Source: Chloroflexota bacterium
GTDB lineage: Bacteria; Chloroflexota; Anaerolineae; Anaerolineales; Anaerolineaceae
DNA length: 64,000 bases
Assembly (NCBI GenBank): GCA_016887485.1
Contig: CP069394.1
Coordinates: forward strand, 682,001 to 746,000
Reading direction: 5' to 3'
The notes beneath the pieces are model-generated. The model saw only the letters and a program-made list of their open reading frames with translations, made no database searches and had not been told where the DNA came from. Below are positions 1 through 64,000 of the stretch, one piece after another (position 1 is the first letter of the stretch; each line of letters starts with the position of its first letter). A program made the translations under genes and the position numbers.

Positions 1-585
1 GATCGAGATATTGCAGGAATGAAACCCTGCGAGATTAACCGATTGGGAATTGCCAGAACCTATCAAAATATCAACTTGTTCAAGGAAATGACTGTTATTG
101 AAACTATCAAAACGGCTTATTCCTGGCGAGCTACCTATAATGTATTTGGGGCTATGTTCTCACTGCCTGGTGTGCATAAATTTGAGAAGGATATCCAAGA
201 GAGAAGTATGCGCTGGCTGGCTCGAGTAGGTTTGGAGGATCAGGCTAATCAGATTGCTCAATCGTTGCCGTACGGCATGCAACGCCGGGTGGAAATTGCC
301 CGGGCCTTAGCAACTGAACCTGACGTCTTGCTGCTGGATGAACCCGGTGCAGGAATTAACCACTCAGAAATTCAGGATTTGGTTGATTTGATCAAAGGGT
401 TGCATGAAGAATTGGACCTTTCAATTATTCTGATTGACCACCGGATGGATGTCATTATGAAACTATGCAATTGGATCTATGTTCAGGACTTCGGTAAAAG
501 CATTGCGCAGGGGACGCCGGAACAAATCCAAAATGATCCGATCGTGATCAAAGCTTACCTCGGTGAGGAGGATATTGATGCTTGA
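1..585 (+). CDS. livG: Liv-type ABC transporter ATP-binding protein, 5' truncated
   Basis: This is the C-terminal part of an ATPase of a branched-chain amino acid type (HAAT) ABC importer; the reading frame is open from base 1, so the N-terminus with the Walker A loop lies outside the window. Visible parts are the LivG-typical segment RLGIARTYQNINLF, the ABC signature region LPYGMQRRVEIARAL, Walker B VLLLDEPGAG and the H-loop histidine in IDHRMD. The protein would energise uptake at the inner face of the membrane with LivF. Its stop overlaps the livF start by 8 bases. Family members carry amino acids, urea, amides or aromatic acids, so the substrate here cannot be read from this fragment; the downstream catabolic genes suggest a sugar acid, cyclitol or related compound (inference). 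Confidence 0.93.
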   Translation, partial: DRDIAGMKPCEINRLGIARTYQNINLFKEMTVIETIKTAYSWRATYNVFGAMFSLPGVHKFEKDIQERSMRWLARVGLEDQANQIAQSLPYGMQRRVEIARALATEPDVLLLDEPGAGINHSEIQDLVDLIKGLHEELDLSIILIDHRMDVIMKLCNWIYVQDFGKSIAQGTPEQIQNDPIVIKAYLGEEDIDA

Positions 586-1291
586 AATTAAAAACCTTCA
601 CTCAGGGTATGGCAAAATCGAAGTACTGCACAACATCAATATCCTGGTGCCCGATTGTCAGATTATTGGTGTGATTGGTAGAAATGGTGCTGGAAAATCG
701 ACTTTGTTGAATACCATCTCTGGTATTGTGAAAATCCGCTCAGGCGAAATTCTATTAGATAATGAACATATCCCATCCACCTCTCATAAGGTTGTTCGGT
801 CCGGGATCATCCAGGTCCCTGAGGGTCGTCGGATTTTCCCCTCGTTGACAGTTAAAGAAAACCTCATAATGGGTTCATATCTAGCGCCGAATAATAGTTT
901 CGATGAGCGAGTGGAGGAGGTTTTTAATCTCTTCCCGGTCCTCAAAGAGCGCATTAATCAGCAAAGTGGTACTCTTTCCGGTGGTGAGCAGCAAATGTTG
1001 GCAATGGGGCGTGGTTTGATGGGCAATCCTAAGGTTTTATTATTAGATGAACCATCACTCGGTCTTGCTCCAATACTCTTCCGACAGGTATTTGAAATGA
1101 TTGTGCGCTGTAACCAGGAACAAGGCATGACGATCATCCTCGTGGAACAAAATGCCCGTATGGCACTGAAGATGTCCCATTATGCATATGTTTTAGAAGA
1201 TGGCGAAATTGTTATCCAGGGAACGGGTGAGGAACTCCTCAATGATGAACGAGTCCAGTCAGCCTATCTTGGCGCATCGGTGAATGGGTAA
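578..1291 (+). CDS. livF: Liv-type ABC transporter ATP-binding protein LivF
   Basis: This is the second ATPase of the HAAT importer, 237 aa, normal length for LivF. Walker A is GRNGAGKST, the signature is LSGGEQQMLAMGRGL, Walker B is VLLLDEPSLG and the switch histidine region is VEQNARMAL, the usual LivF form in which the histidine is replaced. The start chosen is ATG 578, seven bases after GAGGAGG at 564-570; the longer frame from a GTG at 563 would bury this ribosome-binding site. It overlaps livG by 8 bases, so the two are translationally coupled, and a hairpin terminator follows 39 bases after its stop. The binding protein and permeases must lie upstream of the window. Confidence 0.93.
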   Translation: MLEIKNLHSGYGKIEVLHNINILVPDCQIIGVIGRNGAGKSTLLNTISGIVKIRSGEILLDNEHIPSTSHKVVRSGIIQVPEGRRIFPSLTVKENLIMGSYLAPNNSFDERVEEVFNLFPVLKERINQQSGTLSGGEQQMLAMGRGLMGNPKVLLLDEPSLGLAPILFRQVFEMIVRCNQEQGMTIILVEQNARMALKMSHYAYVLEDGEIVIQGTGEELLNDERVQSAYLGASVNG

Positions 1292-1329
1292 GAACTGATC
1301 CGATCAGGAAAGATGAACTTTTCGAATGA

Positions 1330-1365
1330 AAATACCTTCAATTGAGGATTCTTTTGAAGGTATTT
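1330..1365 (+). terminator. Hairpin terminator after livF
   Basis: There is a perfect 12-bp stem, AAATACCTTCAA at 1330-1341 with TTGAAGGTATTT at 1354-1365, and a 12-base loop, followed by a short T-rich stretch. It lies between livF and the FAD oxidoreductase gene, so the transporter and the enzymes may be partly uncoupled. The stem is AT-rich, so termination may be incomplete. Confidence 0.6.
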
Positions 1366-1400
1366 GTTAATCAAAATGGGAAAATTATTGGGAGACTGCC

Positions 1401-3380
1401 ATGAATGAGATGAAGCCAATTTCCATCATAGTGGGTGGTGGAAGCAAGCAAATACCTCTCACCAAGGTGCATACTCTGGTGTTGGGCAGCGGCGCAGCCG
1501 GCTTGAATTCTGCCGCTCAGCTGAAAATCAATGGTTTAGAGGATGTTTTGATTCTATCTGAAGGCTTGCAGATGGGGACCTCAATCAATACCGGCAGCGA
1601 TAAGCAGACTTATTACAAGTTGTCCATGTCTGGTGATGAAGCGGATTCGCCGGCAGATATGGCAAAAACATACTTTGCCAATGGCGCTATGCATGGTGAT
1701 TTAGCGTTGGTAGAATCCAGCCTTTCTCCCCGTGGTTTCTTGAACCTGGTTAACCTTGGCATGCCCTTTCCAAGGGATGAATATGGTCAGTTTATAGGTT
1801 ATAAGACAGACCATGACCCCAGACAACGGGCAACCTCAATTGGTCCCTATACCTCTCGAGAGATGTGCAGGGTATTGATCTCACAGGTTCAATCTCTGGG
1901 AATCCCAATCCGTGAGAAGCGAACGGCAATCCAGCTGGTCACCCTCGGTGATGAGAGTAAGCGAGTCTGCGGCTTGTTGGCTGTTAACCAACAGGGTGAG
2001 TTTGAAGCCTATTTGTTTGAAAATCTTGTTTTTGCTGTTGGTGGACCTGGTGGGTTGTATCAATCCAGCGTGTATCCCAAGGTGCACAATGGCGCAATAG
2101 GTCTGGCCTTGATGGCTGGTGCAGAGGCTGTTAATCTGCCGGAGTCTCAGTATGGAATGGCTTCCACAGCATTCCGCTGGAATGTCTCAGGGACTTATAT
2201 GCAGGTTATCCCCCGGGTGATAAGCCGTGCCGCGGATGGGATTTCTGATGAACAGGAATTCTTAAGATCGTATTTCGATTCAGTTGGTGAGATGAACGGG
2301 ATGGTCTTCCTGAAGGGTTATCAGTGGCCGTTTGATGCCCGCAAGGTGATGGGTGGTTCTTCAATTGTGGATATCCTGATATACATTGAAACGGTCATTA
2401 ACCAGCGTAGGGTCTATCTCGATTTCCGTTCGAATCCGAAAGATTTTTCATTTGATACCTTGCCTGAGGAAGCGCGGGTCTATCTTGAAAAATCAGGCGC
2501 AGATCAGGATACGCCAATTGATCGATTGGCAAAGATGAATCCGGCCGCTATTGAATTATACAAGGATCATAATATTGACCTTTGGACTGAAGCTCTCGAG
2601 ATCGGCGTTTGTGCCCAGCACAATAACGGCGGACTTGCGGGGAATATCTGGTACGAATCGACCAATATCCATCACTTGTTCCCGGTTGGAGAGGTGAATG
2701 GATCCCATGGGGTGGCTCGTCCTGGAGGTTCAGCACTGAATGCTGGCCAGGTAGCCGGTTTCAGGGTGTCCGAATTTATTGCAAACCGATACCAGGGTTG
2801 GAGCCTGGCGGAAGCGCAAGGTGAAGCTGCTATAGAGCAGGCTTTGAATGTAGCAGCCGCTTGGCTTTCAATCAGTGAAGAATCATCAATCGATTGGAAA
2901 ATCGATCTTAATGAGTTCCGTAATCGGATGACAAAATACGGCGCGATTATCCGTGATAAGGATGGGATTGAAAAAGCTGTGGCAGAAGCCCGCCAACACG
3001 TCCAATCCATCATGGAACGGGGCTGTCATTTTGAACGACGTCAGGATATTAAACACGCGTTCCAGGTCAGGCAACTTAGTTTTGCCCACCTGGTCTATCT
3101 GGATGCGATACAACATCAAATCAAAGCAGGTGTGGGCAGCCGTGGCTCTTCTATCGTGATGGAGTCCGGGGGAAAACAGGTGCATCCTAAATTGTCAGAT
3201 AAATGGAGCATTGCAGCTGAAGATGCCACTTTTAGGGGAAAGGTTTTGCAGACCTGGGCTGACCTTCATGGTGAGAATCACCATAAATGGGAAGACTGTC
3301 GCCCAATCCCCTCAACAGATGCCTGGTTTGAAACCAGTTGGGCCCGTTATCGTGATGGGGCCATTTATGATCAGGAATAA
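1401..3380 (+). CDS. FAD-dependent oxidoreductase of the fumarate reductase / aspartate oxidase type
   Basis: A 659-aa flavoprotein of the FAD_binding_2 group. The FAD-binding Rossmann loop GSGAAG is at residues 29-34, and the second FAD segment GEVNGSHGVARPGGSALNAG is near residue 430, as in succinate dehydrogenase, fumarate reductase and L-aspartate oxidase. There is no signal peptide or haem or FMN domain, so it is likely cytosolic. Family members oxidise CH-CH bonds or reduce C=C bonds. It is not an evident nadB, because the usual partners nadA and nadC are absent and length and neighbours differ. The ribosome-binding site is GGGAG. The next gene, an SDR, starts 18 bases after its stop, which points to one operon. 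The substrate is unknown. Confidence 0.8.
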   Translation: MNEMKPISIIVGGGSKQIPLTKVHTLVLGSGAAGLNSAAQLKINGLEDVLILSEGLQMGTSINTGSDKQTYYKLSMSGDEADSPADMAKTYFANGAMHGDLALVESSLSPRGFLNLVNLGMPFPRDEYGQFIGYKTDHDPRQRATSIGPYTSREMCRVLISQVQSLGIPIREKRTAIQLVTLGDESKRVCGLLAVNQQGEFEAYLFENLVFAVGGPGGLYQSSVYPKVHNGAIGLALMAGAEAVNLPESQYGMASTAFRWNVSGTYMQVIPRVISRAADGISDEQEFLRSYFDSVGEMNGMVFLKGYQWPFDARKVMGGSSIVDILIYIETVINQRRVYLDFRSNPKDFSFDTLPEEARVYLEKSGADQDTPIDRLAKMNPAAIELYKDHNIDLWTEALEIGVCAQHNNGGLAGNIWYESTNIHHLFPVGEVNGSHGVARPGGSALNAGQVAGFRVSEFIANRYQGWSLAEAQGEAAIEQALNVAAAWLSISEESSIDWKIDLNEFRNRMTKYGAIIRDKDGIEKAVAEARQHVQSIMERGCHFERRQDIKHAFQVRQLSFAHLVYLDAIQHQIKAGVGSRGSSIVMESGGKQVHPKLSDKWSIAAEDATFRGKVLQTWADLHGENHHKWEDCRPIPSTDAWFETSWARYRDGAIYDQE

Positions 3381-3398
3381 TTAGAAAAGAAGGTTGAA

Positions 3399-4172
3399 AT
3401 GGATAAGAAAGTTGCAATTGTAACTGGTGCAAGTCGTGGAATTGGTCAGGGTATTGCTTATCAACTGGCAAAAGTGGGCTGGCAGGTCGCTATCAATGAC
3501 ATCAGTTCAGTCGAAAAACAAGCAGGCACTCTGGAAATGGTGCGTGATGCGGGATCTGACGGAATTACCATTCAAGGAGATATCACAAAGGCTGCTGACC
3601 GGGAATTTTTGAACCAGACTGTGTTGGACACCTATGGTCGGATTGATATGCTGGTCAATAACGCCGGTATCGGACCTCGGGTGCGGATGGATATGATGGA
3701 AATGTCGGAAGAATCAATGAGGGAGGTCCTCGAAGTCAACATTTATGGGACGTTCTTCCTGAGTCAGCTTACGGCAAAGAACATGATGAAATTAATTGAA
3801 GCTGGAACGATGCAAAGCGGAAAGATCGTGAATATTAGTTCCATCAGTGCTTATACCTCCAGCACTTCTCGAGCGGAATATTGTATTTCAAAAGCTGCAG
3901 TATCAATGATGACTAAACTGTATGCTGACAGGCTGGCTGAAGAAGGGATCAACGTTTACGAAATTCGCCCCGGGATCATCAAAACCCCACTGACGGAGAT
4001 CGTCAGTGATAAATACGATAAGTTAATTGCAGAAGGTGTGACCCCGATCAAACGCTGGGGCTATCCGGAAGATATTGGGCTGGCTATTGCTGCCATTGCC
4101 TCAGGTTATTTTCCTTTCTCTACCGGGCAGGTATTTAATATTGATGGCGGTTTCCATATTCAGCGCCTTTAG
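3399..4172 (+). CDS. Short-chain dehydrogenase/reductase (3-ketoacyl-ACP-reductase-like)
   Basis: A classical SDR of 257 aa. The cofactor loop TGASRGIGQG is at residues 9-18, NNAGIG is the stabilising motif, and the catalytic Ser and Tyr-x3-Lys are in NISSIS and YCISK. The C-terminal GQVFNIDGG is typical. It belongs to the FabG-like branch that automated pipelines call 3-oxoacyl-ACP reductase, but its setting between a fumarate-reductase-like flavoprotein and an OYE-type reductase, followed by KDG kinase and KDPG aldolase, argues for a hydroxyl-to-ketone step on a sugar acid or cyclitol rather than for fatty acid synthesis. That role is inference. AGAAGG precedes the ATG. Confidence 0.85.
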   Translation: MDKKVAIVTGASRGIGQGIAYQLAKVGWQVAINDISSVEKQAGTLEMVRDAGSDGITIQGDITKAADREFLNQTVLDTYGRIDMLVNNAGIGPRVRMDMMEMSEESMREVLEVNIYGTFFLSQLTAKNMMKLIEAGTMQSGKIVNISSISAYTSSTSRAEYCISKAAVSMMTKLYADRLAEEGINVYEIRPGIIKTPLTEIVSDKYDKLIAEGVTPIKRWGYPEDIGLAIAAIASGYFPFSTGQVFNIDGGFHIQRL

Positions 4173-4229
4173 GCACGCACTAAATACATCAATAATTATA
4201 GATACTTGAATAATAATATTGGAGGAACG

Positions 4230-5687
4230 GTGAGTAAAAAATATAAACGACTCAATCTATTGAAAAGCAATGAGGAGTTTCTGGCAGTTTTGGAAGAACT
4301 GGATATAAATCTTCCTTTTGATGAAGAGATTATCGCTGGGGAGTCCAATCCTCTGTCTCAGCCACTTACTTTGAGTAACGGCTTTACCATTGGCAATCGG
4401 TTTTGTGTGCATCCGATGGAAGGTTGGGATGCTGAGACTGATGGCAATCCCAGTGAGTTGGTTTTCCGGCGTTGGCGGCATTTTGGTCAGAGTGGGGCTA
4501 AGCTTATTTGGGGAGGTGAGGCTTTTGCAGTCCGTCCAGAAGGGCGAGCGAATCCAAACCAATTGGTGATCCGGGAGAACACAGTAAAGCAAATCGACCT
4601 TCTCCGCAAGGCCCTTGTGGAAGAGCATGAGAAGGCTTTTGACACAAGTGATGATCTTTTTATTGGCATGCAGTTGACCCATTCCGGTCGCTTCTGCCGG
4701 CCAAACATCAAGACAAAACTCGAATCGAAGATTGTTTATCATCATCCATTACTGGATAAGATTTTCAATATCCCAGCCGATTTGGAACCGATCTCAGATA
4801 TGGAACTTGATGATCTGATCGGTGATTATGTGACCGCCGCCAAACTGGCTCAATCCATTGGATTTAATTTTGTCGATATCAAGCATTGCCACGGTTATCT
4901 GGGCCACGAACTTCTCAGTGCGGTGAAAAGACCAGGTAAGTATGGCGGCAGTTTTGAGAACAGAACCCGGTTTGTCCGAGAGATCGTCAAAGCGATCCAA
5001 AGTGAATGCCCCGATCTTGTGATTGGTGTGCGCTTTAGTGTGTATGATATGCCGCCTTTCCGTCCAGGCGAGGATAAGGTTGGCAAAATGCTGGAATATC
5101 TGGATGAGAACGGACAATACCCCTTTGCCTTCGGTGGTGATCCCGATCAACCCGGTGAAATTAAACTCGATGAACCGATCGCTTTAGTTCGGATGTTGAA
5201 GGATCTCGGCGTGGAAATGGTCAATTTCTCTGCGTCGAGCCCCTATTACAGCCCGCATCTGATCCGGCCGCATTTCTATCCTCCAAGTGACGGTTACGAG
5301 CCGCCGGAAGATCCGTTATACAGCGTTGCCAGATTGGTCAATGCGGCTGCTGAGGTCAAGCATGCAGTGCCAGAGATGATAACTGTTGGATCCGGGTACA
5401 GCTATTTGCAGGAATTCATTCCGAATGTGGCTCAGGCTGCGGTTCGAGAAGGCTTAGTTGACTTTGTTGGCCTTGGTCGTTCGTCCCTGTCTTATCCGGA
5501 ATTGCCGGATGATATTTTGAATATGCGGCCATTAAAGCGCCGGAAGATATGTCGAACTTTCAGTGACTGTACAACAGCACCACGTAAAGGATTGGTCTCT
5601 GGCTGTTACCCGCTGGATGATTTTTATAAAAAAGGTCCTGATGCCGAGGCTTTGAAAGCAATAAAGCGAGAACTCAAGGGATTGTGA
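4230..5687 (+). CDS. NADH:flavin oxidoreductase, Old Yellow Enzyme family
   Basis: An FMN-dependent TIM-barrel ene-reductase-like protein, 485 aa. An extra N-terminal segment of about 45 residues precedes the OYE barrel; the active-site strand KHCHGYLGHELLS matches the HGYLL motif of the family, and VGLGRSSLSYPELP is the C-terminal FMN phosphate region. It lacks the 4Fe-4S cluster and the second flavin domain of the 2,4-dienoyl-CoA reductase/BaiCD class, although three cysteines remain near the end (CRTFSDC and SGC). Start: GTG 4230 follows GGAGG at 4221-4225, and I prefer it to an upstream in-frame TTG at 4206. Family members reduce activated C=C bonds, so it may act on an enone formed by the upstream enzymes (inference). 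Confidence 0.85.
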   Translation: MSKKYKRLNLLKSNEEFLAVLEELDINLPFDEEIIAGESNPLSQPLTLSNGFTIGNRFCVHPMEGWDAETDGNPSELVFRRWRHFGQSGAKLIWGGEAFAVRPEGRANPNQLVIRENTVKQIDLLRKALVEEHEKAFDTSDDLFIGMQLTHSGRFCRPNIKTKLESKIVYHHPLLDKIFNIPADLEPISDMELDDLIGDYVTAAKLAQSIGFNFVDIKHCHGYLGHELLSAVKRPGKYGGSFENRTRFVREIVKAIQSECPDLVIGVRFSVYDMPPFRPGEDKVGKMLEYLDENGQYPFAFGGDPDQPGEIKLDEPIALVRMLKDLGVEMVNFSASSPYYSPHLIRPHFYPPSDGYEPPEDPLYSVARLVNAAAEVKHAVPEMITVGSGYSYLQEFIPNVAQAAVREGLVDFVGLGRSSLSYPELPDDILNMRPLKRRKICRTFSDCTTAPRKGLVSGCYPLDDFYKKGPDAEALKAIKRELKGL

Positions 5688-5723
5688 TCTTCTTGTAAAT
5701 TCACAACATGAAAGGTGTTTTTG

Positions 5724-6752
5724 ATGGCTAGGATAATCACATTTGGTGAAATCATGCTTCGGCTGAAATCTCCTAATTTTGAGCGATTAATGCAGACATC
5801 TCTTCTGGAAGCGACTTTTGGCGGGGGTGAAGCAAATGTCGCCGTTTCTTTGGCGAATTTTGGGCTGGATGCGGCTTATGTCACTGTGCTGCCGGATAAC
5901 GATCTTGGAGAAGCCTGCCTAAGGGAAGTTCGCAAGTATGGTGTTGATGTTTCAAATATCAAGATGGGCTCAGGCAGGATGGGCATCTATTTCCTGGAAG
6001 CAGGTGCCAACCAGCGACCATCAAAAGTCATTTATGATCGGGCAAACAGCGCTATCGCCCTTGCCAAACGGGGCAGCCTGGATTGGGATGAGGTTTTTTC
6101 AGGCGGAGATTGGTTTCACATCAGTGGGATCACGCCTGCTTTAAGTGCATCAGCGGCTGAATTGGCTCTGGAAGCTGTAAAAAAGGCCAAGGAACACGGC
6201 TTGACTGTGTCTTGCGATCTTAACTTCCGCTCAAAGCTGTGGAAGTATGGCATGAATGCCCCCGAAATCATGGGCGAGCTTGTCAAATCCGTGGATATCT
6301 GCATCGCCAATGAGGAAGATGTCCAGAAGTCCCTGGGGATTCAACTTGATGTGGATGTCTCTACGGGCAAGCTGGACGCAAAGGATTATGAACGGCTTAC
6401 GCAGAAGGTGATGGAACGCTATCCGAACGTCAGCAAGGTAGCGATTACTCTGCGTGAGAGCCTTAGCGCCAGCCAGAATAATTGGTCAGCCTGCTTATAT
6501 GATGGAGAGGCTTTCTACACCTCACAAAAATATGCCATAACCGATATTGTGGACCGAGTGGGTGGCGGTGATAGCTTTTCTGCTGGCTTGATCTACGGTT
6601 TGCTCAAAATGGGAAGTCCGCAGAGTGCTTTAGAATTCGCTGTGGCTGCGAGCTGCCTGAAACATAGTATCTATGGAGATTTCAATCGGGTAAGTGTTTC
6701 TGAGGTCGAAAAACTAATGAGCGGCAATCAATCCGGACGTGTCCAACGGTAG
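5724..6752 (+). CDS. kdgK: 2-keto-3-deoxygluconate kinase (PfkB family)
   Basis: A ribokinase/PfkB family sugar kinase, 342 aa. The N-terminal GEIMLRL and [16 protein letters not shown] are typical of 2-dehydro-3-deoxygluconokinases, and the C-terminal anion hole and catalytic Asp are in GGGDSFSAG. The reaction expected is ATP + 2-keto-3-deoxygluconate to KDPG. The presence of a KDPG aldolase gene 2.4 kb downstream strongly supports KDG or a close analogue as substrate. Start: ATG 5724 lies six bases after AAAGGTG; the in-frame GTG at 5715 is part of that ribosome-binding site. It sits in the middle of the catabolic run. Confidence 0.88.
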
Positions 6753-6778
6753 GGCATAAACGAAAGAGGAGGATAAGA

Positions 6779-9136
6779 ATGACAGATAGTTTCAATCAAG
6801 CTGAAAAAGACTTCCATTATTTACAGGACCATTTCCACCAAATGGAAAAGGCTAAAGATATTGTTGATCAGCTTATAGATCTAATTTTAAATTACCGTCA
6901 AAGTGGTCATCCTGGCGGTTCACGTTCAAAAGTGCACATGCTATTGTCTTTGATGTTGAGTGGTGCAATGCGTTGGGATATCCGGCACCCAAAGAAACCC
7001 TTTGCTGATCGGTTTATTCTCTCTGCGGGGCATACAATTCCTCTGGTCTATTGCACGCTTGCACTTCTGGATGAGACACTGCGGATTAAATATGCTCAAA
7101 CCGGCGATCCACGCTACCTAATGGATGAAGCCGACATGAATATGTTGGTTTGGGAAGATCTGCTGAGTTTTCGCCGGCGTGGCGGCCTTTCGGGCCATGC
7201 TGAGATAACTGATAAAACTTTGTTCATCAAATTTAATACCGGTCCATCTGGCCACGGCAGTCCAGCGGCTGCCGGTGAGGCTTTAGCTCTGAAACGAGCA
7301 GGAGCAGGTGAAGTAAAGGTTTTCATGATAGAAGGCGAGGCAGGCCTGACACCGGGCGCAGTTCATGAAACAATGAATTCAGCTTGGGGTTTGAACCTTG
7401 ATAACCTGGTCTTGTTGGTCGATTGGAATGATTTTGGCATTGATAACCATAAGGTAAGTGATGTGGTTTATGGCACACCTGAGGATTGGATTGGCTCTCA
7501 TGGTTGGCATGTCATCGGTGCTGATGAAGGCAGTGAATGGGCTAGTGTCACAAAGGCCTTACTGGATATTTCAGCTCTTCAACCGGCTGATCATAAACCT
7601 AAGGCTGCCTGGTTCAAGACAAGAAAAGGCCGTGGTTACTTGAAATATGACAATGCTTCTCATGGTTCACCACATAAGATGGATAGTGAGACTTTTTGGG
7701 AGACCAAGAAGCCTTTTGTGGACAAATATGGCGCTGAATTCAAGAACTATCTGGGAAGCGCACCTGCCGATGAAGCTGGTGTAGTTGAGGAATTCCGGGC
7801 TAATCTAAGTGCTGTGATGGATGTATTAAAAGCGGATCAAGACCTGGTTGATTTCCTGGCGAATCGGCTTGTTGAGATCGGTGACCGAGTCCCAAAATCA
7901 GTCGAATCGTTTTGTCTGGGTGATGGGCAGAAAACCCCCTTCATGGATGAGCGGGTATATGATTTTGAGAATTATCCCAGCGCACTATATAAAAAACCGG
8001 GTGAAAAGGCTCCGAACAGGGCGGCTCTTGCAGATTGGGGCGCGTGGGTAAATGCTTTTGGTGCTGAGAATTATGGAAGGCCTCTTTTTATTGTCTCCTC
8101 TGCCGATCTGGCAGGTTCGACTAATATCGCCGGTTTTGCCAAAAGTTACAATGGTTTCCCGGGATATGGTTGGTATGGTTTGAATGGGAATGATGAAGGG
8201 GTTCTTCTCCCGCAGGAGATCACAGAATTTGCTAATGCAGGCATAATGGCCGGGTTAGCTGTGACCAACCTTTCAGCTGACCCAGAAAAAAGCTTTGAGG
8301 GGTTTTGGGCAGCCAGTTCAACCTATGGCTCCTTCTCTTATTTAAAGTATGGGATGGCTCGATTACTGAGCCAGATGGCGCAGGATTGTCCGTGGAAGTT
8401 GGGTAAGGTGTTGTGGGTGGCAGGGCATTCCGGCCCAGAGACAGCCGATGACAGCCGAACCCACTTCGGAATTTTTGCACCTGGTGTGACCCAGCTATTT
8501 CCAAAGGGTAGTGTGATTAACCTTCATCCCTGGGAATATAACGAAGTACCCGTAGTTTTAGGTGCTGCATTGAAGCTTGACGTGCCGATCATTGCACTGC
8601 ACTTAACACGCCCAAGTATTGAAATCCCTGATCGATCAACTCTGAAGATGGTTTCACATTTTGAGGCTGCTAAGGGTGCGTACATCGTTCGTGATTATGA
8701 ACCTGAAAAGCCCAGGGGCGGTACTTTCTATGTGCAAGGTACCAGTGCAATGGCGAATGTGGTTAAAATGTTAACTACACTGGATGAAAAGGATCTGAAT
8801 ATAAAGATAGTCTATGTATCCAGCACGCAATTGTTTGAACAACAACCGGAGAGTTACCAAAAGAAGATTATTACTGCCGCAGACCGGATTGATTCAACGG
8901 TTATCACAACCCAATCCCGAAGTTTGATGAAGGATTGGATCTTCAACGACAATAACCTGGCGTATGCAATTTCATCTGACTGGGATGATCAATGGCGCAC
9001 CGGGGGAACCCTCGATGAAGTATTAGACGAGGCGCACCTTTCGCCTGAATGGATTTTGAAAGGTATTGAACGTTTCGTCGCTGACCGAGATGACAGGTTG
9101 GCATTATTCCGAAAAGAATTGTCAGACTGCAAATGA
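6779..9136 (+). CDS. Divergent transketolase-family TPP enzyme
   Basis: A full-length transketolase-like protein of 785 aa, about 120 longer than common transketolases. The N-terminal half has SGHPGGSRSKVH and SAGHTIPLVYC as in the family. The TPP/Mg motif, normally GDG then about 25 residues to N, reads GEAG near residue 185 with VDWND after it, so the metal-binding Asp is replaced by Glu. The catalytic Glu for the aminopyrimidine ring is probably in EITEFANAG near residue 482. GAGGAGG precedes the ATG. The gene lies between KDG kinase and KDPG aldolase. It may transfer or cleave a two-carbon unit of an unusual ketose or ring diketone; plain pentose-phosphate duty is less likely in this context (inference). 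Confidence 0.75.
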   Translation: MTDSFNQAEKDFHYLQDHFHQMEKAKDIVDQLIDLILNYRQSGHPGGSRSKVHMLLSLMLSGAMRWDIRHPKKPFADRFILSAGHTIPLVYCTLALLDETLRIKYAQTGDPRYLMDEADMNMLVWEDLLSFRRRGGLSGHAEITDKTLFIKFNTGPSGHGSPAAAGEALALKRAGAGEVKVFMIEGEAGLTPGAVHETMNSAWGLNLDNLVLLVDWNDFGIDNHKVSDVVYGTPEDWIGSHGWHVIGADEGSEWASVTKALLDISALQPADHKPKAAWFKTRKGRGYLKYDNASHGSPHKMDSETFWETKKPFVDKYGAEFKNYLGSAPADEAGVVEEFRANLSAVMDVLKADQDLVDFLANRLVEIGDRVPKSVESFCLGDGQKTPFMDERVYDFENYPSALYKKPGEKAPNRAALADWGAWVNAFGAENYGRPLFIVSSADLAGSTNIAGFAKSYNGFPGYGWYGLNGNDEGVLLPQEITEFANAGIMAGLAVTNLSADPEKSFEGFWAASSTYGSFSYLKYGMARLLSQMAQDCPWKLGKVLWVAGHSGPETADDSRTHFGIFAPGVTQLFPKGSVINLHPWEYNEVPVVLGAALKLDVPIIALHLTRPSIEIPDRSTLKMVSHFEAAKGAYIVRDYEPEKPRGGTFYVQGTSAMANVVKMLTTLDEKDLNIKIVYVSSTQLFEQQPESYQKKIITAADRIDSTVITTQSRSLMKDWIFNDNNLAYAISSDWDDQWRTGGTLDEVLDEAHLSPEWILKGIERFVADRDDRLALFRKELSDCK

Positions 9137-9176
9137 TGTTCCATGAGAATTGTATTCATGGATAATTGAGGTGACT

Positions 9177-9833
9177 ATGGATAAGAAATTGGTGTTTGAA
9201 AAGGTAAAAGAATTGGGCTTACTGGCTGTACTGCGAGGCCCATCTGAGGAAAAGACTGTCAAAGCGGTGGATGCGTTGGTGGCTGGAGGTGTGAAAGGGA
9301 TTGAGATTACTTATTCAACACCGAATGCACCAGCCGTAGTCAATACGCTTGTTAAAAAATATGGGGATGACATTTTAGTTGGTATGGGTACATTGACTGA
9401 GCCGGAACATATCCAGATGGCGGTGGAAAATGGTGCAAAATTCATTGTTTCACCAATGTTCGATCCTGCTCTTACAAAGAAATTTGTGAGCAGCGGTTTG
9501 TTTTCAATGGTTGGGTGTTTTACTCCCTCGGAAATTTTTCAAGCCTATAAAATGGGCGCGGATGTAATTAAAATTTTTCCCGGACGATTGGCTGGCCCGA
9601 AGTATATTAAGGATCTCAAAGGACCCTTGCCGCATATCCCTGTGATGCCTACAGGCGGTGTGGATAAGGATAACGTGGCTGAATGGTTCAAAGTTGGTGT
9701 TGTGGCTGTTGGTGCAGGTAGTAGTCTGTGTCCAAAAGAGATGGTATTGAATGAAGAGTTTTCAAAAATCACCGAGATCGCGAAAGCCTTTGTTGAAGAG
9801 GTGAATTCATGCCGACACGGAAAAAGTAACTAA
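9177..9833 (+). CDS. eda: KDPG/KHG aldolase
   Basis: A class I 2-keto-3-deoxy-6-phosphogluconate aldolase, 218 aa, the usual length for Eda. The Schiff-base lysine is in ADVIKIFPGRLAG, the catalytic Glu in KGIEITYSTP, and MPTGGV is the phosphate-binding loop. It cleaves KDPG (or a related 2-keto-3-deoxy sugar acid phosphate) to pyruvate and glyceraldehyde-3-phosphate, completing the path opened by the KDG kinase. The ATG at 9177 follows TGAGGTG; the open frame extends to a TTG at 9150 that has no ribosome-binding site. A strong hairpin follows, and the convergent pyruvate kinase gene begins beyond it. Confidence 0.92.
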   Translation: MDKKLVFEKVKELGLLAVLRGPSEEKTVKAVDALVAGGVKGIEITYSTPNAPAVVNTLVKKYGDDILVGMGTLTEPEHIQMAVENGAKFIVSPMFDPALTKKFVSSGLFSMVGCFTPSEIFQAYKMGADVIKIFPGRLAGPKYIKDLKGPLPHIPVMPTGGVDKDNVAEWFKVGVVAVGAGSSLCPKEMVLNEEFSKITEIAKAFVEEVNSCRHGKSN

Positions 9834-9869
9834 CTACTTTAGTATTAGTTGATGAGTCAAGTTAATAAA

Positions 9870-9893
9870 GAGCCGCTCTATATAGAGCGGCTC
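9870..9893. terminator. Bidirectional hairpin terminator between eda and pyk
   Basis: GAGCCGCTC at 9870-9878 pairs perfectly with GAGCGGCTC at 9885-9893 around TATATA. T-rich flanks exist on both sides, so it can stop the eda transcript and the convergent minus-strand operon that ends with pyk. Confidence 0.8.
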
Positions 9894-9916
9894 AATTGAT
9901 TATTTATGGGCCAGAT

Positions 9917-11365
9917 TTAGACTTCACCCAGTGTGTGCAGGAGTGCCAGGTTGGGCTGTCTGTGAGCGCCAACCGGGAAACCTGTGATGACGATCACTTG
10001 TTGACCGGGTTGCAGATCCGTTGTGGCTGAGATCGCCGTCTCGACATGTTTGACCATAGTCTCGAGTGTGTCGGCAAAAGGCACCAACATGGGGCTGACG
10101 CCCCAGTAGAGGCCCATCTGTTCATAGGTCCGCATTTCGGGTGTGAAAGCCAGAATCGGGACATCCGGGCGAGCTTTTGACATCAGGCGTGCTGTCCGAC
10201 CGGATTGGGTGAAGACCACGATGGCAATCACATTCCGGTCAGTAGCCAAGGATTTGGCTGCTCGGGTGATCGAGATGGCGTCACTCCGAGAATCATCCGC
10301 CCAATCGGTGATAACTTTGCCCCATTGTTTCCGGTTGGCTTCTGCCTCGCGGACGATGGCATCCATCATTTGGACGCTCTCGACAGGGTATTTGCCAGCG
10401 GCGGTCTCACCGGAGAGCATCACGGCATCTGTGCCGTCAAAAACCGCATTAGCCACATCTGTGGCTTCTGCCCGGGTGGGGCGGGGATTGTTAATCATCG
10501 AGTCCAGCATCTGTGTTGCTGTGATCACCAAACGACCGTGACGATTTGCACTGGCGATGATTTCCTTCTGGGCGATCGGCACGCCAGCCGGCGACATTTC
10601 CACCCCGAGATCACCGCGAGCCACCATTACGCCATCCGTGACCTGCATGATGGCTTCAAGATTTTCTAAGGCTTCAGGACGTTCCAATTTGGCGATGATC
10701 GGGGTTTTCTTTTGAGCGGGGAGGATGGCCATTTCCTCAATGGCAGTACGAACGGTTTGAACGTCTTCTGCGGTCTTGACGAAGGAAATGGCAACCATAT
10801 CCACGCCTTGTTCGAGGCCGAATTTCAGATTGATCCGATCTTTATCCGTAAAGGAGGGGAAGGTCAGGTTGGCACCAGGCAGGTTTACACCCTTATTGGA
10901 TTTTAGCGTGCCACCCAGGGTCACTACGGCATCAATCCGGTCGCCAGTGATCTTTGTGACTTCCATTTCTAGTTGACCGTCATCCAGCAGGATGTGATTT
11001 CCGGGATGGACGGCTTTATGGAGATCAGGGACTTCAAAGGGGATGAAAATATCATCCGATCCGCTGACAAAATCTTCAGAAGAGCTGAGAGTGACTTCAT
11101 CCCCGACTTTCAGATCCATGGTGCCTTGTGGGATAACGCCAATCCGCAATTTTGGACCTTGTAAATCCTGGAGGATGGTGATGGGTATGTTAAGCTCGTT
11201 TGAAACTTCGCGAACGATATTAAGTTTTTTTAGATGTTCTTCATGCGTCCCGTGGGAAAAATTTAAACGGGCAACATTCATCCCAGCTTTGACCAAAGCC
11301 ATGATCTGTTTTTTGGATTCACTGCTTGGCCCCAGGGTGCAGACGATTTTCGCAAAACGTTCCAT
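9917..11365 (-). CDS. pyk: Pyruvate kinase
   Basis: The last glycolytic step, PEP + ADP to pyruvate + ATP, 482 aa. The N-terminal KIVCTLGPSS, the active-site segment IIAKLERPEALENL, the signature VMVARGDLGVEM and TATQMLDSM are all conserved. There is no extra C-terminal PEP-utiliser domain of the kind found in Bacillus. ATG 11365 is preceded by GGGAGG; the open frame extends 21 codons further without one. It is the last gene of the eleven-gene minus-strand run, 20 bases after the ornithine aminotransferase gene. Confidence 0.96.
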   Translation of the reverse strand: MERFAKIVCTLGPSSESKKQIMALVKAGMNVARLNFSHGTHEEHLKKLNIVREVSNELNIPITILQDLQGPKLRIGVIPQGTMDLKVGDEVTLSSSEDFVSGSDDIFIPFEVPDLHKAVHPGNHILLDDGQLEMEVTKITGDRIDAVVTLGGTLKSNKGVNLPGANLTFPSFTDKDRINLKFGLEQGVDMVAISFVKTAEDVQTVRTAIEEMAILPAQKKTPIIAKLERPEALENLEAIMQVTDGVMVARGDLGVEMSPAGVPIAQKEIIASANRHGRLVITATQMLDSMINNPRPTRAEATDVANAVFDGTDAVMLSGETAAGKYPVESVQMMDAIVREAEANRKQWGKVITDWADDSRSDAISITRAAKSLATDRNVIAIVVFTQSGRTARLMSKARPDVPILAFTPEMRTYEQMGLYWGVSPMLVPFADTLETMVKHVETAISATTDLQPGQQVIVITGFPVGAHRQPNLALLHTLGEV

Positions 11366-11385
11366 CACATCCTCCCAGACGTGTG

Positions 11386-12591
11386 TTAATCCATAAGCAG
11401 CACATCCCGTAAGATGGGCAGCATCCAATCAACAGTTTCTTTATCTATGACCAATGGTGGCGCAAGCCTCAGGATATGTTCGTGAGTTTCTTTCACCAGA
11501 ATGCCCTTTTTCTGCAGGGTTTCCGCAAAGCGTCGAGCGCCGCCCAATTCGTGCTTCAGTTCAACGCCGATCAGGAGGCCTTTGCCGCGAATATCCTTGA
11601 TGTTCTTCTTGGGAATCTCCTCAAGATATTCCATGATGTATTGGCCCATCTTTTGAGCGTTCTCCACCAGGTTTTCGTCTTCAATCACTTCTAAGGCTGC
11701 AATACCAACAGCTGCGCCCAGAGGATTTCCGCCGAAGGTTGATCCGTGCTCACCGGGTTCGATCAGTCCCAGGATGGCCTTATCTGCCAGTACGGCCGAG
11801 ACGGGATAGAAGCCGCCTGAAAGCGCTTTTCCGATGATGGTGATATCCGGGTGAACGCCTTCATGTTGCGAGGCGAAGAGTGCACCTGTGCGCCCGAGGC
11901 CGGTCTGAATTTCATCGGCGATGAAGAGAATGTTATTCTTTTCGCATAGGTCTTTAACTGCTTTGAGATAGCCTTCCGGCGGCACGATGATCCCATTTTC
12001 GCCCTGCAGCGGTTCCAGCATGATAGCGCATGTGTTGGGGGTAATGGCAGCCTTGATGGCCTCCAAATCACCATAAGGCAACATCGGGAAGCCGGGGGTA
12101 AAGGGACCGAAATCGTGTTTGTAGAATTCGGTGGTTGTAAATGAAATAATGGTCGTTGTGCGCCCGTGGAAATTACCCTCGGCAACGATGATTTCAGCTT
12201 TGTATCTCGGAACGCCCTTAACCTGGTAAGCCCATTTGCGAGCGACCTTGATAGCCGTTTCCACGGCTTCTGCGCCGCTGTTCATAGGCAGCGACATTTC
12301 ATAGCCGGTCATGTCGGAAAGCTTCTTGTAGAAGAGCCCCAGTTGGTCGTTGCGGAATGCCCTAGAGGTGAGCGTGATTTTGTCAAGCTGGTCGATCATA
12401 GCCTGACGGATTTTGGGGTGGTTGTGGCCCTGGTTGAGGGCGGAATAGGCACTTAGGCAATCAAGATACTTGTTGCCATCCACATCGTAGACCCAGACGC
12501 CTTCACCTTTGGTGAGAACGACATCCAGGGGGTGATAATTATGCGCGCCGTATTGATCTTCGAGCTGAATGAAATATTCGCTATTTAGCAT
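11386..12591 (-). CDS. rocD: Ornithine aminotransferase (ornithine--oxo-acid transaminase)
   Basis: A class III PLP aminotransferase of 401 aa. The PLP lysine is in TIIGKALSGGFYPVSAV, the conserved Asp in FIADEIQTGLGRTG, and the ornithine-specific N-terminal pattern YGAHNYHPLDVVL is typical of RocD. It converts L-ornithine + 2-oxoglutarate to glutamate semialdehyde + glutamate. Start ATG 12591 follows GGAGG at 12600-12604; this places the start inside the last codons of argF, an 11-base overlap that implies coupling. With argF next door it sits at the ornithine branch point between arginine and proline/glutamate. Confidence 0.93.
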   Translation of the reverse strand: MLNSEYFIQLEDQYGAHNYHPLDVVLTKGEGVWVYDVDGNKYLDCLSAYSALNQGHNHPKIRQAMIDQLDKITLTSRAFRNDQLGLFYKKLSDMTGYEMSLPMNSGAEAVETAIKVARKWAYQVKGVPRYKAEIIVAEGNFHGRTTTIISFTTTEFYKHDFGPFTPGFPMLPYGDLEAIKAAITPNTCAIMLEPLQGENGIIVPPEGYLKAVKDLCEKNNILFIADEIQTGLGRTGALFASQHEGVHPDITIIGKALSGGFYPVSAVLADKAILGLIEPGEHGSTFGGNPLGAAVGIAALEVIEDENLVENAQKMGQYIMEYLEEIPKKNIKDIRGKGLLIGVELKHELGGARRFAETLQKKGILVKETHEHILRLAPPLVIDKETVDWMLPILRDVLLMD

Positions 12592-13519
12592 CGGGATCGC
12601 CTCCAAGCAACAAGTCTACGAGGACGGCTTTTTGTGCGTGCATACGGTTTTCCGCCTGCGGGAAGAGACGGGATTGCGGACCGTCCGCTACCTCGTCCGT
12701 GATCTCCTGGCCGCGGTGGGCGGGGAGGCAGTGCATCACAATCGCCTCCGGTTTGGCCAGCTTGAGCAGATCCTGATTGACCTGATAGGGTGGGAAGACC
12801 AGTTCGCGCTTCTTGGCTTCTTCTTCCTGGCCCATGCTGGTCCAGGTGTCGGTATAGATCACATCGGCACCTTCAGCAGCTGCCTGCGGTTCGCGCAGCA
12901 GGGTCACTGTGCCGCCATTTTGACGGGCAATGTCTTTGCCCAGTTCAATATCACCTTCGGGCATATCGTAGTCTTCAGGGTTAGCGATGCGGAAGTTCGC
13001 GCCCAGTTTGGTGACGACTTTCATCAGCGAAACGGCCACATTGTTGCCATCGCCAATATAGGAGACGTTCACGTCCTTGAGGGAGCCGAACTCTTCATAA
13101 ATGGTGAGGGCGTCAGCCATAGCCTGGCAGGGGTGATTGTAATCACTGAGGCCGTTGATCACTGGGACGGATGACCATTTCGCCAGTTCCAGGATGTGCT
13201 GATGGGAAAAGACACGAGCCATCACAACATGGACGTAACCTGACAATACCCGGGAAATATCTGCGATCGATTCGCGCTTTCCCAAACCAATTTCGCTGGG
13301 GGAAAGGTAAAGCGCATCGCCGTTCAGGTCCCGCATAGCCATGTCAAAACTGACTCGAGTGCGCAGACTGGGCTTCTGGAAGACCATCGCCAGGACTTTA
13401 CCCTTGAACAGCGGCCGGGATTCGCCCTTCTTCTGTTCAGCTTTCAGGTTGGTTGCCAGGGTCAGCAGCCCTTGGATTTCTTCACTGGTGAAATCCGCGA
13501 TATCAAGAAAGTGTTTCAT
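12581..13519 (-). CDS. argF: Ornithine carbamoyltransferase
   Basis: 312 aa, normal for OTCase. The carbamoyl-phosphate loop reads FQKPSLRTRVSF (Ser-x-Arg-Thr-Arg), HPCQ is the second carbamoyl phosphate motif, and HCLPAHRG is the ornithine-binding motif. It makes citrulline from ornithine and carbamoyl phosphate, or runs in reverse for arginine catabolism. Pairing with rocD instead of other arg biosynthetic genes leaves the direction open; arcA and arcC are not in the window. AGGAGA precedes the ATG by nine bases. Confidence 0.95.
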   Translation of the reverse strand: MKHFLDIADFTSEEIQGLLTLATNLKAEQKKGESRPLFKGKVLAMVFQKPSLRTRVSFDMAMRDLNGDALYLSPSEIGLGKRESIADISRVLSGYVHVVMARVFSHQHILELAKWSSVPVINGLSDYNHPCQAMADALTIYEEFGSLKDVNVSYIGDGNNVAVSLMKVVTKLGANFRIANPEDYDMPEGDIELGKDIARQNGGTVTLLREPQAAAEGADVIYTDTWTSMGQEEEAKKRELVFPPYQVNQDLLKLAKPEAIVMHCLPAHRGQEITDEVADGPQSRLFPQAENRMHAQKAVLVDLLLGGDPDAK

Positions 13520-13562
13520 ATAGTACTTCTCCTAAAGGTAATATGTGGTAATGGTGAGGTTG

Positions 13563-14414
13563 TTACTCCCGATCAAGATCGGAAAGCGAGATAATTTTCT
13601 GTTCAAAATGAATATAATCCTGCGCCTGTAAATAGACGCCGAATTGGGCGATACCCAACCATAATAACACGCCTGACAGCAACAATGAAGTGATTATGGA
13701 GGATAGTTTCAGTTGTGATTCGAAGCGTTCGACCTTCTGAAGCCCATTTGAAATGATGATTTCATAATCAACCAGGATATCCTGAGCTCCGTCAAGATCT
13801 TCCATAATGATGGTCAGGTCATCAGAAAGGGCTGAAAGGTCAGCCGAGAAACTTTGAATGTCTGTGGAGGCTGAATCAAGGCTAGTCTCCAGAGAAGTGA
13901 GTGAGGCGGGGATGTCATTCATGTCCTCCGCGACTTTTCCCAGGCTGATGTGTAGGGGAGTTTCAGGTTGGTAATCCGCTCCCAGAAGGGGAATGGCCGC
14001 GATAAAGGCCAGGGTGTCGTCGATGAATTCAGCGCTTAACGCAGCGGAGGTGACGGCTGTTTGGACTTCGGTCAGGGTCAGGTTAAGGTCATCCCCGACG
14101 AGGCTGCTGGAGATCACCAGTGAATCAGCGATGCTGTTCAGGGAGGATTCAAGATTAGCCAATGATGATTGGATCAAAATCAGGTCTTCATCCACCTGGC
14201 TGACGGAGCCTGAGAGAAAGCCAATCGCCGATTGGGTTGTGTTCAGGGCTTCGTGTGTGAGCCCAACCAGATTGGACAAACTCTTGGTGATCCCAGGCCG
14301 CATCACCCAGATGCCACCGATCCCCAGAAGAGAAAATAGCATTCCAAAGATTGCGAAAACTGAAAGTAAGCGTCCAATTCTACGTAATTTTAATGGATTT
14401 CGAAACATGTCCAC
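13563..14414 (-). CDS. Uncharacterised bitopic membrane protein with long coiled middle
   Basis: 283 aa, function not recognised. A hydrophobic helix at about residues 16-38 and a second at about 240-260 flank a 200-residue segment rich in Ser, Leu, Asp and Thr with regular heptad-like spacing (SSLANLESSLNSIADSL, SLTSLETSLDSASTD). The layout, two membrane anchors holding a long helical exocytoplasmic loop, resembles chemoreceptor sensor regions or methyl-accepting-like stalks, but no signalling domain follows. The start is a GTG at 14414 or an ATG at 14408, and neither has a strong ribosome-binding site. It begins six bases after ybeY ends, so it is co-transcribed. Confidence 0.6.
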   Translation of the reverse strand: MDMFRNPLKLRRIGRLLSVFAIFGMLFSLLGIGGIWVMRPGITKSLSNLVGLTHEALNTTQSAIGFLSGSVSQVDEDLILIQSSLANLESSLNSIADSLVISSSLVGDDLNLTLTEVQTAVTSAALSAEFIDDTLAFIAAIPLLGADYQPETPLHISLGKVAEDMNDIPASLTSLETSLDSASTDIQSFSADLSALSDDLTIIMEDLDGAQDILVDYEIIISNGLQKVERFESQLKLSSIITSLLLSGVLLWLGIAQFGVYLQAQDYIHFEQKIISLSDLDRE

Positions 14415-14420
14415 AACCGT

Positions 14421-14861
14421 TTAACTTTCCAAACCTTTAATTTCTGAGAATATTTTCTCCTGAAGCGGCCACATGATGGCTTTCTCTTCTTCAGTGTAGT
14501 GATCATAACCTAAAAGATGCAAGGTGCCATGGATGCTGAGGAAGGTGATTTCGTTTTCCAAGGAGTGCGCATGCTCCATAGCTTGGAGGGCTGCCTTAGG
14601 AACTGAGATCAGAATGTCACCGAGATAATACTGGCCTGTCTCAGGGTCACGGATATCCTGATTAAATGACAAAACATCCGTGGTCTTGTCTTCGCCACGG
14701 AAGGTCTGGTTTAGATGCTGCATTTCATCATCATCAATCAAGCGCAGGGTGATATCCATATCTGGCTTCTTGAGAATATCCAATGTTCTAATAATCGCCT
14801 GGCTGAGTCGATTGCCGTCGATGTCGGCTATGAATGATGAATCAAATTGAAAATCAATCAT
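14421..14861 (-). CDS. ybeY: Endoribonuclease YbeY (rRNA maturation factor)
   Basis: 146 aa, UPF0054 family. The zinc site HGTLHLLGYDH (His-x3-His-x5-His) is intact. The family acts in 16S rRNA 3' end processing and ribosome quality control as a single-strand endoribonuclease. Its start overlaps the pgpH stop by four bases (14858-14861), the common pgpH-ybeY pairing seen in many bacteria. Confidence 0.95.
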   Translation of the reverse strand: MIDFQFDSSFIADIDGNRLSQAIIRTLDILKKPDMDITLRLIDDDEMQHLNQTFRGEDKTTDVLSFNQDIRDPETGQYYLGDILISVPKAALQAMEHAHSLENEITFLSIHGTLHLLGYDHYTEEEKAIMWPLQEKIFSEIKGLES

Positions 14862-16987
14862 TCCGGCAGCGCTTTCTGTTCTGGCTCGGGTAAGGAGACT
14901 GGTTTGATTTTAGTTTCCAAAGCTGGATATTTCACCCTGGGATGGTAAGAACCCTTGAGCGTGCGATAGAAGGATTGTTGGGCGTTCTGTAAATCCTTGA
15001 GGGTCAGGTTGGTGTCATCCAACTGGTGATTTTGGGCGTAGAAAAGGAAAACTGTATCGATCAGGTCACGCAGTTCCTCTTCATTCTTAGGCATTTCAGC
15101 CCTAGCCCTGGCTTCAGTGCCATCCGCAAGCATCAGCAGAGCGGTTTCCCGAGATTGTGGGCGAGGGCCGGGATAGGTGAAGAGCGATTTGTCGACCTTC
15201 GAAAGATCACCGCCAGCTTCCTTGACCGCTTGCGTGTATTGGTAATGGGTATACATTGTGCCATGGTGTTCCCGAATGAAGTCAATTATCCGGTTCGGCA
15301 GACGATATTTCTTTGCCAGATCAACGCCATCGGTGACATGGCTGATGATGGTCTGAGCACTTGTTAAAGGATCTAGGTCATCGTGCGGGTTGAGCTTTTC
15401 CTGGATTTGGTTTTCAATGAAGAATTGCGGGTTTTGAGATTTACCGCAGTCATGGAATATCGCCCCAACACGAACGAGTAAGCTATTTGCTCCTATTGAC
15501 TCAGCAGCCTGTTCTGCCAGATTGGAAACCTGCAGGGAGTGCTGATAGGTGCCGGGCGCATTCCGCAGGAGATGTTGCAACAGGGGGTGATCCGGCCTGG
15601 ATGTATCCAATAGCTGAAGGGCCGTAGTTGTCCCCAAAATGTTCGAGAAGAGATATTGTAGGAGTAAGGTGATCCCTGAAGCAGCGATGCCATTGACGAG
15701 TGCGGCAGCGGAAAGTGTAGCGATGCCAACCCAGTCCGTTACAGTGTCGGGCAGGCGATAGGCAAAAATGATAGCAATGCCAGATAGGCCTATTGTGATA
15801 CCTGCAATGAAGAAAGACGCAATCCGATGCGCATTACCCAGCACAAGGATTCCAATAATTGTCGGGACCACATAGAAGATGGTCAGATCATAGCCTTGCG
15901 CCATGCCATAGGCCGTCATGATCCCTAGAATCGTGGAGAGCAATGCTGCCAGCTCAAATCCAAATATGGTAGAGAGAGTTAGAGCGAAGGCTGCCACGGG
16001 AAAAATATAGGGCATGATTGTTCGATCAATGATCACAGATCGACCAAGAGTCAGGAAAACGAGGAAGGTGATTGCGATTAGGAAAACAGCTTTAAAAGAG
16101 TAATTTAAATTATTGCGACGCCAGTGGAAATATAATCCCACAACTGCCGTCACTAATAGCGTAAGGATGCCGGCACTGATAACTTCTTCGGCCCGGTCAC
16201 TGGTTTGAATCAGGCCGTAATGTTCGAGCCCTTCCCAATCCACATTTTGAATGATTTGCCCTCTGTTCACCAGTGTCTCGCCGGAAATAAAGGAGCGAAT
16301 TACCGGTTGAATGGACTGACGGGCTTCTTCAACGGCAGCGTTCGTCTCTTCAACGCTGTAGAGGCTGTTGGGGACGACAAAGGGCTCCACCAGATCGGCG
16401 ACGATATCCGCCTGGTTCTGGGGGAAGGCAAAATCTATCAATGAGGGGATGTTGCGTTTGGCGGAATAGAGATCCGTGTCACGGATGGTGTTCCGCATGA
16501 CTTCTTCAAGTACTATGGAAGTTTCAGATTCGACAGCTTCCCAGCGAACATCACTTAATTGAAGGATGCGCGTAATAGTCTCATCGGAGAGGTTCTGATT
16601 TTCAATGGCCTGAATATCAGAGATTTTCTGTTCCAGGGTGGCATATTCATCTTGCCGCACGGTTGTGATGTAATAAAGCACGGTTTGCAGGGATTCCGCC
16701 TGATGACGGCCGATACTTGGATCGGTTGGCAAGTAAATGGGAGAAATGGCGTCAGCAGCGGCCTGACGAGCGTTTTCTGTCAGGACTTCGCTTTCAAAAG
16801 TCAGAGAATAGGGCGCTAGGATGTCCTGCGGTGAAGCCTCACCAACAGACATGGGATAGGCTGCTTCGCTGAAAGTTTCAGGCAGAATTAAAGCAAAGAA
16901 TGCCAGGATACCAGTGAGTATCAGGAGGGCAGTCTTGATGATTACCGACTTGTTCGGTCTTTGTTTTACTTCAGCTTGAATGGACAT
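14858..16987 (-). CDS. pgpH: PgpH-like membrane HD phosphohydrolase
   Basis: A 7TMR-HDED / HD-domain protein, 709 aa. An N-terminal transmembrane helix (about 15-35) is followed by an extracytoplasmic region to about 260, seven membrane helices to about 450, and a cytosolic HD domain with GAIFHDCGKSQNPQFF and FIREHHGTMYTH. Characterised PgpH enzymes hydrolyse cyclic di-AMP to pApA, so control of osmotic balance and cell-wall state is likely by family. I place the start at ATG 16987, eight bases after yqeY; an earlier in-frame ATG at 17035 would overlap yqeY by 41 bases. The ribosome-binding site is weak either way. Confidence 0.88.
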   Translation of the reverse strand: MSIQAEVKQRPNKSVIIKTALLILTGILAFFALILPETFSEAAYPMSVGEASPQDILAPYSLTFESEVLTENARQAAADAISPIYLPTDPSIGRHQAESLQTVLYYITTVRQDEYATLEQKISDIQAIENQNLSDETITRILQLSDVRWEAVESETSIVLEEVMRNTIRDTDLYSAKRNIPSLIDFAFPQNQADIVADLVEPFVVPNSLYSVEETNAAVEEARQSIQPVIRSFISGETLVNRGQIIQNVDWEGLEHYGLIQTSDRAEEVISAGILTLLVTAVVGLYFHWRRNNLNYSFKAVFLIAITFLVFLTLGRSVIIDRTIMPYIFPVAAFALTLSTIFGFELAALLSTILGIMTAYGMAQGYDLTIFYVVPTIIGILVLGNAHRIASFFIAGITIGLSGIAIIFAYRLPDTVTDWVGIATLSAAALVNGIAASGITLLLQYLFSNILGTTTALQLLDTSRPDHPLLQHLLRNAPGTYQHSLQVSNLAEQAAESIGANSLLVRVGAIFHDCGKSQNPQFFIENQIQEKLNPHDDLDPLTSAQTIISHVTDGVDLAKKYRLPNRIIDFIREHHGTMYTHYQYTQAVKEAGGDLSKVDKSLFTYPGPRPQSRETALLMLADGTEARARAEMPKNEEELRDLIDTVFLFYAQNHQLDDTNLTLKDLQNAQQSFYRTLKGSYHPRVKYPALETKIKPVSLPEPEQKALPE

Positions 16988-16994
16988 GGGAAGT

Positions 16995-17444
16995 TTATTG
17001 GGTCTGGAGGATTTCCCGTACGGCTTTGCTGGCATCGGAGCCGGAGGCGCGGCCTTCCAGCTTAGGCATCAGTTGTTTCATCACTTCGCCCATATCGCGC
17101 ACGCTGGATGCGCCTAACTCGGTGATGACACCCTGTGCCAGTGCTTTGAGTTCTGCCGGGTTCATCTGTTGGGGAAGGAATTGGTTAAGGATCGCCATTT
17201 CTTTCTCGGCAGCCTCTACCAGGTCAGCTCGATCAGCCTGCTTGGATTCGGTGATGATATCTTCCCGGGTTTTGACTTCCTTCTGGAGGATACCGAGGAT
17301 GCGGTTATCGTCCAGGTCACCCTTCGCTTCCACTTCGGCCATTTTGATGGCAGACATGACTAGACGCAAAGTGCGTTTGGTGTCTTCATCTCGGGCTTTC
17401 ATGGCCGCGGTTAACGCCTGTTGAATTTCCTGTTTCATGTTCAT
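16995..17444 (-). CDS. yqeY: GatB/YqeY domain protein
   Basis: 149 aa, the YqeY family, related to the tail domain of amidotransferase GatB. Typical features are the helical N-terminus MKQEIQQALTAAMKARD and the C-terminal GRASGSDASKAVREIL. The family may aid tRNA-dependent amidation, but its role is not established. The starts possible are ATG 17444 and ATG 17438. No Shine-Dalgarno sequence precedes either, while a perfect TATAAT lies seven bases upstream of 17444, which suggests a leaderless transcript starting at or near the start codon. Confidence 0.88.
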   Translation of the reverse strand: MNMKQEIQQALTAAMKARDEDTKRTLRLVMSAIKMAEVEAKGDLDDNRILGILQKEVKTREDIITESKQADRADLVEAAEKEMAILNQFLPQQMNPAELKALAQGVITELGASSVRDMGEVMKQLMPKLEGRASGSDASKAVREILQTQ

Positions 17445-17451
17445 GAGATTT

Positions 17452-17457
17452 ATTATA
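17452..17457 (-). promoter_or_regulatory. yqeY: TATAAT box abutting the yqeY start (candidate leaderless promoter)
   Basis: On the minus strand TATAAT at 17457-17452 is separated from ATG 17444 by seven bases, so transcription would start at about the A of the start codon. There is no purine-rich ribosome-binding site. A TTGGCA lies 20 bases upstream of the box, too far to be a normal -35. Confidence 0.45.
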
Positions 17458-17460
17458 CCT

Positions 17461-18105
17461 TTAGTTATTGTTTTCCCTGCCAAGGAATTGGTCAATCAAC
17501 GGCTGAGGGAGATGGTATTCTTTGAATTTTACCTGTAGTTCTCGCCAAACGAGACGGGTACGTTTCGTGGCGGCAGCTATGGCATAGGGGAAGAGAGGAT
17601 TGGCTAGCGGGTCGTCCATGTTGTTCTTGGCGTGCGAATCATCCGGCATACGCTCATATACCCACTTGGATAGGAGGGGAAGCATGGCGATGAACTCGAT
17701 CAGACCATAATTGACACCGGAAAAGAGTTCCGGGCTGTTGAGACTGGATGGGTCAGCCGGCTCAATTTCATCCGGGATGGTTTCTGGATGTTGCTTGAGC
17801 CAAAGCTGGACGTAATTACTGTGACTGTAAAAGTCCTGCCAGGTGTGGATGATCTGTCCAAAAGCCTTTTGGGCAGGTTTAATTTTGCCTGAGTTGAGAA
17901 AGGATAGGATGGCTTGTTTTTGATGGGCAATATAGGCATATCCTGCCTCAAAAGCGCTCCCATCAAAATGGATATAGTCCCGACTGAACTGGTTTTGGGG
18001 TCGATCTTGCCAGATATTGGCCCGGATGATGGTTTGAAGCGCTTTGTCTGAAAAAATACCTTCGAGCGCATCGCGGGTCATTTCAATATGATATTTGCTT
18101 TTCAT
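17461..18105 (-). CDS. Zinc-dependent phospholipase C-like / HET-C-like protein
   Basis: 214 aa. The histidine/aspartate pattern IIHTWQDFYSHSNYVQLWL together with an N-terminal MKSKYHIEMTRDAL and a later DDSHAKNN match the metal-ligand arrangement of the phospholipase C/P1 nuclease fold and the HET-C region (His and Asp ligands scattered along helices). No signal peptide is visible, unlike secreted clostridial enzymes, so a cytosolic hydrolase is likely. The substrate is unknown. The start overlaps the comEA-like stop by four bases (ATGA type), showing coupling. Confidence 0.65.
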   Translation of the reverse strand: MKSKYHIEMTRDALEGIFSDKALQTIIRANIWQDRPQNQFSRDYIHFDGSAFEAGYAYIAHQKQAILSFLNSGKIKPAQKAFGQIIHTWQDFYSHSNYVQLWLKQHPETIPDEIEPADPSSLNSPELFSGVNYGLIEFIAMLPLLSKWVYERMPDDSHAKNNMDDPLANPLFPYAIAAATKRTRLVWRELQVKFKEYHLPQPLIDQFLGRENNN

Positions 18106-18713
18106 GGTTGTTCCACAACTAAATAATCTCGCAGGCTTTCGACAGTTGCATCACCAATTCCGCTGACATTTACCAGATCGTCGAGGGTGGCAAAGGGACC
18201 ATGTTGTTCTCGATAGATCAGAATGTCCTCGGCTTTGGAGGGGCCGATCCCAGGTAGAGATTCCAACTCTTCCTGGGTTGCCGTATTGAGGTTTAGTGGA
18301 TAGCTGAACCCGTTATCACTGGCGATATAACCCGGTGCATTAGCGGCGGTTTCCGGGATATCTTCGTTCACGGCAGGAAGGTAGTAATATTCACCATCCT
18401 GCAACTTCATAGTGACGTTGATTCGATCGAGATCCGCATCCGAGGTCAGATTACCTGCTGCAACGATCAGATCTTCCAATCTCGCGTCGGCATTGAGGGA
18501 ATAGACGCCGGGTGAATGGACAGCACCGCCAATTTGGACCAGGATGGGCTCTGGAGTTCGAGTGGGCAGGGGCAAGCCGGTGGTTGTGGCGGTGGGTGCC
18601 GGTAACAAAGTAATTGGGACACCCTGCCTGGGCTGAGCGATCAATAGGATCAGACCCGCAGCCAACAGCCCGATGAGTAATCCGGACAGGAGTAATAGCC
18701 AAGGTTTATTCAT
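18102..18713 (-). CDS. comEA: ComEA-like helix-hairpin-helix protein
   Basis: 203 aa: a single N-terminal membrane helix (about 5-27), a Thr/Pro linker, an SLBB-like domain (VQIGGAVHSPGVYSLNADARLEDL) and C-terminal tandem helix-hairpin-helix motifs (LNLNTATQEELESLPGIGPS and LVNVSGIGDATVESLRDYL). This is the layout of the competence DNA receptor ComEA, which binds double-stranded DNA outside the membrane. comEC is not adjacent, so a role in DNA uptake is by family only. Start ATG 18713 follows GGAGGGG. Confidence 0.87.
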   Translation of the reverse strand: MNKPWLLLLSGLLIGLLAAGLILLIAQPRQGVPITLLPAPTATTTGLPLPTRTPEPILVQIGGAVHSPGVYSLNADARLEDLIVAAGNLTSDADLDRINVTMKLQDGEYYYLPAVNEDIPETAANAPGYIASDNGFSYPLNLNTATQEELESLPGIGPSKAEDILIYREQHGPFATLDDLVNVSGIGDATVESLRDYLVVEQP

Positions 18714-18734
18714 TTTCCCCTCCAAAATTGGTAA

Positions 18735-19631
18735 TTAAACGACCGGAAAATCTTCTTTCTCTGCCTGTTCCATAGCATACATGGTTTCAAAAGCGGTGAT
18801 TGAGACTTCCAGCATTTCTTCGGTGGGCTCGCGGGTGGTCAATTGCTGCAGCGCCAGGTTGGGCTTGATGAGCACTTTCACGAAGGGCGATTCCAGGTGA
18901 TTTGCCATCCAGCGAATGTATTCATAGGCAATACCCGCCAGCACAGGGATCATCAGGACGCGGGTGAGCAACCGCCAATGTAAAGGAAGCGGCCCGAAGA
19001 GAGAGAAAACAATGATCGAGAGCAGCACCAGGGTTAGGATAAAGGAAGTACCGCACCGAGGATGCTCGAGAGAGTAAGTTTTGACAACCTCGGGGGTTAA
19101 ATTAGCGTTATCCTCAAACGCATTGATGGTTTTGTGCTCAGCACCGTGATACATGAAAACCCGCTCAATATCGGGCATCTTTCCGATAGCCCATAAATAG
19201 ACTATCAGGATGATCAAACGCAGGAGGCCTTCCATCAGGTTGATTATCCAGTGGCTGGTTGTAATGACCTTTTCTAATAGCCCCGATATTAGGGCTGGAA
19301 GGAGAAAGAACAAACCAATCCCCATTAACAGAGAGAAAGCGAGAGTCAGGTAAAGCGCAGGGCCTTCCAGTTTCTCATCCTCGCCGGTTTGGATATTTGC
19401 TGAATCAGTTAGATACCGCATCCCCAAACCCAAGGCATCCCATAAAATGATGAGGCCTCTGAGGAAAGGGATTTTTCGGATATTGGTCATATAGATACCG
19501 GTCAGGGGTTCCTGACTGACGACGATTTCGCCTTCAGGGTTGCGGTTCGCCATTGCAATGGAGGATTGACCGCGCATTAACACGCCTTCAATCACTGCCT
19601 GGCCGCCATAAGAGGGCATTCTTTCTTTCAC
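18735..19631 (-). CDS. DUF1385 family membrane protein (YqhQ-like)
   Basis: 298 aa. The N-terminal SYGGQAVIEGVLMRG and the central YHGAEHKTINAFE with EHPRCGTSF are hallmark motifs of DUF1385. Membrane helices are at about 95-118, 130-150 and 195-240. The family is widespread in Firmicutes and Chloroflexota; its biochemical role is not known. The start is a GTG at 19631 preceded by AAGGA; ATG 19619 is an alternative. It follows the M20 peptidase gene by 17 bases. Confidence 0.85.
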   Translation of the reverse strand: MKERMPSYGGQAVIEGVLMRGQSSIAMANRNPEGEIVVSQEPLTGIYMTNIRKIPFLRGLIILWDALGLGMRYLTDSANIQTGEDEKLEGPALYLTLAFSLLMGIGLFFLLPALISGLLEKVITTSHWIINLMEGLLRLIILIVYLWAIGKMPDIERVFMYHGAEHKTINAFEDNANLTPEVVKTYSLEHPRCGTSFILTLVLLSIIVFSLFGPLPLHWRLLTRVLMIPVLAGIAYEYIRWMANHLESPFVKVLIKPNLALQQLTTREPTEEMLEVSITAFETMYAMEQAEKEDFPVV

Positions 19632-19648
19632 ATTTTGTCCTTAACTCT

Positions 19649-21016
19649 TTAGAAGCTCAAATAGAAACGGATCAGAGCCTGCACGCCTTTTTTGTGGGTT
19701 GGCAGGTGGAGTCGCTCATTCGGCGAATGGATTTGATCGTCGGGCAAGCCGAAGCCGGTCAGGATGGAGTCGACGCCGAGGATATTCTTCATAGAGGTCG
19801 CTACGGGAATGGAGCCACCCTCACGTTTCTTAATCGGCTTGACATGCCAGGTCTCTTCCAAGGCTTGCATGAAGAGATCAACCCCGGGGGCCTCATCTGT
19901 AATATAGGCGGGCGCACCGGACATTGAAATCAATTCCCATTTCACGGTATTCGGCACATGGGCTTCGAGGTACGCTGTCAGGCCTTTTTCAACGTCCTTC
20001 GGGTCCTGATCCGGTACGAGTCGGGTAGAGATTTTGGCCATTGCGTAGGCGGGAATGATGGTCTTGGCACCGGGCTCAATATAGCCGGCATAGAGACCGT
20101 TCACATCCAGAGTCGGCCTGGCACCGATCCGCTCAACTGGTGGGAAGGCTTGCTCGCCACCCAGAGCAGGGACGCCGGTGATCTTTTTGAAGAATTCATC
20201 GTCCATGCCGATGCGGGAGAGCTCATCGCTTTCTTGGGGGCTGATCTTGCGGACCTTATCATAGAAACCGGGCAGGGTAACGGTTCCGTTTTCATCGTGC
20301 ATGCCTGCAATAAGTTTTGCCAGAACATTGGCGGGGTTATCAACGACTCCGCCGAAAATGCCGGAGTGAAGGTCTGCATTGGGACCGTAAATCCGTAATT
20401 CAAAATAGGCCAGGCCGCGCAGGGCGTAAATGATTGTCGGTTGATCGGGCGCCAGCATGTCGGCATCCGTATTCAAGACAAGATCACATTTGAGCATGTC
20501 TTTATATTCTTCAAGGAATGGATCGAGGCTGGGGGAACCAATCTCTTCTTCACCCTCAAACAAGATCTTGATATTGACGGCAAGATCGCTGGTCTTGAGG
20601 ATGGATTCGAGGGCTGAAATATTGGCCCAAATTTGCCCTTTCATATCAGAGGCGCCGCGGGCAAAGAGGTAATCGTCTCGGATGGTAGGCTCAAAGGGAG
20701 GCGTTTTCCATTCATCCAAGGGGTCAGGTGGCTGGACGTCATAATGCCCATAGATCAAAACGGTGGGCTTTTCCGGATCTACCAGATAATCCGCATAAAT
20801 CAGGGGATGGCGAGGGGTTTCATAAGCTTTGACGTTATTCAAGCCAATGGATTTGAGTTTATCAACGATGAAATTCGCAGCCTTTAGAATATCACCCTTG
20901 GCTTCTTCGGAAGCTGAAATGGATGGGATACTCAGGAGCGTTTTAAACTGGCTGAACAGATCGTCATAATGGGATTGATAGTAGGCGATTGCCTCAGAGA
21001 TATTGTTTGATGTCAT
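19649..21016 (-). CDS. M20 family metallopeptidase (dipeptidase)
   Basis: 455 aa, ArgE/DapE/CNDP-like dizinc peptidase. Metal ligands are visible in GHYDVQPPDP, RGASDMKGQ, FEGEEEIGSPS and the C-terminal IHSPNERL. The sequence is closest to the dipeptidase group annotated as PRK08201-like/CNDP. It is probably cytosolic and hydrolyses dipeptides or acylated amino acids. The ribosome-binding site is GGAAGGA. It is the first gene of the eleven-gene minus-strand series and is divergent from trxB, with 204 bases between them. Confidence 0.9.
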   Translation of the reverse strand: MTSNNISEAIAYYQSHYDDLFSQFKTLLSIPSISASEEAKGDILKAANFIVDKLKSIGLNNVKAYETPRHPLIYADYLVDPEKPTVLIYGHYDVQPPDPLDEWKTPPFEPTIRDDYLFARGASDMKGQIWANISALESILKTSDLAVNIKILFEGEEEIGSPSLDPFLEEYKDMLKCDLVLNTDADMLAPDQPTIIYALRGLAYFELRIYGPNADLHSGIFGGVVDNPANVLAKLIAGMHDENGTVTLPGFYDKVRKISPQESDELSRIGMDDEFFKKITGVPALGGEQAFPPVERIGARPTLDVNGLYAGYIEPGAKTIIPAYAMAKISTRLVPDQDPKDVEKGLTAYLEAHVPNTVKWELISMSGAPAYITDEAPGVDLFMQALEETWHVKPIKKREGGSIPVATSMKNILGVDSILTGFGLPDDQIHSPNERLHLPTHKKGVQALIRFYLSF

Positions 21017-21115
21017 TTTATTCCTTCCAGTTGAAATTGACCTCCTGAATTATATGTCATCTTAGTAAAAATTGGTAATTTTAGTCTGATTTTGATTAAT
21101 ATTTTGGTATTTTAC

Positions 21116-21144
21116 TTGACGGAGGATTTCCAGTTAGGCATAAT
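21116..21144 (+). promoter_or_regulatory. trxB: Sigma-70-type promoter of trxB
   Basis: TTGACG at 21116-21121 and CATAAT at 21139-21144 are separated by exactly 17 bases. The predicted start near 21151 leaves a leader of about 70 bases before the trxB ATG, with TAAGGAGG just upstream of the gene. Of the promoters seen with a conventional leader this is the best. Confidence 0.6.
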
Positions 21145-21220
21145 GGATAAGGTATTTTGTAACCGTTTCCGGCATAATCGCATCATAATTTTGATAATTA
21201 ACTAAGGAGGCCGAGACAAT

Positions 21221-22165
21221 ATGGCAAATGAAAAAGAGATTGTGCAACGAGATCTGATCATCTTAGGATCGGGACCGGCCGGTCTTTCTGCGGCAATTTA
21301 TGCTGCCAGGGCGCATCTGCACCCACTGGTTCTCACTGGAATGTCCCTGCATGGTCAGGCGGCAACCACGGATACGATTGAAAACTATCCTGGTTTTCCT
21401 GAAGGTGTGGGTGGCTCTGAGTTAGGTATGCTTTTCCAGACTCAGGCTGAGCGGTTTGGCGCCGAGATCATTATGGATCATGCGACATCCGTTGACTTGA
21501 AACAACGACCCATCAAAATTGAATCCTATGGGAAAGAATATCAGTGCGAGAGTTTGATCATCACCACCGGTGCAGACCCAAGGAAACTTGGAATCCCTGG
21601 GGAAAAGGAATTCACCGGTAAGGGCGTCTCCTACTGCGGGACTTGCGATGGATGGTTCTTTAAGGATAAGGATATTGTTGTGGTTGGCGGCGGCGACAGC
21701 GCTTTGGAAGAAGGTCTGTTCCTGACACGCTTTGCCAACAGCGTCACGATCATTCACCGGCGAGATGAACTCCGCGCTGGAGCCATCCTGCGCAAACGGG
21801 CAATGGAACATCCCAAGATCAAATTCGTTTGGGATAGCGTTGTGACGGAAATCATGGGTGTCGACGCTGTGAATGCCGTCAAGCTGAAAAACGTCAAGAC
21901 TGAGGAAGAAACGATCCATAATACGGACGGTATCTTCATATTCATTGGTCATATCCCCAATTCAATGCTATTTAAAGGGCAAATTGATATGGATAAGGCC
22001 GGTTATATCATCACTAATGGTGTGATGGAAACGTCGGTGCCAGGTGTTTATGCTGCCGGCGAGATCACTGATTCTCATTTCCGCCAGGTAATCACCTCTG
22101 CAGGTATGGGCGCTGCGGCAGCCATTCAGGCCACACATTTCCTGGAAAACCTGGAAGCTGGATAA
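21221..22165 (+). CDS. trxB: Thioredoxin reductase
   Basis: 314 aa, the low-molecular-weight bacterial type. FAD-binding GSGPAGLSAA is near the N-terminus, the redox disulfide reads CGTC (in GVSYCGTCDGWFF; E. coli has CATC), NADPH-binding is GGGDSALEEG, and the C-terminal FAD segment is GVYAAGEITDSHFRQV. It reduces thioredoxin with NADPH and is possibly a ferredoxin- or NADH-using variant, because the NADPH phosphate motif HRRDELRAG is present but neighbours give no further hint. A strong ribosome-binding site AAGGAGG lies 13 bases before the ATG. It is monocistronic, ending at a strong terminator. Confidence 0.95.
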   Translation: MANEKEIVQRDLIILGSGPAGLSAAIYAARAHLHPLVLTGMSLHGQAATTDTIENYPGFPEGVGGSELGMLFQTQAERFGAEIIMDHATSVDLKQRPIKIESYGKEYQCESLIITTGADPRKLGIPGEKEFTGKGVSYCGTCDGWFFKDKDIVVVGGGDSALEEGLFLTRFANSVTIIHRRDELRAGAILRKRAMEHPKIKFVWDSVVTEIMGVDAVNAVKLKNVKTEEETIHNTDGIFIFIGHIPNSMLFKGQIDMDKAGYIITNGVMETSVPGVYAAGEITDSHFRQVITSAGMGAAAAIQATHFLENLEAG

Positions 22166-22185
22166 GTGCTTATATTCATAAAAAG

Positions 22186-22215
22186 AAAAACCGGAGGTTA
22201 CTACCTCCGGTTTTT
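22186..22215. terminator. Strong hairpin terminator between trxB and the LysM gene
   Basis: AAAAACCGGAGGT at 22186-22198 pairs with ACCTCCGGTTTTT at 22203-22215 around a four-base loop TACT. U-tracts occur on both strands, so it should terminate both convergent genes. Confidence 0.88.
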
Positions 22216-22235
22216 TAGTTACGTATAGATCCAGC

Positions 22236-23399
22236 TTAGGGTGTTGGTGTGACGGTTGCGGGAACGGAACTGCTTGTACTGAACCAGCCAAATACCCGTT
22301 GGTCACTTAGATTACCTGCAGAGACCCAGTTGTCAGCTTCTGTTGCACCACCACCAACCTGTCTTGCGATGTAAACGGACCAGCGGTAGATATGGGGGAT
22401 GCCATCCGTCGGCATCATGGATTGCGGGAGGATGTAGGAAGTATCCGTGACGAAATCTGTGATGGTCTCGCGGTTGTCACTGGTCAGATCAACGATGGTG
22501 ATTGCATAAGCTTCATCACCTAATAATTCGCCGACCGCTGCCCACTGGAGGGTGATAGACGTTGATCCAACAAACGAAGCGCCATCCGCAGGGAGCAACA
22601 AATTGGGGCCGGGATAAGGCGGGGGAGTCGTTGGGGTCGGGGTGGGGCCCTGAGTGGGTACTCGCTCACAAAGCGGAATGGTCAGTGGCATACCTTCAAA
22701 GACCGTGTCACTCGTCATGCCATTGTATTCCTTAATGGAGGTCATGCTCACATCATAGTAATCAGCGATCGTGCTAAGTGTGTCGTTCGCTTGTACAGTA
22801 TATTCCACGGTGCCACACGCTGATTCGGTCTTTTCAACATCGCTCAGGGTTGCTGTGGGCTGCGGTGAAGCAGTAGGGGTAGGCTGAGGGATGTTTAGCT
22901 GCTGATTCTCATAGAGGATACAGTCAGAAGTTAGGTTGTTTTCAAGGATGATGCTCTGGACTGAGATACCGAAGGCGAAAGCAATATCAGAACAGGTTTC
23001 GTTCGCTTTAACGACATAGCTTAGGGTGGGTAAAGGCGTCCAGGTCGGTTCCATGGTTGCCGTTTGGGTAACTGTTGGGGTAAGTGAGACCGTGGGGCTG
23101 ACTGTTGCCGTGCCCATTGCTTCAACTGTTTCCGGATTGCCATCTTGAGCTGACCCACTGAGGATCAGGAAGACAACGACGGCACCAAGGGTAATGAATA
23201 GTGCCAGAAGTCCCAGCGCTGCAGGCAGGCTGAGTGTGATTTCAGGTAGCCTTTTGGCCTTGACGCCGCTGCTTTTCTTGAGATCTGCTTTGGCATCCAA
23301 TTCTGTACCACAGACAAGGCACCTGGTTGCGGACTCATTCAAGCGCGTTCCACAAACGGGACATAGTTTCGTTTTGGTGTTATTCGTTTCTTGGCTCAT
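22236..23399 (-). CDS. Membrane LysM protein with N-terminal zinc ribbon
   Basis: 387 aa. Order of parts: a cytosolic zinc ribbon with four cysteines (CPVCGTRLNESATRCLVCG, residues 13-31), a membrane helix at about 57-82, a Thr/Ser/Pro linker, LysM repeats at about 124-170 and 195-240, a Pro/Thr spacer, and a C-terminal beta-rich domain (about 260-375) resembling an Ig/fibronectin-like module. The LysM part would bind peptidoglycan outside the membrane. The combination of an intracellular ribbon with extracellular LysM is not a named family I know. The start at ATG 23399 has no clear ribosome-binding site; a TATACT lies 14 bases upstream. Confidence 0.75.
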   Translation of the reverse strand: MSQETNNTKTKLCPVCGTRLNESATRCLVCGTELDAKADLKKSSGVKAKRLPEITLSLPAALGLLALFITLGAVVVFLILSGSAQDGNPETVEAMGTATVSPTVSLTPTVTQTATMEPTWTPLPTLSYVVKANETCSDIAFAFGISVQSIILENNLTSDCILYENQQLNIPQPTPTASPQPTATLSDVEKTESACGTVEYTVQANDTLSTIADYYDVSMTSIKEYNGMTSDTVFEGMPLTIPLCERVPTQGPTPTPTTPPPYPGPNLLLPADGASFVGSTSITLQWAAVGELLGDEAYAITIVDLTSDNRETITDFVTDTSYILPQSMMPTDGIPHIYRWSVYIARQVGGGATEADNWVSAGNLSDQRVFGWFSTSSSVPATVTPTP

Positions 23400-23474
23400 A
23401 ATAATTCTGGACTAGTATACCCCAAGGCAAAGAACTTGACCATGAAAAAAATTTAGGGATTACTTTAGGGGTAG

Positions 23475-23483
23475 TGGTATAAC
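23475..23483 (+). promoter_or_regulatory. hemW: Extended -10 box abutting the hemW start
   Basis: TGGTATAAC at 23475-23483 matches an extended -10 element (TGnTATAAT with one change). Only seven bases (TGGGATT) separate it from ATG 23491, and there is no ribosome-binding site upstream, which fits a leaderless transcript. Confidence 0.45.
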
Positions 23484-23490
23484 TGGGATT

Positions 23491-24675
23491 ATGAATACCA
23501 GCCTATATATTCATATTCCATTCTGCAAACATCGCTGTCATTATTGTGATTTTATCACAACTGCCGGGCGCGAGCGTGATCTGCCGGGTTATGCGGATGC
23601 GCTAGACAAAGAACTTCGTATAGCCACTAATTGCTCTTCAAAAATCAAACTTCATTCCATTTACTTTGGTGGAGGGACACCTTCTCTGGTATCGCTTAAG
23701 AATTTTGAAAATATCCTTAGAGCAATAAGGGCAAGCTATGAGCTAACGGAGGATTGCGAGATTAGCCTGGAGGCGAACCCAGGGACGATTAACCCAGCTT
23801 ACTTGCATGGCCTTCGCTCACTTGGGTTCAATCGGCTTAGTTTGGGGGTGCAATCCACGGATTCATTTGACCTAAAGAGGCTGGACCGCATTCACAATAT
23901 TCAGGATGTGATCAACTCAGTAACAGATGCGAGAAGGGCGGGGTTTGATAACATCAACTTGGACCTGATCTTTGGATTACCCTGGCAGGACCTGGAGAGC
24001 TGGCGAAATTCCTTACAAAGGGCGATTTACCTCTCACCGGAGCATTTCTCGCTCTATTCTCTCATCATAGAAGAGGGGACTGCTCTCTATCGTTGGCATC
24101 AAAAAGGCCTGATTGAACCCCAGGATCAGGACCTTCAGGCAGATATGTATGAACTGGCGATGGATATGCTGTCCGCCGCCGGATATGAACATTATGAAAT
24201 CTCAAACTGGGCAAAGGTGGATGCCAACAGAGATTATCGCTGCCGGCACAATTTGCAGTATTGGTTGAACGATCCCTATATTGGCGCTGGAGCAGGGGCG
24301 CAGGGGTATTTTGAACATCAGCGCCTGGTCAATACACCCAGACTGGCGGATTATCTGTTAAGAATGAATTCAAATGAATTTAATGATTTCACTTTCCCTG
24401 ACACACCAGCAATCATTTCCAGTGAATTTGTTGATCTTGAAACTCGGATGAATGATGAGTTGATGTTGGGATTGCGTTTGATAGAACAAGGTGTTAATTC
24501 CAGCGAATTCTATAAGCGTTATCAGGTGCCGCTGGAAGATAAATTCAGCACAGAAATCGAACGATTTCTGGACCTGGGTTTATTGGAATGGGCAGGTGAT
24601 GGGGATGATAAACGGATCCGGTTGACGCACCATGGAATCATGGTCGCCAATCAGGTCTTTATGGCATTTGTCTGA
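23491..24675 (+). CDS. hemW: HemW-like radical SAM protein
   Basis: 394 aa. The radical-SAM cluster motif is CKHRCHYC (Cys-x3-Cys-x2-Cys) within YIHIPFCKHRCHYCDF, and the SAM-binding GGGTPSLVS follows. The C-terminal HemN-like domain is present (about 300-394). The N-terminal cysteine that helps distinguish true HemN (CPDH oxidase) is lacking, as in HemW, which is a haem chaperone rather than an oxidase. Older annotations call it oxygen-independent coproporphyrinogen III oxidase-like. It is convergent with the L,D-transpeptidase gene with two bases between stops and no terminator. Confidence 0.9.
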   Translation: MNTSLYIHIPFCKHRCHYCDFITTAGRERDLPGYADALDKELRIATNCSSKIKLHSIYFGGGTPSLVSLKNFENILRAIRASYELTEDCEISLEANPGTINPAYLHGLRSLGFNRLSLGVQSTDSFDLKRLDRIHNIQDVINSVTDARRAGFDNINLDLIFGLPWQDLESWRNSLQRAIYLSPEHFSLYSLIIEEGTALYRWHQKGLIEPQDQDLQADMYELAMDMLSAAGYEHYEISNWAKVDANRDYRCRHNLQYWLNDPYIGAGAGAQGYFEHQRLVNTPRLADYLLRMNSNEFNDFTFPDTPAIISSEFVDLETRMNDELMLGLRLIEQGVNSSEFYKRYQVPLEDKFSTEIERFLDLGLLEWAGDGDDKRIRLTHHGIMVANQVFMAFV

Positions 24676-24677
24676 GA

Positions 24678-25697
24678 CTAGACAACAGAAATTGGGGTGC
24701 CATACCCCATCGTGCGGGTGAAGAGATGGGGGTCAAAGGCGGGTTCCGCCCAGCGGAAAAGCCATTTTGCATCAGAATTACGCATATTGACACAGCCGTG
24801 GCTCATTTGGATGCCAAAATTGTCATGCCAGTAGGTGCCGTGGGTGGCGACACCGGATTCCAGGACAAAGAAACAGCACCAGGGCACGCCCATCAATTCA
24901 TAGGCATGGATGTTGGATGTGATATGCCCGTCTCCCATGTGTTTGGAGGCATATTTGGATTGGATGTGGAAATCACCAGCCGGGGTCGCCATTTCAGGCG
25001 TGAGCAGGCCGCTGGAAATCTTGGTCTGAAGAACGATACTGCTGCCCTCAAAAGCGGTCAGTTCCTGACGAGAGAGAGACACTTCAATTCGTTTTTGACC
25101 GGCGGGAATTTCAGGATGAATGGGGTCCAGCTCATAATCCGGGATGATGCGCATGTGTTCAGCAGGTATAGCGAAACGCAGCCGGGTTAGCTCATCTTCG
25201 AGCTCATACCAGGGCATGCCATCCGGCCCGGTGATGATGTCCATGATCCAGTGGACGGATTGGTAATAGAGCCGGGAGAGTTCCGTCCAGCCATAGGAGG
25301 TATACCGATAGGCCCGGGTGTACGGAACCGTGACTTCACCAAGCTGACCATCTGCATGGATGCTGGTTACAACATTGTTAAGAATATTTTCAACCTCGAC
25401 CAGGTGACCGCTGTGAACATATCCTCCCCAGACTTTGTACCAGATGGGGTTCCATTCAGGGCCGTCCGGTGACTCGACTGTGCTATAGACATTGATCAGG
25501 TCATCGAGATAGCGTTGATAGAAAATTGCGCTGTCATCGGATGGCAGATAACGAATAGCCACGTTTTCAGAGCCCACCCGCATCAAACGACGCTGGGTGG
25601 GTTCATCGGTTTTTGTTAGTGGGGAAAATGCCAGGGAGGACAGGCTAAGCGCGCCTAATTTGAGAAAATCCCTGCGCGAATAGGTCTTGTTGGTCAT
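24678..25697 (-). CDS. Tat-exported L,D-transpeptidase (YkuD domain)
   Basis: 339 aa. The N-terminus has a twin-arginine signal (SRRDFLKLGALSLSSLAFS). A domain of about 150 residues precedes the YkuD catalytic domain, whose motif is HGTYWHDN followed by MSHGCVNMRN with the catalytic Cys. It should form 3-3 cross-links in peptidoglycan or attach proteins to it, outside the membrane. The gene starts directly after a perfect consensus promoter, eight bases from TATAAT to ATG, with no ribosome-binding site, so it is likely translated from a leaderless mRNA. Confidence 0.9.
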   Translation of the reverse strand: MTNKTYSRRDFLKLGALSLSSLAFSPLTKTDEPTQRRLMRVGSENVAIRYLPSDDSAIFYQRYLDDLINVYSTVESPDGPEWNPIWYKVWGGYVHSGHLVEVENILNNVVTSIHADGQLGEVTVPYTRAYRYTSYGWTELSRLYYQSVHWIMDIITGPDGMPWYELEDELTRLRFAIPAEHMRIIPDYELDPIHPEIPAGQKRIEVSLSRQELTAFEGSSIVLQTKISSGLLTPEMATPAGDFHIQSKYASKHMGDGHITSNIHAYELMGVPWCCFFVLESGVATHGTYWHDNFGIQMSHGCVNMRNSDAKWLFRWAEPAFDPHLFTRTMGYGTPISVV

Positions 25698-25705
25698 AGC
25701 TCAGG

Positions 25706-25733
25706 ATTATACCCAGTGGATGGGTACTGTCAA
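25706..25733 (-). promoter_or_regulatory. Perfect consensus promoter of the L,D-transpeptidase gene, probably leaderless
   Basis: On the minus strand TTGACA (25733-25728) and TATAAT (25711-25706) are separated by 16 bases, both hexamers perfect. The -35 box overlaps the stop codon of the upstream HAD phosphatase gene (stop at 25732-25730). The -10 lies eight bases before ATG 25697, so the transcript should begin at or next to the start codon. Confidence 0.75.
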
Positions 25734-26503
25734 TCGTCAAATTCTTCGGGCATGATCTCCGCAACGGATTTTCGGATGAAAGTCGGAAGGTAGGGATATT
25801 TATCAATATCTTCTTCCTTGGTGGAGCCGCTGAGTACGAGGATTGTCTCCATACCGCTGGTGACACCAGCCACAACATCCGTATCCATCCGGTCGCCAAT
25901 CATGATTGTATTTTCTGAATGGACGTTCAGGTAATTTAGAGCAGTGCGCATCATCAGGGCATTGGGTTTGCCGACGAAGAAGGGAGAAACACCGCTGGCT
26001 TTTTCAATCAAGGCAGCCATCGCACCGCAGGCGGGCACTAAACCGCCCTCGCTGGGTCCGGAAGCATCAGGATTTGTGGCAATGAACCGGGCGCCGGAAT
26101 CGTGGATTAACCGGATGGCTTTCTTGATCATCTGGAAGTCATAGGCCAGAGTTTCACCTAAGACGACATAATCGGGTTCCACATCGGTGATGATGTAGCC
26201 AATATCATGGATCGCTTCGGTCAGGCCGCTTTCTCCGAGGACAAAGGCTTTGCCATCGGGGCGCTGCTGGTGCAGGAATGCCGCCGTAGCAAGGGCTGAG
26301 GAGAAGATTTGGTTCTCTTCGATTTGAATGTCAATCGCCTGAAGGCGGTGAGCAAGGTCCCGAGGTGTATACATCGGGTTATTGGTCAGCAAAAGGAATT
26401 TTCGTTTCTGTTTCCGCAGCCGCGTAATAAATTCATCCGCACCAGGGATAATCTGCTTGCCCTGAACGAGGACTCCGTCCATATCAATTATAAAATTCTT
26501 CAT
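25730..26503 (-). CDS. HAD-IIA family phosphatase (NagD-like)
   Basis: 257 aa. HAD motif I is DMDGVL at residues 7-12, motif II is the Thr in LLLTNNP, motif III is the Lys in FVGKPNA, and motif IV is [10 protein letters not shown]. The C2 cap of the IIA subclass lies between motifs II and III. Family members remove phosphate from ribonucleotide monophosphates, 2-phosphoglycolate or sugar phosphates. A second paralogue of the same subclass is at 53024-53815. Only a weak GAAAG precedes the ATG. Confidence 0.88.
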
Positions 26504-26548
26504 TAGACTTAATATCTTTCTCTTATTATTATCAACAATTATCGCTAT

Positions 26549-27730
26549 TTATTGTACATTATCTGGAAGAAATTCCAAAGTAATGAGGCCAATTTCAGGT
26601 GGGCTAAAAAATCTGACCCTCGGGGCAGCTGAGCCTTCCAATCCCAGTCCGCGGGAAACGATCAGGTTCAGTTTATCGTTCACCAGGTAATGACCATTTG
26701 TGAATGCCAGCCCATAGAGGGAGGCGGCAAAAATAGGCCCGATGAATGGGAATTGGATTTGACCGCCGTGGGTATGCCCCGAGAGTTGGAGATCCAGGTT
26801 AAAGCCAGAGATTTCCGGCGCCAGATCAGGAGAATGGTAGAGCAGAATATTGACATCGCCACCTGGGGGTGAATCTTGCAGTAGGGTTTGGAGCCTCAGA
26901 CTGTCCTCACCAGGCCGGTGACTGCAAGTCAGGCCGTAAATATTGATGCTGTTGCCTTGGAAATCCAGAGTATTCAATTCGTTCTTCAGCAGGTGAATGT
27001 TCATTTGGGGCAGGATCCAATCGAGACTCTCACCGGTGTCCACAGCCGGACTGCCTGTTACGGCAAAAATCTTACTGGATGGCGGGAGATGGTTGAAGAA
27101 ATGGACAATATCGCGATTGGTTTGTTCGTCGTGTTGGTTGGAAAGGTTAAAAAAGTCGCCCGTGAAGAGAATCAGGTCCGGTCCAAGATTGTTGATCGTC
27201 CTAATCACTCGTTCATCATTTCGCGTGAGATATTCCATATGTAGGTCACTGATATGTACGATCTTGATCACCCCAGGTTTACCATTTTGACACTTGGTGA
27301 TACTATATCGCTCAACTTTTGGCCTTTGTGGCTCGATAATGAATCCATAGATGACCATCAGGGCGCCTAAGGCTTGAAAAACAATGGCATGGGGCAATCC
27401 CAGAAGCATAAAGGGGAACCTGAAGATGGCTAAAAAGATCATTGGCAGGGTGGGCGGCCCAAATGAAACCCTCAACCTGGGGAGCAGGGTGAGAATGAGT
27501 AAATCTGTGAGAATAAAACCAAAATAAATTAGCGAGCGAACCCAGTCGCCGGTAAATAAATAAAGTAACCCTGCAAATATCAGGGGATACAGGAAGGCTG
27601 GGAGGACTGAAGTGTATTTATCAAGGGAATTGATGGTGTGGAAGGGATGGTCTTCCGTGCCAGGGAAATAAGCTCTGCCGGAAAAATCTTTGGGCTGGAT
27701 TTTGAGGGTCTTTACCTTATTCTTTCGCAT
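26549..27730 (-). CDS. Membrane-anchored metallophosphoesterase lacking the GNHD motif
   Basis: 393 aa. Membrane helices at about 40-60, 65-85 and 100-130 precede a calcineurin-like phosphoesterase domain related to YkuE/YaeI. Metal motifs DLH (HISDLHMEY), GDFF and GHTHGGQ are present. The third motif, normally GNH[DE], reads GSPAVD, so the bridging Asn and catalytic His are gone. Enzymatic activity is therefore doubtful or altered. Start ATG 27730 is preferred: the upstream GTG at 27760 lies inside the terminator hairpin of the preceding gene. TAAAAT lies seven bases upstream of the ATG and no clear ribosome-binding site is seen. Confidence 0.78.
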   Translation of the reverse strand: MRKNKVKTLKIQPKDFSGRAYFPGTEDHPFHTINSLDKYTSVLPAFLYPLIFAGLLYLFTGDWVRSLIYFGFILTDLLILTLLPRLRVSFGPPTLPMIFLAIFRFPFMLLGLPHAIVFQALGALMVIYGFIIEPQRPKVERYSITKCQNGKPGVIKIVHISDLHMEYLTRNDERVIRTINNLGPDLILFTGDFFNLSNQHDEQTNRDIVHFFNHLPPSSKIFAVTGSPAVDTGESLDWILPQMNIHLLKNELNTLDFQGNSINIYGLTCSHRPGEDSLRLQTLLQDSPPGGDVNILLYHSPDLAPEISGFNLDLQLSGHTHGGQIQFPFIGPIFAASLYGLAFTNGHYLVNDKLNLIVSRGLGLEGSAAPRVRFFSPPEIGLITLEFLPDNVQ

Positions 27731-27752
27731 GCTCTTTATTTTAACCAATATA

Positions 27753-27790
27753 AAAGCCACTGTGGATAATATTACTCACACAGTGGCTTT
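27753..27790 (-). terminator. Hairpin terminator after the acyl-CoA synthetase gene
   Basis: AAAGCCACTGTG at 27753-27764 pairs with CACAGTGGCTTT at 27779-27790, a 12-bp perfect stem with a 14-base loop. On the minus strand it lies 20 bases beyond the stop of the upstream gene and is followed by TTTTATATT. Confidence 0.75.
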
Positions 27791-27809
27791 ATTGTTAGGC
27801 TAGTTAGAC

Positions 27810-29918
27810 TTATTTGTCTTTTAAGATGATGCGAGCATCAACAACTTTCACGCCATCGCCCTTTTCGTAGACCAGAACAGGGTTGGCGTCCGATTCCTTG
27901 ACCTCGTCGGCCAGGTCGGAAACCATGAAAGCGTATTTAGCCAGGACATCGGCCAAAGCGGCTTTGTCACGGGCTGATTCACCGCGCACACCATCCAGAA
28001 TGGGAGCGCTGCGAATTTCGTTGAGCATGGTTTCTGCTTCGGATTCCGAAATGGGAGCAACCCGGAAGGTCACATCTTTGAGAACTTCCACAAAGATACC
28101 ACCCAAGCCGAACATGACGGTGGGGCCAAAGGTGGCGTCATTGATTGAGCCGATGATGATCTCGGTTGCCCAGGGAGCCATGTGCTGAACAGCAATACCG
28201 TGAACGTTAGCGTCAGCTTTGTAGGCTTTGGCGTTCTTCAGGATTTCCTGATAGGCTGCACGAGCGCCAGCTTCGTCTTTGATGTTCACTTTCACGCCAC
28301 CGGCATCCGATTTGTGGAGGATGTCAGGGGAGACTATCTTTAGAACAACGGGATAACCATTGGATTCTGCGAGTTTCACAGCTTCATCTTCGGTTGTGGC
28401 CAGTTCGGTTGAAACGACCGGCAGACCGTAGGATGAGAAGATGCGTTTTGATTCAATCTCAGTGAGGGCTGTACGACCATCTGCACGAACGGCTGCGATA
28501 ATCTCACGGGCAGTTTTGGTGTCCGCTTTCTTGTTTTCGTAGGGTTTCACGCTCTTGACTTCCTGCAAGCGAGCGTAGTCACGCAGGGTGCCCATCGCCT
28601 TGACAGCGAGATCGGGGGCATCATAGGCGGGGATATTGTTCTCAACCAGCCATTGCATAGCTTCTTCACAGCGTTCACCACCGACGAAGGAAACCGTGAC
28701 AGGTTTATCTTTGATGCCGGTCTCTGAGATTGCTTTATGAATGCTCTTGGCGATTTCCATCGGGTTGGTCATGGCTGTTTCACAGTAGAGGACAACCAGG
28801 GCATCAACCCATTTGTGACCGAAAGCGAAATTGACAGTGTCATGGTACCAATCGTTGCCAGCCATACCGGTCAGGTCAACAGGGTTCTTGGCGGATCCAA
28901 AAGCGGGCATGTGGAGCTTGAGCTCTTCCTGCACATCCTTGGGAGCGAATTTCAAAGGGACACCAGCGGTTTCGGCTGAGTCGGTTGCGAGCACGCCAAC
29001 ACCACCACCATTGGTGATGATCAGGAGATTGTCGCCCTTCATTGGGGGCTGCAGGGATAAGGAAAGGGTGCAGTCAAAGAGATCGTTGAGATCGGTTGAC
29101 TGGATCACACCGGCCTGCTGGAAAGCGGCGGTATAAACCTTGCTGGCACCAGCCAATGAGCCGGTGTGGGAAGCGGCAGCAGCCGCGCCATGTTCGGAAA
29201 CACCAGATTTGAGTACGACGATCGGTTTGGTAGCTTTTCGACTTTCCTCGATGAACCGATGACCGTCCTTGAGACCTTCGATGTAGAAGGTGATGCATTT
29301 GGTGTTGTCATCTTCGTCAAGGTAGTTGATCATGTCGGCAAAGTTGAGATCGGACATGTTGCCGATGGAGATCAATTTGTCGAAGCCGATCCTGCGGGTG
29401 TAGGTAATGGCATCCATGGCGATCAGCAGAGCGCCGGACTGGGAAACCAATGAAGCTGAACCTTTAAGAGGAAGGAAGGGTGCAAATGATGCATTCAATT
29501 TATCTGAGTTGGAAAGGGTACCCACGACGTTCGGGCCGAGGATCCGCATACCATACTCATGGGCTAAATCCACGATGTCTTGCTCAAGTTTGGTTTCACC
29601 AACCTCGCCGAAGCCAGAGGTGATGATGATCAAACCCTTGACGCCTTTTTCGCCGCATTCTTTAACGACGTTGTAGACAAATTTGGCTGGGACAGTGATA
29701 GCAGCGGCATCAACACGACCGGGGATATCCAGTACAGATTTATAGACCTTTAAACCAAGAATTTCATCGGCTTTGGGGTTGACCGGGTAAATCCCGTCCT
29801 CATAACCACCTTCGATGAGATTCTTGACTACTGTATGCCCAATTTTTCCTGGTGTGTCTGAAGCACCAACAATTGCTATACCTTTTGGTCTGAGAAGACC
29901 GGTAATTGCATCATCCAC
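27810..29918 (-). CDS. Acetate/acyl--CoA ligase (ADP-forming), fused alpha-beta
   Basis: 702 aa, alpha and beta subunits in one chain: CoA-binding domain (GASDTPGKIGHTV near residue 18), succinyl-CoA-ligase-like domains with the phosphohistidine segment AAAASHTGSLAGA near residue 245, and a C-terminal ATP-grasp domain from about 480. It converts acetyl- or other acyl-CoA + ADP + Pi to the acid, CoA and ATP, a common way to conserve energy in archaea and fermentative Chloroflexota. The start is GTG 29918 with AGGAGG seven bases upstream. It is divergent from glycerate kinase. A terminator follows. Confidence 0.9.
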   Translation of the reverse strand: MDDAITGLLRPKGIAIVGASDTPGKIGHTVVKNLIEGGYEDGIYPVNPKADEILGLKVYKSVLDIPGRVDAAAITVPAKFVYNVVKECGEKGVKGLIIITSGFGEVGETKLEQDIVDLAHEYGMRILGPNVVGTLSNSDKLNASFAPFLPLKGSASLVSQSGALLIAMDAITYTRRIGFDKLISIGNMSDLNFADMINYLDEDDNTKCITFYIEGLKDGHRFIEESRKATKPIVVLKSGVSEHGAAAAASHTGSLAGASKVYTAAFQQAGVIQSTDLNDLFDCTLSLSLQPPMKGDNLLIITNGGGVGVLATDSAETAGVPLKFAPKDVQEELKLHMPAFGSAKNPVDLTGMAGNDWYHDTVNFAFGHKWVDALVVLYCETAMTNPMEIAKSIHKAISETGIKDKPVTVSFVGGERCEEAMQWLVENNIPAYDAPDLAVKAMGTLRDYARLQEVKSVKPYENKKADTKTAREIIAAVRADGRTALTEIESKRIFSSYGLPVVSTELATTEDEAVKLAESNGYPVVLKIVSPDILHKSDAGGVKVNIKDEAGARAAYQEILKNAKAYKADANVHGIAVQHMAPWATEIIIGSINDATFGPTVMFGLGGIFVEVLKDVTFRVAPISESEAETMLNEIRSAPILDGVRGESARDKAALADVLAKYAFMVSDLADEVKESDANPVLVYEKGDGVKVVDARIILKDK

Positions 29919-29950
29919 GAGATCCTCCTAAAAAGATTAATTTATAAGCT

Positions 29951-29969
29951 TTGAACATTAATTGCTCAA
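29951..29969. promoter_or_regulatory. Operator-like dyad upstream of the acyl-CoA synthetase gene
   Basis: TTGAACATTAATTGCTCAA is an imperfect palindrome with arms TTGAnCA and TGnTCAA, centred about 40 bases before the GTG start of the minus-strand gene and 110 bases before glycerate kinase. It could be a repressor site. It does not match the Rex consensus closely. Confidence 0.25.
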
Positions 29970-30071
29970 TTGACAAATTCAACATCCGCTATTGTACCGT
30001 ATAATTTCATTGAGTTATTCGTTTATGACAATTATCTCAGTTATTAATGAGGATTATCGTAGGAGGTATGG

Positions 30072-31490
30072 ATGGCATTGATAACCACAGAATCGTTTGA
30101 AAATCGAGTGCTACACAGAAATGGACAAATGGGTGAAGCTGCTAAGGTGGTTATGGCTGCGGCGCTCAATGCTGTGGATCCTTACTCCTGTGTTCAAGAC
30201 CATATTAAGAGGGATGAAAATGCCATTGAATTCAATGGAGAGCGAGTCGAATTAGCAGAAATTGATCGGATCTTTCTCGTGGGAGTTGGTAAAGCCTCGG
30301 TCCCAATGACGATGGCGGTTTTGGATGGCCTGGATGATTTGATTGCGAAAGCATTCGCGGTAACGAAGGATGCGAAATTTCTGGAGATGAATGGTTTTTT
30401 AGACAAACTGGAGGTCTTTCAAGGTGGTCACCCTGTACCCTCAGAGGCATCTGTCCAGGCAACCCGAGAAGTCCTCAACAGGATTCCCTCACTTACTGAA
30501 AGAGATTTGGTGATTGCAGCCATCTCGGGTGGTGGGTCGGCCCTGTTCACCGATCCAGTCGAGGGGATCACCCTTGCAGATTTACAGGCGATGACGACCT
30601 TGCTGTTGAAGAGCGGCGCGGATATTCAGGAGATCAATACCATCCGCAAACATTTGGATATGGTTAAAGGCGGACGACTGGCAGCTCGATGGGCACCAGC
30701 TCGGATTCAAACGCTTATCCTTTCAGATGTTATTGGTGATGATTTGGATATGATCGCATCTGGTCCAACAGTGGCCGATCCGACTACATTTGAAGATGCT
30801 TGGGCCATTGTTGAGAAATATCACCTGCAACAGCTCATGCCAAAACCAGTGAGAGATGTTCTGAAGAGCGGTTTGGTAGGGAAACTACCTGAGACGGTGA
30901 AACCCAGTGATTTCGACAGTATGCCTGTTAGCAATCATTTGGTTGGGACAAACACTTTGGCTGCGCTGGCGGCCAAAAAACAAGCTGAGAAACTCGGTTT
31001 CAATGCAAAAGTGTTGACCACGATCTTGACCGGATTAACGGGCGAGGTTGCCATTGGTTTGGGGGAACTTATTCTGGTAGAAACAGTGATAAGAAAGGAT
31101 GAAGCATGGCCCAAGTGTCTTATCCTGGGCGGTGAAACAACTGTCAATGTGACGGGAACGGGAAAGGGGGGGCGCAATCAGGATCTGGTGGTGAGGATGG
31201 TGAAGTTCCTGGCAGAAAAGGAGGGCATGCTCTTCATCTCATTGGCGACAGATGGCGATGATGGCCCAACGGATGCGGCAGGGGCAGTGGCGGATGGCCA
31301 GGTCTATCAAGAAGGGGCTGAAAAACTCGGGTTGAATATTGAGGAATATATTGCCAATAATGACGCCTATGAGTACTTAAAACAAACCGGCTGCCTGCTA
31401 ATGACTGGGGCAACCGGGACAAATGTCAATGATTTAATTTTTATCTTTATTGATAAAGGTGATTGGGTTTATGCAGCAGACGAAATATGA
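30072..31490 (+). CDS. Glycerate 2-kinase (GckA/MOFRL type)
   Basis: 472 aa, DUF4147 plus MOFRL domains. Conserved elements are VGVGKASVPM (about residue 73), GGHPVPSE, ISGGGSALF, LSDVIGDDLDMIASGPT and the C-terminal GGETTVNVTGTGKGGRNQDLVVR. The reaction is D-glycerate + ATP to 2-phosphoglycerate. It would feed glycerate from sugar acid or serine breakdown into glycolysis at enolase. AGGAGG lies five bases before the ATG. Its 3' end overlaps the convergent small LuxR-type gene by 22 bases. Confidence 0.93.
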   Translation: MALITTESFENRVLHRNGQMGEAAKVVMAAALNAVDPYSCVQDHIKRDENAIEFNGERVELAEIDRIFLVGVGKASVPMTMAVLDGLDDLIAKAFAVTKDAKFLEMNGFLDKLEVFQGGHPVPSEASVQATREVLNRIPSLTERDLVIAAISGGGSALFTDPVEGITLADLQAMTTLLLKSGADIQEINTIRKHLDMVKGGRLAARWAPARIQTLILSDVIGDDLDMIASGPTVADPTTFEDAWAIVEKYHLQQLMPKPVRDVLKSGLVGKLPETVKPSDFDSMPVSNHLVGTNTLAALAAKKQAEKLGFNAKVLTTILTGLTGEVAIGLGELILVETVIRKDEAWPKCLILGGETTVNVTGTGKGGRNQDLVVRMVKFLAEKEGMLFISLATDGDDGPTDAAGAVADGQVYQEGAEKLGLNIEEYIANNDAYEYLKQTGCLLMTGATGTNVNDLIFIFIDKGDWVYAADEI

Positions 31491-31705
31491 TAGGCAAAGG
31501 TCAATTGGTGGGCTAATTTCGCATCTGAGCTATCAAGTTTGTTGATAATGTTGGTCAGATGTCGGAAGACGATGGATTGAGGCACATGCAGGTTGTCTGC
31601 AATAGCGCTTACCGCCTCATTATTCTTAGCGGCAGAGAGAACCGAAATCTCACGGGGTGTGAGCTGGTTATAGGATGTTTTTTCAAAAAATAATTGTCGT
31701 CTCAT
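31469..31705 (-). CDS. Very small LuxR-type HTH protein
   Basis: 78 aa, almost only a GerE/LuxR-type helix-turn-helix: YNQLTPREISVLSAA begins the domain and IADNLHVPQSIVFRHLTNII is the recognition part, where the usual VK..HL reads VFRHL. There is no receiver or ligand-binding domain. It may be a free DNA-binding regulator, or a remnant of a longer response regulator. Its 3' end overlaps the end of the glycerate kinase gene. No ribosome-binding site is clear, so the start is uncertain. Confidence 0.6.
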   Translation of the reverse strand: MRRQLFFEKTSYNQLTPREISVLSAAKNNEAVSAIADNLHVPQSIVFRHLTNIINKLDSSDAKLAHQLTFAYHISSAA

Positions 31706-32065
31706 ATCTCAATAAACCTTTGTACTATTGCGGCACCAAGTATTTGTACTTTTCCTGCATATTTCTAAGGTGTCTAGATTATAGGTTTGCCTGGTCACAA
31801 AACAGGCTTCAATGGCCTGATTTGAGGCTTTAAATAACAACGAAAACCATTGAATTCGCGTAGTCAACTATTGATAATCGAAGACTTTTATCTTTTTTTT
31901 TTCTCAAAATTGCGAAAATGTCTAGACTGGATCGTTATTATTACAGTTAGATAAATGAATCGTAACGTTGATGAACAGCGATACCTATTAATTATCGGAA
32001 GACTAGTTTAAGTCTGATTTATAATAGAAGAAGCGTTTCTGAAGTGATTGTGGAAAGGATCTGAT
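31706..32065. other. 360-base divergent intergenic region
   Basis: No gene is seen. The region holds the upstream sequences of the small LuxR-type gene (minus) and the DUF4380-like gene (plus). TATAAT at 32020-32025 could be the -10 of the latter, without a recognisable -35. TGTCTAGA occurs twice (about 31771 and 31919), in a setting where a regulator could bind. A run of T is present at about 31891-31902. I see no tRNA or hairpin RNA. Confidence 0.4.
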
Positions 32066-32962
32066 ATGAAAAAGGTTAGCTATGGCGGCTGGGACAATTG
32101 TTACCGGCTGTGCAATGACCTCGTTGAATTGATCGTCACCAGCGATGTTGGACCTAGGATCATCCGATTTGGTTTTATCGGCAAAGAAAATATGTTCAAA
32201 GAGTTCGCTGATCAGATGGGAAAAACCGAAGGCAAAGAATGGATGAATTTTGGGGGCCATCGCCTCTGGCATGCACCGGAAGGCATCCCAAGATCCTATT
32301 ACATTGATGTTGAACCGGTTCTGATCCAGGAAATTAAAAATGGTTTGATCGCTACCCAAAAACCTGAACCCACCACTGGCTTACAAAAACAACTTGAGAT
32401 CACCTTGTCACCGGATAAACCGGTGGTGCAAGTCAAACATACGCTGATTAATCACAACCTCTGGACGGTAGAAACGGCACCCTGGGCACTTTCCGTTATG
32501 GCACCTGGTGGGGTGGGTATTCTCACGCTCCCTCCCCGGGGACCGCATCCGGAATTCCTCCTGCCGACCAGCACGCTCTCAATCTGGCCATATACCGACC
32601 TTAGCGATTCCCGTTGGGTGTTTGGTAAGCGTTATTTGTTACTTAAGCAAGATCCAACAAACCATACACCCGAAAAAATTGGGATTTATTCCACAGATGG
32701 CTGGGCGGGTTATGCCAACCATAATGCCTTATTTGTCAAACAAGCACCGCTACAATTTGGCGAGGTTTATCCTGATCTGGGGGCGAATTTTGAGATGTTC
32801 ACCAATGAGGACATCTTGGAGGTTGAAAGCCTTGGCCCAATTGAATCCATTCCACCTAAGGGGCAAATCTCTCACCTGGAGACCTGGACACTATATGACA
32901 ATGTCCCCAAGCCGGAGACGGAGGAAGATGTTATCAAGAACATCATTCCACTGCTTCAATAA
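32066..32962 (+). CDS. DUF4380-like / galactose-mutarotase-fold protein
   Basis: 298 aa, no signal peptide. The pattern of beta-rich sequence with SYGGWDNCYRLCNDLVELIV at the start, VGPRIIRFGF, and GGHRLWHAPEGIPRSYYID is that of the DUF4380 family, whose members have an aldose-1-epimerase-like fold. The usual mutarotase catalytic His/Glu pair cannot be placed with certainty; GGHRLWHAPE may supply part. It probably handles a sugar or sugar conjugate. Start ATG 32066 follows AAAGGA; an earlier ATG at 32048 has none. Confidence 0.7.
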   Translation: MKKVSYGGWDNCYRLCNDLVELIVTSDVGPRIIRFGFIGKENMFKEFADQMGKTEGKEWMNFGGHRLWHAPEGIPRSYYIDVEPVLIQEIKNGLIATQKPEPTTGLQKQLEITLSPDKPVVQVKHTLINHNLWTVETAPWALSVMAPGGVGILTLPPRGPHPEFLLPTSTLSIWPYTDLSDSRWVFGKRYLLLKQDPTNHTPEKIGIYSTDGWAGYANHNALFVKQAPLQFGEVYPDLGANFEMFTNEDILEVESLGPIESIPPKGQISHLETWTLYDNVPKPETEEDVIKNIIPLLQ

Positions 32963-32977
32963 TCCGAAAATCAATAA

Positions 32978-33000
32978 AAGGGCTGAGAAAATCAGCCCTT
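32978..33000. terminator. Hairpin terminator between convergent genes
   Basis: AAGGGCTGA at 32978-32986 pairs with TCAGCCCTT at 32992-33000 with a five-base loop. It serves the DUF4380-like gene on the plus strand and the ftsZ operon on the minus strand. Confidence 0.75.
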
Positions 33001-33024
33001 ATTACATTAATCATATCCTTTTGT

Positions 33025-33246
33025 TTATCCAGGGAATAAACTGATCACTTTTCCGATAACCATGCCGGCTGTAAAGCCTACAGCGCTCCAGACCAGAATG
33101 AGCAAACCCAGAAATCCAGCTTTGGAATGGAGAGTCTTATTGAGTACCTTCTTGGTTTTCAGAATTGGGCCGTTTTCATCCATTAGTGGGGTGACGGTGT
33201 CCCAAAACTTGACTTCCATTTTCCTAACTAATCGTTTTCTATTCAT
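33025..33246 (-). CDS. Small membrane protein downstream of ftsZ
   Basis: 73 aa with a basic N-terminus (MNRKRLVRKM) and one hydrophobic segment at about residues 43-68 (GFLGLLILVWSAVGFTAGMV). AGGA precedes the ATG. It is the fourth gene of the run that contains ftsZ, 12 bases after a 72-aa gene. I do not recognise a family. The position suggests an envelope or division link, but this is only context. Confidence 0.6.
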   Translation of the reverse strand: MNRKRLVRKMEVKFWDTVTPLMDENGPILKTKKVLNKTLHSKAGFLGLLILVWSAVGFTAGMVIGKVISLFPG

Positions 33247-33258
33247 GGTGCATTCCTG

Positions 33259-33477
33259 TTAGCGGCTGGTGGATGTTTTTAGGATGCGGCCAGTGTCATC
33301 GGTGACCACTCGGACGGTTTGTTTGATGGTCATTCCGTCCGGCGTCTCTCCTGATCCGGTGAAGAGCAATAGATAGCGTTCATTGCCCTGCGAGGTGACC
33401 TTCGGGCTCTTACCTTTTAGGTTTGGATAACGGCGATAAACCTGCTGACAGACTTTTTCGAGAACTTTGCGTTCCAT
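33259..33477 (-). CDS. Small uncharacterised protein directly after ftsZ
   Basis: 72 aa. It starts one base after the ftsZ stop, so it is translationally coupled to it. The sequence begins MERKVLEKVCQQVYRRYP and its C-terminal half (YLLLFTGSGETPDGMTIKQT then VRVVTDDTGRILKTSTSR) predicts a small alpha-beta fold. No cysteine motif or signal peptide is seen. The longer open frame on the same strand runs into ftsZ in another frame and is not coding there. Function unknown. Confidence 0.65.
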   Translation of the reverse strand: MERKVLEKVCQQVYRRYPNLKGKSPKVTSQGNERYLLLFTGSGETPDGMTIKQTVRVVTDDTGRILKTSTSR

Positions 33478-33478
33478 A

Positions 33479-34672
33479 TCAGCCTCGCATCCGTTTTCTG
33501 AGGAAGGCCGGGACATCAAGATCATTGGCGTTGATGTGTGCTTGCCCGGGTGTATAGGCAAAAGCAGGTTCCCGGTGCTGTTTATTTGGCATCTCAAAAT
33601 ATGAGGAAGCCGGTTCTGACTGCGGAATGCTGTCATTAACCGGAAGGTCAGCGAGGTATTTCTCAGCTCCGGGAATGGCTTTTTCCAATGGCAGTCCGCC
33701 AAGTCCAGTGACGATCAGGATCACCTGGGTACGATCAGTCAGGTTGGGGTCATTAATCACGCCAGGGATGATCTCTGCGGCGTTACCTGCTTCTTCATGC
33801 AGGTGGTTCAAAGTCTCGGCCACTTCTGCAAAAGTTAGGTCCGGACCACCGGTGAAATTGGCGATCACACCGGTTGCTGTGCTGAGATCCACTTTTTCTA
33901 ACAGGGGGTGGTTCAGAGCCTGGTCGAGGGCTTTCAGTGCCTTACCTTCGCCTTCGCCTGTCCCAATGGACATCAATGCGCCGCCGCCCAATTCCATCAC
34001 ATGCCGAATGTGGGCGAAATCGACGTTGATCAGGCCGGTTTCCGTCAATAACTCGGAAATACCCTGCACGCCCTGGCGCAGGACATCATCCGCCATTTTG
34101 AAGGCCATTTCTAGGGTCAGGTCCTCAGGCGCAACCTCCAGTAGGCGGTCATTAGGCACGGTTATTAGGGTATGGGTGTATTGGCGGAGCTTTTGCAGGC
34201 CAATCACCGCATTTTTCTGGCGTTTAGTCATCTCAAACGAGAAGGGGGTCGTCACAACAGCGATGGTCACAGCACCAAGGTGCTTGGAAACACGGGCTGC
34301 AACTGGAATGGAGCCAGTCCCGGTCCCGCCGCCCATCCCTGCGGTCAGGAAGACCATATCTGCACCATCGAGGGCATCTGCCAAAGCCTGGAAGCTTTCC
34401 TCAGCGGCCTTTTCACCGACTGAAGGCAGGCTGCCAGCACCGAGGCCTCGGGTGCATTTAGGGCCTAACTGAACCTTGACATCCGCCAGGGAGCTTTCCA
34501 GCGCTTGAACATCCGTATTACAGGCAATGAATTCAACGCCGGACATCCCATGTTCGATCATCCGGTTAACAGCGTTGCAGCCACCACCGCCCAGGCCAAC
34601 CACTTTGATAACCGGTGGCTTGGCTTCGATGGGTGTTCTATTGACTTTTTCAGTGGATTGAGAATTCATCAT
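33479..34672 (-). CDS. ftsZ: Cell division protein FtsZ
   Basis: 397 aa tubulin-like GTPase that forms the division ring. The N-terminal nucleotide site has VVGLGGGGCNAVNRM, the tubulin signature GGGTGTGSIPV, and the T7-loop region lies near NVDFAHIRHVM. The C-terminal tail ends DLDVPAFLRKRMRG, the conserved peptide that binds FtsA, SepF or similar anchors. The start is ATG 34672 (or 34669) after TTGAGGT. ftsZ is not in a dcw cluster here: no ftsA, ftsQ or mur gene is near, and the upstream gene, seven bases away, is an uncharacterised 424-aa protein. Confidence 0.96.
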   Translation of the reverse strand: MMNSQSTEKVNRTPIEAKPPVIKVVGLGGGGCNAVNRMIEHGMSGVEFIACNTDVQALESSLADVKVQLGPKCTRGLGAGSLPSVGEKAAEESFQALADALDGADMVFLTAGMGGGTGTGSIPVAARVSKHLGAVTIAVVTTPFSFEMTKRQKNAVIGLQKLRQYTHTLITVPNDRLLEVAPEDLTLEMAFKMADDVLRQGVQGISELLTETGLINVDFAHIRHVMELGGGALMSIGTGEGEGKALKALDQALNHPLLEKVDLSTATGVIANFTGGPDLTFAEVAETLNHLHEEAGNAAEIIPGVINDPNLTDRTQVILIVTGLGGLPLEKAIPGAEKYLADLPVNDSIPQSEPASSYFEMPNKQHREPAFAYTPGQAHINANDLDVPAFLRKRMRG

Positions 34673-34679
34673 GTTGACC

Positions 34680-35954
34680 TCAATTTCTAGATGACATACC
34701 ATGTAATAATGTTGCAATTTCTATTCCGGATTGCGGGAGGATCTCCACTGTGCAACCAGCAGCCCTGAGGGCGGCGATCTTAGCATCAGGGAAGATCACG
34801 GGATCAGGGAATACCGAGACCTTTTTGGCTAATTTGGCTTCTTCAAGTGAGAAACCGATTGTGGGATTGCACTGTTTGATAATGGGGCGGACCTTTTTCA
34901 GGACCACATCCGACACACCGGTCTCATGAGTGGGGAGCAGGAGATAATGAGTGATAGGTTTACCTTTGAACGTGGATTTACCTTCAGCCACTGAGGCATT
35001 CCAATCATTGATACCAAAAATGCTTTTTAGCGAGGCTACAGACAGGTTTCCACCGAGGAGCATCGAGAGTGTGTCCAAATCAAAGGTGCAAGCTAGGATG
35101 GAGCCATTTAGAGTGGGGAGACTGTAATCTGCCTCTGATTCCGCACCATGACAGGCTTCCACGATTAATTGGAGCCTCTCAAGAGAGGTGTCTGCGCCTG
35201 CCAGGCTCAGCTCCACAGCAGGATTGCCAGCGTCCATAATCAGGACGGTGGGACGTTTTCCGGTCGTGCGCTCAACAATGGCTTGCAGCCATTCATAATT
35301 ATTGAAACCTAACTGGTCTTCCTGGCCCTCAGGGGTTGCATAAGGTTGCGTTGAGGGCCAATTTTCAGGTCCACCTTCGCCCCAGGTCAGTGATCGGTTG
35401 AAGGTATAGCCAAAGCTTGCCAGGCATAATTTCTCCAAAAGGGCATCCATTTGGCGACGTTTTAGGCCACGAATAGCCATTTCAAGAAAGGCAGTATCCC
35501 AGTAGTCGCCGCCGGGTTGGAGAGGTGGGAAGACGGGGATGAGTCCTAGTTTTTCAATGTAATCAGCCAGGGGGATAAAGCGATCGAGGAAGTGATCCAC
35601 CAGGTTGTCATTCCGCCAACCGGAATTGGTCCAGCCGGACTTGCAATTGGGCTGGGAGCCCAAAATGACATACTTCACGCCCCATTTGGCATAAGTATCC
35701 AGAAGGATGGCGACATCATTGAACTTCCTGGCAAGGGGAAGCTCTTCGGTGAAATGAATAATGATTTCCTGGTCGTTGATATAGGCCGTTTGAAAAACAT
35801 CTTCCGGAATGGCTCTGTCGAAACTTGCTTCAATGATCAATTGTTTGCCACCGAGTTCCTTTAGAATGGGGAACCAGGTATCAATACGGTTCTTGATGAG
35901 GAATTCAGGGGCCGAAAAATAGGAGAAGCCCAGGATTTGCTGATGGTTGGCCAT
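34680..35954 (-). CDS. Uncharacterised TIM-barrel-like protein upstream of ftsZ
   Basis: 424 aa, no signal peptide or membrane helix. The strand/helix rhythm with WGVKYVILGSQPNCKSGWTNS, LGLIPVFPPLQPGGDYWDT and LTWGEGGPENWPST resembles glycoside-hydrolase-like TIM barrels, but I cannot place catalytic acids or a family. The C-terminal part (about 290-420) has repeated Rossmann-like segments. AAGGA precedes the ATG. It begins the operon with ftsZ (gap of seven bases), which is odd for a hydrolase. Confidence 0.55.
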   Translation of the reverse strand: MANHQQILGFSYFSAPEFLIKNRIDTWFPILKELGGKQLIIEASFDRAIPEDVFQTAYINDQEIIIHFTEELPLARKFNDVAILLDTYAKWGVKYVILGSQPNCKSGWTNSGWRNDNLVDHFLDRFIPLADYIEKLGLIPVFPPLQPGGDYWDTAFLEMAIRGLKRRQMDALLEKLCLASFGYTFNRSLTWGEGGPENWPSTQPYATPEGQEDQLGFNNYEWLQAIVERTTGKRPTVLIMDAGNPAVELSLAGADTSLERLQLIVEACHGAESEADYSLPTLNGSILACTFDLDTLSMLLGGNLSVASLKSIFGINDWNASVAEGKSTFKGKPITHYLLLPTHETGVSDVVLKKVRPIIKQCNPTIGFSLEEAKLAKKVSVFPDPVIFPDAKIAALRAAGCTVEILPQSGIEIATLLHGMSSRN

Positions 35955-36029
35955 AATTTTTCCTTAAATCAAATCAGATATACTTGCAGATCATATTGCA
36001 AGGGTCGTGCCAACTTAATATCCAAATCC

Positions 36030-36038
36030 TGCTATAAT
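36030..36038 (+). promoter_or_regulatory. Extended -10 box abutting the epimerase-like gene
   Basis: TGCTATAAT at 36030-36038 is a perfect extended -10 element. ATG 36048 follows after nine bases (TTTGCTGTT), and no ribosome-binding site is seen, which points to a leaderless or nearly leaderless mRNA for the epimerase-GH57 pair. Confidence 0.55.
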
Positions 36039-36047
36039 TTTGCTGTT

Positions 36048-37013
36048 ATGATACTCATCTCCGGTGGAACCGGGTTTATCGGTAATATTCTGATCAGGCA
36101 CCTTTCAGATAACGGCTATCCAATTAAACTCCTGATTCGTCCTTCAGATCACTCACCAAACCTACCCAAGGGCTTGCCCGTGGAGGTGACGGTGGCGAGT
36201 CTGCAGGATGAGAGGGGGCTTCGAGCAGCTATGAAAGGCGTTGATATTGTCTACCACCTCGCCAGCGCTGAATCGCATGGTCGTCTGGCCCGGCTGGATG
36301 ATGTTGATATCAAAGGCACCCTGGCGATTACCCGGGCTGCCAAACAGGCAAAGGTGGACCGTCTCATTTATCTCAGTCACCTCGGCGCTGATCGGGCGTC
36401 AGCATTTCCCTTATTAAAAGCAAAAGGGATTGCGGAACATTTTATCCGTCAATCCGGCACACCCTATACCATTTTCCGTTCTGCTGTTGCATACGGTGAA
36501 GGCGATCATTTCACCAATAACCTGGCGGCGTTACTGAAACGTTCGCCAGGCGTTGCCCTTTTGCCGGGCGGTGGGCTAACACAACTTCAGCCAATCTGGG
36601 TGGAAGATCTGGCAACTGTGCTCTCATGGACGCTTGACATGGAGGGTACGATTGATGAGACCATTGAGATTGGCGGCCCGGAGTATCTGACTTTTCTTGA
36701 AATCTGTAAATTGGTCTCTGCGGCAATTGGCATTAAACGTTATTATTTATCAACATCGCAGGTTGTCCTAAATATTGTTACTGAATCACTGGAGATTTTA
36801 GCGCCTGCTTTTCCAACCTCAGTATTTTGGTTGGATTATCTGGCAGCAAACCGAACAAGCAGTCTTGACACTTTACCAACCCGTTTTGACTTATTACCTG
36901 CAAAGATGAGCCAGCGGTTAGGATACCTGAAAGGGAAGGATTTCCGTCCGAGAGCATTCAAAAAGTGGCATCCTTACCCAAAAATTTCTCAACGAAAGAA
37001 GACATCAAATTAA
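36048..37013 (+). CDS. NAD(P)-dependent epimerase / NmrA-like oxidoreductase
   Basis: 321 aa, atypical SDR. The cofactor loop GGTGFIG is at residues 6-12 and the sequence runs like the complex-I intermediate-associated / NmrA branch (IYLSHLGADRASAFPLLKAKGIAEHFIRQS, with PYTIFRS and FTNNLAALLKRSP). The canonical YxxxK is not clear; the Lys of LLKAKGIAE may be the equivalent. Members act on sugar nucleotides, lipids or serve as assembly factors. The ATG 36048 is preferred to upstream in-frame starts because the homologous part begins MILISGGTGF. Its stop overlaps the GH57 ATG by one base (TAATG). Confidence 0.72.
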   Translation: MILISGGTGFIGNILIRHLSDNGYPIKLLIRPSDHSPNLPKGLPVEVTVASLQDERGLRAAMKGVDIVYHLASAESHGRLARLDDVDIKGTLAITRAAKQAKVDRLIYLSHLGADRASAFPLLKAKGIAEHFIRQSGTPYTIFRSAVAYGEGDHFTNNLAALLKRSPGVALLPGGGLTQLQPIWVEDLATVLSWTLDMEGTIDETIEIGGPEYLTFLEICKLVSAAIGIKRYYLSTSQVVLNIVTESLEILAPAFPTSVFWLDYLAANRTSSLDTLPTRFDLLPAKMSQRLGYLKGKDFRPRAFKKWHPYPKISQRKKTSN

Positions 37014-38467
37014 TGGGATTAAAAGCTGTTACTGTCCACGCTCATTTTTACCAACCCCCAAGAGAAGACCCCTTATCCGGATTGATTCCCGATGAGACCG
37101 GCGCCGAACCCTTTCGAAATTGGAATGAGCGGATCCTCTCTGAATGCTATAAACCCAATGCGGAACTGGGGAATTATGCAAAGTTAAGTTTCAATTTTGG
37201 CCCGACCATTCTTAACTGGATGGAAGGTTATGATCCAGGGACTTATTTTGCGATTATTGAGCAGGAACGGGATAACTTCCTGAAATATGGTGTCGGCAAT
37301 GGCATGGCCCAGGCCTATAATCATACGATTTTGCCGCTGGCTAAAACAAGGGATAAAACGACCCAAATCAAATGGGGCATAGCTGATTTTACCCACCGTT
37401 TTGGTCATCAGCCGATGGGCATGTGGCTGCCTGAGACGGCTGTGGATATGGAAACTTTGACCATTTTGGCCGACAATGGCATCCAATACACCATTTTAGC
37501 CCCCTGGCAGGTCAAAGGTTTGAGCAACCCATTCACGAATGATTGTTATTATGTGCAATTGCCGGGAAATCTTGAACCAATGATTGTCTTTTTATATGAC
37601 CAAGGTCTTAGTACCTCGGTCAGTTTTATGAATGAAGCCACTCGCAACGCTGATTACTTCGTTGACCACTGGATCAATCCCACATTTTCAAATGTCAATC
37701 TGGATGGCGATCGCATGCTCCTGATCGCTTCAGATGGGGAGCTCTATGGCCATCATAAGACCTTCCGCGAGAAATTCCTGGCGCATATGCTCAACGGTGC
37801 CCTACACAGCCGTGAATATGAGATCACTTATCCCGGATTATGGCTGCAGACGCATAAACCAACACAGACAGTTGAGTTGATTGAGAATACATCCTGGAGC
37901 TGCCATCATGGGGTGGAACGCTGGCGCACCGAGTGTGGCTGCACCCCTGGTGCAACCTGGAAAGCCCCGCTGCGCCTCGGTATGGAAAAGCTGGCGGATG
38001 AGATCGACCAGGCCTATGCGGATTTTCTGACTCCTTTGACAAAACATGTCTGGGATTTGCGTGATGAATACATCAAGGTGCTTTTAGGGGAGATCAGTCT
38101 GAGCGAATTGTTCCTTAAATATATACCGGAAACGCTGGCACCTGAAACCGCAGCGAAAGTTGGGATGCTCCTGGCTGCCCAATATGAACGCCAAAGGATG
38201 TTCACCTCCTGCGGCTGGTTCTTTGAGCATTTCCACCGCATTGAACCGCAGAACAACATCGCCTATGCGGCCCAGGCAGTTTGGTTGACTAAAAAAGCCA
38301 CCGGTATCAATCTGAAGACTACTGCGATGGATGCCTTCAAGCAAGTAAAAGATGTGCGGACCGGATTGCGCGGAGATACCGTCTTCGCGGAACGCTATAA
38401 CCGATCCAAGGATTTTTCAGAGAGCGCTGTCTCCTATTTCAACCCTTCCAGCAGCTTTTCCACCTGA
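37013..38467 (+). CDS. Glycoside hydrolase family 57 protein
   Basis: 484 aa. The N-terminal HAHFYQPPRED matches conserved region 1, GMWLPETAVD region 3 (nucleophile Glu), and ASDGELYGHH region 4 (acid/base Asp) of GH57. Its C-terminal helical half agrees with the DUF3536 type that often accompanies such proteins. GH57 enzymes act on alpha-glucans as amylopullulanases, 4-alpha-glucanotransferases or branching enzymes. There is no signal peptide, so intracellular glycogen or maltodextrin is the probable substrate. It overlaps the epimerase by one base and the convergent GH13 gene by 34 bases. Confidence 0.85.
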   Translation: MGLKAVTVHAHFYQPPREDPLSGLIPDETGAEPFRNWNERILSECYKPNAELGNYAKLSFNFGPTILNWMEGYDPGTYFAIIEQERDNFLKYGVGNGMAQAYNHTILPLAKTRDKTTQIKWGIADFTHRFGHQPMGMWLPETAVDMETLTILADNGIQYTILAPWQVKGLSNPFTNDCYYVQLPGNLEPMIVFLYDQGLSTSVSFMNEATRNADYFVDHWINPTFSNVNLDGDRMLLIASDGELYGHHKTFREKFLAHMLNGALHSREYEITYPGLWLQTHKPTQTVELIENTSWSCHHGVERWRTECGCTPGATWKAPLRLGMEKLADEIDQAYADFLTPLTKHVWDLRDEYIKVLLGEISLSELFLKYIPETLAPETAAKVGMLLAAQYERQRMFTSCGWFFEHFHRIEPQNNIAYAAQAVWLTKKATGINLKTTAMDAFKQVKDVRTGLRGDTVFAERYNRSKDFSESAVSYFNPSSSFST

Positions 38468-41400
38468 TAATCGGAGTCTTTTTCGGCTTCCAGGATCGTC
38501 TGCACTAAGGTGTAGGCGGTAAAGAGATTCTCAACGGCTTCCGTTAGGCTCAGATCAGGTTTTGAGACCTGATCGATCAATCCGATGGTCATCATCCACC
38601 ACATCATCGATTCAAAAGCTTCCTTGTTAAACCACAGGACGTCCCGATGCCGATTGACACCCAGGAAGGAACGGACCTCCTGGCTGCCCAGCCATTTTTC
38701 CATCAAACCGGCGGCTGTTTCACCTTCGAGATGCGTTGTCCATTCCTGCTGACTGACCAGTAATTTGAGAATGGAGACGGCACTGTGCGCCTGACCGGCA
38801 TCGAAGCCCATCTCCTGCAGGGTCTGATCGACATGGCGAGCGAGCCCCCATTCGTCCAGCCAGCTGCGGCTGATCTCAGTGTATGAGCCTTCGGGGGTGA
38901 TGATCCGACCTAACAGCCTCAAATCATTCCACACCACTAAAACAGTCCAGATGAATGAATAATCCACGAGGTTATTTTGCACATATTCAACAATTTCGGA
39001 ATATTGTTTTGACCCCGGGAAGGGATAGCGGGTCTCGAAAATGCGTAATTTGAGGATGCTTTCCAGTCCGGCCTGCATTTCCTGAATGATGGCTTCGGTG
39101 TTTTGTTGTCCGTTGACAAAGCCGTTGACCGACTGAATGAGGTAACGGAATTTCTCAGACTGCACGTGCAGGACTTCGGGGTTGAGTTTGATTGTGGGAT
39201 CGGTCACCCTGGCAGTGAAGATATCATGCAGGTTTTGAGCGTTGATCAGCTCCCGGATGGGATTGAGCACCGGAGCGAGCATTAATTCCCGGATGGCTTC
39301 ATTGATACTGGGTACACCCCGGCCATTGAGGTAATTGGTAAGCTGGCGATATTGCCCTTCACCATTGTCCTCAACCTCATGGAAATCAATCAGCACCTGA
39401 TAAGCATAGGCATCGAGCTCAAAATAGAGGCCTTTATCACGAATTTCTTCTGTGGAGCGGATGTATTCCAGTCCGGAATGGATATCCCTGAAGATCACAA
39501 ACCGGTTAGGCGCCGCGTTGATTCTCAAGCCCTCAGCCAGCGGTTTGGATTCGATCTGATCGTTTCCCTTGTTCAGGTAACCCGCGGACCATTTGACCCA
39601 TCCCCGAGTGCTGCCAAAGTGGTTATGGTAAACGACCAGCCCTCTCTGTCCGCCTGTGCCGTTGGAATAGGCAAAGACATTCTCGTCTACACGGCCTTCA
39701 CCGGAATAGAAGTCATAGAGCAGGAAGTTTTCCACCCCAGCAAAAATCATCCGATGTCGGAGGATTGGGAAGATGTCGTGTTCATGGCGTTGGATCAGGT
39801 AATTATCCGGATCTTCTTCCCAATAGGGCCGGTAATATTCCATGCCATATTTTTCCGAATAACCTTCAATCTGCCCATGCCCAAACATAGGGAGGCCGGG
39901 CATCGTTGCCATTAAGGTGCAGATGCCAAAATACTTGTCACCTTTACCAAACTGCTCAACCGCGGTCTTTTCATCGGGATTATTCATGAAATTGACATAG
40001 CGCTTGAGGATTTGGGGGTCAAACTCAAGTGTATTTTTGATCAGCTGACGATATTTAGCATTTTCCTCGTTTCGCAGCATGTTCATAAAAGCGCTGTTAT
40101 AGACCCGATGCATCCCCAGAGTCCGGACAAAGTAGCCTTCCATTAACCAGAACGCCTCAGCCAACAGCAAGGTATCAGGGACTTCGCTTGCCACCCGTTC
40201 AACGACTTCCCGCCAGAATTCCACTGGGAACACTTCGTCAAATTGCGCTTTGGTCATGCTGTGGTCTGACCGGCTGGGAATGGCGCCGCCCGTTCCCGGG
40301 GAGGGGAACCAGAGGCGCTGGTAATGCTTCTTGGCCAGGGTCATGGCGGCATCAAAACGGATGATGGGGAACTTACGGGCCACATGCAGAATGGTTTGGA
40401 TAACGGCTTCCCGGACATCCTCCCGTAGGTAGTTCAATTGGGCAGTGTCATTCCAGGGCATGCTGGTGCCATCGTTACCGTGGAAGATGTAACGGGTATC
40501 CCCGCTCCAACGGTCCACACGCTTGAAGACGACGGCAGCGTCGGTGCGGTCATAATAATGGTCTTCAATATAAATGCCAACATGGTCATCCGGGCTGAGG
40601 TCTTGGCCGTTGAAGCTGTAGGATGGGAAGGGGCTGTAGGGTAAGGACAGGAACCAATCCGGGTGCTGGAGCACCCAGTCTGAATCGATGCCCATATGGT
40701 TGGGCACCATATCACTCGCCAGCCGAATGCCTCGCTGCCAGGCGCGTTCCCGCAGGCGCTGATAGGCTTCATCACCACCCAGAGCGTCGGCAATGGCGTA
40801 GTTACGGAGGGAGTAGGCTGAGGCGACTGCTTCCGGATTACCGCAAAGCTGCTTGATCTCACGGGAGGCTTCACTGCGCTCCCACAGGCCGATCAGCCAG
40901 AGCCCATTGAACCCCCAACTGGCCAGCTTATCCAGTTCATCGTCGGGAATCTGGTCAAGCCGGGTGATTTCCCTATGATATTCTTCTGAGAGCTGGTAAA
41001 GCCAGACATAGGTATTCTTGGCGATCATCACCGTCCGTGGCATCCAGTCGCTATCGGGAGAGAAATTCTCTTCATCGATCATGGCTGACTGGTCATAGCT
41101 GGGCACCAGGGTGGGACCGGGACCGCTGAAAATGGCCTTTTCCTCTTCATGGATCAGGTCCAGCGAATTGAGCAGGCGATATAGGTAATCTCCCAGTAGG
41201 GAGCCCCAATGCTTGCGGATATATTCCAACTGACCAGAGAGTGAATTCGGCACGGCAACCGCAGGGGCACGCAGCATGGCGAGCAGGTCCTGCTGATCCG
41301 GTCCGAAATCGGGCTGGTCTTTGAAGAATAACTGCAGGCTTTCCATCACCTGCCGGTAGATGGTGGCCTGAGAGAGTTGGGTATCATCAAATAATTCTGA

Positions 41401-41886
41401 GAAGGAGGAGACCGCCGGATTCTGGTTGGTGACCCATAACATGATGATCTCTTCAAGGGTGATGAGCTTATGTGAGACACCTTCGGTCGTACCGGCGAGA
41501 TATTCTTCGACGGGTTGATCCTTTTTGTAGACAGCGCTGGGTGGGAATTCTTCCGTGAAACGGGTCAGCATCAGGTTGACCTGTTTTTCTCCCAATGTAT
41601 CCGTCAGATCATCCAGTGCATTCGTCAGAACCTTTGAATCAATCTGTTTCCGGTAGAGGGCAAAGACCATATGGAGGATTTCGTCAACCAGACCAATGGC
41701 ATTGATCTCACCTGCGCGAACAGCGCGTTCAGGGTAATTTGCGAGGTCACGTTTCTGATTGATCTTTTGCGTAAAAGTGCGCGCAGCCAGAAAATCTGCA
41801 AAAACCACATTTCCATCCGTGGCAAACAAGGTCTGATCAAAACCAAATTTTTCACGTGCCAGTCTGGAAACATGGAATTCATACAT
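38434..41886 (-). CDS. Giant GH13 alpha-amylase-family protein
   Basis: 1150 aa, roughly twice a normal amylase. About 290 N-terminal residues of unknown helical type precede the barrel. GH13 region I is DMVPNHMG, region II RFDAAM (nucleophile Asp), region III LLAEAFW (acid Glu), and region IV NNPDE in place of NHD. From about residue 800 a long helical C-terminal extension follows. No signal peptide is present, so it acts in the cytosol, perhaps on glycogen. Region IV lacks the canonical His before Asp. AGGAGG precedes the ATG. It runs tail to tail into the GH57 gene with a 34-base overlap. Confidence 0.85.
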   Translation of the reverse strand: MYEFHVSRLAREKFGFDQTLFATDGNVVFADFLAARTFTQKINQKRDLANYPERAVRAGEINAIGLVDEILHMVFALYRKQIDSKVLTNALDDLTDTLGEKQVNLMLTRFTEEFPPSAVYKKDQPVEEYLAGTTEGVSHKLITLEEIIMLWVTNQNPAVSSFSELFDDTQLSQATIYRQVMESLQLFFKDQPDFGPDQQDLLAMLRAPAVAVPNSLSGQLEYIRKHWGSLLGDYLYRLLNSLDLIHEEEKAIFSGPGPTLVPSYDQSAMIDEENFSPDSDWMPRTVMIAKNTYVWLYQLSEEYHREITRLDQIPDDELDKLASWGFNGLWLIGLWERSEASREIKQLCGNPEAVASAYSLRNYAIADALGGDEAYQRLRERAWQRGIRLASDMVPNHMGIDSDWVLQHPDWFLSLPYSPFPSYSFNGQDLSPDDHVGIYIEDHYYDRTDAAVVFKRVDRWSGDTRYIFHGNDGTSMPWNDTAQLNYLREDVREAVIQTILHVARKFPIIRFDAAMTLAKKHYQRLWFPSPGTGGAIPSRSDHSMTKAQFDEVFPVEFWREVVERVASEVPDTLLLAEAFWLMEGYFVRTLGMHRVYNSAFMNMLRNEENAKYRQLIKNTLEFDPQILKRYVNFMNNPDEKTAVEQFGKGDKYFGICTLMATMPGLPMFGHGQIEGYSEKYGMEYYRPYWEEDPDNYLIQRHEHDIFPILRHRMIFAGVENFLLYDFYSGEGRVDENVFAYSNGTGGQRGLVVYHNHFGSTRGWVKWSAGYLNKGNDQIESKPLAEGLRINAAPNRFVIFRDIHSGLEYIRSTEEIRDKGLYFELDAYAYQVLIDFHEVEDNGEGQYRQLTNYLNGRGVPSINEAIRELMLAPVLNPIRELINAQNLHDIFTARVTDPTIKLNPEVLHVQSEKFRYLIQSVNGFVNGQQNTEAIIQEMQAGLESILKLRIFETRYPFPGSKQYSEIVEYVQNNLVDYSFIWTVLVVWNDLRLLGRIITPEGSYTEISRSWLDEWGLARHVDQTLQEMGFDAGQAHSAVSILKLLVSQQEWTTHLEGETAAGLMEKWLGSQEVRSFLGVNRHRDVLWFNKEAFESMMWWMMTIGLIDQVSKPDLSLTEAVENLFTAYTLVQTILEAEKDSDYQVEKLLEGLK

Positions 41887-41952
41887 AAGTTGTTCCTCCT
41901 TGAAGAATATGGATACCGTGAATTATACACTTGGAAGTACCCTAAAAAAAAG

Positions 41953-41972
41953 ACCACCTCTGCTGAGGTGGT
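41953..41972 (-). terminator. Hairpin terminator after the thiolase gene
   Basis: ACCACCTC at 41953-41960 pairs with GAGGTGGT at 41965-41972 around TGCT. On the minus strand it is followed by a run of seven T (complement of 41944-41950), ten bases beyond the thiolase stop, separating it from the GH13 gene. Confidence 0.85.
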
Positions 41973-41981
41973 TTTTGTGGT

Positions 41982-43136
41982 CTAATTCTCCCTTTTCAGG
42001 ATATGGGTCACAATATTGGAACCGCTGCCGCCGATATTCTGGGCCATGCCGAATTCAGGATCGGGCACCTGCGTGCTGATGGCCTGACCGCGCAGCTGTT
42101 GGACCACTTCGACGATCTGATACATCCCGGTCGCGCCCACCGGATGCCCTCGGGCCTTGAGACCACCGCGGGTGGCAACGGGGATTTTGCCGTTCACTTT
42201 TATTTCGCCTTCCTTTGCCAAGACTGGCCCCTTGCCGGATTCAGCAAAGCCATTGGCCTCCAGTGAGAGGGCGGCCATGATGGTGAAAGCGTCGTGATAT
42301 TCAAAGACATCAATATCCTCAGGTTTGATCCCAGCCTGGGCATAGGCCGCTTTGGAGGATCTCTCTGCTGCGGAAAGCCAGAGGGGTTGGGCACGGTCAT
42401 GGACTGAAATGCTGTCCGTGGCTGCTGAGGAACCTGCAATCACGATTCGAGGCATGTTGGGCGCCAGCATTTCGACTGGCACCAGGATGGCGGCTGCCGC
42501 GCCATCCCCAATGGGGGAGGCGTCCATCAGGTTAATGGGATCGCAGATCATGGTTGACTTGATGAATTGTTCTTCGGTGATCGGCTTTTGGAATCGGGCA
42601 TATGGGTTATGAGCAGCGTTGGCATGTGCGTTGATCGCGAATTCCGCAAAATCAATTCCCTGCCAGCCATATTCATGCATGTAACGCTTCATAATCAGCG
42701 CGTTGAGGGCTACAAACGAGAGCCCGTGGTCCACTTCCCAATCCGCATCGGCCGCGGTTGCCAGTGCACCGGTTATCTCATTGCTGGGTGAATCCGTCAT
42801 TTTTTCCACGCCGACGGCCAGCGTAATATCCGATTGTCCTGAGGCAACGGCCAGGTAGGCCATTCGGAAAGCGGCGCTGCCGGAGCTACAGGCTGATTCG
42901 ATCTTGACCGCATCTGTAAATCGCTGACCGATCCAATCCGCGACCATTGACCCCAGCTGACCTTGTTGGTTGGCAACCCCAGACATCATGTTGCCGACAT
43001 AGATGCTTTCGATCTGAGCGACTTGAGCTTCCGCCTTGGCTTCCAGGGCAGCTTCGCCGGCCAGTTCGCGTAATGATTTATCCCAATGTTCATCGACCCT
43101 GGTTTGGCCGATGCCAATTACCGCAACATCTCGCAT
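41982..43136 (-). CDS. SCP2-type thiolase family protein
   Basis: 384 aa. Active-site Cys in ESACSSGSAAFRMA (about residue 85), the HDAFT motif (YHDAFTIMA) near 285, and the C-terminal GGLKARGHPVGATG His. This subgroup (PRK06064-like) is common in archaea and Chloroflexota and usually pairs with a DUF35 zinc/OB-fold protein and HMG-CoA synthase; neither is adjacent here. It may make acetoacetyl-CoA or cleave 3-ketoacyl-CoA. ATG 43136 with AAGGA upstream is preferred to the earlier ATG at 43154. Confidence 0.88.
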   Translation of the reverse strand: MRDVAVIGIGQTRVDEHWDKSLRELAGEAALEAKAEAQVAQIESIYVGNMMSGVANQQGQLGSMVADWIGQRFTDAVKIESACSSGSAAFRMAYLAVASGQSDITLAVGVEKMTDSPSNEITGALATAADADWEVDHGLSFVALNALIMKRYMHEYGWQGIDFAEFAINAHANAAHNPYARFQKPITEEQFIKSTMICDPINLMDASPIGDGAAAAILVPVEMLAPNMPRIVIAGSSAATDSISVHDRAQPLWLSAAERSSKAAYAQAGIKPEDIDVFEYHDAFTIMAALSLEANGFAESGKGPVLAKEGEIKVNGKIPVATRGGLKARGHPVGATGMYQIVEVVQQLRGQAISTQVPDPEFGMAQNIGGSGSNIVTHILKREN

Positions 43137-43201
43137 GGATGAGTGTCCTTTCATTTCAATTCATTCTGATTATATCGGACAACGCTATCAAGACCTATCA
43201 A

Positions 43202-43229
43202 TTCACCCGGAATCGGCGTAAAGTATAAT
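43202..43229 (+). promoter_or_regulatory. Promoter-like sequence of the CapA-like lipoprotein gene
   Basis: TTCACC at 43202-43207 and a perfect TATAAT at 43224-43229 are separated by 16 bases, 43 bases before the GTG start. The -35 matches four of six positions. Confidence 0.4.
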
Positions 43230-43271
43230 TATTGGGTGCTTTTCAACGTTAATGAGAATGGGAGATTATTT

Positions 43272-44951
43272 GTGAAACGGCGCAGCGTCTATTTGGGATT
43301 AATTGGCATTGTCGTCTTATTGAGCGGTTGTTATCGGACCGCGAACCTGACCCCTGCGCCTTTATTACCGACAACGTATGCCCAAATTCTCCAGACATTG
43401 ACCCCTGGAACAGATGACCAAATCACCAATACCACACCGGAACCTGAACCTCAGGTTGAAACCCTCTGGATCCATCCAGGCATACCAGAATCTTGTCTGG
43501 CCGGGCTGGACTTGGCCGGTCTGACTCTGATGGAAACGGCAGATGAGGCGGATTTACGGATCAATACACTGCAGATAGCCGAAGGAGTCCCTTCAGGCAC
43601 GATTTGGACTTATGTCTTGGCAGCACCTTTCTACACGATCACTGATGGCCTCAGTCTGGCAAGCCTGAGATCAATCTGGCAGGGTCAGGCGTTGGCCGGA
43701 TTTGAAAAAGTCGTTGTAACTGAAAGAACTTCTCAAGCGATGGCATTGCTGTTGGGTGAGCCCAGTACAACGACGGTTGAGATTGTGGATTCGGAAACTC
43801 TTCAATCGCTCGCAATCAGCGATGACCCATTACTCACGATTCTGCCCTTTGAAGATCTGAGTCCTATCTGGAAGGTCTTGCGGGTGGATGGAATTTCGCC
43901 CATTGATTCGGATTATTCGCCTGAAACTTATGCCCTTTCGCTCATTTTTGCACTTGAAAGCTCAATTGAACATAGTATGGCCTTGCCACCGGGCAACTAT
44001 CACCCAGACAAGCGTACAGTGCTGGTGATGACCGGCGTGACGGCGCTGACCCGGGCTACGGCTTATATGATGGAAATCAATGGCAACACCTTCCCCGGCA
44101 CGGACATTCAGCAATGGATGACCTCGGCAGACCTGACTCACATCAGCAACGAGGTGCCTTTTGCCGCCAATTGCCCCTCACCGAATCCCAATCAGGAGAA
44201 TCTGATCTTTTGTTCCTCGACGGATCGAATTGATCTGCTGGAATATGTGGGTACGGACATTATCGAGCTGACCGGCAACCATATGCTGGATTATGGGGTT
44301 GCGGCAATGAACCTGACCATCGAGATGTATGAGGAACGGGGGTGGACTTATTACGCCGGCGGCTGGGACCTGACGGACGCTCAAACGGCCCGAAAGATCA
44401 CCCATAATGGCAATAACCTGGCTTTCATCGGCTGTAATCCGGTTGGACCGACCAGCGACTTTGCCACCGCCTCCCAGCCGGGTTCTGCACCTTGTGGGGA
44501 TTATGGCTGGATATTGGAAGCTATCGCAGAGGTGCGGGCTGAGGGGTATTTACCGATCGTCACCCTCCAATATGCCGAGGATTACACCGCTGTACCGAGT
44601 GCGAAGATGATTGCTGATTTCAAAGCCCTGGCTGATGCGGGGGCGGTGGTTGTCAACGGGAGCCAGGCCCACACACCCAAGGTGATGACCTTTTATAACG
44701 ATGCCTTCCTGCATTATGGTTTAGGAAATCTCTTCTTCGACCAAATGAATGTCTATTACGGCGAAACTTATATGCCAAACACCCGGGATGAGTTCATTGA
44801 CAGGCTGGTGTTTTATGATAATGAACTTATCAGTGTGGAACTGCTGACTGCTGAGCTGGAAGATTATGCCCGTCCTCGGCCAATGACCACGGCTGAACGG
44901 CAAGCATTCCTGGATCGTATTTTCAATGCCGCACAGGGTTATTTGGAGTAA
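43272..44951 (+). CDS. CapA-like lipoprotein with extra N-terminal domain
   Basis: 559 aa. Start GTG 43272 with GGGAG upstream gives a clean lipoprotein signal (RRSVYLGLIGIVVLLSGC). Residues about 60-240 look like a periplasmic binding-protein-type domain; about 250-559 are the PGA_cap/CapA calcineurin-like fold (TGNHMLDYG, GSQAHTPK, HYGLGNLFFDQ). Several family metal ligands are altered: the first GD reads TGVT and the HWG position reads QYAED. A binding or structural role on the outer face of the membrane is therefore as likely as catalysis. The cyclase-family gene starts two bases later. Confidence 0.72.
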   Translation: MKRRSVYLGLIGIVVLLSGCYRTANLTPAPLLPTTYAQILQTLTPGTDDQITNTTPEPEPQVETLWIHPGIPESCLAGLDLAGLTLMETADEADLRINTLQIAEGVPSGTIWTYVLAAPFYTITDGLSLASLRSIWQGQALAGFEKVVVTERTSQAMALLLGEPSTTTVEIVDSETLQSLAISDDPLLTILPFEDLSPIWKVLRVDGISPIDSDYSPETYALSLIFALESSIEHSMALPPGNYHPDKRTVLVMTGVTALTRATAYMMEINGNTFPGTDIQQWMTSADLTHISNEVPFAANCPSPNPNQENLIFCSSTDRIDLLEYVGTDIIELTGNHMLDYGVAAMNLTIEMYEERGWTYYAGGWDLTDAQTARKITHNGNNLAFIGCNPVGPTSDFATASQPGSAPCGDYGWILEAIAEVRAEGYLPIVTLQYAEDYTAVPSAKMIADFKALADAGAVVVNGSQAHTPKVMTFYNDAFLHYGLGNLFFDQMNVYYGETYMPNTRDEFIDRLVFYDNELISVELLTAELEDYARPRPMTTAERQAFLDRIFNAAQGYLE

Positions 44952-44953
44952 AT

Positions 44954-45601
44954 ATGCAAAGGATATATGACATTTCGCTGCCCATCACCCCGGAAATGGC
45001 TGTCTGGCCGGGTGATCCAGAGGTAACCCTCCGGCGGGTAAATTCTCTCGATAAGGGTGATTCATCGAATGTGACCCAACTTCGCATGAGCGTGCACACC
45101 GGAACGCACATTGACGCCCCGCTGCACTTTTTAAAGGATGGCAAGAGCATTGGGGAAATATCCTTACAAAAGCTAATCGGTAAAGCCCTTGTCATGGAAA
45201 TGGGGGAGTTGGTGGACGTCATCACCCAATCCGTGCTTGAGCAGCATCCCCAAATTGAACTGTTGAAGACAATCTCAAAGGTATTACTCAAAACACGCAA
45301 CTCGGCCCACCTGGATTCCTGGGGGAGAGCATTTCATGAGGATTATGTTGCCCTGGATTCGTCGGGTGCGGGGTATCTAGCCCAGTTCGATTTGAACCTC
45401 ATCGGCGTGGATTACCTCTCCGTGGCGGCCTATCACGATACTCACATTCCGCATAAACTCCTGTTGGAAAGAGAAATTGTCCTTCTGGAGGGGATCACCC
45501 TCGCTCAGGTTACAGCCGGCATTTATGATCTTTACTGCCTGCCTATGAATTTAGAGGAATGCGAAGGTGCACCAGCGCGGGCAATTTTGATCTCGGAATA
45601 A
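44954..45601 (+). CDS. Cyclase family metal hydrolase (kynurenine formamidase-like)
   Basis: 215 aa, PF04199. The metal motif HTGTHIDAPLHF is intact, and DLNLIGVDYLSV and GAPARAILI are typical ends. Members hydrolyse N-formylkynurenine, isatin or other cyclic amides and esters. No kynurenine pathway genes are present, so the substrate is open. The Shine-Dalgarno sequence is GGAG within the end of the CapA-like gene. Part of a three-gene plus-strand set with the serpin. Confidence 0.85.
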   Translation: MQRIYDISLPITPEMAVWPGDPEVTLRRVNSLDKGDSSNVTQLRMSVHTGTHIDAPLHFLKDGKSIGEISLQKLIGKALVMEMGELVDVITQSVLEQHPQIELLKTISKVLLKTRNSAHLDSWGRAFHEDYVALDSSGAGYLAQFDLNLIGVDYLSVAAYHDTHIPHKLLLEREIVLLEGITLAQVTAGIYDLYCLPMNLEECEGAPARAILISE

Positions 45602-45672
45602 TTAAGTTTGGAACAATTAAATCCATTCCACCGTCATATGGTTATGAACGGAATGAATTTATGGAGGAAAAT

Positions 45673-46998
45673 ATGAAGAAACTACTTGTTGGTGCGGTCC
45701 TGATGACGCTGCTCTTTTCTGCAGGATGTACCGCCATTTCACCCACCGAAAAACCCACTGATGAAACGGAGAGCGTTGTGCCCTCAGAGCCCGGCATGCA
45801 AATGAGCAGTATTGGACGGGTTATTGCGCCGGAAGTCACCGACGCCCAGATGCAGGCTCTGGCCGGTGATAATACGGCTTTTGCCCTGGATTTCTATAAT
45901 CAGATCCGCAGCGGAGATGGGAATATCATCTATTCGCCATTCAGCATTTCTGTGGCCTTGGCAATGACGATGGCCGGGGCAGAAGGTGACACCGAAACAG
46001 CAATGATGGATGCGCTCAGGACGAGCCTCCCAGCCGATATGGTTTTTCCAGCCTATGATGCACTCTTGCTTGCTATTGAAAGTTCAGAAGAAAGCGCTAG
46101 CGAAGATATGGCAGGGAGCCCCTTCACCTTGAATATTGCCAATTCCATTTGGGGACAATCAGGTTATGCCTTCAAAGAGCCATTCCTAAACACCCTGGGA
46201 CAATATTTCGGCGCTGGGGTCTACACCGTGGACTACGTGCAAGCCCCCGAAGCCGCCCGACAGGCCATCAACGGCTGGGTGGAGGATGAGACCATGGATA
46301 AGATCAAGGACCTCATTCCTGAAGGCGCGATTGATCAGATGACACGGCTTGTGTTGGCAAACGCCATTTATTTCAAAGGTTCCTGGTACTATCCCTTTAT
46401 TGAGGGAGCGACCGCCCCTGCAGAGTTCAATCTGCTGGATGGCTCTCAAACGGAAGTTGATATGATGTCCCTCACAGGGGAGCATCTGATGTATGCCAGA
46501 GGGAATGGGTACCAGGTGGTTCAACTGCCGTATATGAGTTCGGATTTCGTGATGACGATCATTGTTCCGGATCAAGGTAATTTCGAAGCCTTTGAAGCCG
46601 GTTTGACGGCAGATTCCTATGCCGAACTGACCCGGGGGCTGGAATATAAGCTGGTTGATCTGCAGATGCCCAAGTATGATTTTGAAACAAGTCTCAATGT
46701 GAACGATGTCCTGATTGCCTTAGGGATGGGTGAGGCATTTGACCCGGGATTGGCTGATTTCTCTGGAATGACGGATGAGGACCGCCTTTTCATCTCCGAT
46801 GTATTGCACAAAGCGACCATTACCGTAGATGAAAATGGGACTGAAGCCGCCGCTGCGACAGCGGTGATCATGAAACTAACAGCTGCTATGCCTGAGGATG
46901 CCCTCTCACTGGTGCTGGATCATCCTTTCCTGTTCTTTATTGAACATCAGCCTACAGGATCGATCCTCTTTATGGGACGGGTCGTAGAACCCAAATAA
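45673..46998 (+). CDS. Serpin (serine protease inhibitor family) lipoprotein
   Basis: 441 aa. Start ATG 45673 follows GGAGG and gives a lipoprotein signal ending LLFSAGC. After a linker of about 45 residues the serpin fold is complete: NIIYSPFSISVALAMTMAGA, NAIYFKGSW, and the hinge VDENGTEAAAATAVIM with small residues, as in inhibitory members. The C-terminus FLFFIEHQPTGSILFMGRV matches the family end. The P1 residue lies in KLTAAMPED or just before, and the loop seems about four residues longer than in antitrypsin. A membrane-tethered inhibitor would guard the cell surface from host or community proteases (inference). Confidence 0.93.
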   Translation: MKKLLVGAVLMTLLFSAGCTAISPTEKPTDETESVVPSEPGMQMSSIGRVIAPEVTDAQMQALAGDNTAFALDFYNQIRSGDGNIIYSPFSISVALAMTMAGAEGDTETAMMDALRTSLPADMVFPAYDALLLAIESSEESASEDMAGSPFTLNIANSIWGQSGYAFKEPFLNTLGQYFGAGVYTVDYVQAPEAARQAINGWVEDETMDKIKDLIPEGAIDQMTRLVLANAIYFKGSWYYPFIEGATAPAEFNLLDGSQTEVDMMSLTGEHLMYARGNGYQVVQLPYMSSDFVMTIIVPDQGNFEAFEAGLTADSYAELTRGLEYKLVDLQMPKYDFETSLNVNDVLIALGMGEAFDPGLADFSGMTDEDRLFISDVLHKATITVDENGTEAAAATAVIMKLTAAMPEDALSLVLDHPFLFFIEHQPTGSILFMGRVVEPK

Positions 46999-47015
46999 AA
47001 TCGAATAATAACCAT

Positions 47016-47044
47016 AAAAGAGTTCCTGATGAAGGAACTCTTTT
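47016..47044 (+). terminator. Hairpin terminator after the serpin gene
   Basis: AAAAGAGTTCC at 47016-47026 pairs with GGAACTCTTTT at 47034-47044 with a seven-base loop, 18 bases after the serpin stop. Confidence 0.8.
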
Positions 47045-47124
47045 GATTTAAGGGAAAGATTCGGCTGCTAAAGCTGTATAATTATTCTAAACCACCCTAG
47101 GATGGAATAGCTATCAGGTGCTCT

Positions 47125-47541
47125 ATGGATAACAATGAGAAATATCGACTGAACGAAATGAACCTGCAGGCCTACCGCCTGATGTTCATCCCGCTGGAAG
47201 CCATTTTGTTGGTTATTGGGATTCTCATTCAGGACCAGCCGCGTTTCTTATTCATCTTTTTTATGACCTTCGGCTTATATTCCATCTGGGGACTGTGGTT
47301 TCCGATCGTCCGTTCCCGCCAGCGAGTGGTGGACTATTTCAAATTTCAATCCCTTGCCAAACACGTCTCGGAAGATCTGCCCGATCTCGAATCCTATGTC
47401 CATGACAAAGATGTACGCCGTCAGGTCAATGAGGAATTGGGAATCAGCGCTAATTGGCGCAAGACCCGCAGGAAGCTTGATTTCATCCTGCCTGTCTTGT
47501 ATACCCTGTCGTGGATTTTCTTGTTTATCTACAAAATCTAA
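47125..47541 (+). CDS. Small uncharacterised membrane protein
   Basis: 138 aa with hydrophobic helices at about 19-36, 42-60 and 118-136 and a charged loop between the second and third. A 2TM-like arrangement with a basic cytosolic segment (RSRQRVVDYFKF). AGGTG precedes the ATG; a TATAAT is at 47077-47082. No family recognised. It converges on the response regulator gene with 21 bases between them. Confidence 0.6.
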   Translation: MDNNEKYRLNEMNLQAYRLMFIPLEAILLVIGILIQDQPRFLFIFFMTFGLYSIWGLWFPIVRSRQRVVDYFKFQSLAKHVSEDLPDLESYVHDKDVRRQVNEELGISANWRKTRRKLDFILPVLYTLSWIFLFIYKI

Positions 47542-47562
47542 TTATTTGTCACCAGAAGCAGA

Positions 47563-48354
47563 TTAATTTACTATTTCCGGCATCGTGATCAAGTGGTAAG
47601 CAAGGGTCTCCAGGTCTCGGGCTTTCTTTGAGCTGCCCAATTGTTCAACGATCTCCTGGAAGTGGCTGCGGATGATCTCGCTCTCACCGATGTAGGAGAA
47701 TAGGTCCACTTCACCGGAAAGAATATCACTTAATCCCATCTTTTCGTATAGTTCACTGACTAGGCCATAACTCCATTGCTCGGAAATCTTCAACTCATCC
47801 GCCAGGTCCCGCCGGCCAAGGCTGAAAATGAAGGCGAAACGGGCTACTTCAGCCTCATGTTCGGTGAAGCCGGGCAGATGTTTGCGTCCATCCAACACCA
47901 GCTTGTTATCAGATAGGGGAATGTTCATTTGAGTGGCTAGCCGGTAAGTAGAGGGGGTAAACACGATCGAACCATCGTAGGCAAAGGTGATCACCCAGCT
48001 CAGAGAGTAACCTACTTCATGCTTGAGAACATAACCACACACCCGTGGATCACTGATCTGACGGATGATCCGCGATTCAGGTTGGATACCTGTGAGTAGG
48101 ATTTTTGCATTGGATTTGGCTTCATTCAGTGATTCGCATATTTCATCGATAGTAAATTCCTGACCAAAGAGATCAACATCAATAATTAGCAGGTCAAAGG
48201 GTTGGTAGGCTTTGCCCAAATATTCACATAGTTCGATTCTGGTAGTGAATTCAGAAACTAAACGAGTGCGCCAGTCCCGAACCATTAAAAGTGCCATCCA
48301 GTTTCGTGAAAAAACGTCGTCTTCCAATATTGTTACAAGAATATCTTTATTCAT
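47563..48354 (-). CDS. Response regulator with LuxR-like C-terminal HTH
   Basis: 263 aa. The receiver domain holds the acidic pair LEDDVF, the phosphoacceptor Asp in LLIIDVDLF, the Thr in ILLTGI, and the switch Lys in GYVLKHEVG. The C-terminal half (about 155-230) has an HTH-like segment GFTEHEAEVARFAFIFSLGR with RDLADELKISEQWSYGLVSEL. No histidine kinase is nearby. The mscL gene starts upstream, ten bases away, so it is probably transcribed after mscL. No clear ribosome-binding site. Confidence 0.75.
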   Translation of the reverse strand: MNKDILVTILEDDVFSRNWMALLMVRDWRTRLVSEFTTRIELCEYLGKAYQPFDLLIIDVDLFGQEFTIDEICESLNEAKSNAKILLTGIQPESRIIRQISDPRVCGYVLKHEVGYSLSWVITFAYDGSIVFTPSTYRLATQMNIPLSDNKLVLDGRKHLPGFTEHEAEVARFAFIFSLGRRDLADELKISEQWSYGLVSELYEKMGLSDILSGEVDLFSYIGESEIIRSHFQEIVEQLGSSKKARDLETLAYHLITMPEIVN

Positions 48355-48364
48355 CGGATTTTAT

Positions 48365-48841
48365 TTATTTCTCTAATTCGGAAGTGCAATAGGGGCAGCG
48401 GGAGGCCTTGATATCAATGGATTTCATGCAGAAGGGGCATTCCTTCTCAGTGGGTTCTGCCTTGGCTTCGGCTTCAGCCTTAGCAACTTTGGCTTTTACG
48501 GTTTGAAGTCCCTTGACCATCAGGAAAATGACAAAGGCCAGGATCAGGAAGCTGATCACATCGGTCACAAACTGACCATAATTGAAGGTTACAGCGCCGG
48601 CATCTTTTGCCATCTGCAAGGTCGCATCAGCGGGGAGGGCGGTTTGGCCCTGTTTGAGTACAACAAAAAGGTCCTGAAAATCAACATTGCCAATCAGTAA
48701 GCCTAAGGGCGGCATAAGCAGGTTGTTTACCACTGAATTGACGATGGCGCTGAATGCGGAGCCAATGATGATCCCAATGGCGAGGTCCATGACATCGCCT
48801 CGGGCAACAAAATCGCGAAAATCTGTTAATAATTTCTTCAT
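48365..48841 (-). CDS. mscL: Large-conductance mechanosensitive channel with zinc-ribbon tail
   Basis: 158 aa. The N-terminal MKKLLTDFRDFVARGD and DLAIGIIIGSAFSAIVNSVV pore helix are typical of MscL, as is the second helix FLILAFVIFLMVKGL. After an Ala/Glu-rich cytoplasmic helix the chain ends in a two-knuckle zinc ribbon, CPFCMKSIDIKASRCPYC. Such tails occur in some Actinobacteria and Chloroflexota but not in E. coli. It releases solutes on hypo-osmotic shock. ATG 48841 is chosen by homology; GAGGA lies upstream. Confidence 0.9.
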   Translation of the reverse strand: MKKLLTDFRDFVARGDVMDLAIGIIIGSAFSAIVNSVVNNLLMPPLGLLIGNVDFQDLFVVLKQGQTALPADATLQMAKDAGAVTFNYGQFVTDVISFLILAFVIFLMVKGLQTVKAKVAKAEAEAKAEPTEKECPFCMKSIDIKASRCPYCTSELEK

Positions 48842-48960
48842 TGTATTTAACGTCCTCATCGAGCATAATATTGACTGTTTGATTTTCTGATTATAATATG
48901 AATTAATCCATAGTATTATTCGTCGATTTATTGGCACAAAGATGAAAGCATGAGGCAAAA

Positions 48961-49929
48961 ATGAAGAGAGTTGCTGTACTAACCAGTGGAGGCGATGCGC
49001 CAGGAATGAACGCCGCTATCCGTTCAGTTATCCGTTGCGGTGTGGCTAAAGGTTGGATGATGTATGGTGTTAAAAATGGATATTCGGGACTGATCTCAGG
49101 GAATATCCGAGAAATGGGCACCCGTGATGTTGGCGGCATCCTCCAAAAGGGTGGTACTATCCTAGGTTCAGCCCGCTGTCTTGAATTCAAAACTGAGGAA
49201 GGTCGTCTCAAAGGGATTCGTGCCCTGCGGCAAATGGGCATTGACGCCCTGGTTGTAATTGGTGGGAATGGTTCCCAAACCGGTAATTATCATATTCATA
49301 AATTAGGATTCCCAACGGTTGGTATTGCATCCACGATTGATAATGACCTTTATGGGACTGAAATCACCATTGGCGTGGATACGGCATTGAATATTGCTCT
49401 CGAAGCGATTGACAGACTGAAAACAACTGCTACTTCTCACCAACGTGCGTTTTTGGTTGAGGTGATGGGCCGAGACTGTGGCTATCTTGCGTTGATGGCA
49501 GGCATTGCGGGTGGTGCTGAATATATCCTGCTGCCTGAGGTCGAAACAGACCCCGAGGAAGTTGCGGAGACATTACGACTGGCTTATGAGCATGGTAAAG
49601 AACATGCGATCATTGTGGTTGCTGAAGGAGCCAAATATAATGCAACAGCATTGATCGATTACTTTGACCAGCATCAGGATCGATTGGGTTTCAAAATCCG
49701 TGAGACCATCTTGGGACATGTCCAACGCGGCGGTGAACCCAGTGCGTATGATCGTATCCTGGCCAGCAAGTTCGGTGATGGTGCCATTGAAGCCATTGAC
49801 CGGGGTGAATTTGGTGTTCTGGTTGGGCAGAACAAAAATGAAATAACCACCGTTTCATTGGAAGAGGTGGTTTCTCATAAGAAAGAAATTTCGATGGATT
49901 TGGTCCGTCTGTCGAGGATCCTGGATTAG
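48961..49929 (+). CDS. pfkA: 6-phosphofructokinase (first copy)
   Basis: 322 aa, the compact bacterial PFK. GGDAPGMNAAIR opens the chain, the phosphoryl-donor loop reads GGNGSQTG (position 104 by E. coli numbering is Gly, as in ATP enzymes; position 103 is Asn not Asp), the catalytic segment is STIDNDL with Ser not Lys at 124, and MGRDCGYLAL and HVQRGGEPSAYDR bind fructose-6-phosphate. So ATP is the more likely donor. GAGG precedes the ATG. It is divergent from mscL and convergent with prfB. Confidence 0.9.
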   Translation: MKRVAVLTSGGDAPGMNAAIRSVIRCGVAKGWMMYGVKNGYSGLISGNIREMGTRDVGGILQKGGTILGSARCLEFKTEEGRLKGIRALRQMGIDALVVIGGNGSQTGNYHIHKLGFPTVGIASTIDNDLYGTEITIGVDTALNIALEAIDRLKTTATSHQRAFLVEVMGRDCGYLALMAGIAGGAEYILLPEVETDPEEVAETLRLAYEHGKEHAIIVVAEGAKYNATALIDYFDQHQDRLGFKIRETILGHVQRGGEPSAYDRILASKFGDGAIEAIDRGEFGVLVGQNKNEITTVSLEEVVSHKKEISMDLVRLSRILD

Positions 49930-49932
49930 TTC

Positions 49933-51016
49933 CTAGTCCACTTTACGGAGAAAAGCCTCGATAAAGGAGTCGAGATCACCATCCAAGACGGCTGAAGTGT
50001 CACCCATTTCAAAGTCCGTCCGATGATCTTTTACCAATTGATAGGGGTGGAGGACATAGGACCGGATTTGGGAACCCCATTCCGCCTTGGTGTATTCACC
50101 TCTTAGCTCGGAGAGTTTCTCTTCCTGGGCTTCCTGTTTGATCTCAAGTAAACGCGCTTTCAAAACACGAAGCGCGTTTTCTCTATTTTGGACCTGTGAG
50201 CGCTCATTCTGGCAGGTGACGACCAAGCCGGTGGGGATATGGGTCAGTCGAACCGCTGTAGCGTTCTTCTGCACGTTCTGACCGCCCGCGCCGGAAGATT
50301 TGTATACATCAATCTTGATGTCCTCGGCAGGAACATTGATTTCGTTGGTGTCCGCCATTTCAGGCAGCACCTCAACCAGGGCAAAGGAGGTGTGCCGGCG
50401 GTGGGCTGCGTCAAAGGGGGAGAGCCGTACTAACCGATGAACGCCTTTTTCAGGGCGCAAATAGCCATAGGCCAGCGGCCCGGTAACGGCAATTGTGACG
50501 CTCTTGATGCCAGCTTCTTCACCATCGGTCCGGTCAAGTATTTCAGCCTTGTAGCCGCGCCGCTCCGTCCAGCGGAGGTACATCCGTTCCAGCATGGCCG
50601 CCCAATCCTGGGAATCAGTCCCACCCGCGCCGGCGTGGATAGCCAGCAGGGCGTTACCGCGGTCATACTTGCCGGAGAGCAGGGTGTTCAATTCGAGGTG
50701 GTCAATTTCACCCTCGATGCTGGTGACTTCTTCGGCTAGCTCTTCCAGCATGGACTCCTCTGCGATTTCCAGCAGTTCGAGTGTATCTTCGGTTCGTTTT
50801 TTTAAGGCTTCGTAAGCGGTGATTTCGTTACGCAGATCCGATTGGCGGATCATGATCTTTTGAGCGTGCTCCCGGTTATCCCACAGGTTAGGGTTCTGGG
50901 CTTCTTTTTCCAGTCGGATCAGCTCATCTTTTTTATTCGCGAGGTCAAAGATGCTCCTGAAGGTTCAGCAGTTTTTGATATGCCTCATTGAGACGGGTAT
51001 CCAATTCAGTAGCCAT
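49933..51016 (-). CDS. prfB: Peptide chain release factor 2 with programmed +1 frameshift
   Basis: 360 aa when read through the frameshift. The first 23 codons start at ATG 51016 (MATELDTRLNEAYQKLLNLQ) and end at an in-frame TGA at 50947-50945 within CTT TGA C; the remaining 337 codons continue in the +1 frame. The SPF tripeptide (LSPFDAAHRR), which reads UGA/UAA, and the GGQ motif (SSGAGGQNVQK), which triggers hydrolysis, are both present. Downstream-only gene calls starting at ATG 50853 are truncated. GGAGG precedes the true ATG. The 3' end abuts convergent pfkA. Confidence 0.95.
50944..50958 (-). promoter_or_regulatory. prfB: prfB programmed frameshift site
   Basis: On the minus strand AGGAG (50958-50954), three bases CAT, then CTT TGA C (50950-50944). 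This is the canonical layout: an internal Shine-Dalgarno three bases before CTT, whose tRNA slips onto TTT when RF2 is scarce. It autoregulates RF2. Confidence 0.93.
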
Positions 51017-51032
51017 AATGTCCTCCAAATAA

Positions 51033-51944
51033 TTAATTCGCGATAATACCATCGACAAACGCTTCGGGATCGAAACGTCGTAAGTCGTCAATACCTTCAC
51101 CCAGGCCGGCATAGAGGATCGGTAGCCCTAATTGGGCTTTGATCGCAAAGGCCATACCACCTTTGGCGGATGAATCCAATTTAGCCAGGATGACGCCATC
51201 AAGTGTGACAGCCTCCTGGAAGGCTTTTGCCTGCTGCAGGGCGTTTTGACCCGTAGTAGCATCTAAAACCAGCCAGGTGGCGTGTGGAGCGCCCTCAAGG
51301 GCTTTCCCGCTGACCCGATAGACCTTCTTGATCTCTTCCATCAAATTGTATTTCGTATGCAGGCGGCCTGCTGTGTCAATAATCACCACATCCTTCTTGC
51401 GAGATATCGCCGAGGTGATGCCATCAAATGCCGCGGCGCCAGGATCTCCACCCGGCTGACCGGCCACCATGGGCACATCGACGCGTTCGGCCCAGACCTT
51501 CAGTTGGTCAATGGCTGCTGCACGGTAGGTATCTGCTGCCACCAGAAGCAAGGATTTGCCCTCCTCCTGGTAGAGATGCGCAAGTTTGGCCGCTGAGGTC
51601 GTTTTGCCTGAGCCATTCACACCCACTAGAATGATGACTGTGGGGTGCTTGGAGAAATCGGGAAAAACGGGCTCTGCCAAACGCTCAAGCAATTCATCCT
51701 TCAGAGCCTGCAGGACTTCATCGTTCCGGGTTAAGCCCTGTTCCTTAACGGCTAATCTGACCGCCTGGATCACGGAATCTGTTGTCTCAAAGCCCATGTC
51801 GGCCTGAAGCAGCAAGGCTTCCAGTTCATCCCAGGTGTCGTCGTTCAGCTCTGAGGTGCCCAGGAAATTAGCGATCCGTCCAAAGGTGACTTTGCGGGTC
51901 TTTTCGAGGCCCTTTTTCCATTTGTTGAAGATGTTTTCTGTCAT
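51033..51944 (-). CDS. ftsY: Signal recognition particle receptor FtsY
   Basis: 303 aa, the NG part only, without the acidic A domain of E. coli. GVNGSGKTTSAAKLA is G1, DTYRAAAIDQLKVWA, DTAGRLHTKYNLMEE and LDSSAKGG are G2 to G4. It receives SRP-ribosome complexes at the membrane. The start has no ribosome-binding site; TGTTATAAT ends nine bases before the ATG, so this gene may be leaderless, separated from rlmN upstream. Confidence 0.96.
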   Translation of the reverse strand: MTENIFNKWKKGLEKTRKVTFGRIANFLGTSELNDDTWDELEALLLQADMGFETTDSVIQAVRLAVKEQGLTRNDEVLQALKDELLERLAEPVFPDFSKHPTVIILVGVNGSGKTTSAAKLAHLYQEEGKSLLLVAADTYRAAAIDQLKVWAERVDVPMVAGQPGGDPGAAAFDGITSAISRKKDVVIIDTAGRLHTKYNLMEEIKKVYRVSGKALEGAPHATWLVLDATTGQNALQQAKAFQEAVTLDGVILAKLDSSAKGGMAFAIKAQLGLPILYAGLGEGIDDLRRFDPEAFVDGIIAN

Positions 51945-51953
51945 AACGGCTTG

Positions 51954-51962
51954 ATTATAACA
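51954..51962 (-). promoter_or_regulatory. ftsY: Extended -10 box abutting the ftsY start
   Basis: TGTTATAAT at 51962-51954 on the minus strand is a perfect extended -10, nine bases (CAAGCCGTT) from ATG 51944. No Shine-Dalgarno is present. It sits in the 27-base gap after rlmN. Confidence 0.55.
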
Positions 51963-51971
51963 TGCAGAGAT

Positions 51972-53024
51972 TCAAGAACCATTCTCTACTTCCGAGGCCA
52001 GTTGGCCGCAGCCGGCAGAGATTTCGATCCCACGCCTCATTCTGACTGTGACGGGGATGCTATGGTTTTCGAGTACATGGGCAAAGGTGCTGACCTGGTT
52101 TGACCGGGTGCCTTCCTTCTGGAAACCACGGGTTGGATTCAGTGGGATCAGGTTGACATGACAGATCATCCCCCGGATGGCTTGCGCCAGCGCTTCCGCA
52201 TCTTCGGTGGAGTCATTAACGCCATCAATCAACGCATATTCAAAGGTGATCCTCCGACTGGTCTTGTTGACATAATACCGGCAGGCTTTTAATAGGTCTG
52301 AGACAGTAAATTTCTTGCTGACCGGTATCATGGATGCCCGCAGGTCATTATTAACACTGTGCAGGCTGATTGCCAGATTGTATTGCGTATTCAAATCCGC
52401 AAAGGCTATGATCTTGGGGATCAAGCCTACCGTGCTGAGGGTGATCCGTCGCGCACCGAGGCCAAATGCCCCCGGGTCGTTCAGCCGGTTGAGCGCTTCC
52501 ATGACATTGTCAAAGTTATGGAAAGGTTCACCCATTCCCATCATCACGATATTGGTGACCAGGTCACCGGTTTGGGCCAGGAGGCGGGCGTAGTAGAGCA
52601 CCTGAGCGATGATCTCACCGCTGGAAAGGTTGCGCCGGAAGCCCATTTGACCGGTGGCACAGAAGGTACAGCCCATACCGCAGCCGGATTGTGAGCTGAT
52701 GCAAAGCGTGCGGCGTTCGTCATAATACATCAGCACGGCTTCAATGTACTGCCCATCCCGCAGCTTGAAGAGTGTTTTAACGGTCTGCTTATCCGCGGAC
52801 TCAATCGTCTGGATAGGGTCCAGCGCAATGAAGTCAAAGGCCTCGGAAATCTCTTCGCGTAAGCCTTTGGATAAGGTGCTGATCTCATCGGGATGATTGA
52901 TGAATTTCTTGTAGATCGCTGTCCAGACCTGTTTTGCGCGGTAGGTAGGCTGTTTTTGTTGGGCGAACCAGCCTGTTAAAGCTTCCTCGCTGAGGTCATA
53001 GATCAGTTGTTTTTGTTCTGTCAT
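51972..53024 (-). CDS. rlmN: 23S rRNA/tRNA (adenine-C2) methyltransferase RlmN
   Basis: 350 aa radical-SAM enzyme. The cluster motif is CGMGCTFC (Cys-x3-Cys-x2-Cys), followed by GMGEPFHNFDNV; the C-terminal methyl-carrying Cys is in ISAGCGQL. It makes m2A2503 in 23S rRNA and m2A37 in some tRNAs. Cfr would be of the same fold, but this chain keeps the RlmN N-terminal domain and the housekeeping setting next to ftsY and prfB. Its ATG overlaps the stop of the HAD gene by one base (TAATG). Confidence 0.94.
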   Translation of the reverse strand: MTEQKQLIYDLSEEALTGWFAQQKQPTYRAKQVWTAIYKKFINHPDEISTLSKGLREEISEAFDFIALDPIQTIESADKQTVKTLFKLRDGQYIEAVLMYYDERRTLCISSQSGCGMGCTFCATGQMGFRRNLSSGEIIAQVLYYARLLAQTGDLVTNIVMMGMGEPFHNFDNVMEALNRLNDPGAFGLGARRITLSTVGLIPKIIAFADLNTQYNLAISLHSVNNDLRASMIPVSKKFTVSDLLKACRYYVNKTSRRITFEYALIDGVNDSTEDAEALAQAIRGMICHVNLIPLNPTRGFQKEGTRSNQVSTFAHVLENHSIPVTVRMRRGIEISAGCGQLASEVENGS

Positions 53025-53815
53025 TAGAAAACCAATTCTGATAGGTCATTTAAAATAATGTCGGGCGGGGTGGTCATTTGTTGGGTCTGTTCCAGCGTGG
53101 AGGCCCCGGAAAGGACAAACGCTGAGCGGATACCCGCGGCCTGGGCACCGAGGATATCAGTCTCCAGACGGTCACCGACACCAAGAGTTTCCTCAGGTTG
53201 GAGACCTAATCTACGCAGGGCCATTTGGTAGAGCAGAGGTTCCGGCTTGCCGATGATTTTGGCTTTGTGGCCTGAGGCGACTTCAATTGCGGCAATCACA
53301 GTGCCGGCACCAGGGATCAATCCTTCAGCCGAGGGATAGGTCACGTCCGGATTTGTGCCGATGAACTCACAACCGCCTCTGACAAGTAATTCGGCATTCT
53401 TGATCTTTTCATAGGTCAAGCTGGTGTCCATAGCAGCAACAACTACCTGAATCTCATCGCTGCGCTCTGTGAAAACCGTCAGTCCGGCATCTTCCAGAAT
53501 TTTGACCAGGCTGGGCGTGCCCACCGCATAAACGTTGCAGCCTTCGGGATATTTTTCCGCCAGATGGATCGCCGTTGCCTGAGCTGCTGAGATCACTTGC
53601 CAATCTTCGAGTTCGACCCCAAAGCGGCGAATCTTAGAGAAGAATTCATCCACGGTTTTGGTGCCATTGTTGGTGGCCAGAATAACTTTGAGGCCCTGAT
53701 CGTTGAATGCCTGGAAAATCGCCGGAAGGTCACCGATTGGTTCTGTGTCCTTCCAGAGGACGCCGTCCATATCGAGGATCAGACCTTTGATATTTGGCAG
53801 GTGATCTGAAATCAT
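53024..53815 (-). CDS. HAD-IIA family phosphatase (second copy)
   Basis: 263 aa. DMDGVLW is motif I, ATNNGT motif II, the Lys in IIGKPEP motif III, LGVGDRLETD motif IV. Same subclass as 25730-26503. The closest known roles are phosphoglycolate or p-nitrophenyl phosphate phosphatases. AAGGAG precedes the ATG. It begins the HAD-rlmN pair and lies after the clpP terminator. Confidence 0.9.
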   Translation of the reverse strand: MISDHLPNIKGLILDMDGVLWKDTEPIGDLPAIFQAFNDQGLKVILATNNGTKTVDEFFSKIRRFGVELEDWQVISAAQATAIHLAEKYPEGCNVYAVGTPSLVKILEDAGLTVFTERSDEIQVVVAAMDTSLTYEKIKNAELLVRGGCEFIGTNPDVTYPSAEGLIPGAGTVIAAIEVASGHKAKIIGKPEPLLYQMALRRLGLQPEETLGVGDRLETDILGAQAAGIRSAFVLSGASTLEQTQQMTTPPDIILNDLSELVF

Positions 53816-53831
53816 GCATACTCCTTGTAAA

Positions 53832-53866
53832 AAATGCCGGATGTCAAAAATGGCAATCCGGCATTT
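53832..53866 (-). terminator. Hairpin terminator after clpP
   Basis: AAATGCCGGAT at 53832-53842 pairs with ATCCGGCATTT at 53856-53866 (11 bp, loop of 13). On the minus strand it lies 19 bases beyond clpP and is followed by a U-rich tract. Confidence 0.8.
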
Positions 53867-53884
53867 AATTAACTTTGTTTGGGA

Positions 53885-54496
53885 TTATTTTACCGGCGCT
53901 TCAAGCACCTTATCTACCAGACCATATTCAACCGCCTGTTGAGCGCTCATATAAAAGTCGCGTTCGGTGTCTCGGATGATGGTCTCAATTTCCTGACCGG
54001 TTGCATCGGAAAGGATCTCGTTGAGGCGTTCTTTGATCCGCAGGATCTCTTTGGCCTGGATTTCAATATCCGAAGCCTGACCCTGAGCACCACCCAACGG
54101 CTGATGCATATGGATGGTTGCGTGAGGCAGGGCATAGCGCTGACCCTTTTCACCCGCAGCCAATAGGACGGTGCCAAAGCTGGCGGCCACACCAACAGCG
54201 ACGGTACTGATCTTGTTGGGGATCATGCGCATCGTGTCATAGATCGCCATGCCGGCATAAACCTGTCCACCGGGGGAGTTGATGTACATCTGAATACCGC
54301 TCTCGGGGTCTTCCCGGCTCAGGTAAAGCAGCTGTGCAACGACCAAGTTCGCAACCTGGTCATCAATGGGGGAGCCTAAAAACACAATCCGGTTCTTGAG
54401 CAGCAGGGAGTAAATATCATAAGCGCGTTCTCCCCGACCGGAATTTTCTACAACCATCGGGACAACTGAGGATAAATCGTTGTTGAACATTTTCAT
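53885..54496 (-). CDS. clpP: ATP-dependent Clp protease proteolytic subunit
   Basis: 203 aa. Catalytic Ser in [14 protein letters not shown], His in [11 protein letters not shown], Asp in DTERDFYM. The 14-mer degrades unfolded or tagged proteins with ClpX/ClpA/ClpC; no clpX follows here. Starts ATG 54496 and ATG 54490 both follow AAGGAAGG; the second has better spacing. It lies 57 bases after tig, the usual tig-clpP order. Confidence 0.96.
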
Positions 54497-54553
54497 TCCT
54501 TCCTTAGTTTTCCTTTTATTTTGGCTTGCCTTTATCTGAATAGTATAAGAATT

Positions 54554-56038
54554 TTACGCTTCAGATTCTTCAGTTTCTTCGGCTTCAACCACTTCTTCAG
54601 CCTCGTCAGCAGTTTCGGCGACAGCTTCTTCTGCCGCTTCTTCTTCAACTGCGGCCTCTTCAGTTTCCTCAGCTTCGGCTTCAACTTCTGTCTCTTCGGG
54701 GATAGGCTGGCCGGTGGCAAGCAGTTTCAGGCGTTCCTGCAGCTGGGCATTAATGGTTCGCTGCATGCCTTCCATACTGATTGCACGGGAGAATTCTTCC
54801 TTGCCCATTTCTTTTTGCATTTCTTCGGCATTACCTGAATAGAAGATCTCTGTCATGACCTGATTGAGCTGGTCCTTGAACTTTTTCTCATCAAGTTTCA
54901 GTTCCTCAGCGGCAATCAGGGCATCCACCAGCAAGGAGCGCTCCAGCCGTTCCTTTGCAACAGGCAGGACCTCTTCTTCCATGAATTTTTCTTCATCCAT
55001 CTCACGAAGCTTGAGATAAGTCTCGAATTCAAGGTTCTGCTTAGCCAGACGGGATTTGATGTCCTCGAGGACATGTTCCTGCTCGTGCTCCAGCATCTGG
55101 GGCGGGTAGATCATTTTGGTCTGTTTGGCGATATCATCTAACAAGCCGTTGAAATATTCATCGTCATATTTTTCCTGATGATCCTGCCGCAGCTGCTCTT
55201 CAACGGAAGCGCGGAATGCATCTGTGCTGTCATAGTTACCCAGGGTTTGAACGAATTCTTCATCAAATTCAGGCAGTTCAAGTTCTTTCACTGATTGAAT
55301 GTCAACTGTGAAAACGGCCTTCTTGCCGCTGTAATCCTTGTTTTTGAAGTTCTTAGGATAAGTCTTCTGAATGGTTTTGGTCTCACCGGCGCTAACACCT
55401 ACCAGTTTGGCAGCAAAACCGGGGAAAGGCCACTCGCTATCCGATTTTTCGCCCTTGGCAGGGATAACGACCTGCTGGGGAGTCTTGTCGGTGATGGTGG
55501 CATCTTCATCTTCGGGAACATCTTCAAAACGACCGCTCAGATTGAAATAGACCAGGTTGCCTTCTTCGGCGGGATGTTCAGCAGGAATGATGGTCGCAGC
55601 ATTGCGGCGTAAATTAGTGATGAAATCATCCACCTTGCTGAGGTCAAATTCTTCTAATTCATAGGGTTTGCGAACCTCGCGGTATTCACCGAGGTCAATA
55701 TCAGGTTCCAGGGGAACTGTGAAGACCATTTTGGGCGGGTCGTAGCTTTCAACCTTATCCAAGCTGCCTGGAGCGGAGGGTTCAATATCGGCTTCTTCCA
55801 GGAATTTGCCATAATCATCATCCAAAAGGATGTCAATGGCTTCCTGCAGGATGGCAGCTTCGCCGTAACGGTTCACGATTACTTCATAAGGGGCTTTCCC
55901 GGGGCGGAAACCTGGAATTTTGGTGTCCTTAGAGATTTTCCGTGCTGCCCGGCGCTTGAAGCCCTCGAATTCTTTTTCGGTGTATTCAACGGTGAGTTCG
56001 GCCTGTCGATCGTCTAAAATTTTCTTTTCGATTTTCAA
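54554..56038 (-). CDS. tig: Trigger factor
   Basis: 494 aa ribosome-bound chaperone and prolyl isomerase. The ribosome-binding loop IPGFRPGKAP (about residues 41-50) carries the GFRxGxxP signature. A FKBP-type middle domain covers about 155-260, then the helical chaperone arms. The last 55 residues are almost all Glu, Ala, Val and Thr, an acidic tail longer than usual. The start is TTG 56038, with AAAGGA at a good distance; no ATG is nearby. Confidence 0.95.
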   Translation of the reverse strand: MKIEKKILDDRQAELTVEYTEKEFEGFKRRAARKISKDTKIPGFRPGKAPYEVIVNRYGEAAILQEAIDILLDDDYGKFLEEADIEPSAPGSLDKVESYDPPKMVFTVPLEPDIDLGEYREVRKPYELEEFDLSKVDDFITNLRRNAATIIPAEHPAEEGNLVYFNLSGRFEDVPEDEDATITDKTPQQVVIPAKGEKSDSEWPFPGFAAKLVGVSAGETKTIQKTYPKNFKNKDYSGKKAVFTVDIQSVKELELPEFDEEFVQTLGNYDSTDAFRASVEEQLRQDHQEKYDDEYFNGLLDDIAKQTKMIYPPQMLEHEQEHVLEDIKSRLAKQNLEFETYLKLREMDEEKFMEEEVLPVAKERLERSLLVDALIAAEELKLDEKKFKDQLNQVMTEIFYSGNAEEMQKEMGKEEFSRAISMEGMQRTINAQLQERLKLLATGQPIPEETEVEAEAEETEEAAVEEEAAEEAVAETADEAEEVVEAEETEESEA

Positions 56039-56326
56039 AGTAAAGTCCTTTTATGCTCTGTTTTTCTATTTTCTCCTGCTATCAGGAGGGATAATGACTT
56101 AGCTTCATTATAACTTGATAAATAAATTGACAACTTGCGGATTTTACCACAAAGGTTTTCAAAATACACCTATTAACCCATATTATGTTCTTCGTCCAGG
56201 CGCTAAATGAGGATAATAACAATGCTGAGATGAAATTATCCCTTTTTCATTGGAAATAATTGAACATTATTAATTATATAATGGAGGAAACAAGCTGGTC
56301 CATCCATAAGGCATAAGGAGATGGTG

Positions 56327-57454
56327 ATGAAAACTGGAAAATATATAGGTGTCTTAACTGCTGGTGGTGACAGTCCAGGACTAAATGCTGCATTGCGCGG
56401 CATTGGAAAGGCCGGATTGGGTCAGTACGACATGAAATTGATTGGCTTCCTGGATGGGTTCAGGGGGCTGATGCAAAACCGCACCATTCGCCTGGATGAA
56501 AAGCAGCTTTCCGGCATTCTCACGCAGGGCGGCACGATCCTTGGAACGAGCCGTGATAAGCCACATAAGATGCCGGTCGGTGGGGAGTTCCTGGATATGA
56601 CGGACGCTATGATGGATACTTATGAACGCCATCACCTGGACGCATTGGTCTGTTTGGGTGGCGGCGGCACGCAGAAAAGTGCCCTGCGACTAAAAAAGAA
56701 GGGCATGAACGTTATCACGCTGCCCAAGACGATTGATAATGACGTGGCTATGACGGATGTGACCTTTGGCTTCGATACCGCGTTGGGCATCGCCACGGAG
56801 GCAATTGACCGGCTTCACAGCACAGCCCACAGCCATCACCGGATTATTCTGGTTGAAATTATGGGGCATAACACCGGCTGGCTGGCACTGGGGGCTGGGG
56901 TGGCAGGTGGGGCAGACGTGATCTTGATCCCTGAAATACCCTACAGCGATGAGAAGATCGCTGAAGCCATCCTGCAGCGAAGCCGCGGCGGCAAACGGTT
57001 CAGCATTGTTGCCGTATCTGAAGGGGCTATGTCCGTGGAAACCGCGGCCCGTTTGAAAAAGGTCCAGGAAAAGCTGGATAAAGCTGAAAACAATGAAGAC
57101 AAGGAAGCAGAAAAGGAAAAACTAAGTGAAATCGAAGCCGAAAGGGCTGACAGCACGGTAAAGCTGACCCAACGGCTGGAGCAACTGACCGGTCTGGAAT
57201 CCAGGGTGACCATCCTAGGCTACCTGCAGCGGGGTGGGGCGCCATCGGCTGCGGATAGACTACTTGCGACCCGATTGGGAACTGCCTGCGCCCAGATGCT
57301 GAATGAGGAAAAATATGGCGTGATGGTTGCTGCCCGGGGAGCCGGGGTGAAACCCGTTCCGTTGGAGGAAGTGGCCGGAAAACGCAAGGTGATTCCTGTA
57401 GATCATCCCTGGCTGGATAGCGCCCGTGCTGTGGGCACTTGTCTGGGTGATTGA
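56327..57454 (+). CDS. 6-phosphofructokinase (second copy), donor uncertain
   Basis: 375 aa. [13 protein letters not shown] opens the chain. The donor loop reads GGGGTQKSA (Gly at 103 and 104) and the catalytic loop PKTIDNDV has Lys at 124 (E. coli numbering). Lys124 is typical of PPi-dependent and of some actinobacterial-type ATP enzymes with Gly104, so the donor cannot be told safely. At about residues 245-285 a highly charged insert ([20 protein letters not shown] and on) is found, absent in the first copy. ATG 56327 follows AAGGAG; the ATG at 56321 is too close. Confidence 0.88.
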
Positions 57455-57479
57455 GTTCAAAATACTGGATTAAATAATT

Positions 57480-57509
57480 AAGAGACCCAGGTTATTTCTC
57501 GGGTCTCTT
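57480..57509. terminator. Hairpin terminator between the second PFK and the LCP gene
   Basis: AAGAGACCC at 57480-57488 pairs with GGGTCTCTT at 57501-57509 with a 12-base loop, followed by T-rich sequence on the plus strand and TTAATTATTT on the other. Confidence 0.75.
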
Positions 57510-57530
57510 TTGATAATTATGGTCTAACGA

Positions 57531-58622
57531 TTATTGTTCTTGGGGAATGGAAATCAACGATTCCTGGATCCACTCCACCAGGTCCTGATTCCAGAAGAAG
57601 ACATCCATTTCTTTGCTGACTGTGGGAATGTAGTTTCGACCGTAGGTGATCAAGTCATCGCCCGGGTTGAAATACTGAAAGGTCGCCGGGTCCACCTCGC
57701 TGATCATGCACAAACCCGACTGGATTTGCGCGGGTGTGACGTCTGTCAGGACGACATTGGAGAAAGCGTCAATCACATCTGGTAAGTTGGCGTACACGGT
57801 TGGATCACTCAGACGCTCCAGAATGCCCTGTATGATGAGTGATTGGTAGTCGATCCTGATGTTATCGGAAGAATTCTTGCGGTTACGAGCCAGGATCAGA
57901 GCCTTCTCACCGGTAAGCCATTGAGTGCCGGCCGGGAAGGTGGCTGCAGGTTCCGCATCAACCGATTGAGGCAGGGTCACAGTGATCCCGCCGATGCTGT
58001 CAATAAAGTTCTGGAAGGCTGAGAAATTTATCACCAGGTAGTTGTCCACGCTGACACCGAAATTGGTTTGAAGGGCTTCTGCCAGGGCTCCAGCGCCGTA
58101 GCCGGTCCCTGAGAAATGGCCCATTCCCTGTGTACCGAAGAGGTAGGTCTGGTTGAGCAGCACCGGGGCGTCAACTTCAAGATTTGGACCTGGATCTTTA
58201 ATCAGAATTGCGCGGGGCAGGGCGACAATATTCACCTGCGGAATGGTGAAATCAATATGCACGATCCGGATCACATCCGCCAGGCCATAGAGGTAATTGC
58301 TGCCGCGGAAGTCCGTCCCAACGACTAGAATCGTCATTTCGTCCACGTCACCGCAGACGGGTGGGGGACCTTCGTCAACAGGTTTCTCCGTGCTCTGGGG
58401 GGGATGATTATCTTGCGCTTCGGAGGTTTGGTCTGTTGGCAGATCAAGCGGATCGCCCAGCGGTTGATTCATTAGCGTGGAGAATAGGGAGGTGAGCAGA
58501 ATGCCACCACCAATGAGCGCAACAGCAAGGAGGCCAATGGAAAGGCCTAATAAAACTGAGTTTGGTTTTTTGCCTTTTGATTGTTTTGATATATCTGGTT
58601 TATCTGAATTTCCTGAAGTCAT
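57531..58622 (-). CDS. LytR-CpsA-Psr family protein, divergent
   Basis: 363 aa with one membrane helix (about 23-48), a Pro-rich linker and an extracellular LCP domain. Typical LCP enzymes join wall polymers to peptidoglycan using Asp and Arg residues that hold a lipid pyrophosphate. Here the motif GTDFRGS is kept, but the RSD step reads LAD and the SIPRD step reads ALPRA; the later RNRKNSSDNIR partly fits. Activity may be weakened. AAGGA precedes the ATG. Confidence 0.8.
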   Translation of the reverse strand: MTSGNSDKPDISKQSKGKKPNSVLLGLSIGLLAVALIGGGILLTSLFSTLMNQPLGDPLDLPTDQTSEAQDNHPPQSTEKPVDEGPPPVCGDVDEMTILVVGTDFRGSNYLYGLADVIRIVHIDFTIPQVNIVALPRAILIKDPGPNLEVDAPVLLNQTYLFGTQGMGHFSGTGYGAGALAEALQTNFGVSVDNYLVINFSAFQNFIDSIGGITVTLPQSVDAEPAATFPAGTQWLTGEKALILARNRKNSSDNIRIDYQSLIIQGILERLSDPTVYANLPDVIDAFSNVVLTDVTPAQIQSGLCMISEVDPATFQYFNPGDDLITYGRNYIPTVSKEMDVFFWNQDLVEWIQESLISIPQEQ

Positions 58623-58790
58623 AATGGTCCTTAGTTGATTTTCTTTGCCATTTATTATGTCATCTGAATGATTACGGACGGAAATTCCTTAGGGTTTGTT
58701 CCAGCCCCAAAGACCACTATACTCTAAAATTTAAAATATGGATATGACGGTGTGAATAATTATTTGATCTGATTTGTTGAAATCAGAGGC

Positions 58791-59525
58791 CTAAAGCAGC
58801 CATTCGGGATGGTCTTCCCGGGCCTGGGCAATTATGGCATAACCGGCAATTTTGAGCCAGGGGACCTTCTTGCCAAACAAACGGAAATATTCAAAGTAGT
58901 GATTAAAATGCTCCTGAATGTCCTTTTCCTGTGATTCTACGGATTGCATCAGCCAGGTATCCCCCCAACGCAAATTGTCATAGTCCATCTGGGAGAGCAT
59001 TTTTGGAATGAATTCGTTCTTGAAGTAACGCGATAACAACGGCTCTTCAGATGTGGCTAGGGAAGCCCTGATCTTCCTTTGAAATTGAGAAACAAATTTG
59101 TTAAATGTGAGGTCATCCGGTAATAAAAGGGGATAGACCTGACGGCGCATCTCGTTGACGTCTCGAAAAGTCAGTATGGGCCCCTTACCACTGTTAGGTT
59201 TGACCTCAACCAAAGATGCAATGTACCCCTCGGTGTTTTCAAGGGTATCACCTAATTTCATTGTCATCAGGGCTTTTCTGGCGCTGCCCTCAAAAGCGTT
59301 TTCAGGACAATGCTGGGCAATCACGGAGGCCAGATTACTGAGAAATTCCGGATAGGAAAGGTCAGCTAAATGGTCCTGATTGACGGACCACTTTTTCCCG
59401 TGGATATCTTTAATCTCGATGAGTGGGTCTTTAACAGAGATGATTTCAGCGATTGGATGGTTGGAAAAAACCAGTTTGTGGCCGGCCCGAAAATGCCTCA
59501 TTACCCGATCAACATCAATGGACAT
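58791..59525 (-). CDS. Uncharacterised cytosolic protein
   Basis: 244 aa, no signal peptide or membrane segment. The N-terminal third looks beta-rich (KLVFSNHPIAEIISVKDP then IEIKDIHGKKWSVN), the rest helical. I recognise no domain; the central segment with KPNSGKGPILTFRDVNEMRR has basic charge. GAGGTG precedes the ATG. It is a single gene between a promoter region and the 168-base gap before the LCP gene. Confidence 0.55.
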   Translation of the reverse strand: MSIDVDRVMRHFRAGHKLVFSNHPIAEIISVKDPLIEIKDIHGKKWSVNQDHLADLSYPEFLSNLASVIAQHCPENAFEGSARKALMTMKLGDTLENTEGYIASLVEVKPNSGKGPILTFRDVNEMRRQVYPLLLPDDLTFNKFVSQFQRKIRASLATSEEPLLSRYFKNEFIPKMLSQMDYDNLRWGDTWLMQSVESQEKDIQEHFNHYFEYFRLFGKKVPWLKIAGYAIIAQAREDHPEWLL

Positions 59526-59701
59526 GACACCTCACATCTAATCTGGTCAAAAGCAAGCATCATTTTTATTAGAATCAGTTCTCCCGTCGTTATTTTGATT
59601 CTAATGTTATTATAATATATTGGTAATTATCTTAAGGATATGGGTTTCGACATCTAGTGTGCCACATTTCATTGCAGCGAAAATAAGCTGGATTTGATTG
59701 T

Positions 59702-59740
59702 AAACAACGCCTGATATGATGAACACATCAGGCGTTGTTT
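59702..59740 (-). terminator. Hairpin terminator at the end of the PTS operon
   Basis: A perfect 14-bp stem: AAACAACGCCTGAT at 59702-59715 with ATCAGGCGTTGTTT at 59727-59740, an 11-base loop, and T-rich sequence on both sides. It lies 22 bases beyond the aldolase gene. Confidence 0.85.
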
Positions 59741-59761
59741 TTTAAAATTGCTTAGATTTTC

Positions 59762-60607
59762 CTATTCCACAGCCTTTGTTCCAAATAGTCGAATATGCCG
59801 GAGGACTTCCTCTTTGGCATATTTCGTCATATGAAGTGAAATTTCATGACTCATCCCCTTTGAAAGCTCACTCATCTCTGCGTCAATTTGTTCGGAGACT
59901 TTCAAGGTCAGGTTTGTAAATGCATTTATCTTGCTCATACCGTTTTGAATGGCTTGCTTGAAATTTTCCTCAGACAAACCAGAAGCGCCGTGCATGACCA
60001 AAGGCACTGAAACCTGAGATCTAATTTCTGAGAGTCGGTTGAAATCCATCTTTGGTGCAGATTTATATACTCCGTGAGCGGTACCAATGGCTACAGCTAA
60101 GGCATCCACACCGGTTTTCTCAACAAATTCAGAAGCCGCTTCCGGTTCGGTGTAGCGGCTATCATCTTTGGCTGATTCAATGGAACTATCGGAGGCACCA
60201 ACATGGCCGATTTCTCCTTCAACGGTAACCCCGCAGGCATGGGCCATTTCTACGACGCGTCTTGTTTCAGCAATATTGGTTTCAAAAGGTAAATTTGATC
60301 CATCAATCATAACTGATGAGAAACCCGCCCGAATGGCCCTTGCACAGGCCTCATAACTTGCACCATGATCAAAATGCAGGCATACCGGTACAGTTGTGCG
60401 TGCTATTCGGTCCACCAGGTAGGGAAGGAAGTTTGAATAATCCGGTCCCGGGAAGTCACCGGCGGCAACAATGATAGGCGTTCGGCTTTCTTCTGCAGCT
60501 TGTAAAATACCTTCTGTAAAGGCATGATCCATGGTGTCAAATGCCCCAACGGCGAATTGTTGCTCTCTTGTATTGCGAAGTACTTCGCTAAGACTGACCA
60601 TTGGCAT
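59762..60607 (-). CDS. Class II fructose/tagatose-bisphosphate aldolase family
   Basis: 281 aa. Zinc ligands: His in CLHFDHGAS, His in IGTAHGVYK, His in VMHGASG. EGEIGHVG is the region beside the catalytic Asp. The length and style are those of GatY/KbaY/IolJ-like ketose bisphosphate aldolases rather than of the main glycolytic FbaA. It would cleave the phosphorylated product of the PTS sugar after the dehydrogenase next door. GAGGA lies before the ATG. It is the last gene of the minus-strand PTS operon. Confidence 0.88.
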   Translation of the reverse strand: MPMVSLSEVLRNTREQQFAVGAFDTMDHAFTEGILQAAEESRTPIIVAAGDFPGPDYSNFLPYLVDRIARTTVPVCLHFDHGASYEACARAIRAGFSSVMIDGSNLPFETNIAETRRVVEMAHACGVTVEGEIGHVGASDSSIESAKDDSRYTEPEAASEFVEKTGVDALAVAIGTAHGVYKSAPKMDFNRLSEIRSQVSVPLVMHGASGLSEENFKQAIQNGMSKINAFTNLTLKVSEQIDAEMSELSKGMSHEISLHMTKYAKEEVLRHIRLFGTKAVE

Positions 60608-60637
60608 AGTGTTGTCCTCTTTCTAAGCGTTTCGGTC

Positions 60638-61684
60638 CTATAAACGAATCAAAACGCGGTAAGTTTCAGGTTTGATGGCTTCCAAAAATGCATTCTCGGA
60701 TTCTTCAATCGGATATATAGCTGTGATTAGATCTTGAATATCCACCAGACCTTTTGAAAGCACGTTCACAGCCTGGTCAAAAGAAACCACACTTGGGTTC
60801 ACAGCCCCTGTCAAGAAAGCCTCGGAATTGTGCATCCAGTTAGGGCTAATGGTTATTGGGCGGTCAGGGTGCTGCGAACTATACGTCACGCAACATCCCA
60901 GGTTGCCGGTCATTTTGATGGCATCCTCCGCCACACTAGATATGGCAGTGGTGTTAAACACCGATTCAGCTCCGCGACCACTTGTCAGAGCTTTGACTCG
61001 TGCCACAGCATCTTCTTTGGATGGGTCAATAACAATATCACAGCCATGGGCAAGGGCAAATTCACGCCTGGCTGCAATTGGTTCGCTTAAAATTGTGCGC
61101 ACGCCCATTTTCTGTAGACAAAGGACATGCAATTGACCCATCACACCACCGCCAATCACCACAGCATCGTCTCCCATCTTGGGAGCAGCTCGGTGAATAC
61201 TATGCAATACGCAAGCTAAAGGTTCAGTTAATGCAATTTGATCGAGGGACATTTCAACATCAAAACACCAGACTGCGGAACGATCGAGACAAATATATTC
61301 TGCCAGCCCGCCCATACCATAGACATCCGGTCCATTCAGCCAAAATGTTTTCAATTCATCACATTGGGTTGGCTCACCACGCCGGCAATAATAGCAGCTG
61401 TTGCATGCCTTGATAACCCTTGCAGCAACGTGTGATCCGACAGGATATTTCTCTGGATCAACACCCTCCCCAATCGCGCTGATTTCTCCCGAAATTTCAT
61501 GACCACCTACTAATGGCAGTGGTACTTGTTTTTCACCAGTAAACACTCGTTGTTCCCACGTACAGAGGGCGCAATTCCGAATCCGAATTTGGATCTGATT
61601 TTCTTTTGGCTCTGGACGTTCCATGCTGATAATGCTAATTTCTTGTTCACCAGTAACCGCCACAGCCTTCATCGATTCAACCAT
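60638..61684 (-). CDS. Zinc-dependent medium-chain dehydrogenase
   Basis: 348 aa. Catalytic zinc ligands Cys in CALCTWE, GHE, and the structural zinc loop ACNSCYYCRRGEPTQC with four Cys. Rossmann loop IGGGVMGQ. It is of the threonine/sorbitol dehydrogenase class; with a mannose-type PTS and a ketose-bisphosphate aldolase it probably oxidises a hexitol phosphate or similar. AAGGAG precedes the ATG. Confidence 0.87.
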   Translation of the reverse strand: MVESMKAVAVTGEQEISIISMERPEPKENQIQIRIRNCALCTWEQRVFTGEKQVPLPLVGGHEISGEISAIGEGVDPEKYPVGSHVAARVIKACNSCYYCRRGEPTQCDELKTFWLNGPDVYGMGGLAEYICLDRSAVWCFDVEMSLDQIALTEPLACVLHSIHRAAPKMGDDAVVIGGGVMGQLHVLCLQKMGVRTILSEPIAARREFALAHGCDIVIDPSKEDAVARVKALTSGRGAESVFNTTAISSVAEDAIKMTGNLGCCVTYSSQHPDRPITISPNWMHNSEAFLTGAVNPSVVSFDQAVNVLSKGLVDIQDLITAIYPIEESENAFLEAIKPETYRVLIRL

Positions 61685-61807
61685 ATTTACAATCTCCTTA
61701 ACATTTCAACAACACAAATATAAGGAAAAATATCATCTATACGATCGATTGATATCCAACCGTATTAATTGTTTGTCTGAGGTTATTTTTCATTCTATAA
61801 TTCATCT

Positions 61808-61869
61808 ATATGATGCTGGGGTTAGCATCATATCAACCCCGGGGAGACGTCACAAAGTGGCGTCTCCCC
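61808..61869 (-). terminator. Two tandem hairpins between the PTS gene and the dehydrogenase
   Basis: On the minus strand the first hairpin has GGGGAGACG (61841-61849) paired with CGTCTCCCC (61861-61869), extended by GTG/CAC with one wobble. The second pairs ATATGATGCT (61808-61817) with AGCATCATAT (61824-61833). No long U-tract follows, so they may stabilise or process the mRNA or give partial termination rather than end the operon. Confidence 0.5.
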
Positions 61870-61908
61870 AAGCCACGCTCCAATCCAATCCGATTTCTCT
61901 CTTAGGTT

Positions 61909-63507
61909 TTAGAAAATCCCAATAATCCCGCCAACGGCACCAAGGGCAACAACAATCAGTAGTACCCAATAAGTTGCCATGCCCTTCTTTTGCAGCTTGT
62001 AGCAACCAAGTGTCAGCAGCAATGGCAGCAATCCGGGCAGAATTGCGTCAAACAGGTTCTTTTGTAACGAGAATGCTTCTCCTGAAGCCTGTGGGATTTG
62101 GATGGCCAGGCTCAACGAGACATATTTGGAAACCAGGCCGCCAAGTACTGCACAGCCAAGAATGCCAGCAGCAAGGATGACTTTCTTCATCACGCCGCTT
62201 TCCATTAGTTCAAGAATGGCTTCACTGCCTTTGTTATAGCCAAGCGTGAGCAACCAATAACCGAATGCATAATACAGCACATAGAAGAGCCCTGAGTAGA
62301 TGATGGGCGCAGCAACGTTTCCTTCTTTTGCTAAGCCAACAAACATGATTAACATCAAAGGAATGACAACAGCCTGCCAAAGGGTGTCACCGATACCAGC
62401 AATGGGGCCCATCAAACCGGTTTTGATCGAGGTAAAGGCCTCGTCATCCAGCTCAACACCTTGTTTTTTCTGTTCTTCCATAGCGACAACCAGGCCAAGG
62501 ACTGCTGAACCGGTTGCATTTTCTGTGTTGTAGAATTGAATGTGACGTTGCATCGCCGCTTTTGTCTCCGCGGGATCATCCTTATAAAGTTTTTTGATCA
62601 CATTGGCCATAGAGTGCAGGAAGCCAACGCCTTGCATACGTTCGTAGTTGTAGCAGGATTGGAAATAATACATCCAGTTCCACCACGATTTACGCAGGTC
62701 CTTTTTGGAAAGCAATTTTTCTGGTTTGTCTTCACTCACATCGGCAGATTTCTTACTCCCAAGCTGGAAGCCATCTTTACCGGCAACGTAAAGAATTGAA
62801 ATGCAGAGGAAGATCAAAGCGAGCGGGAGCGTGTCCAGGCCAAGGAAGGCTGAAACCAGGAAGCCAAGGAAGAAAAATATACGTGCCGGTCCCTTGAAAA
62901 TTGCCAGCAGCATCATGCCGATGCCGACGGCCGGGAGCATACCACCAATGACGCTCAGCACACCCAGGAATTTGCCGCTCAGGCTTGCGATTAAACCGCT
63001 GACATAATTCGCGCCATAGTAGGCGGCGAAGAAACAGGGGATAGCAGTAATTACAAAGAGTAATAATTGGGGTAATAAGATATTGGCAATCCAGACTTTT
63101 TCTGGTTTACCTTGGCTGACATATTTTTCCGCAACACGAACGAAAACGGAATCCAGGGTCAGGCGGCCAACCCAAACCAGGGAGCCCAACAGACCGAGAG
63201 GAACTGCAATAGCCAGCGCCGCATTGGCGTCAATGCCGCTGGTGATTGCTAATGCTGTGCCAAGGATGCCCGCTAAGGACATATCGGCTGGCATTGAACC
63301 GCCAGCGCTGATGAAACCAATGTACATCAGGTTAATCGTTGCGCCGATGATGGTGCCGGTCACAGGATCACCCAAAATTATGCCGACGACAAGACCGGAG
63401 ACCATCGGGCGGTACAACGTCGCATAGTTACCCAGTCCTCCAGCCGGCCAAGGACTGTTGGCTAGGTAGTACAAGATCGCAATAAGTAATGCTTGAGATA
63501 CAGTCAT
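61909..63507 (-). CDS. PTS mannose-family EIIC-EIID fusion
   Basis: 532 aa with many membrane helices. Residues 1 to about 250 match EIIC (MTVSQALLIAILYYLANSP, GDPVTGTIIGATINLMYIGF). After a charged linker (LGSKKSADVSEDKPEKLL) the EIID part begins: KSWWNWMYYFQSCYNYERMQGVGF, and GLMGPIAGIGDTLWQAV with GIGD. The two are normally separate genes. Together they form the channel that imports and phosphorylates the sugar with EIIB. AAGGAGA precedes the ATG. Confidence 0.92.
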   Translation of the reverse strand: MTVSQALLIAILYYLANSPWPAGGLGNYATLYRPMVSGLVVGIILGDPVTGTIIGATINLMYIGFISAGGSMPADMSLAGILGTALAITSGIDANAALAIAVPLGLLGSLVWVGRLTLDSVFVRVAEKYVSQGKPEKVWIANILLPQLLLFVITAIPCFFAAYYGANYVSGLIASLSGKFLGVLSVIGGMLPAVGIGMMLLAIFKGPARIFFFLGFLVSAFLGLDTLPLALIFLCISILYVAGKDGFQLGSKKSADVSEDKPEKLLSKKDLRKSWWNWMYYFQSCYNYERMQGVGFLHSMANVIKKLYKDDPAETKAAMQRHIQFYNTENATGSAVLGLVVAMEEQKKQGVELDDEAFTSIKTGLMGPIAGIGDTLWQAVVIPLMLIMFVGLAKEGNVAAPIIYSGLFYVLYYAFGYWLLTLGYNKGSEAILELMESGVMKKVILAAGILGCAVLGGLVSKYVSLSLAIQIPQASGEAFSLQKNLFDAILPGLLPLLLTLGCYKLQKKGMATYWVLLIVVALGAVGGIIGIF

Positions 63508-63509
63508 GA

Positions 63510-63995
63510 CTAACTCTCCTTGAATAAATTTCTAATATTGATTGGAATTTCGCGTGGGACCAACTGATACTGCATGTCGATACCCCTATCGACAATCCGC
63601 TTCATGCAAGCCACTTCATCAGGGCTGGCGGAAACGTTCTTGTTAAAGCGATTGCGCCCGGGTTTCAGCCCCATACCCCCAAGCACAATCTTTTGAAAAT
63701 GAACACCATCATTGGCCAATTTCTCCATGGCATCCGGTGTTTTGGTGAGAAGCATGATCCGTTCATTAGGTTCACCTTCTTCTTTTAGAAAATCCCCAGC
63801 TTCTTCAACAGAAAGGATGGTTACCGTGATATCCGGTGGGGCAGCCGCTTTAAGTAATCGCTGAGTAAAGCTGTCATTTACTAGTGCGTTATCTGCGATC
63901 AGAATTGTTGTGACACTGGTTGTTCGGCACCAGGCGGTAACGATCTGACCATGGATCAAACGATCATCAATCCGAGCTAATACAATATTTCTCAT
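63510..63995 (-). CDS. PTS mannose/sorbose-family EIIB
   Basis: 161 aa. The phosphorylatable histidine is in ARIDDRLIHGQIVTAW. It passes phosphate from EIIA to the imported sugar. EIIA, and any HPr and EI, are not in the window and must lie upstream on the minus strand or elsewhere. Two bases separate it from the EIIC-EIID gene. The ATG is near the window edge, so the promoter cannot be seen. Confidence 0.93.
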   Translation of the reverse strand: MRNIVLARIDDRLIHGQIVTAWCRTTSVTTILIADNALVNDSFTQRLLKAAAPPDITVTILSVEEAGDFLKEEGEPNERIMLLTKTPDAMEKLANDGVHFQKIVLGGMGLKPGRNRFNKNVSASPDEVACMKRIVDRGIDMQYQLVPREIPINIRNLFKES

Positions 63996-64000
63996 ATAAT

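Follow-up and report, generated by a model that had tools for sequence, protein, structure and literature searches.

The closest described counterparts of the locus examined here are the prfB genes of Escherichia coli (AGGGGGUAUCUU UGA C) and Flavobacterium johnsoniae (AGGAGGUAUCUU UGA C). In E. coli, a short reading frame (ORF0) contains a Shine-Dalgarno-like (SD-like) stretch whose end lies 3 nt upstream of CUU, followed by the slippery CUU_U, the stop codon UGA and a C, with the rest of release factor RF2 encoded in the +1 frame, and F. johnsoniae carries the same cassette with an AGGAG core (PMC8710568). According to PMC12421855 and PMC5009743, ample RF2 leads to termination at UGA-C, whereas scarce RF2 leads to a pause and a helix-aided slip from CUU to UUU; the mechanism is also covered in PMC8710568. 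A 2025 survey reported the motif in 8,164 of 12,753 genomes (64%), 98.6% of these with TGA, and linked low TGA use to keeping the motif (PMC12421855). The words Chloroflexi and Chloroflexota are absent from the main text of that survey, and our full-text literature search, which was non-exhaustive and is no proof of absence, returned no paper combining prfB, frameshift and Chloroflexota. Here, we describe a prfB locus from a Chloroflexota genome that shares the elements of both described cassettes, and we compare its 5' end with those of other members of the phylum.

Results

The window (the whole stretch of DNA analysed, 64,000 nucleotides) carries prfB on its minus strand. Direct reading, the list of open reading frames and the joined translation place ORF0 at 50948-51016 (23 codons, MATELDTRLNEAYQKLLNLQEHL), starting at ATG 51016, which is preceded by TTTGGAGGACATT and by a putative initiation Shine-Dalgarno sequence, GGAGGA, at 51021-51026 within TTTGGAGGACATTATG. 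The first-pass annotation had described 23 codons from this ATG ending in CTT TGA C, and both direct reading and pattern search showed this to be true to the base. The slippery CTT_T (50947-50950) consists of CTT (50950-50948) and the T of the premature TGA, which is codon 24 (50947-50945), and the C at 50944 completes the RF2-read TGAC (50944-50947), a poor terminator. An SD-like AGGAG inside ORF0, at 50954-50958, is the presumed stimulator of frameshifting; the spacer CAT separates it from CTT, so that it lies exactly three bases 5' of CTT, as had been claimed. The RF2 body (ORF1) continues in the +1 frame from 50946 to a terminal TAG at 49933, and the product joined over the shift has 360 aa.

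The identity of the downstream frame as RF2, also claimed beforehand, was borne out through to 49933 by the NCBIfam model TIGR00020 (prfB), to which the joined protein scored 496 bits against a cut-off of 370, with a match that spans the junction (residues 10-357). Pfam recognized PCRF and RF-1 domains, and the RF2 body contains the SPF and GGQ motifs. Models for RF1 scored below their cut-offs on this protein, and a separate RF1 gene elsewhere in the genome scores 486.9 bits against NF001859, a model for RF1 with a cut-off of 400. Directly 5' of prfB, on the same strand, lies ftsY (51033-51944, from the list of open reading frames and family search), whose stop is 16 nt before the prfB ATG. 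A convergent ORF on the plus strand (48961-49929), named phosphofructokinase-like from its translation, ends 3 bases from the prfB stop. No Rfam family reached an E-value of 1 over positions 49500-51500.

A naive ORF call starting at 50853 yields 306 aa, exactly 54 residues fewer than the joined product, in agreement with the earlier warning that automated calls starting there lose 54 or more residues. This warning applies to naive ORF callers. TIGR00020 itself carries the NCBI type 'exception', which designates families treated as programmed exceptions, the prfB frameshift being one such case.

The single 16S gene found in the same genome with the Rfam model ends GGATCACCTCCTTTC, so that an anti-Shine-Dalgarno sequence matching AGGAG is present; this sequence, CACCTCCTTTC, sits at the 3' end of the gene, where AGGAG can form five base pairs with it. 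When the pairing register is taken as reference, the last G of the AGGAGG equivalent falls 2 bases before CTT in the AGGAG of the window and 3 bases before it in the AGGGGG of E. coli. The spacing had been called canonical in the first-pass annotation, which holds for the raw distance but not for the anti-SD register, in which AGGAG is one base nearer to CTT than the E. coli stimulator.

Conservation was assessed by comparing prfB 5' ends in 195 genomes, comprising 50 of 61 near relatives and 145 more across the phylum. From the near relatives, 49 of the 50 matches over the cut-off were taken together with the partial match of genome G006, leaving out G017, whose match lies at a contig start. 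In the phylum-wide spread, 159 of 161 genomes had an RF2 match, and the best 150 were used, 5 of which had already been counted, leaving out the 9 weakest. The heptamer CTTTGAC was found at the same codon in 193 of the 195 loci, and such conservation speaks for a programmed frameshift that functions and against an error of sequencing. In a second set of 80 loci from named genomes, which overlaps the first in part and includes records of Bellilinea caldifistulae, Levilinea saccharolytica, Leptolinea and Brevefilum, CTTTGAC was present in 79. These named relatives are also the basis for assigning the phylum to Chloroflexota and the family to Anaerolineaceae. The three best matches to the window's RF2 in this set showed 92, 87 and 83% identity and come from two Anaerolineaceae MAGs and a Brevefilum MAG, a ranking from which records of the genome itself were possibly excluded. 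Variation in the base after the stop was seen in two loci, L120 (G089) with CTTTGAG and L308, the remaining locus of the named set, with CTTTGAT; elsewhere this base is nearly always C.

Within up to 110 codons past the shift in the same 193 loci, aspartate is encoded by GAC in only 1077 of 1847 cases (58.3%) and by GAT in 42%, and CTT accounts for only 340 of 2956 leucine codons (11.5%). Codon choice for these residues varies downstream but is nearly fixed at the site, indicating a constraint on nucleotides and not on residues, which fits a slip site followed by a weak terminator. By contrast, the string itself is only mildly unlikely: a search for AGGAGNNNCTTTGAC with up to one mismatch returned a single match in the whole window, at the prfB site and with 0 mismatches, with 0.24 matches expected by chance and at least one match in 23 of 100 shuffled windows. 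The site rises above chance because of its placement in prfB and its conservation across the phylum, with 193 of 195 loci retaining it.

Just one of the 195 loci showed a clean loss, L046 (G031:C1:2135800-2136800), from a single-contig genome of the same family, where prfB runs in a single frame at this position, with no CTTTGA and the upstream frame open; that G031 lives without the motif indicates that the motif is not indispensable. We considered whether motif loss is tied to high TGA use, for which the stop counts gave little support: among ORFs of at least 150 residues in 20 stretches of 20 kb per genome, TGA closed 99 of 283 in G031, a share close to the 98 of 299 in G047, a relative with the motif, and 59 of 271 in the genome of the window. 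Inside the window, 12 of 50 stops are TGA and 11 are TAG. Nor did prfB prove to avoid TGA at its own 3' end, where 129 distinct genes have 34 TGA, 34 TAG and 61 TAA stops.

These counts also bear on whether the motif could be a relic, still present in the gene of this species but without a role in regulating RF2. F. johnsoniae offers some precedent, since the motif is kept there at low efficiency and its removal had no obvious fitness cost (PMC12421855 and PMC8710568). Nevertheless, the slip-site bases are near-invariant across the phylum, which points to selection still acting on them. TGA is moreover the least used stop in the 20 stretches sampled from the genome of the window, in line with the association reported in the survey, although G047 keeps the motif with TGA at 98 of 299. 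Overall, we regard a relic as very improbable.

Production of RF2 by internal initiation at 50853, with the upstream frame as a mere leader, has in its favor that no ATG, GTG or TTG precedes ATG 50853 in the RF2 frame and that the 306-aa protein remains above the family threshold (456.6 bits to TIGR00020, cut-off 370). Against it, the RF2 profile, starting at its position 2, aligns with the last part of ORF0 and with the 31 codons between 50946 and 50854, and, besides the slip site conserved in the phylum, the leader peptide is conserved within the genus: the ORF0 peptides of the window's genus (its own and nine others) all end in LQEHL (10/10). Internal initiation as the source of RF2 therefore appears extremely unlikely. 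ORF0 spans 19-28 codons in 179 of 193 loci under a simple start-picking rule, and GGAG stands upstream of its ATG in all ten loci displayed for the window's genus. Lastly, although single-base length errors occur in draft genomes generally, a sequencing or assembly indel that makes an in-frame prfB look frameshifted is in effect refuted by the 193 of 195 genomes, each assembled separately, that change frame at this codon with an identical heptamer.

No RF2 match over the cut-off was found in 11 of the 61 near-relative genomes. Eight of these (G002-G005, G015, G032, G036 and G049), five of them from the window's genus, also had no ftsY match over its cut-off while an RF1-like match was present; G006 and G039 contain RF2 fragments beside ftsY, and in G008 the contig edge falls at ftsY, on the flank expected to carry prfB. 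A real loss of RF2 with TGA reassignment was considered for these 11 genomes and set aside, assembly gaps being the simpler account given the missing ftsY, the fragments and the contig edge, and the ftsY-prfB region is most likely missing from the eight assemblies. As a separate observation, the RF1-like match of G013 (G013:C3:295461-296495, minus strand), from the same genus, holds one in-frame TGA.

In the 193 loci with the canonical heptamer, the four bases ending three before CTT were GGTG in 73, GGAG in 62, GGGG in 36, GAGG in 14 and others in 8; C never occurs at the third of these positions, which holds A, G or T. Correspondingly, the codon two before CTT is GNG in 173 of the 193 loci and GCG in none of them, whereas GCG makes up 829 of 2812 (29.5%) of the GNG codons downstream in the same loci. 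The best pairing with the anti-SD placed the last G of the AGGAGG equivalent 5 bases before CTT in 73 loci, 2 in 66 and 3 in 37, while 11 loci fit 2 and 3 equally well and 6 are ambiguous. The phylum therefore mostly presents GGNG at a fixed place with a varying N, which implies anti-SD pairing in differing registers.

The classes are mixed inside families, with 24 GGAG and 3 GGTG loci in family f1 and 7 GGAG and 4 GGTG loci in family f12. On a FastTree phylogeny there were at least 36 changes of SD class and 33 of register, counts that are only rough as the tree was built from at most 135 residues per row (shortest 32) and the 8 of 193 loci with another SD were unlabelled. In these eight loci (L117 from G176, L032, L049, L083, L132, L135, L154 and L163), CTTTGAC is kept and the SD-like stretch is neither GGNG nor GAGG, so that the SD stimulator is not absolute; the stretch of L117, CCTCAACCGTCTTTGAC, contains no recognizable SD.

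Discussion

The anatomy of the site, the identity of RF2 and the conservation across the phylum support the view, advanced in the first-pass annotation, that this prfB keeps the autoregulatory +1 frameshift cassette, with shifting and autoregulation attributed to it by homology. We consider the site to be almost certainly a classical autoregulatory +1 programmed ribosomal frameshift of the RF2 gene, in which slippage and feedback would operate as in other bacteria. Under this model, ribosomes would start at ATG 51016, read 23 codons and reach UGA-C while tRNA-Leu occupies CUU in the P site. With plentiful RF2, termination at UGA-C would release a 23-aa peptide, whereas with scarce RF2 the ribosome would pause at UGA, the pairing of AGGAG with the 16S anti-SD would strain the P-site pairing and the tRNA would slip from CUU to UUU, after which GAC would be read next and the 360-aa RF2 produced.

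Frameshifting of RF2 is long known in kind, and the present case is real but ordinary; the variation in SD register alone may have gone unremarked so far, judging from a non-exhaustive literature search. Tentatively, and with some doubt, the sequence comparison suggests that the RF2 stimulator of Chloroflexota could usually be a GGNG held at a constant distance from CTT, in which N may be A, T or G, and not the AGGGGG consensus. If all the SD variants work, then either the position in the mRNA at which the mRNA-rRNA helix ends would matter and not the rRNA bases that are paired, or the registers would tune the strength of frameshifting. If true, this would be of direct relevance to the way in which short SD spacing drives the +1 slip, a subject on which the primary paper is reportedly that of Devaraj and Fredrick from 2010. 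In addition, the internal SD variants of these loci form a naturally occurring series with which the effect of SD register on frameshift efficiency could be tested.

With respect to annotation, the two frames of prfB in this genome should be merged across the shift to give the 360-aa product. The comparison also adds a well-sampled phylum with a near-universal switch (193 of 195 loci) and one clean loss, in G031, which belongs to the same family (Anaerolineaceae) as the genome of the window.

Compared with the described systems, the premature stop is codon 24 here and codon 26 in E. coli prfB, and the codon before CTT is CAT here and TAT in E. coli. The stimulator is AGGAG, with five potential pairs in a register one base nearer to CUU, in place of the AGGGGG of E. 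coli. F. johnsoniae has AGGAGG where the window has AGGAGC, and the AGGAG cores of these two genes therefore differ by one base in their distance to CUU.
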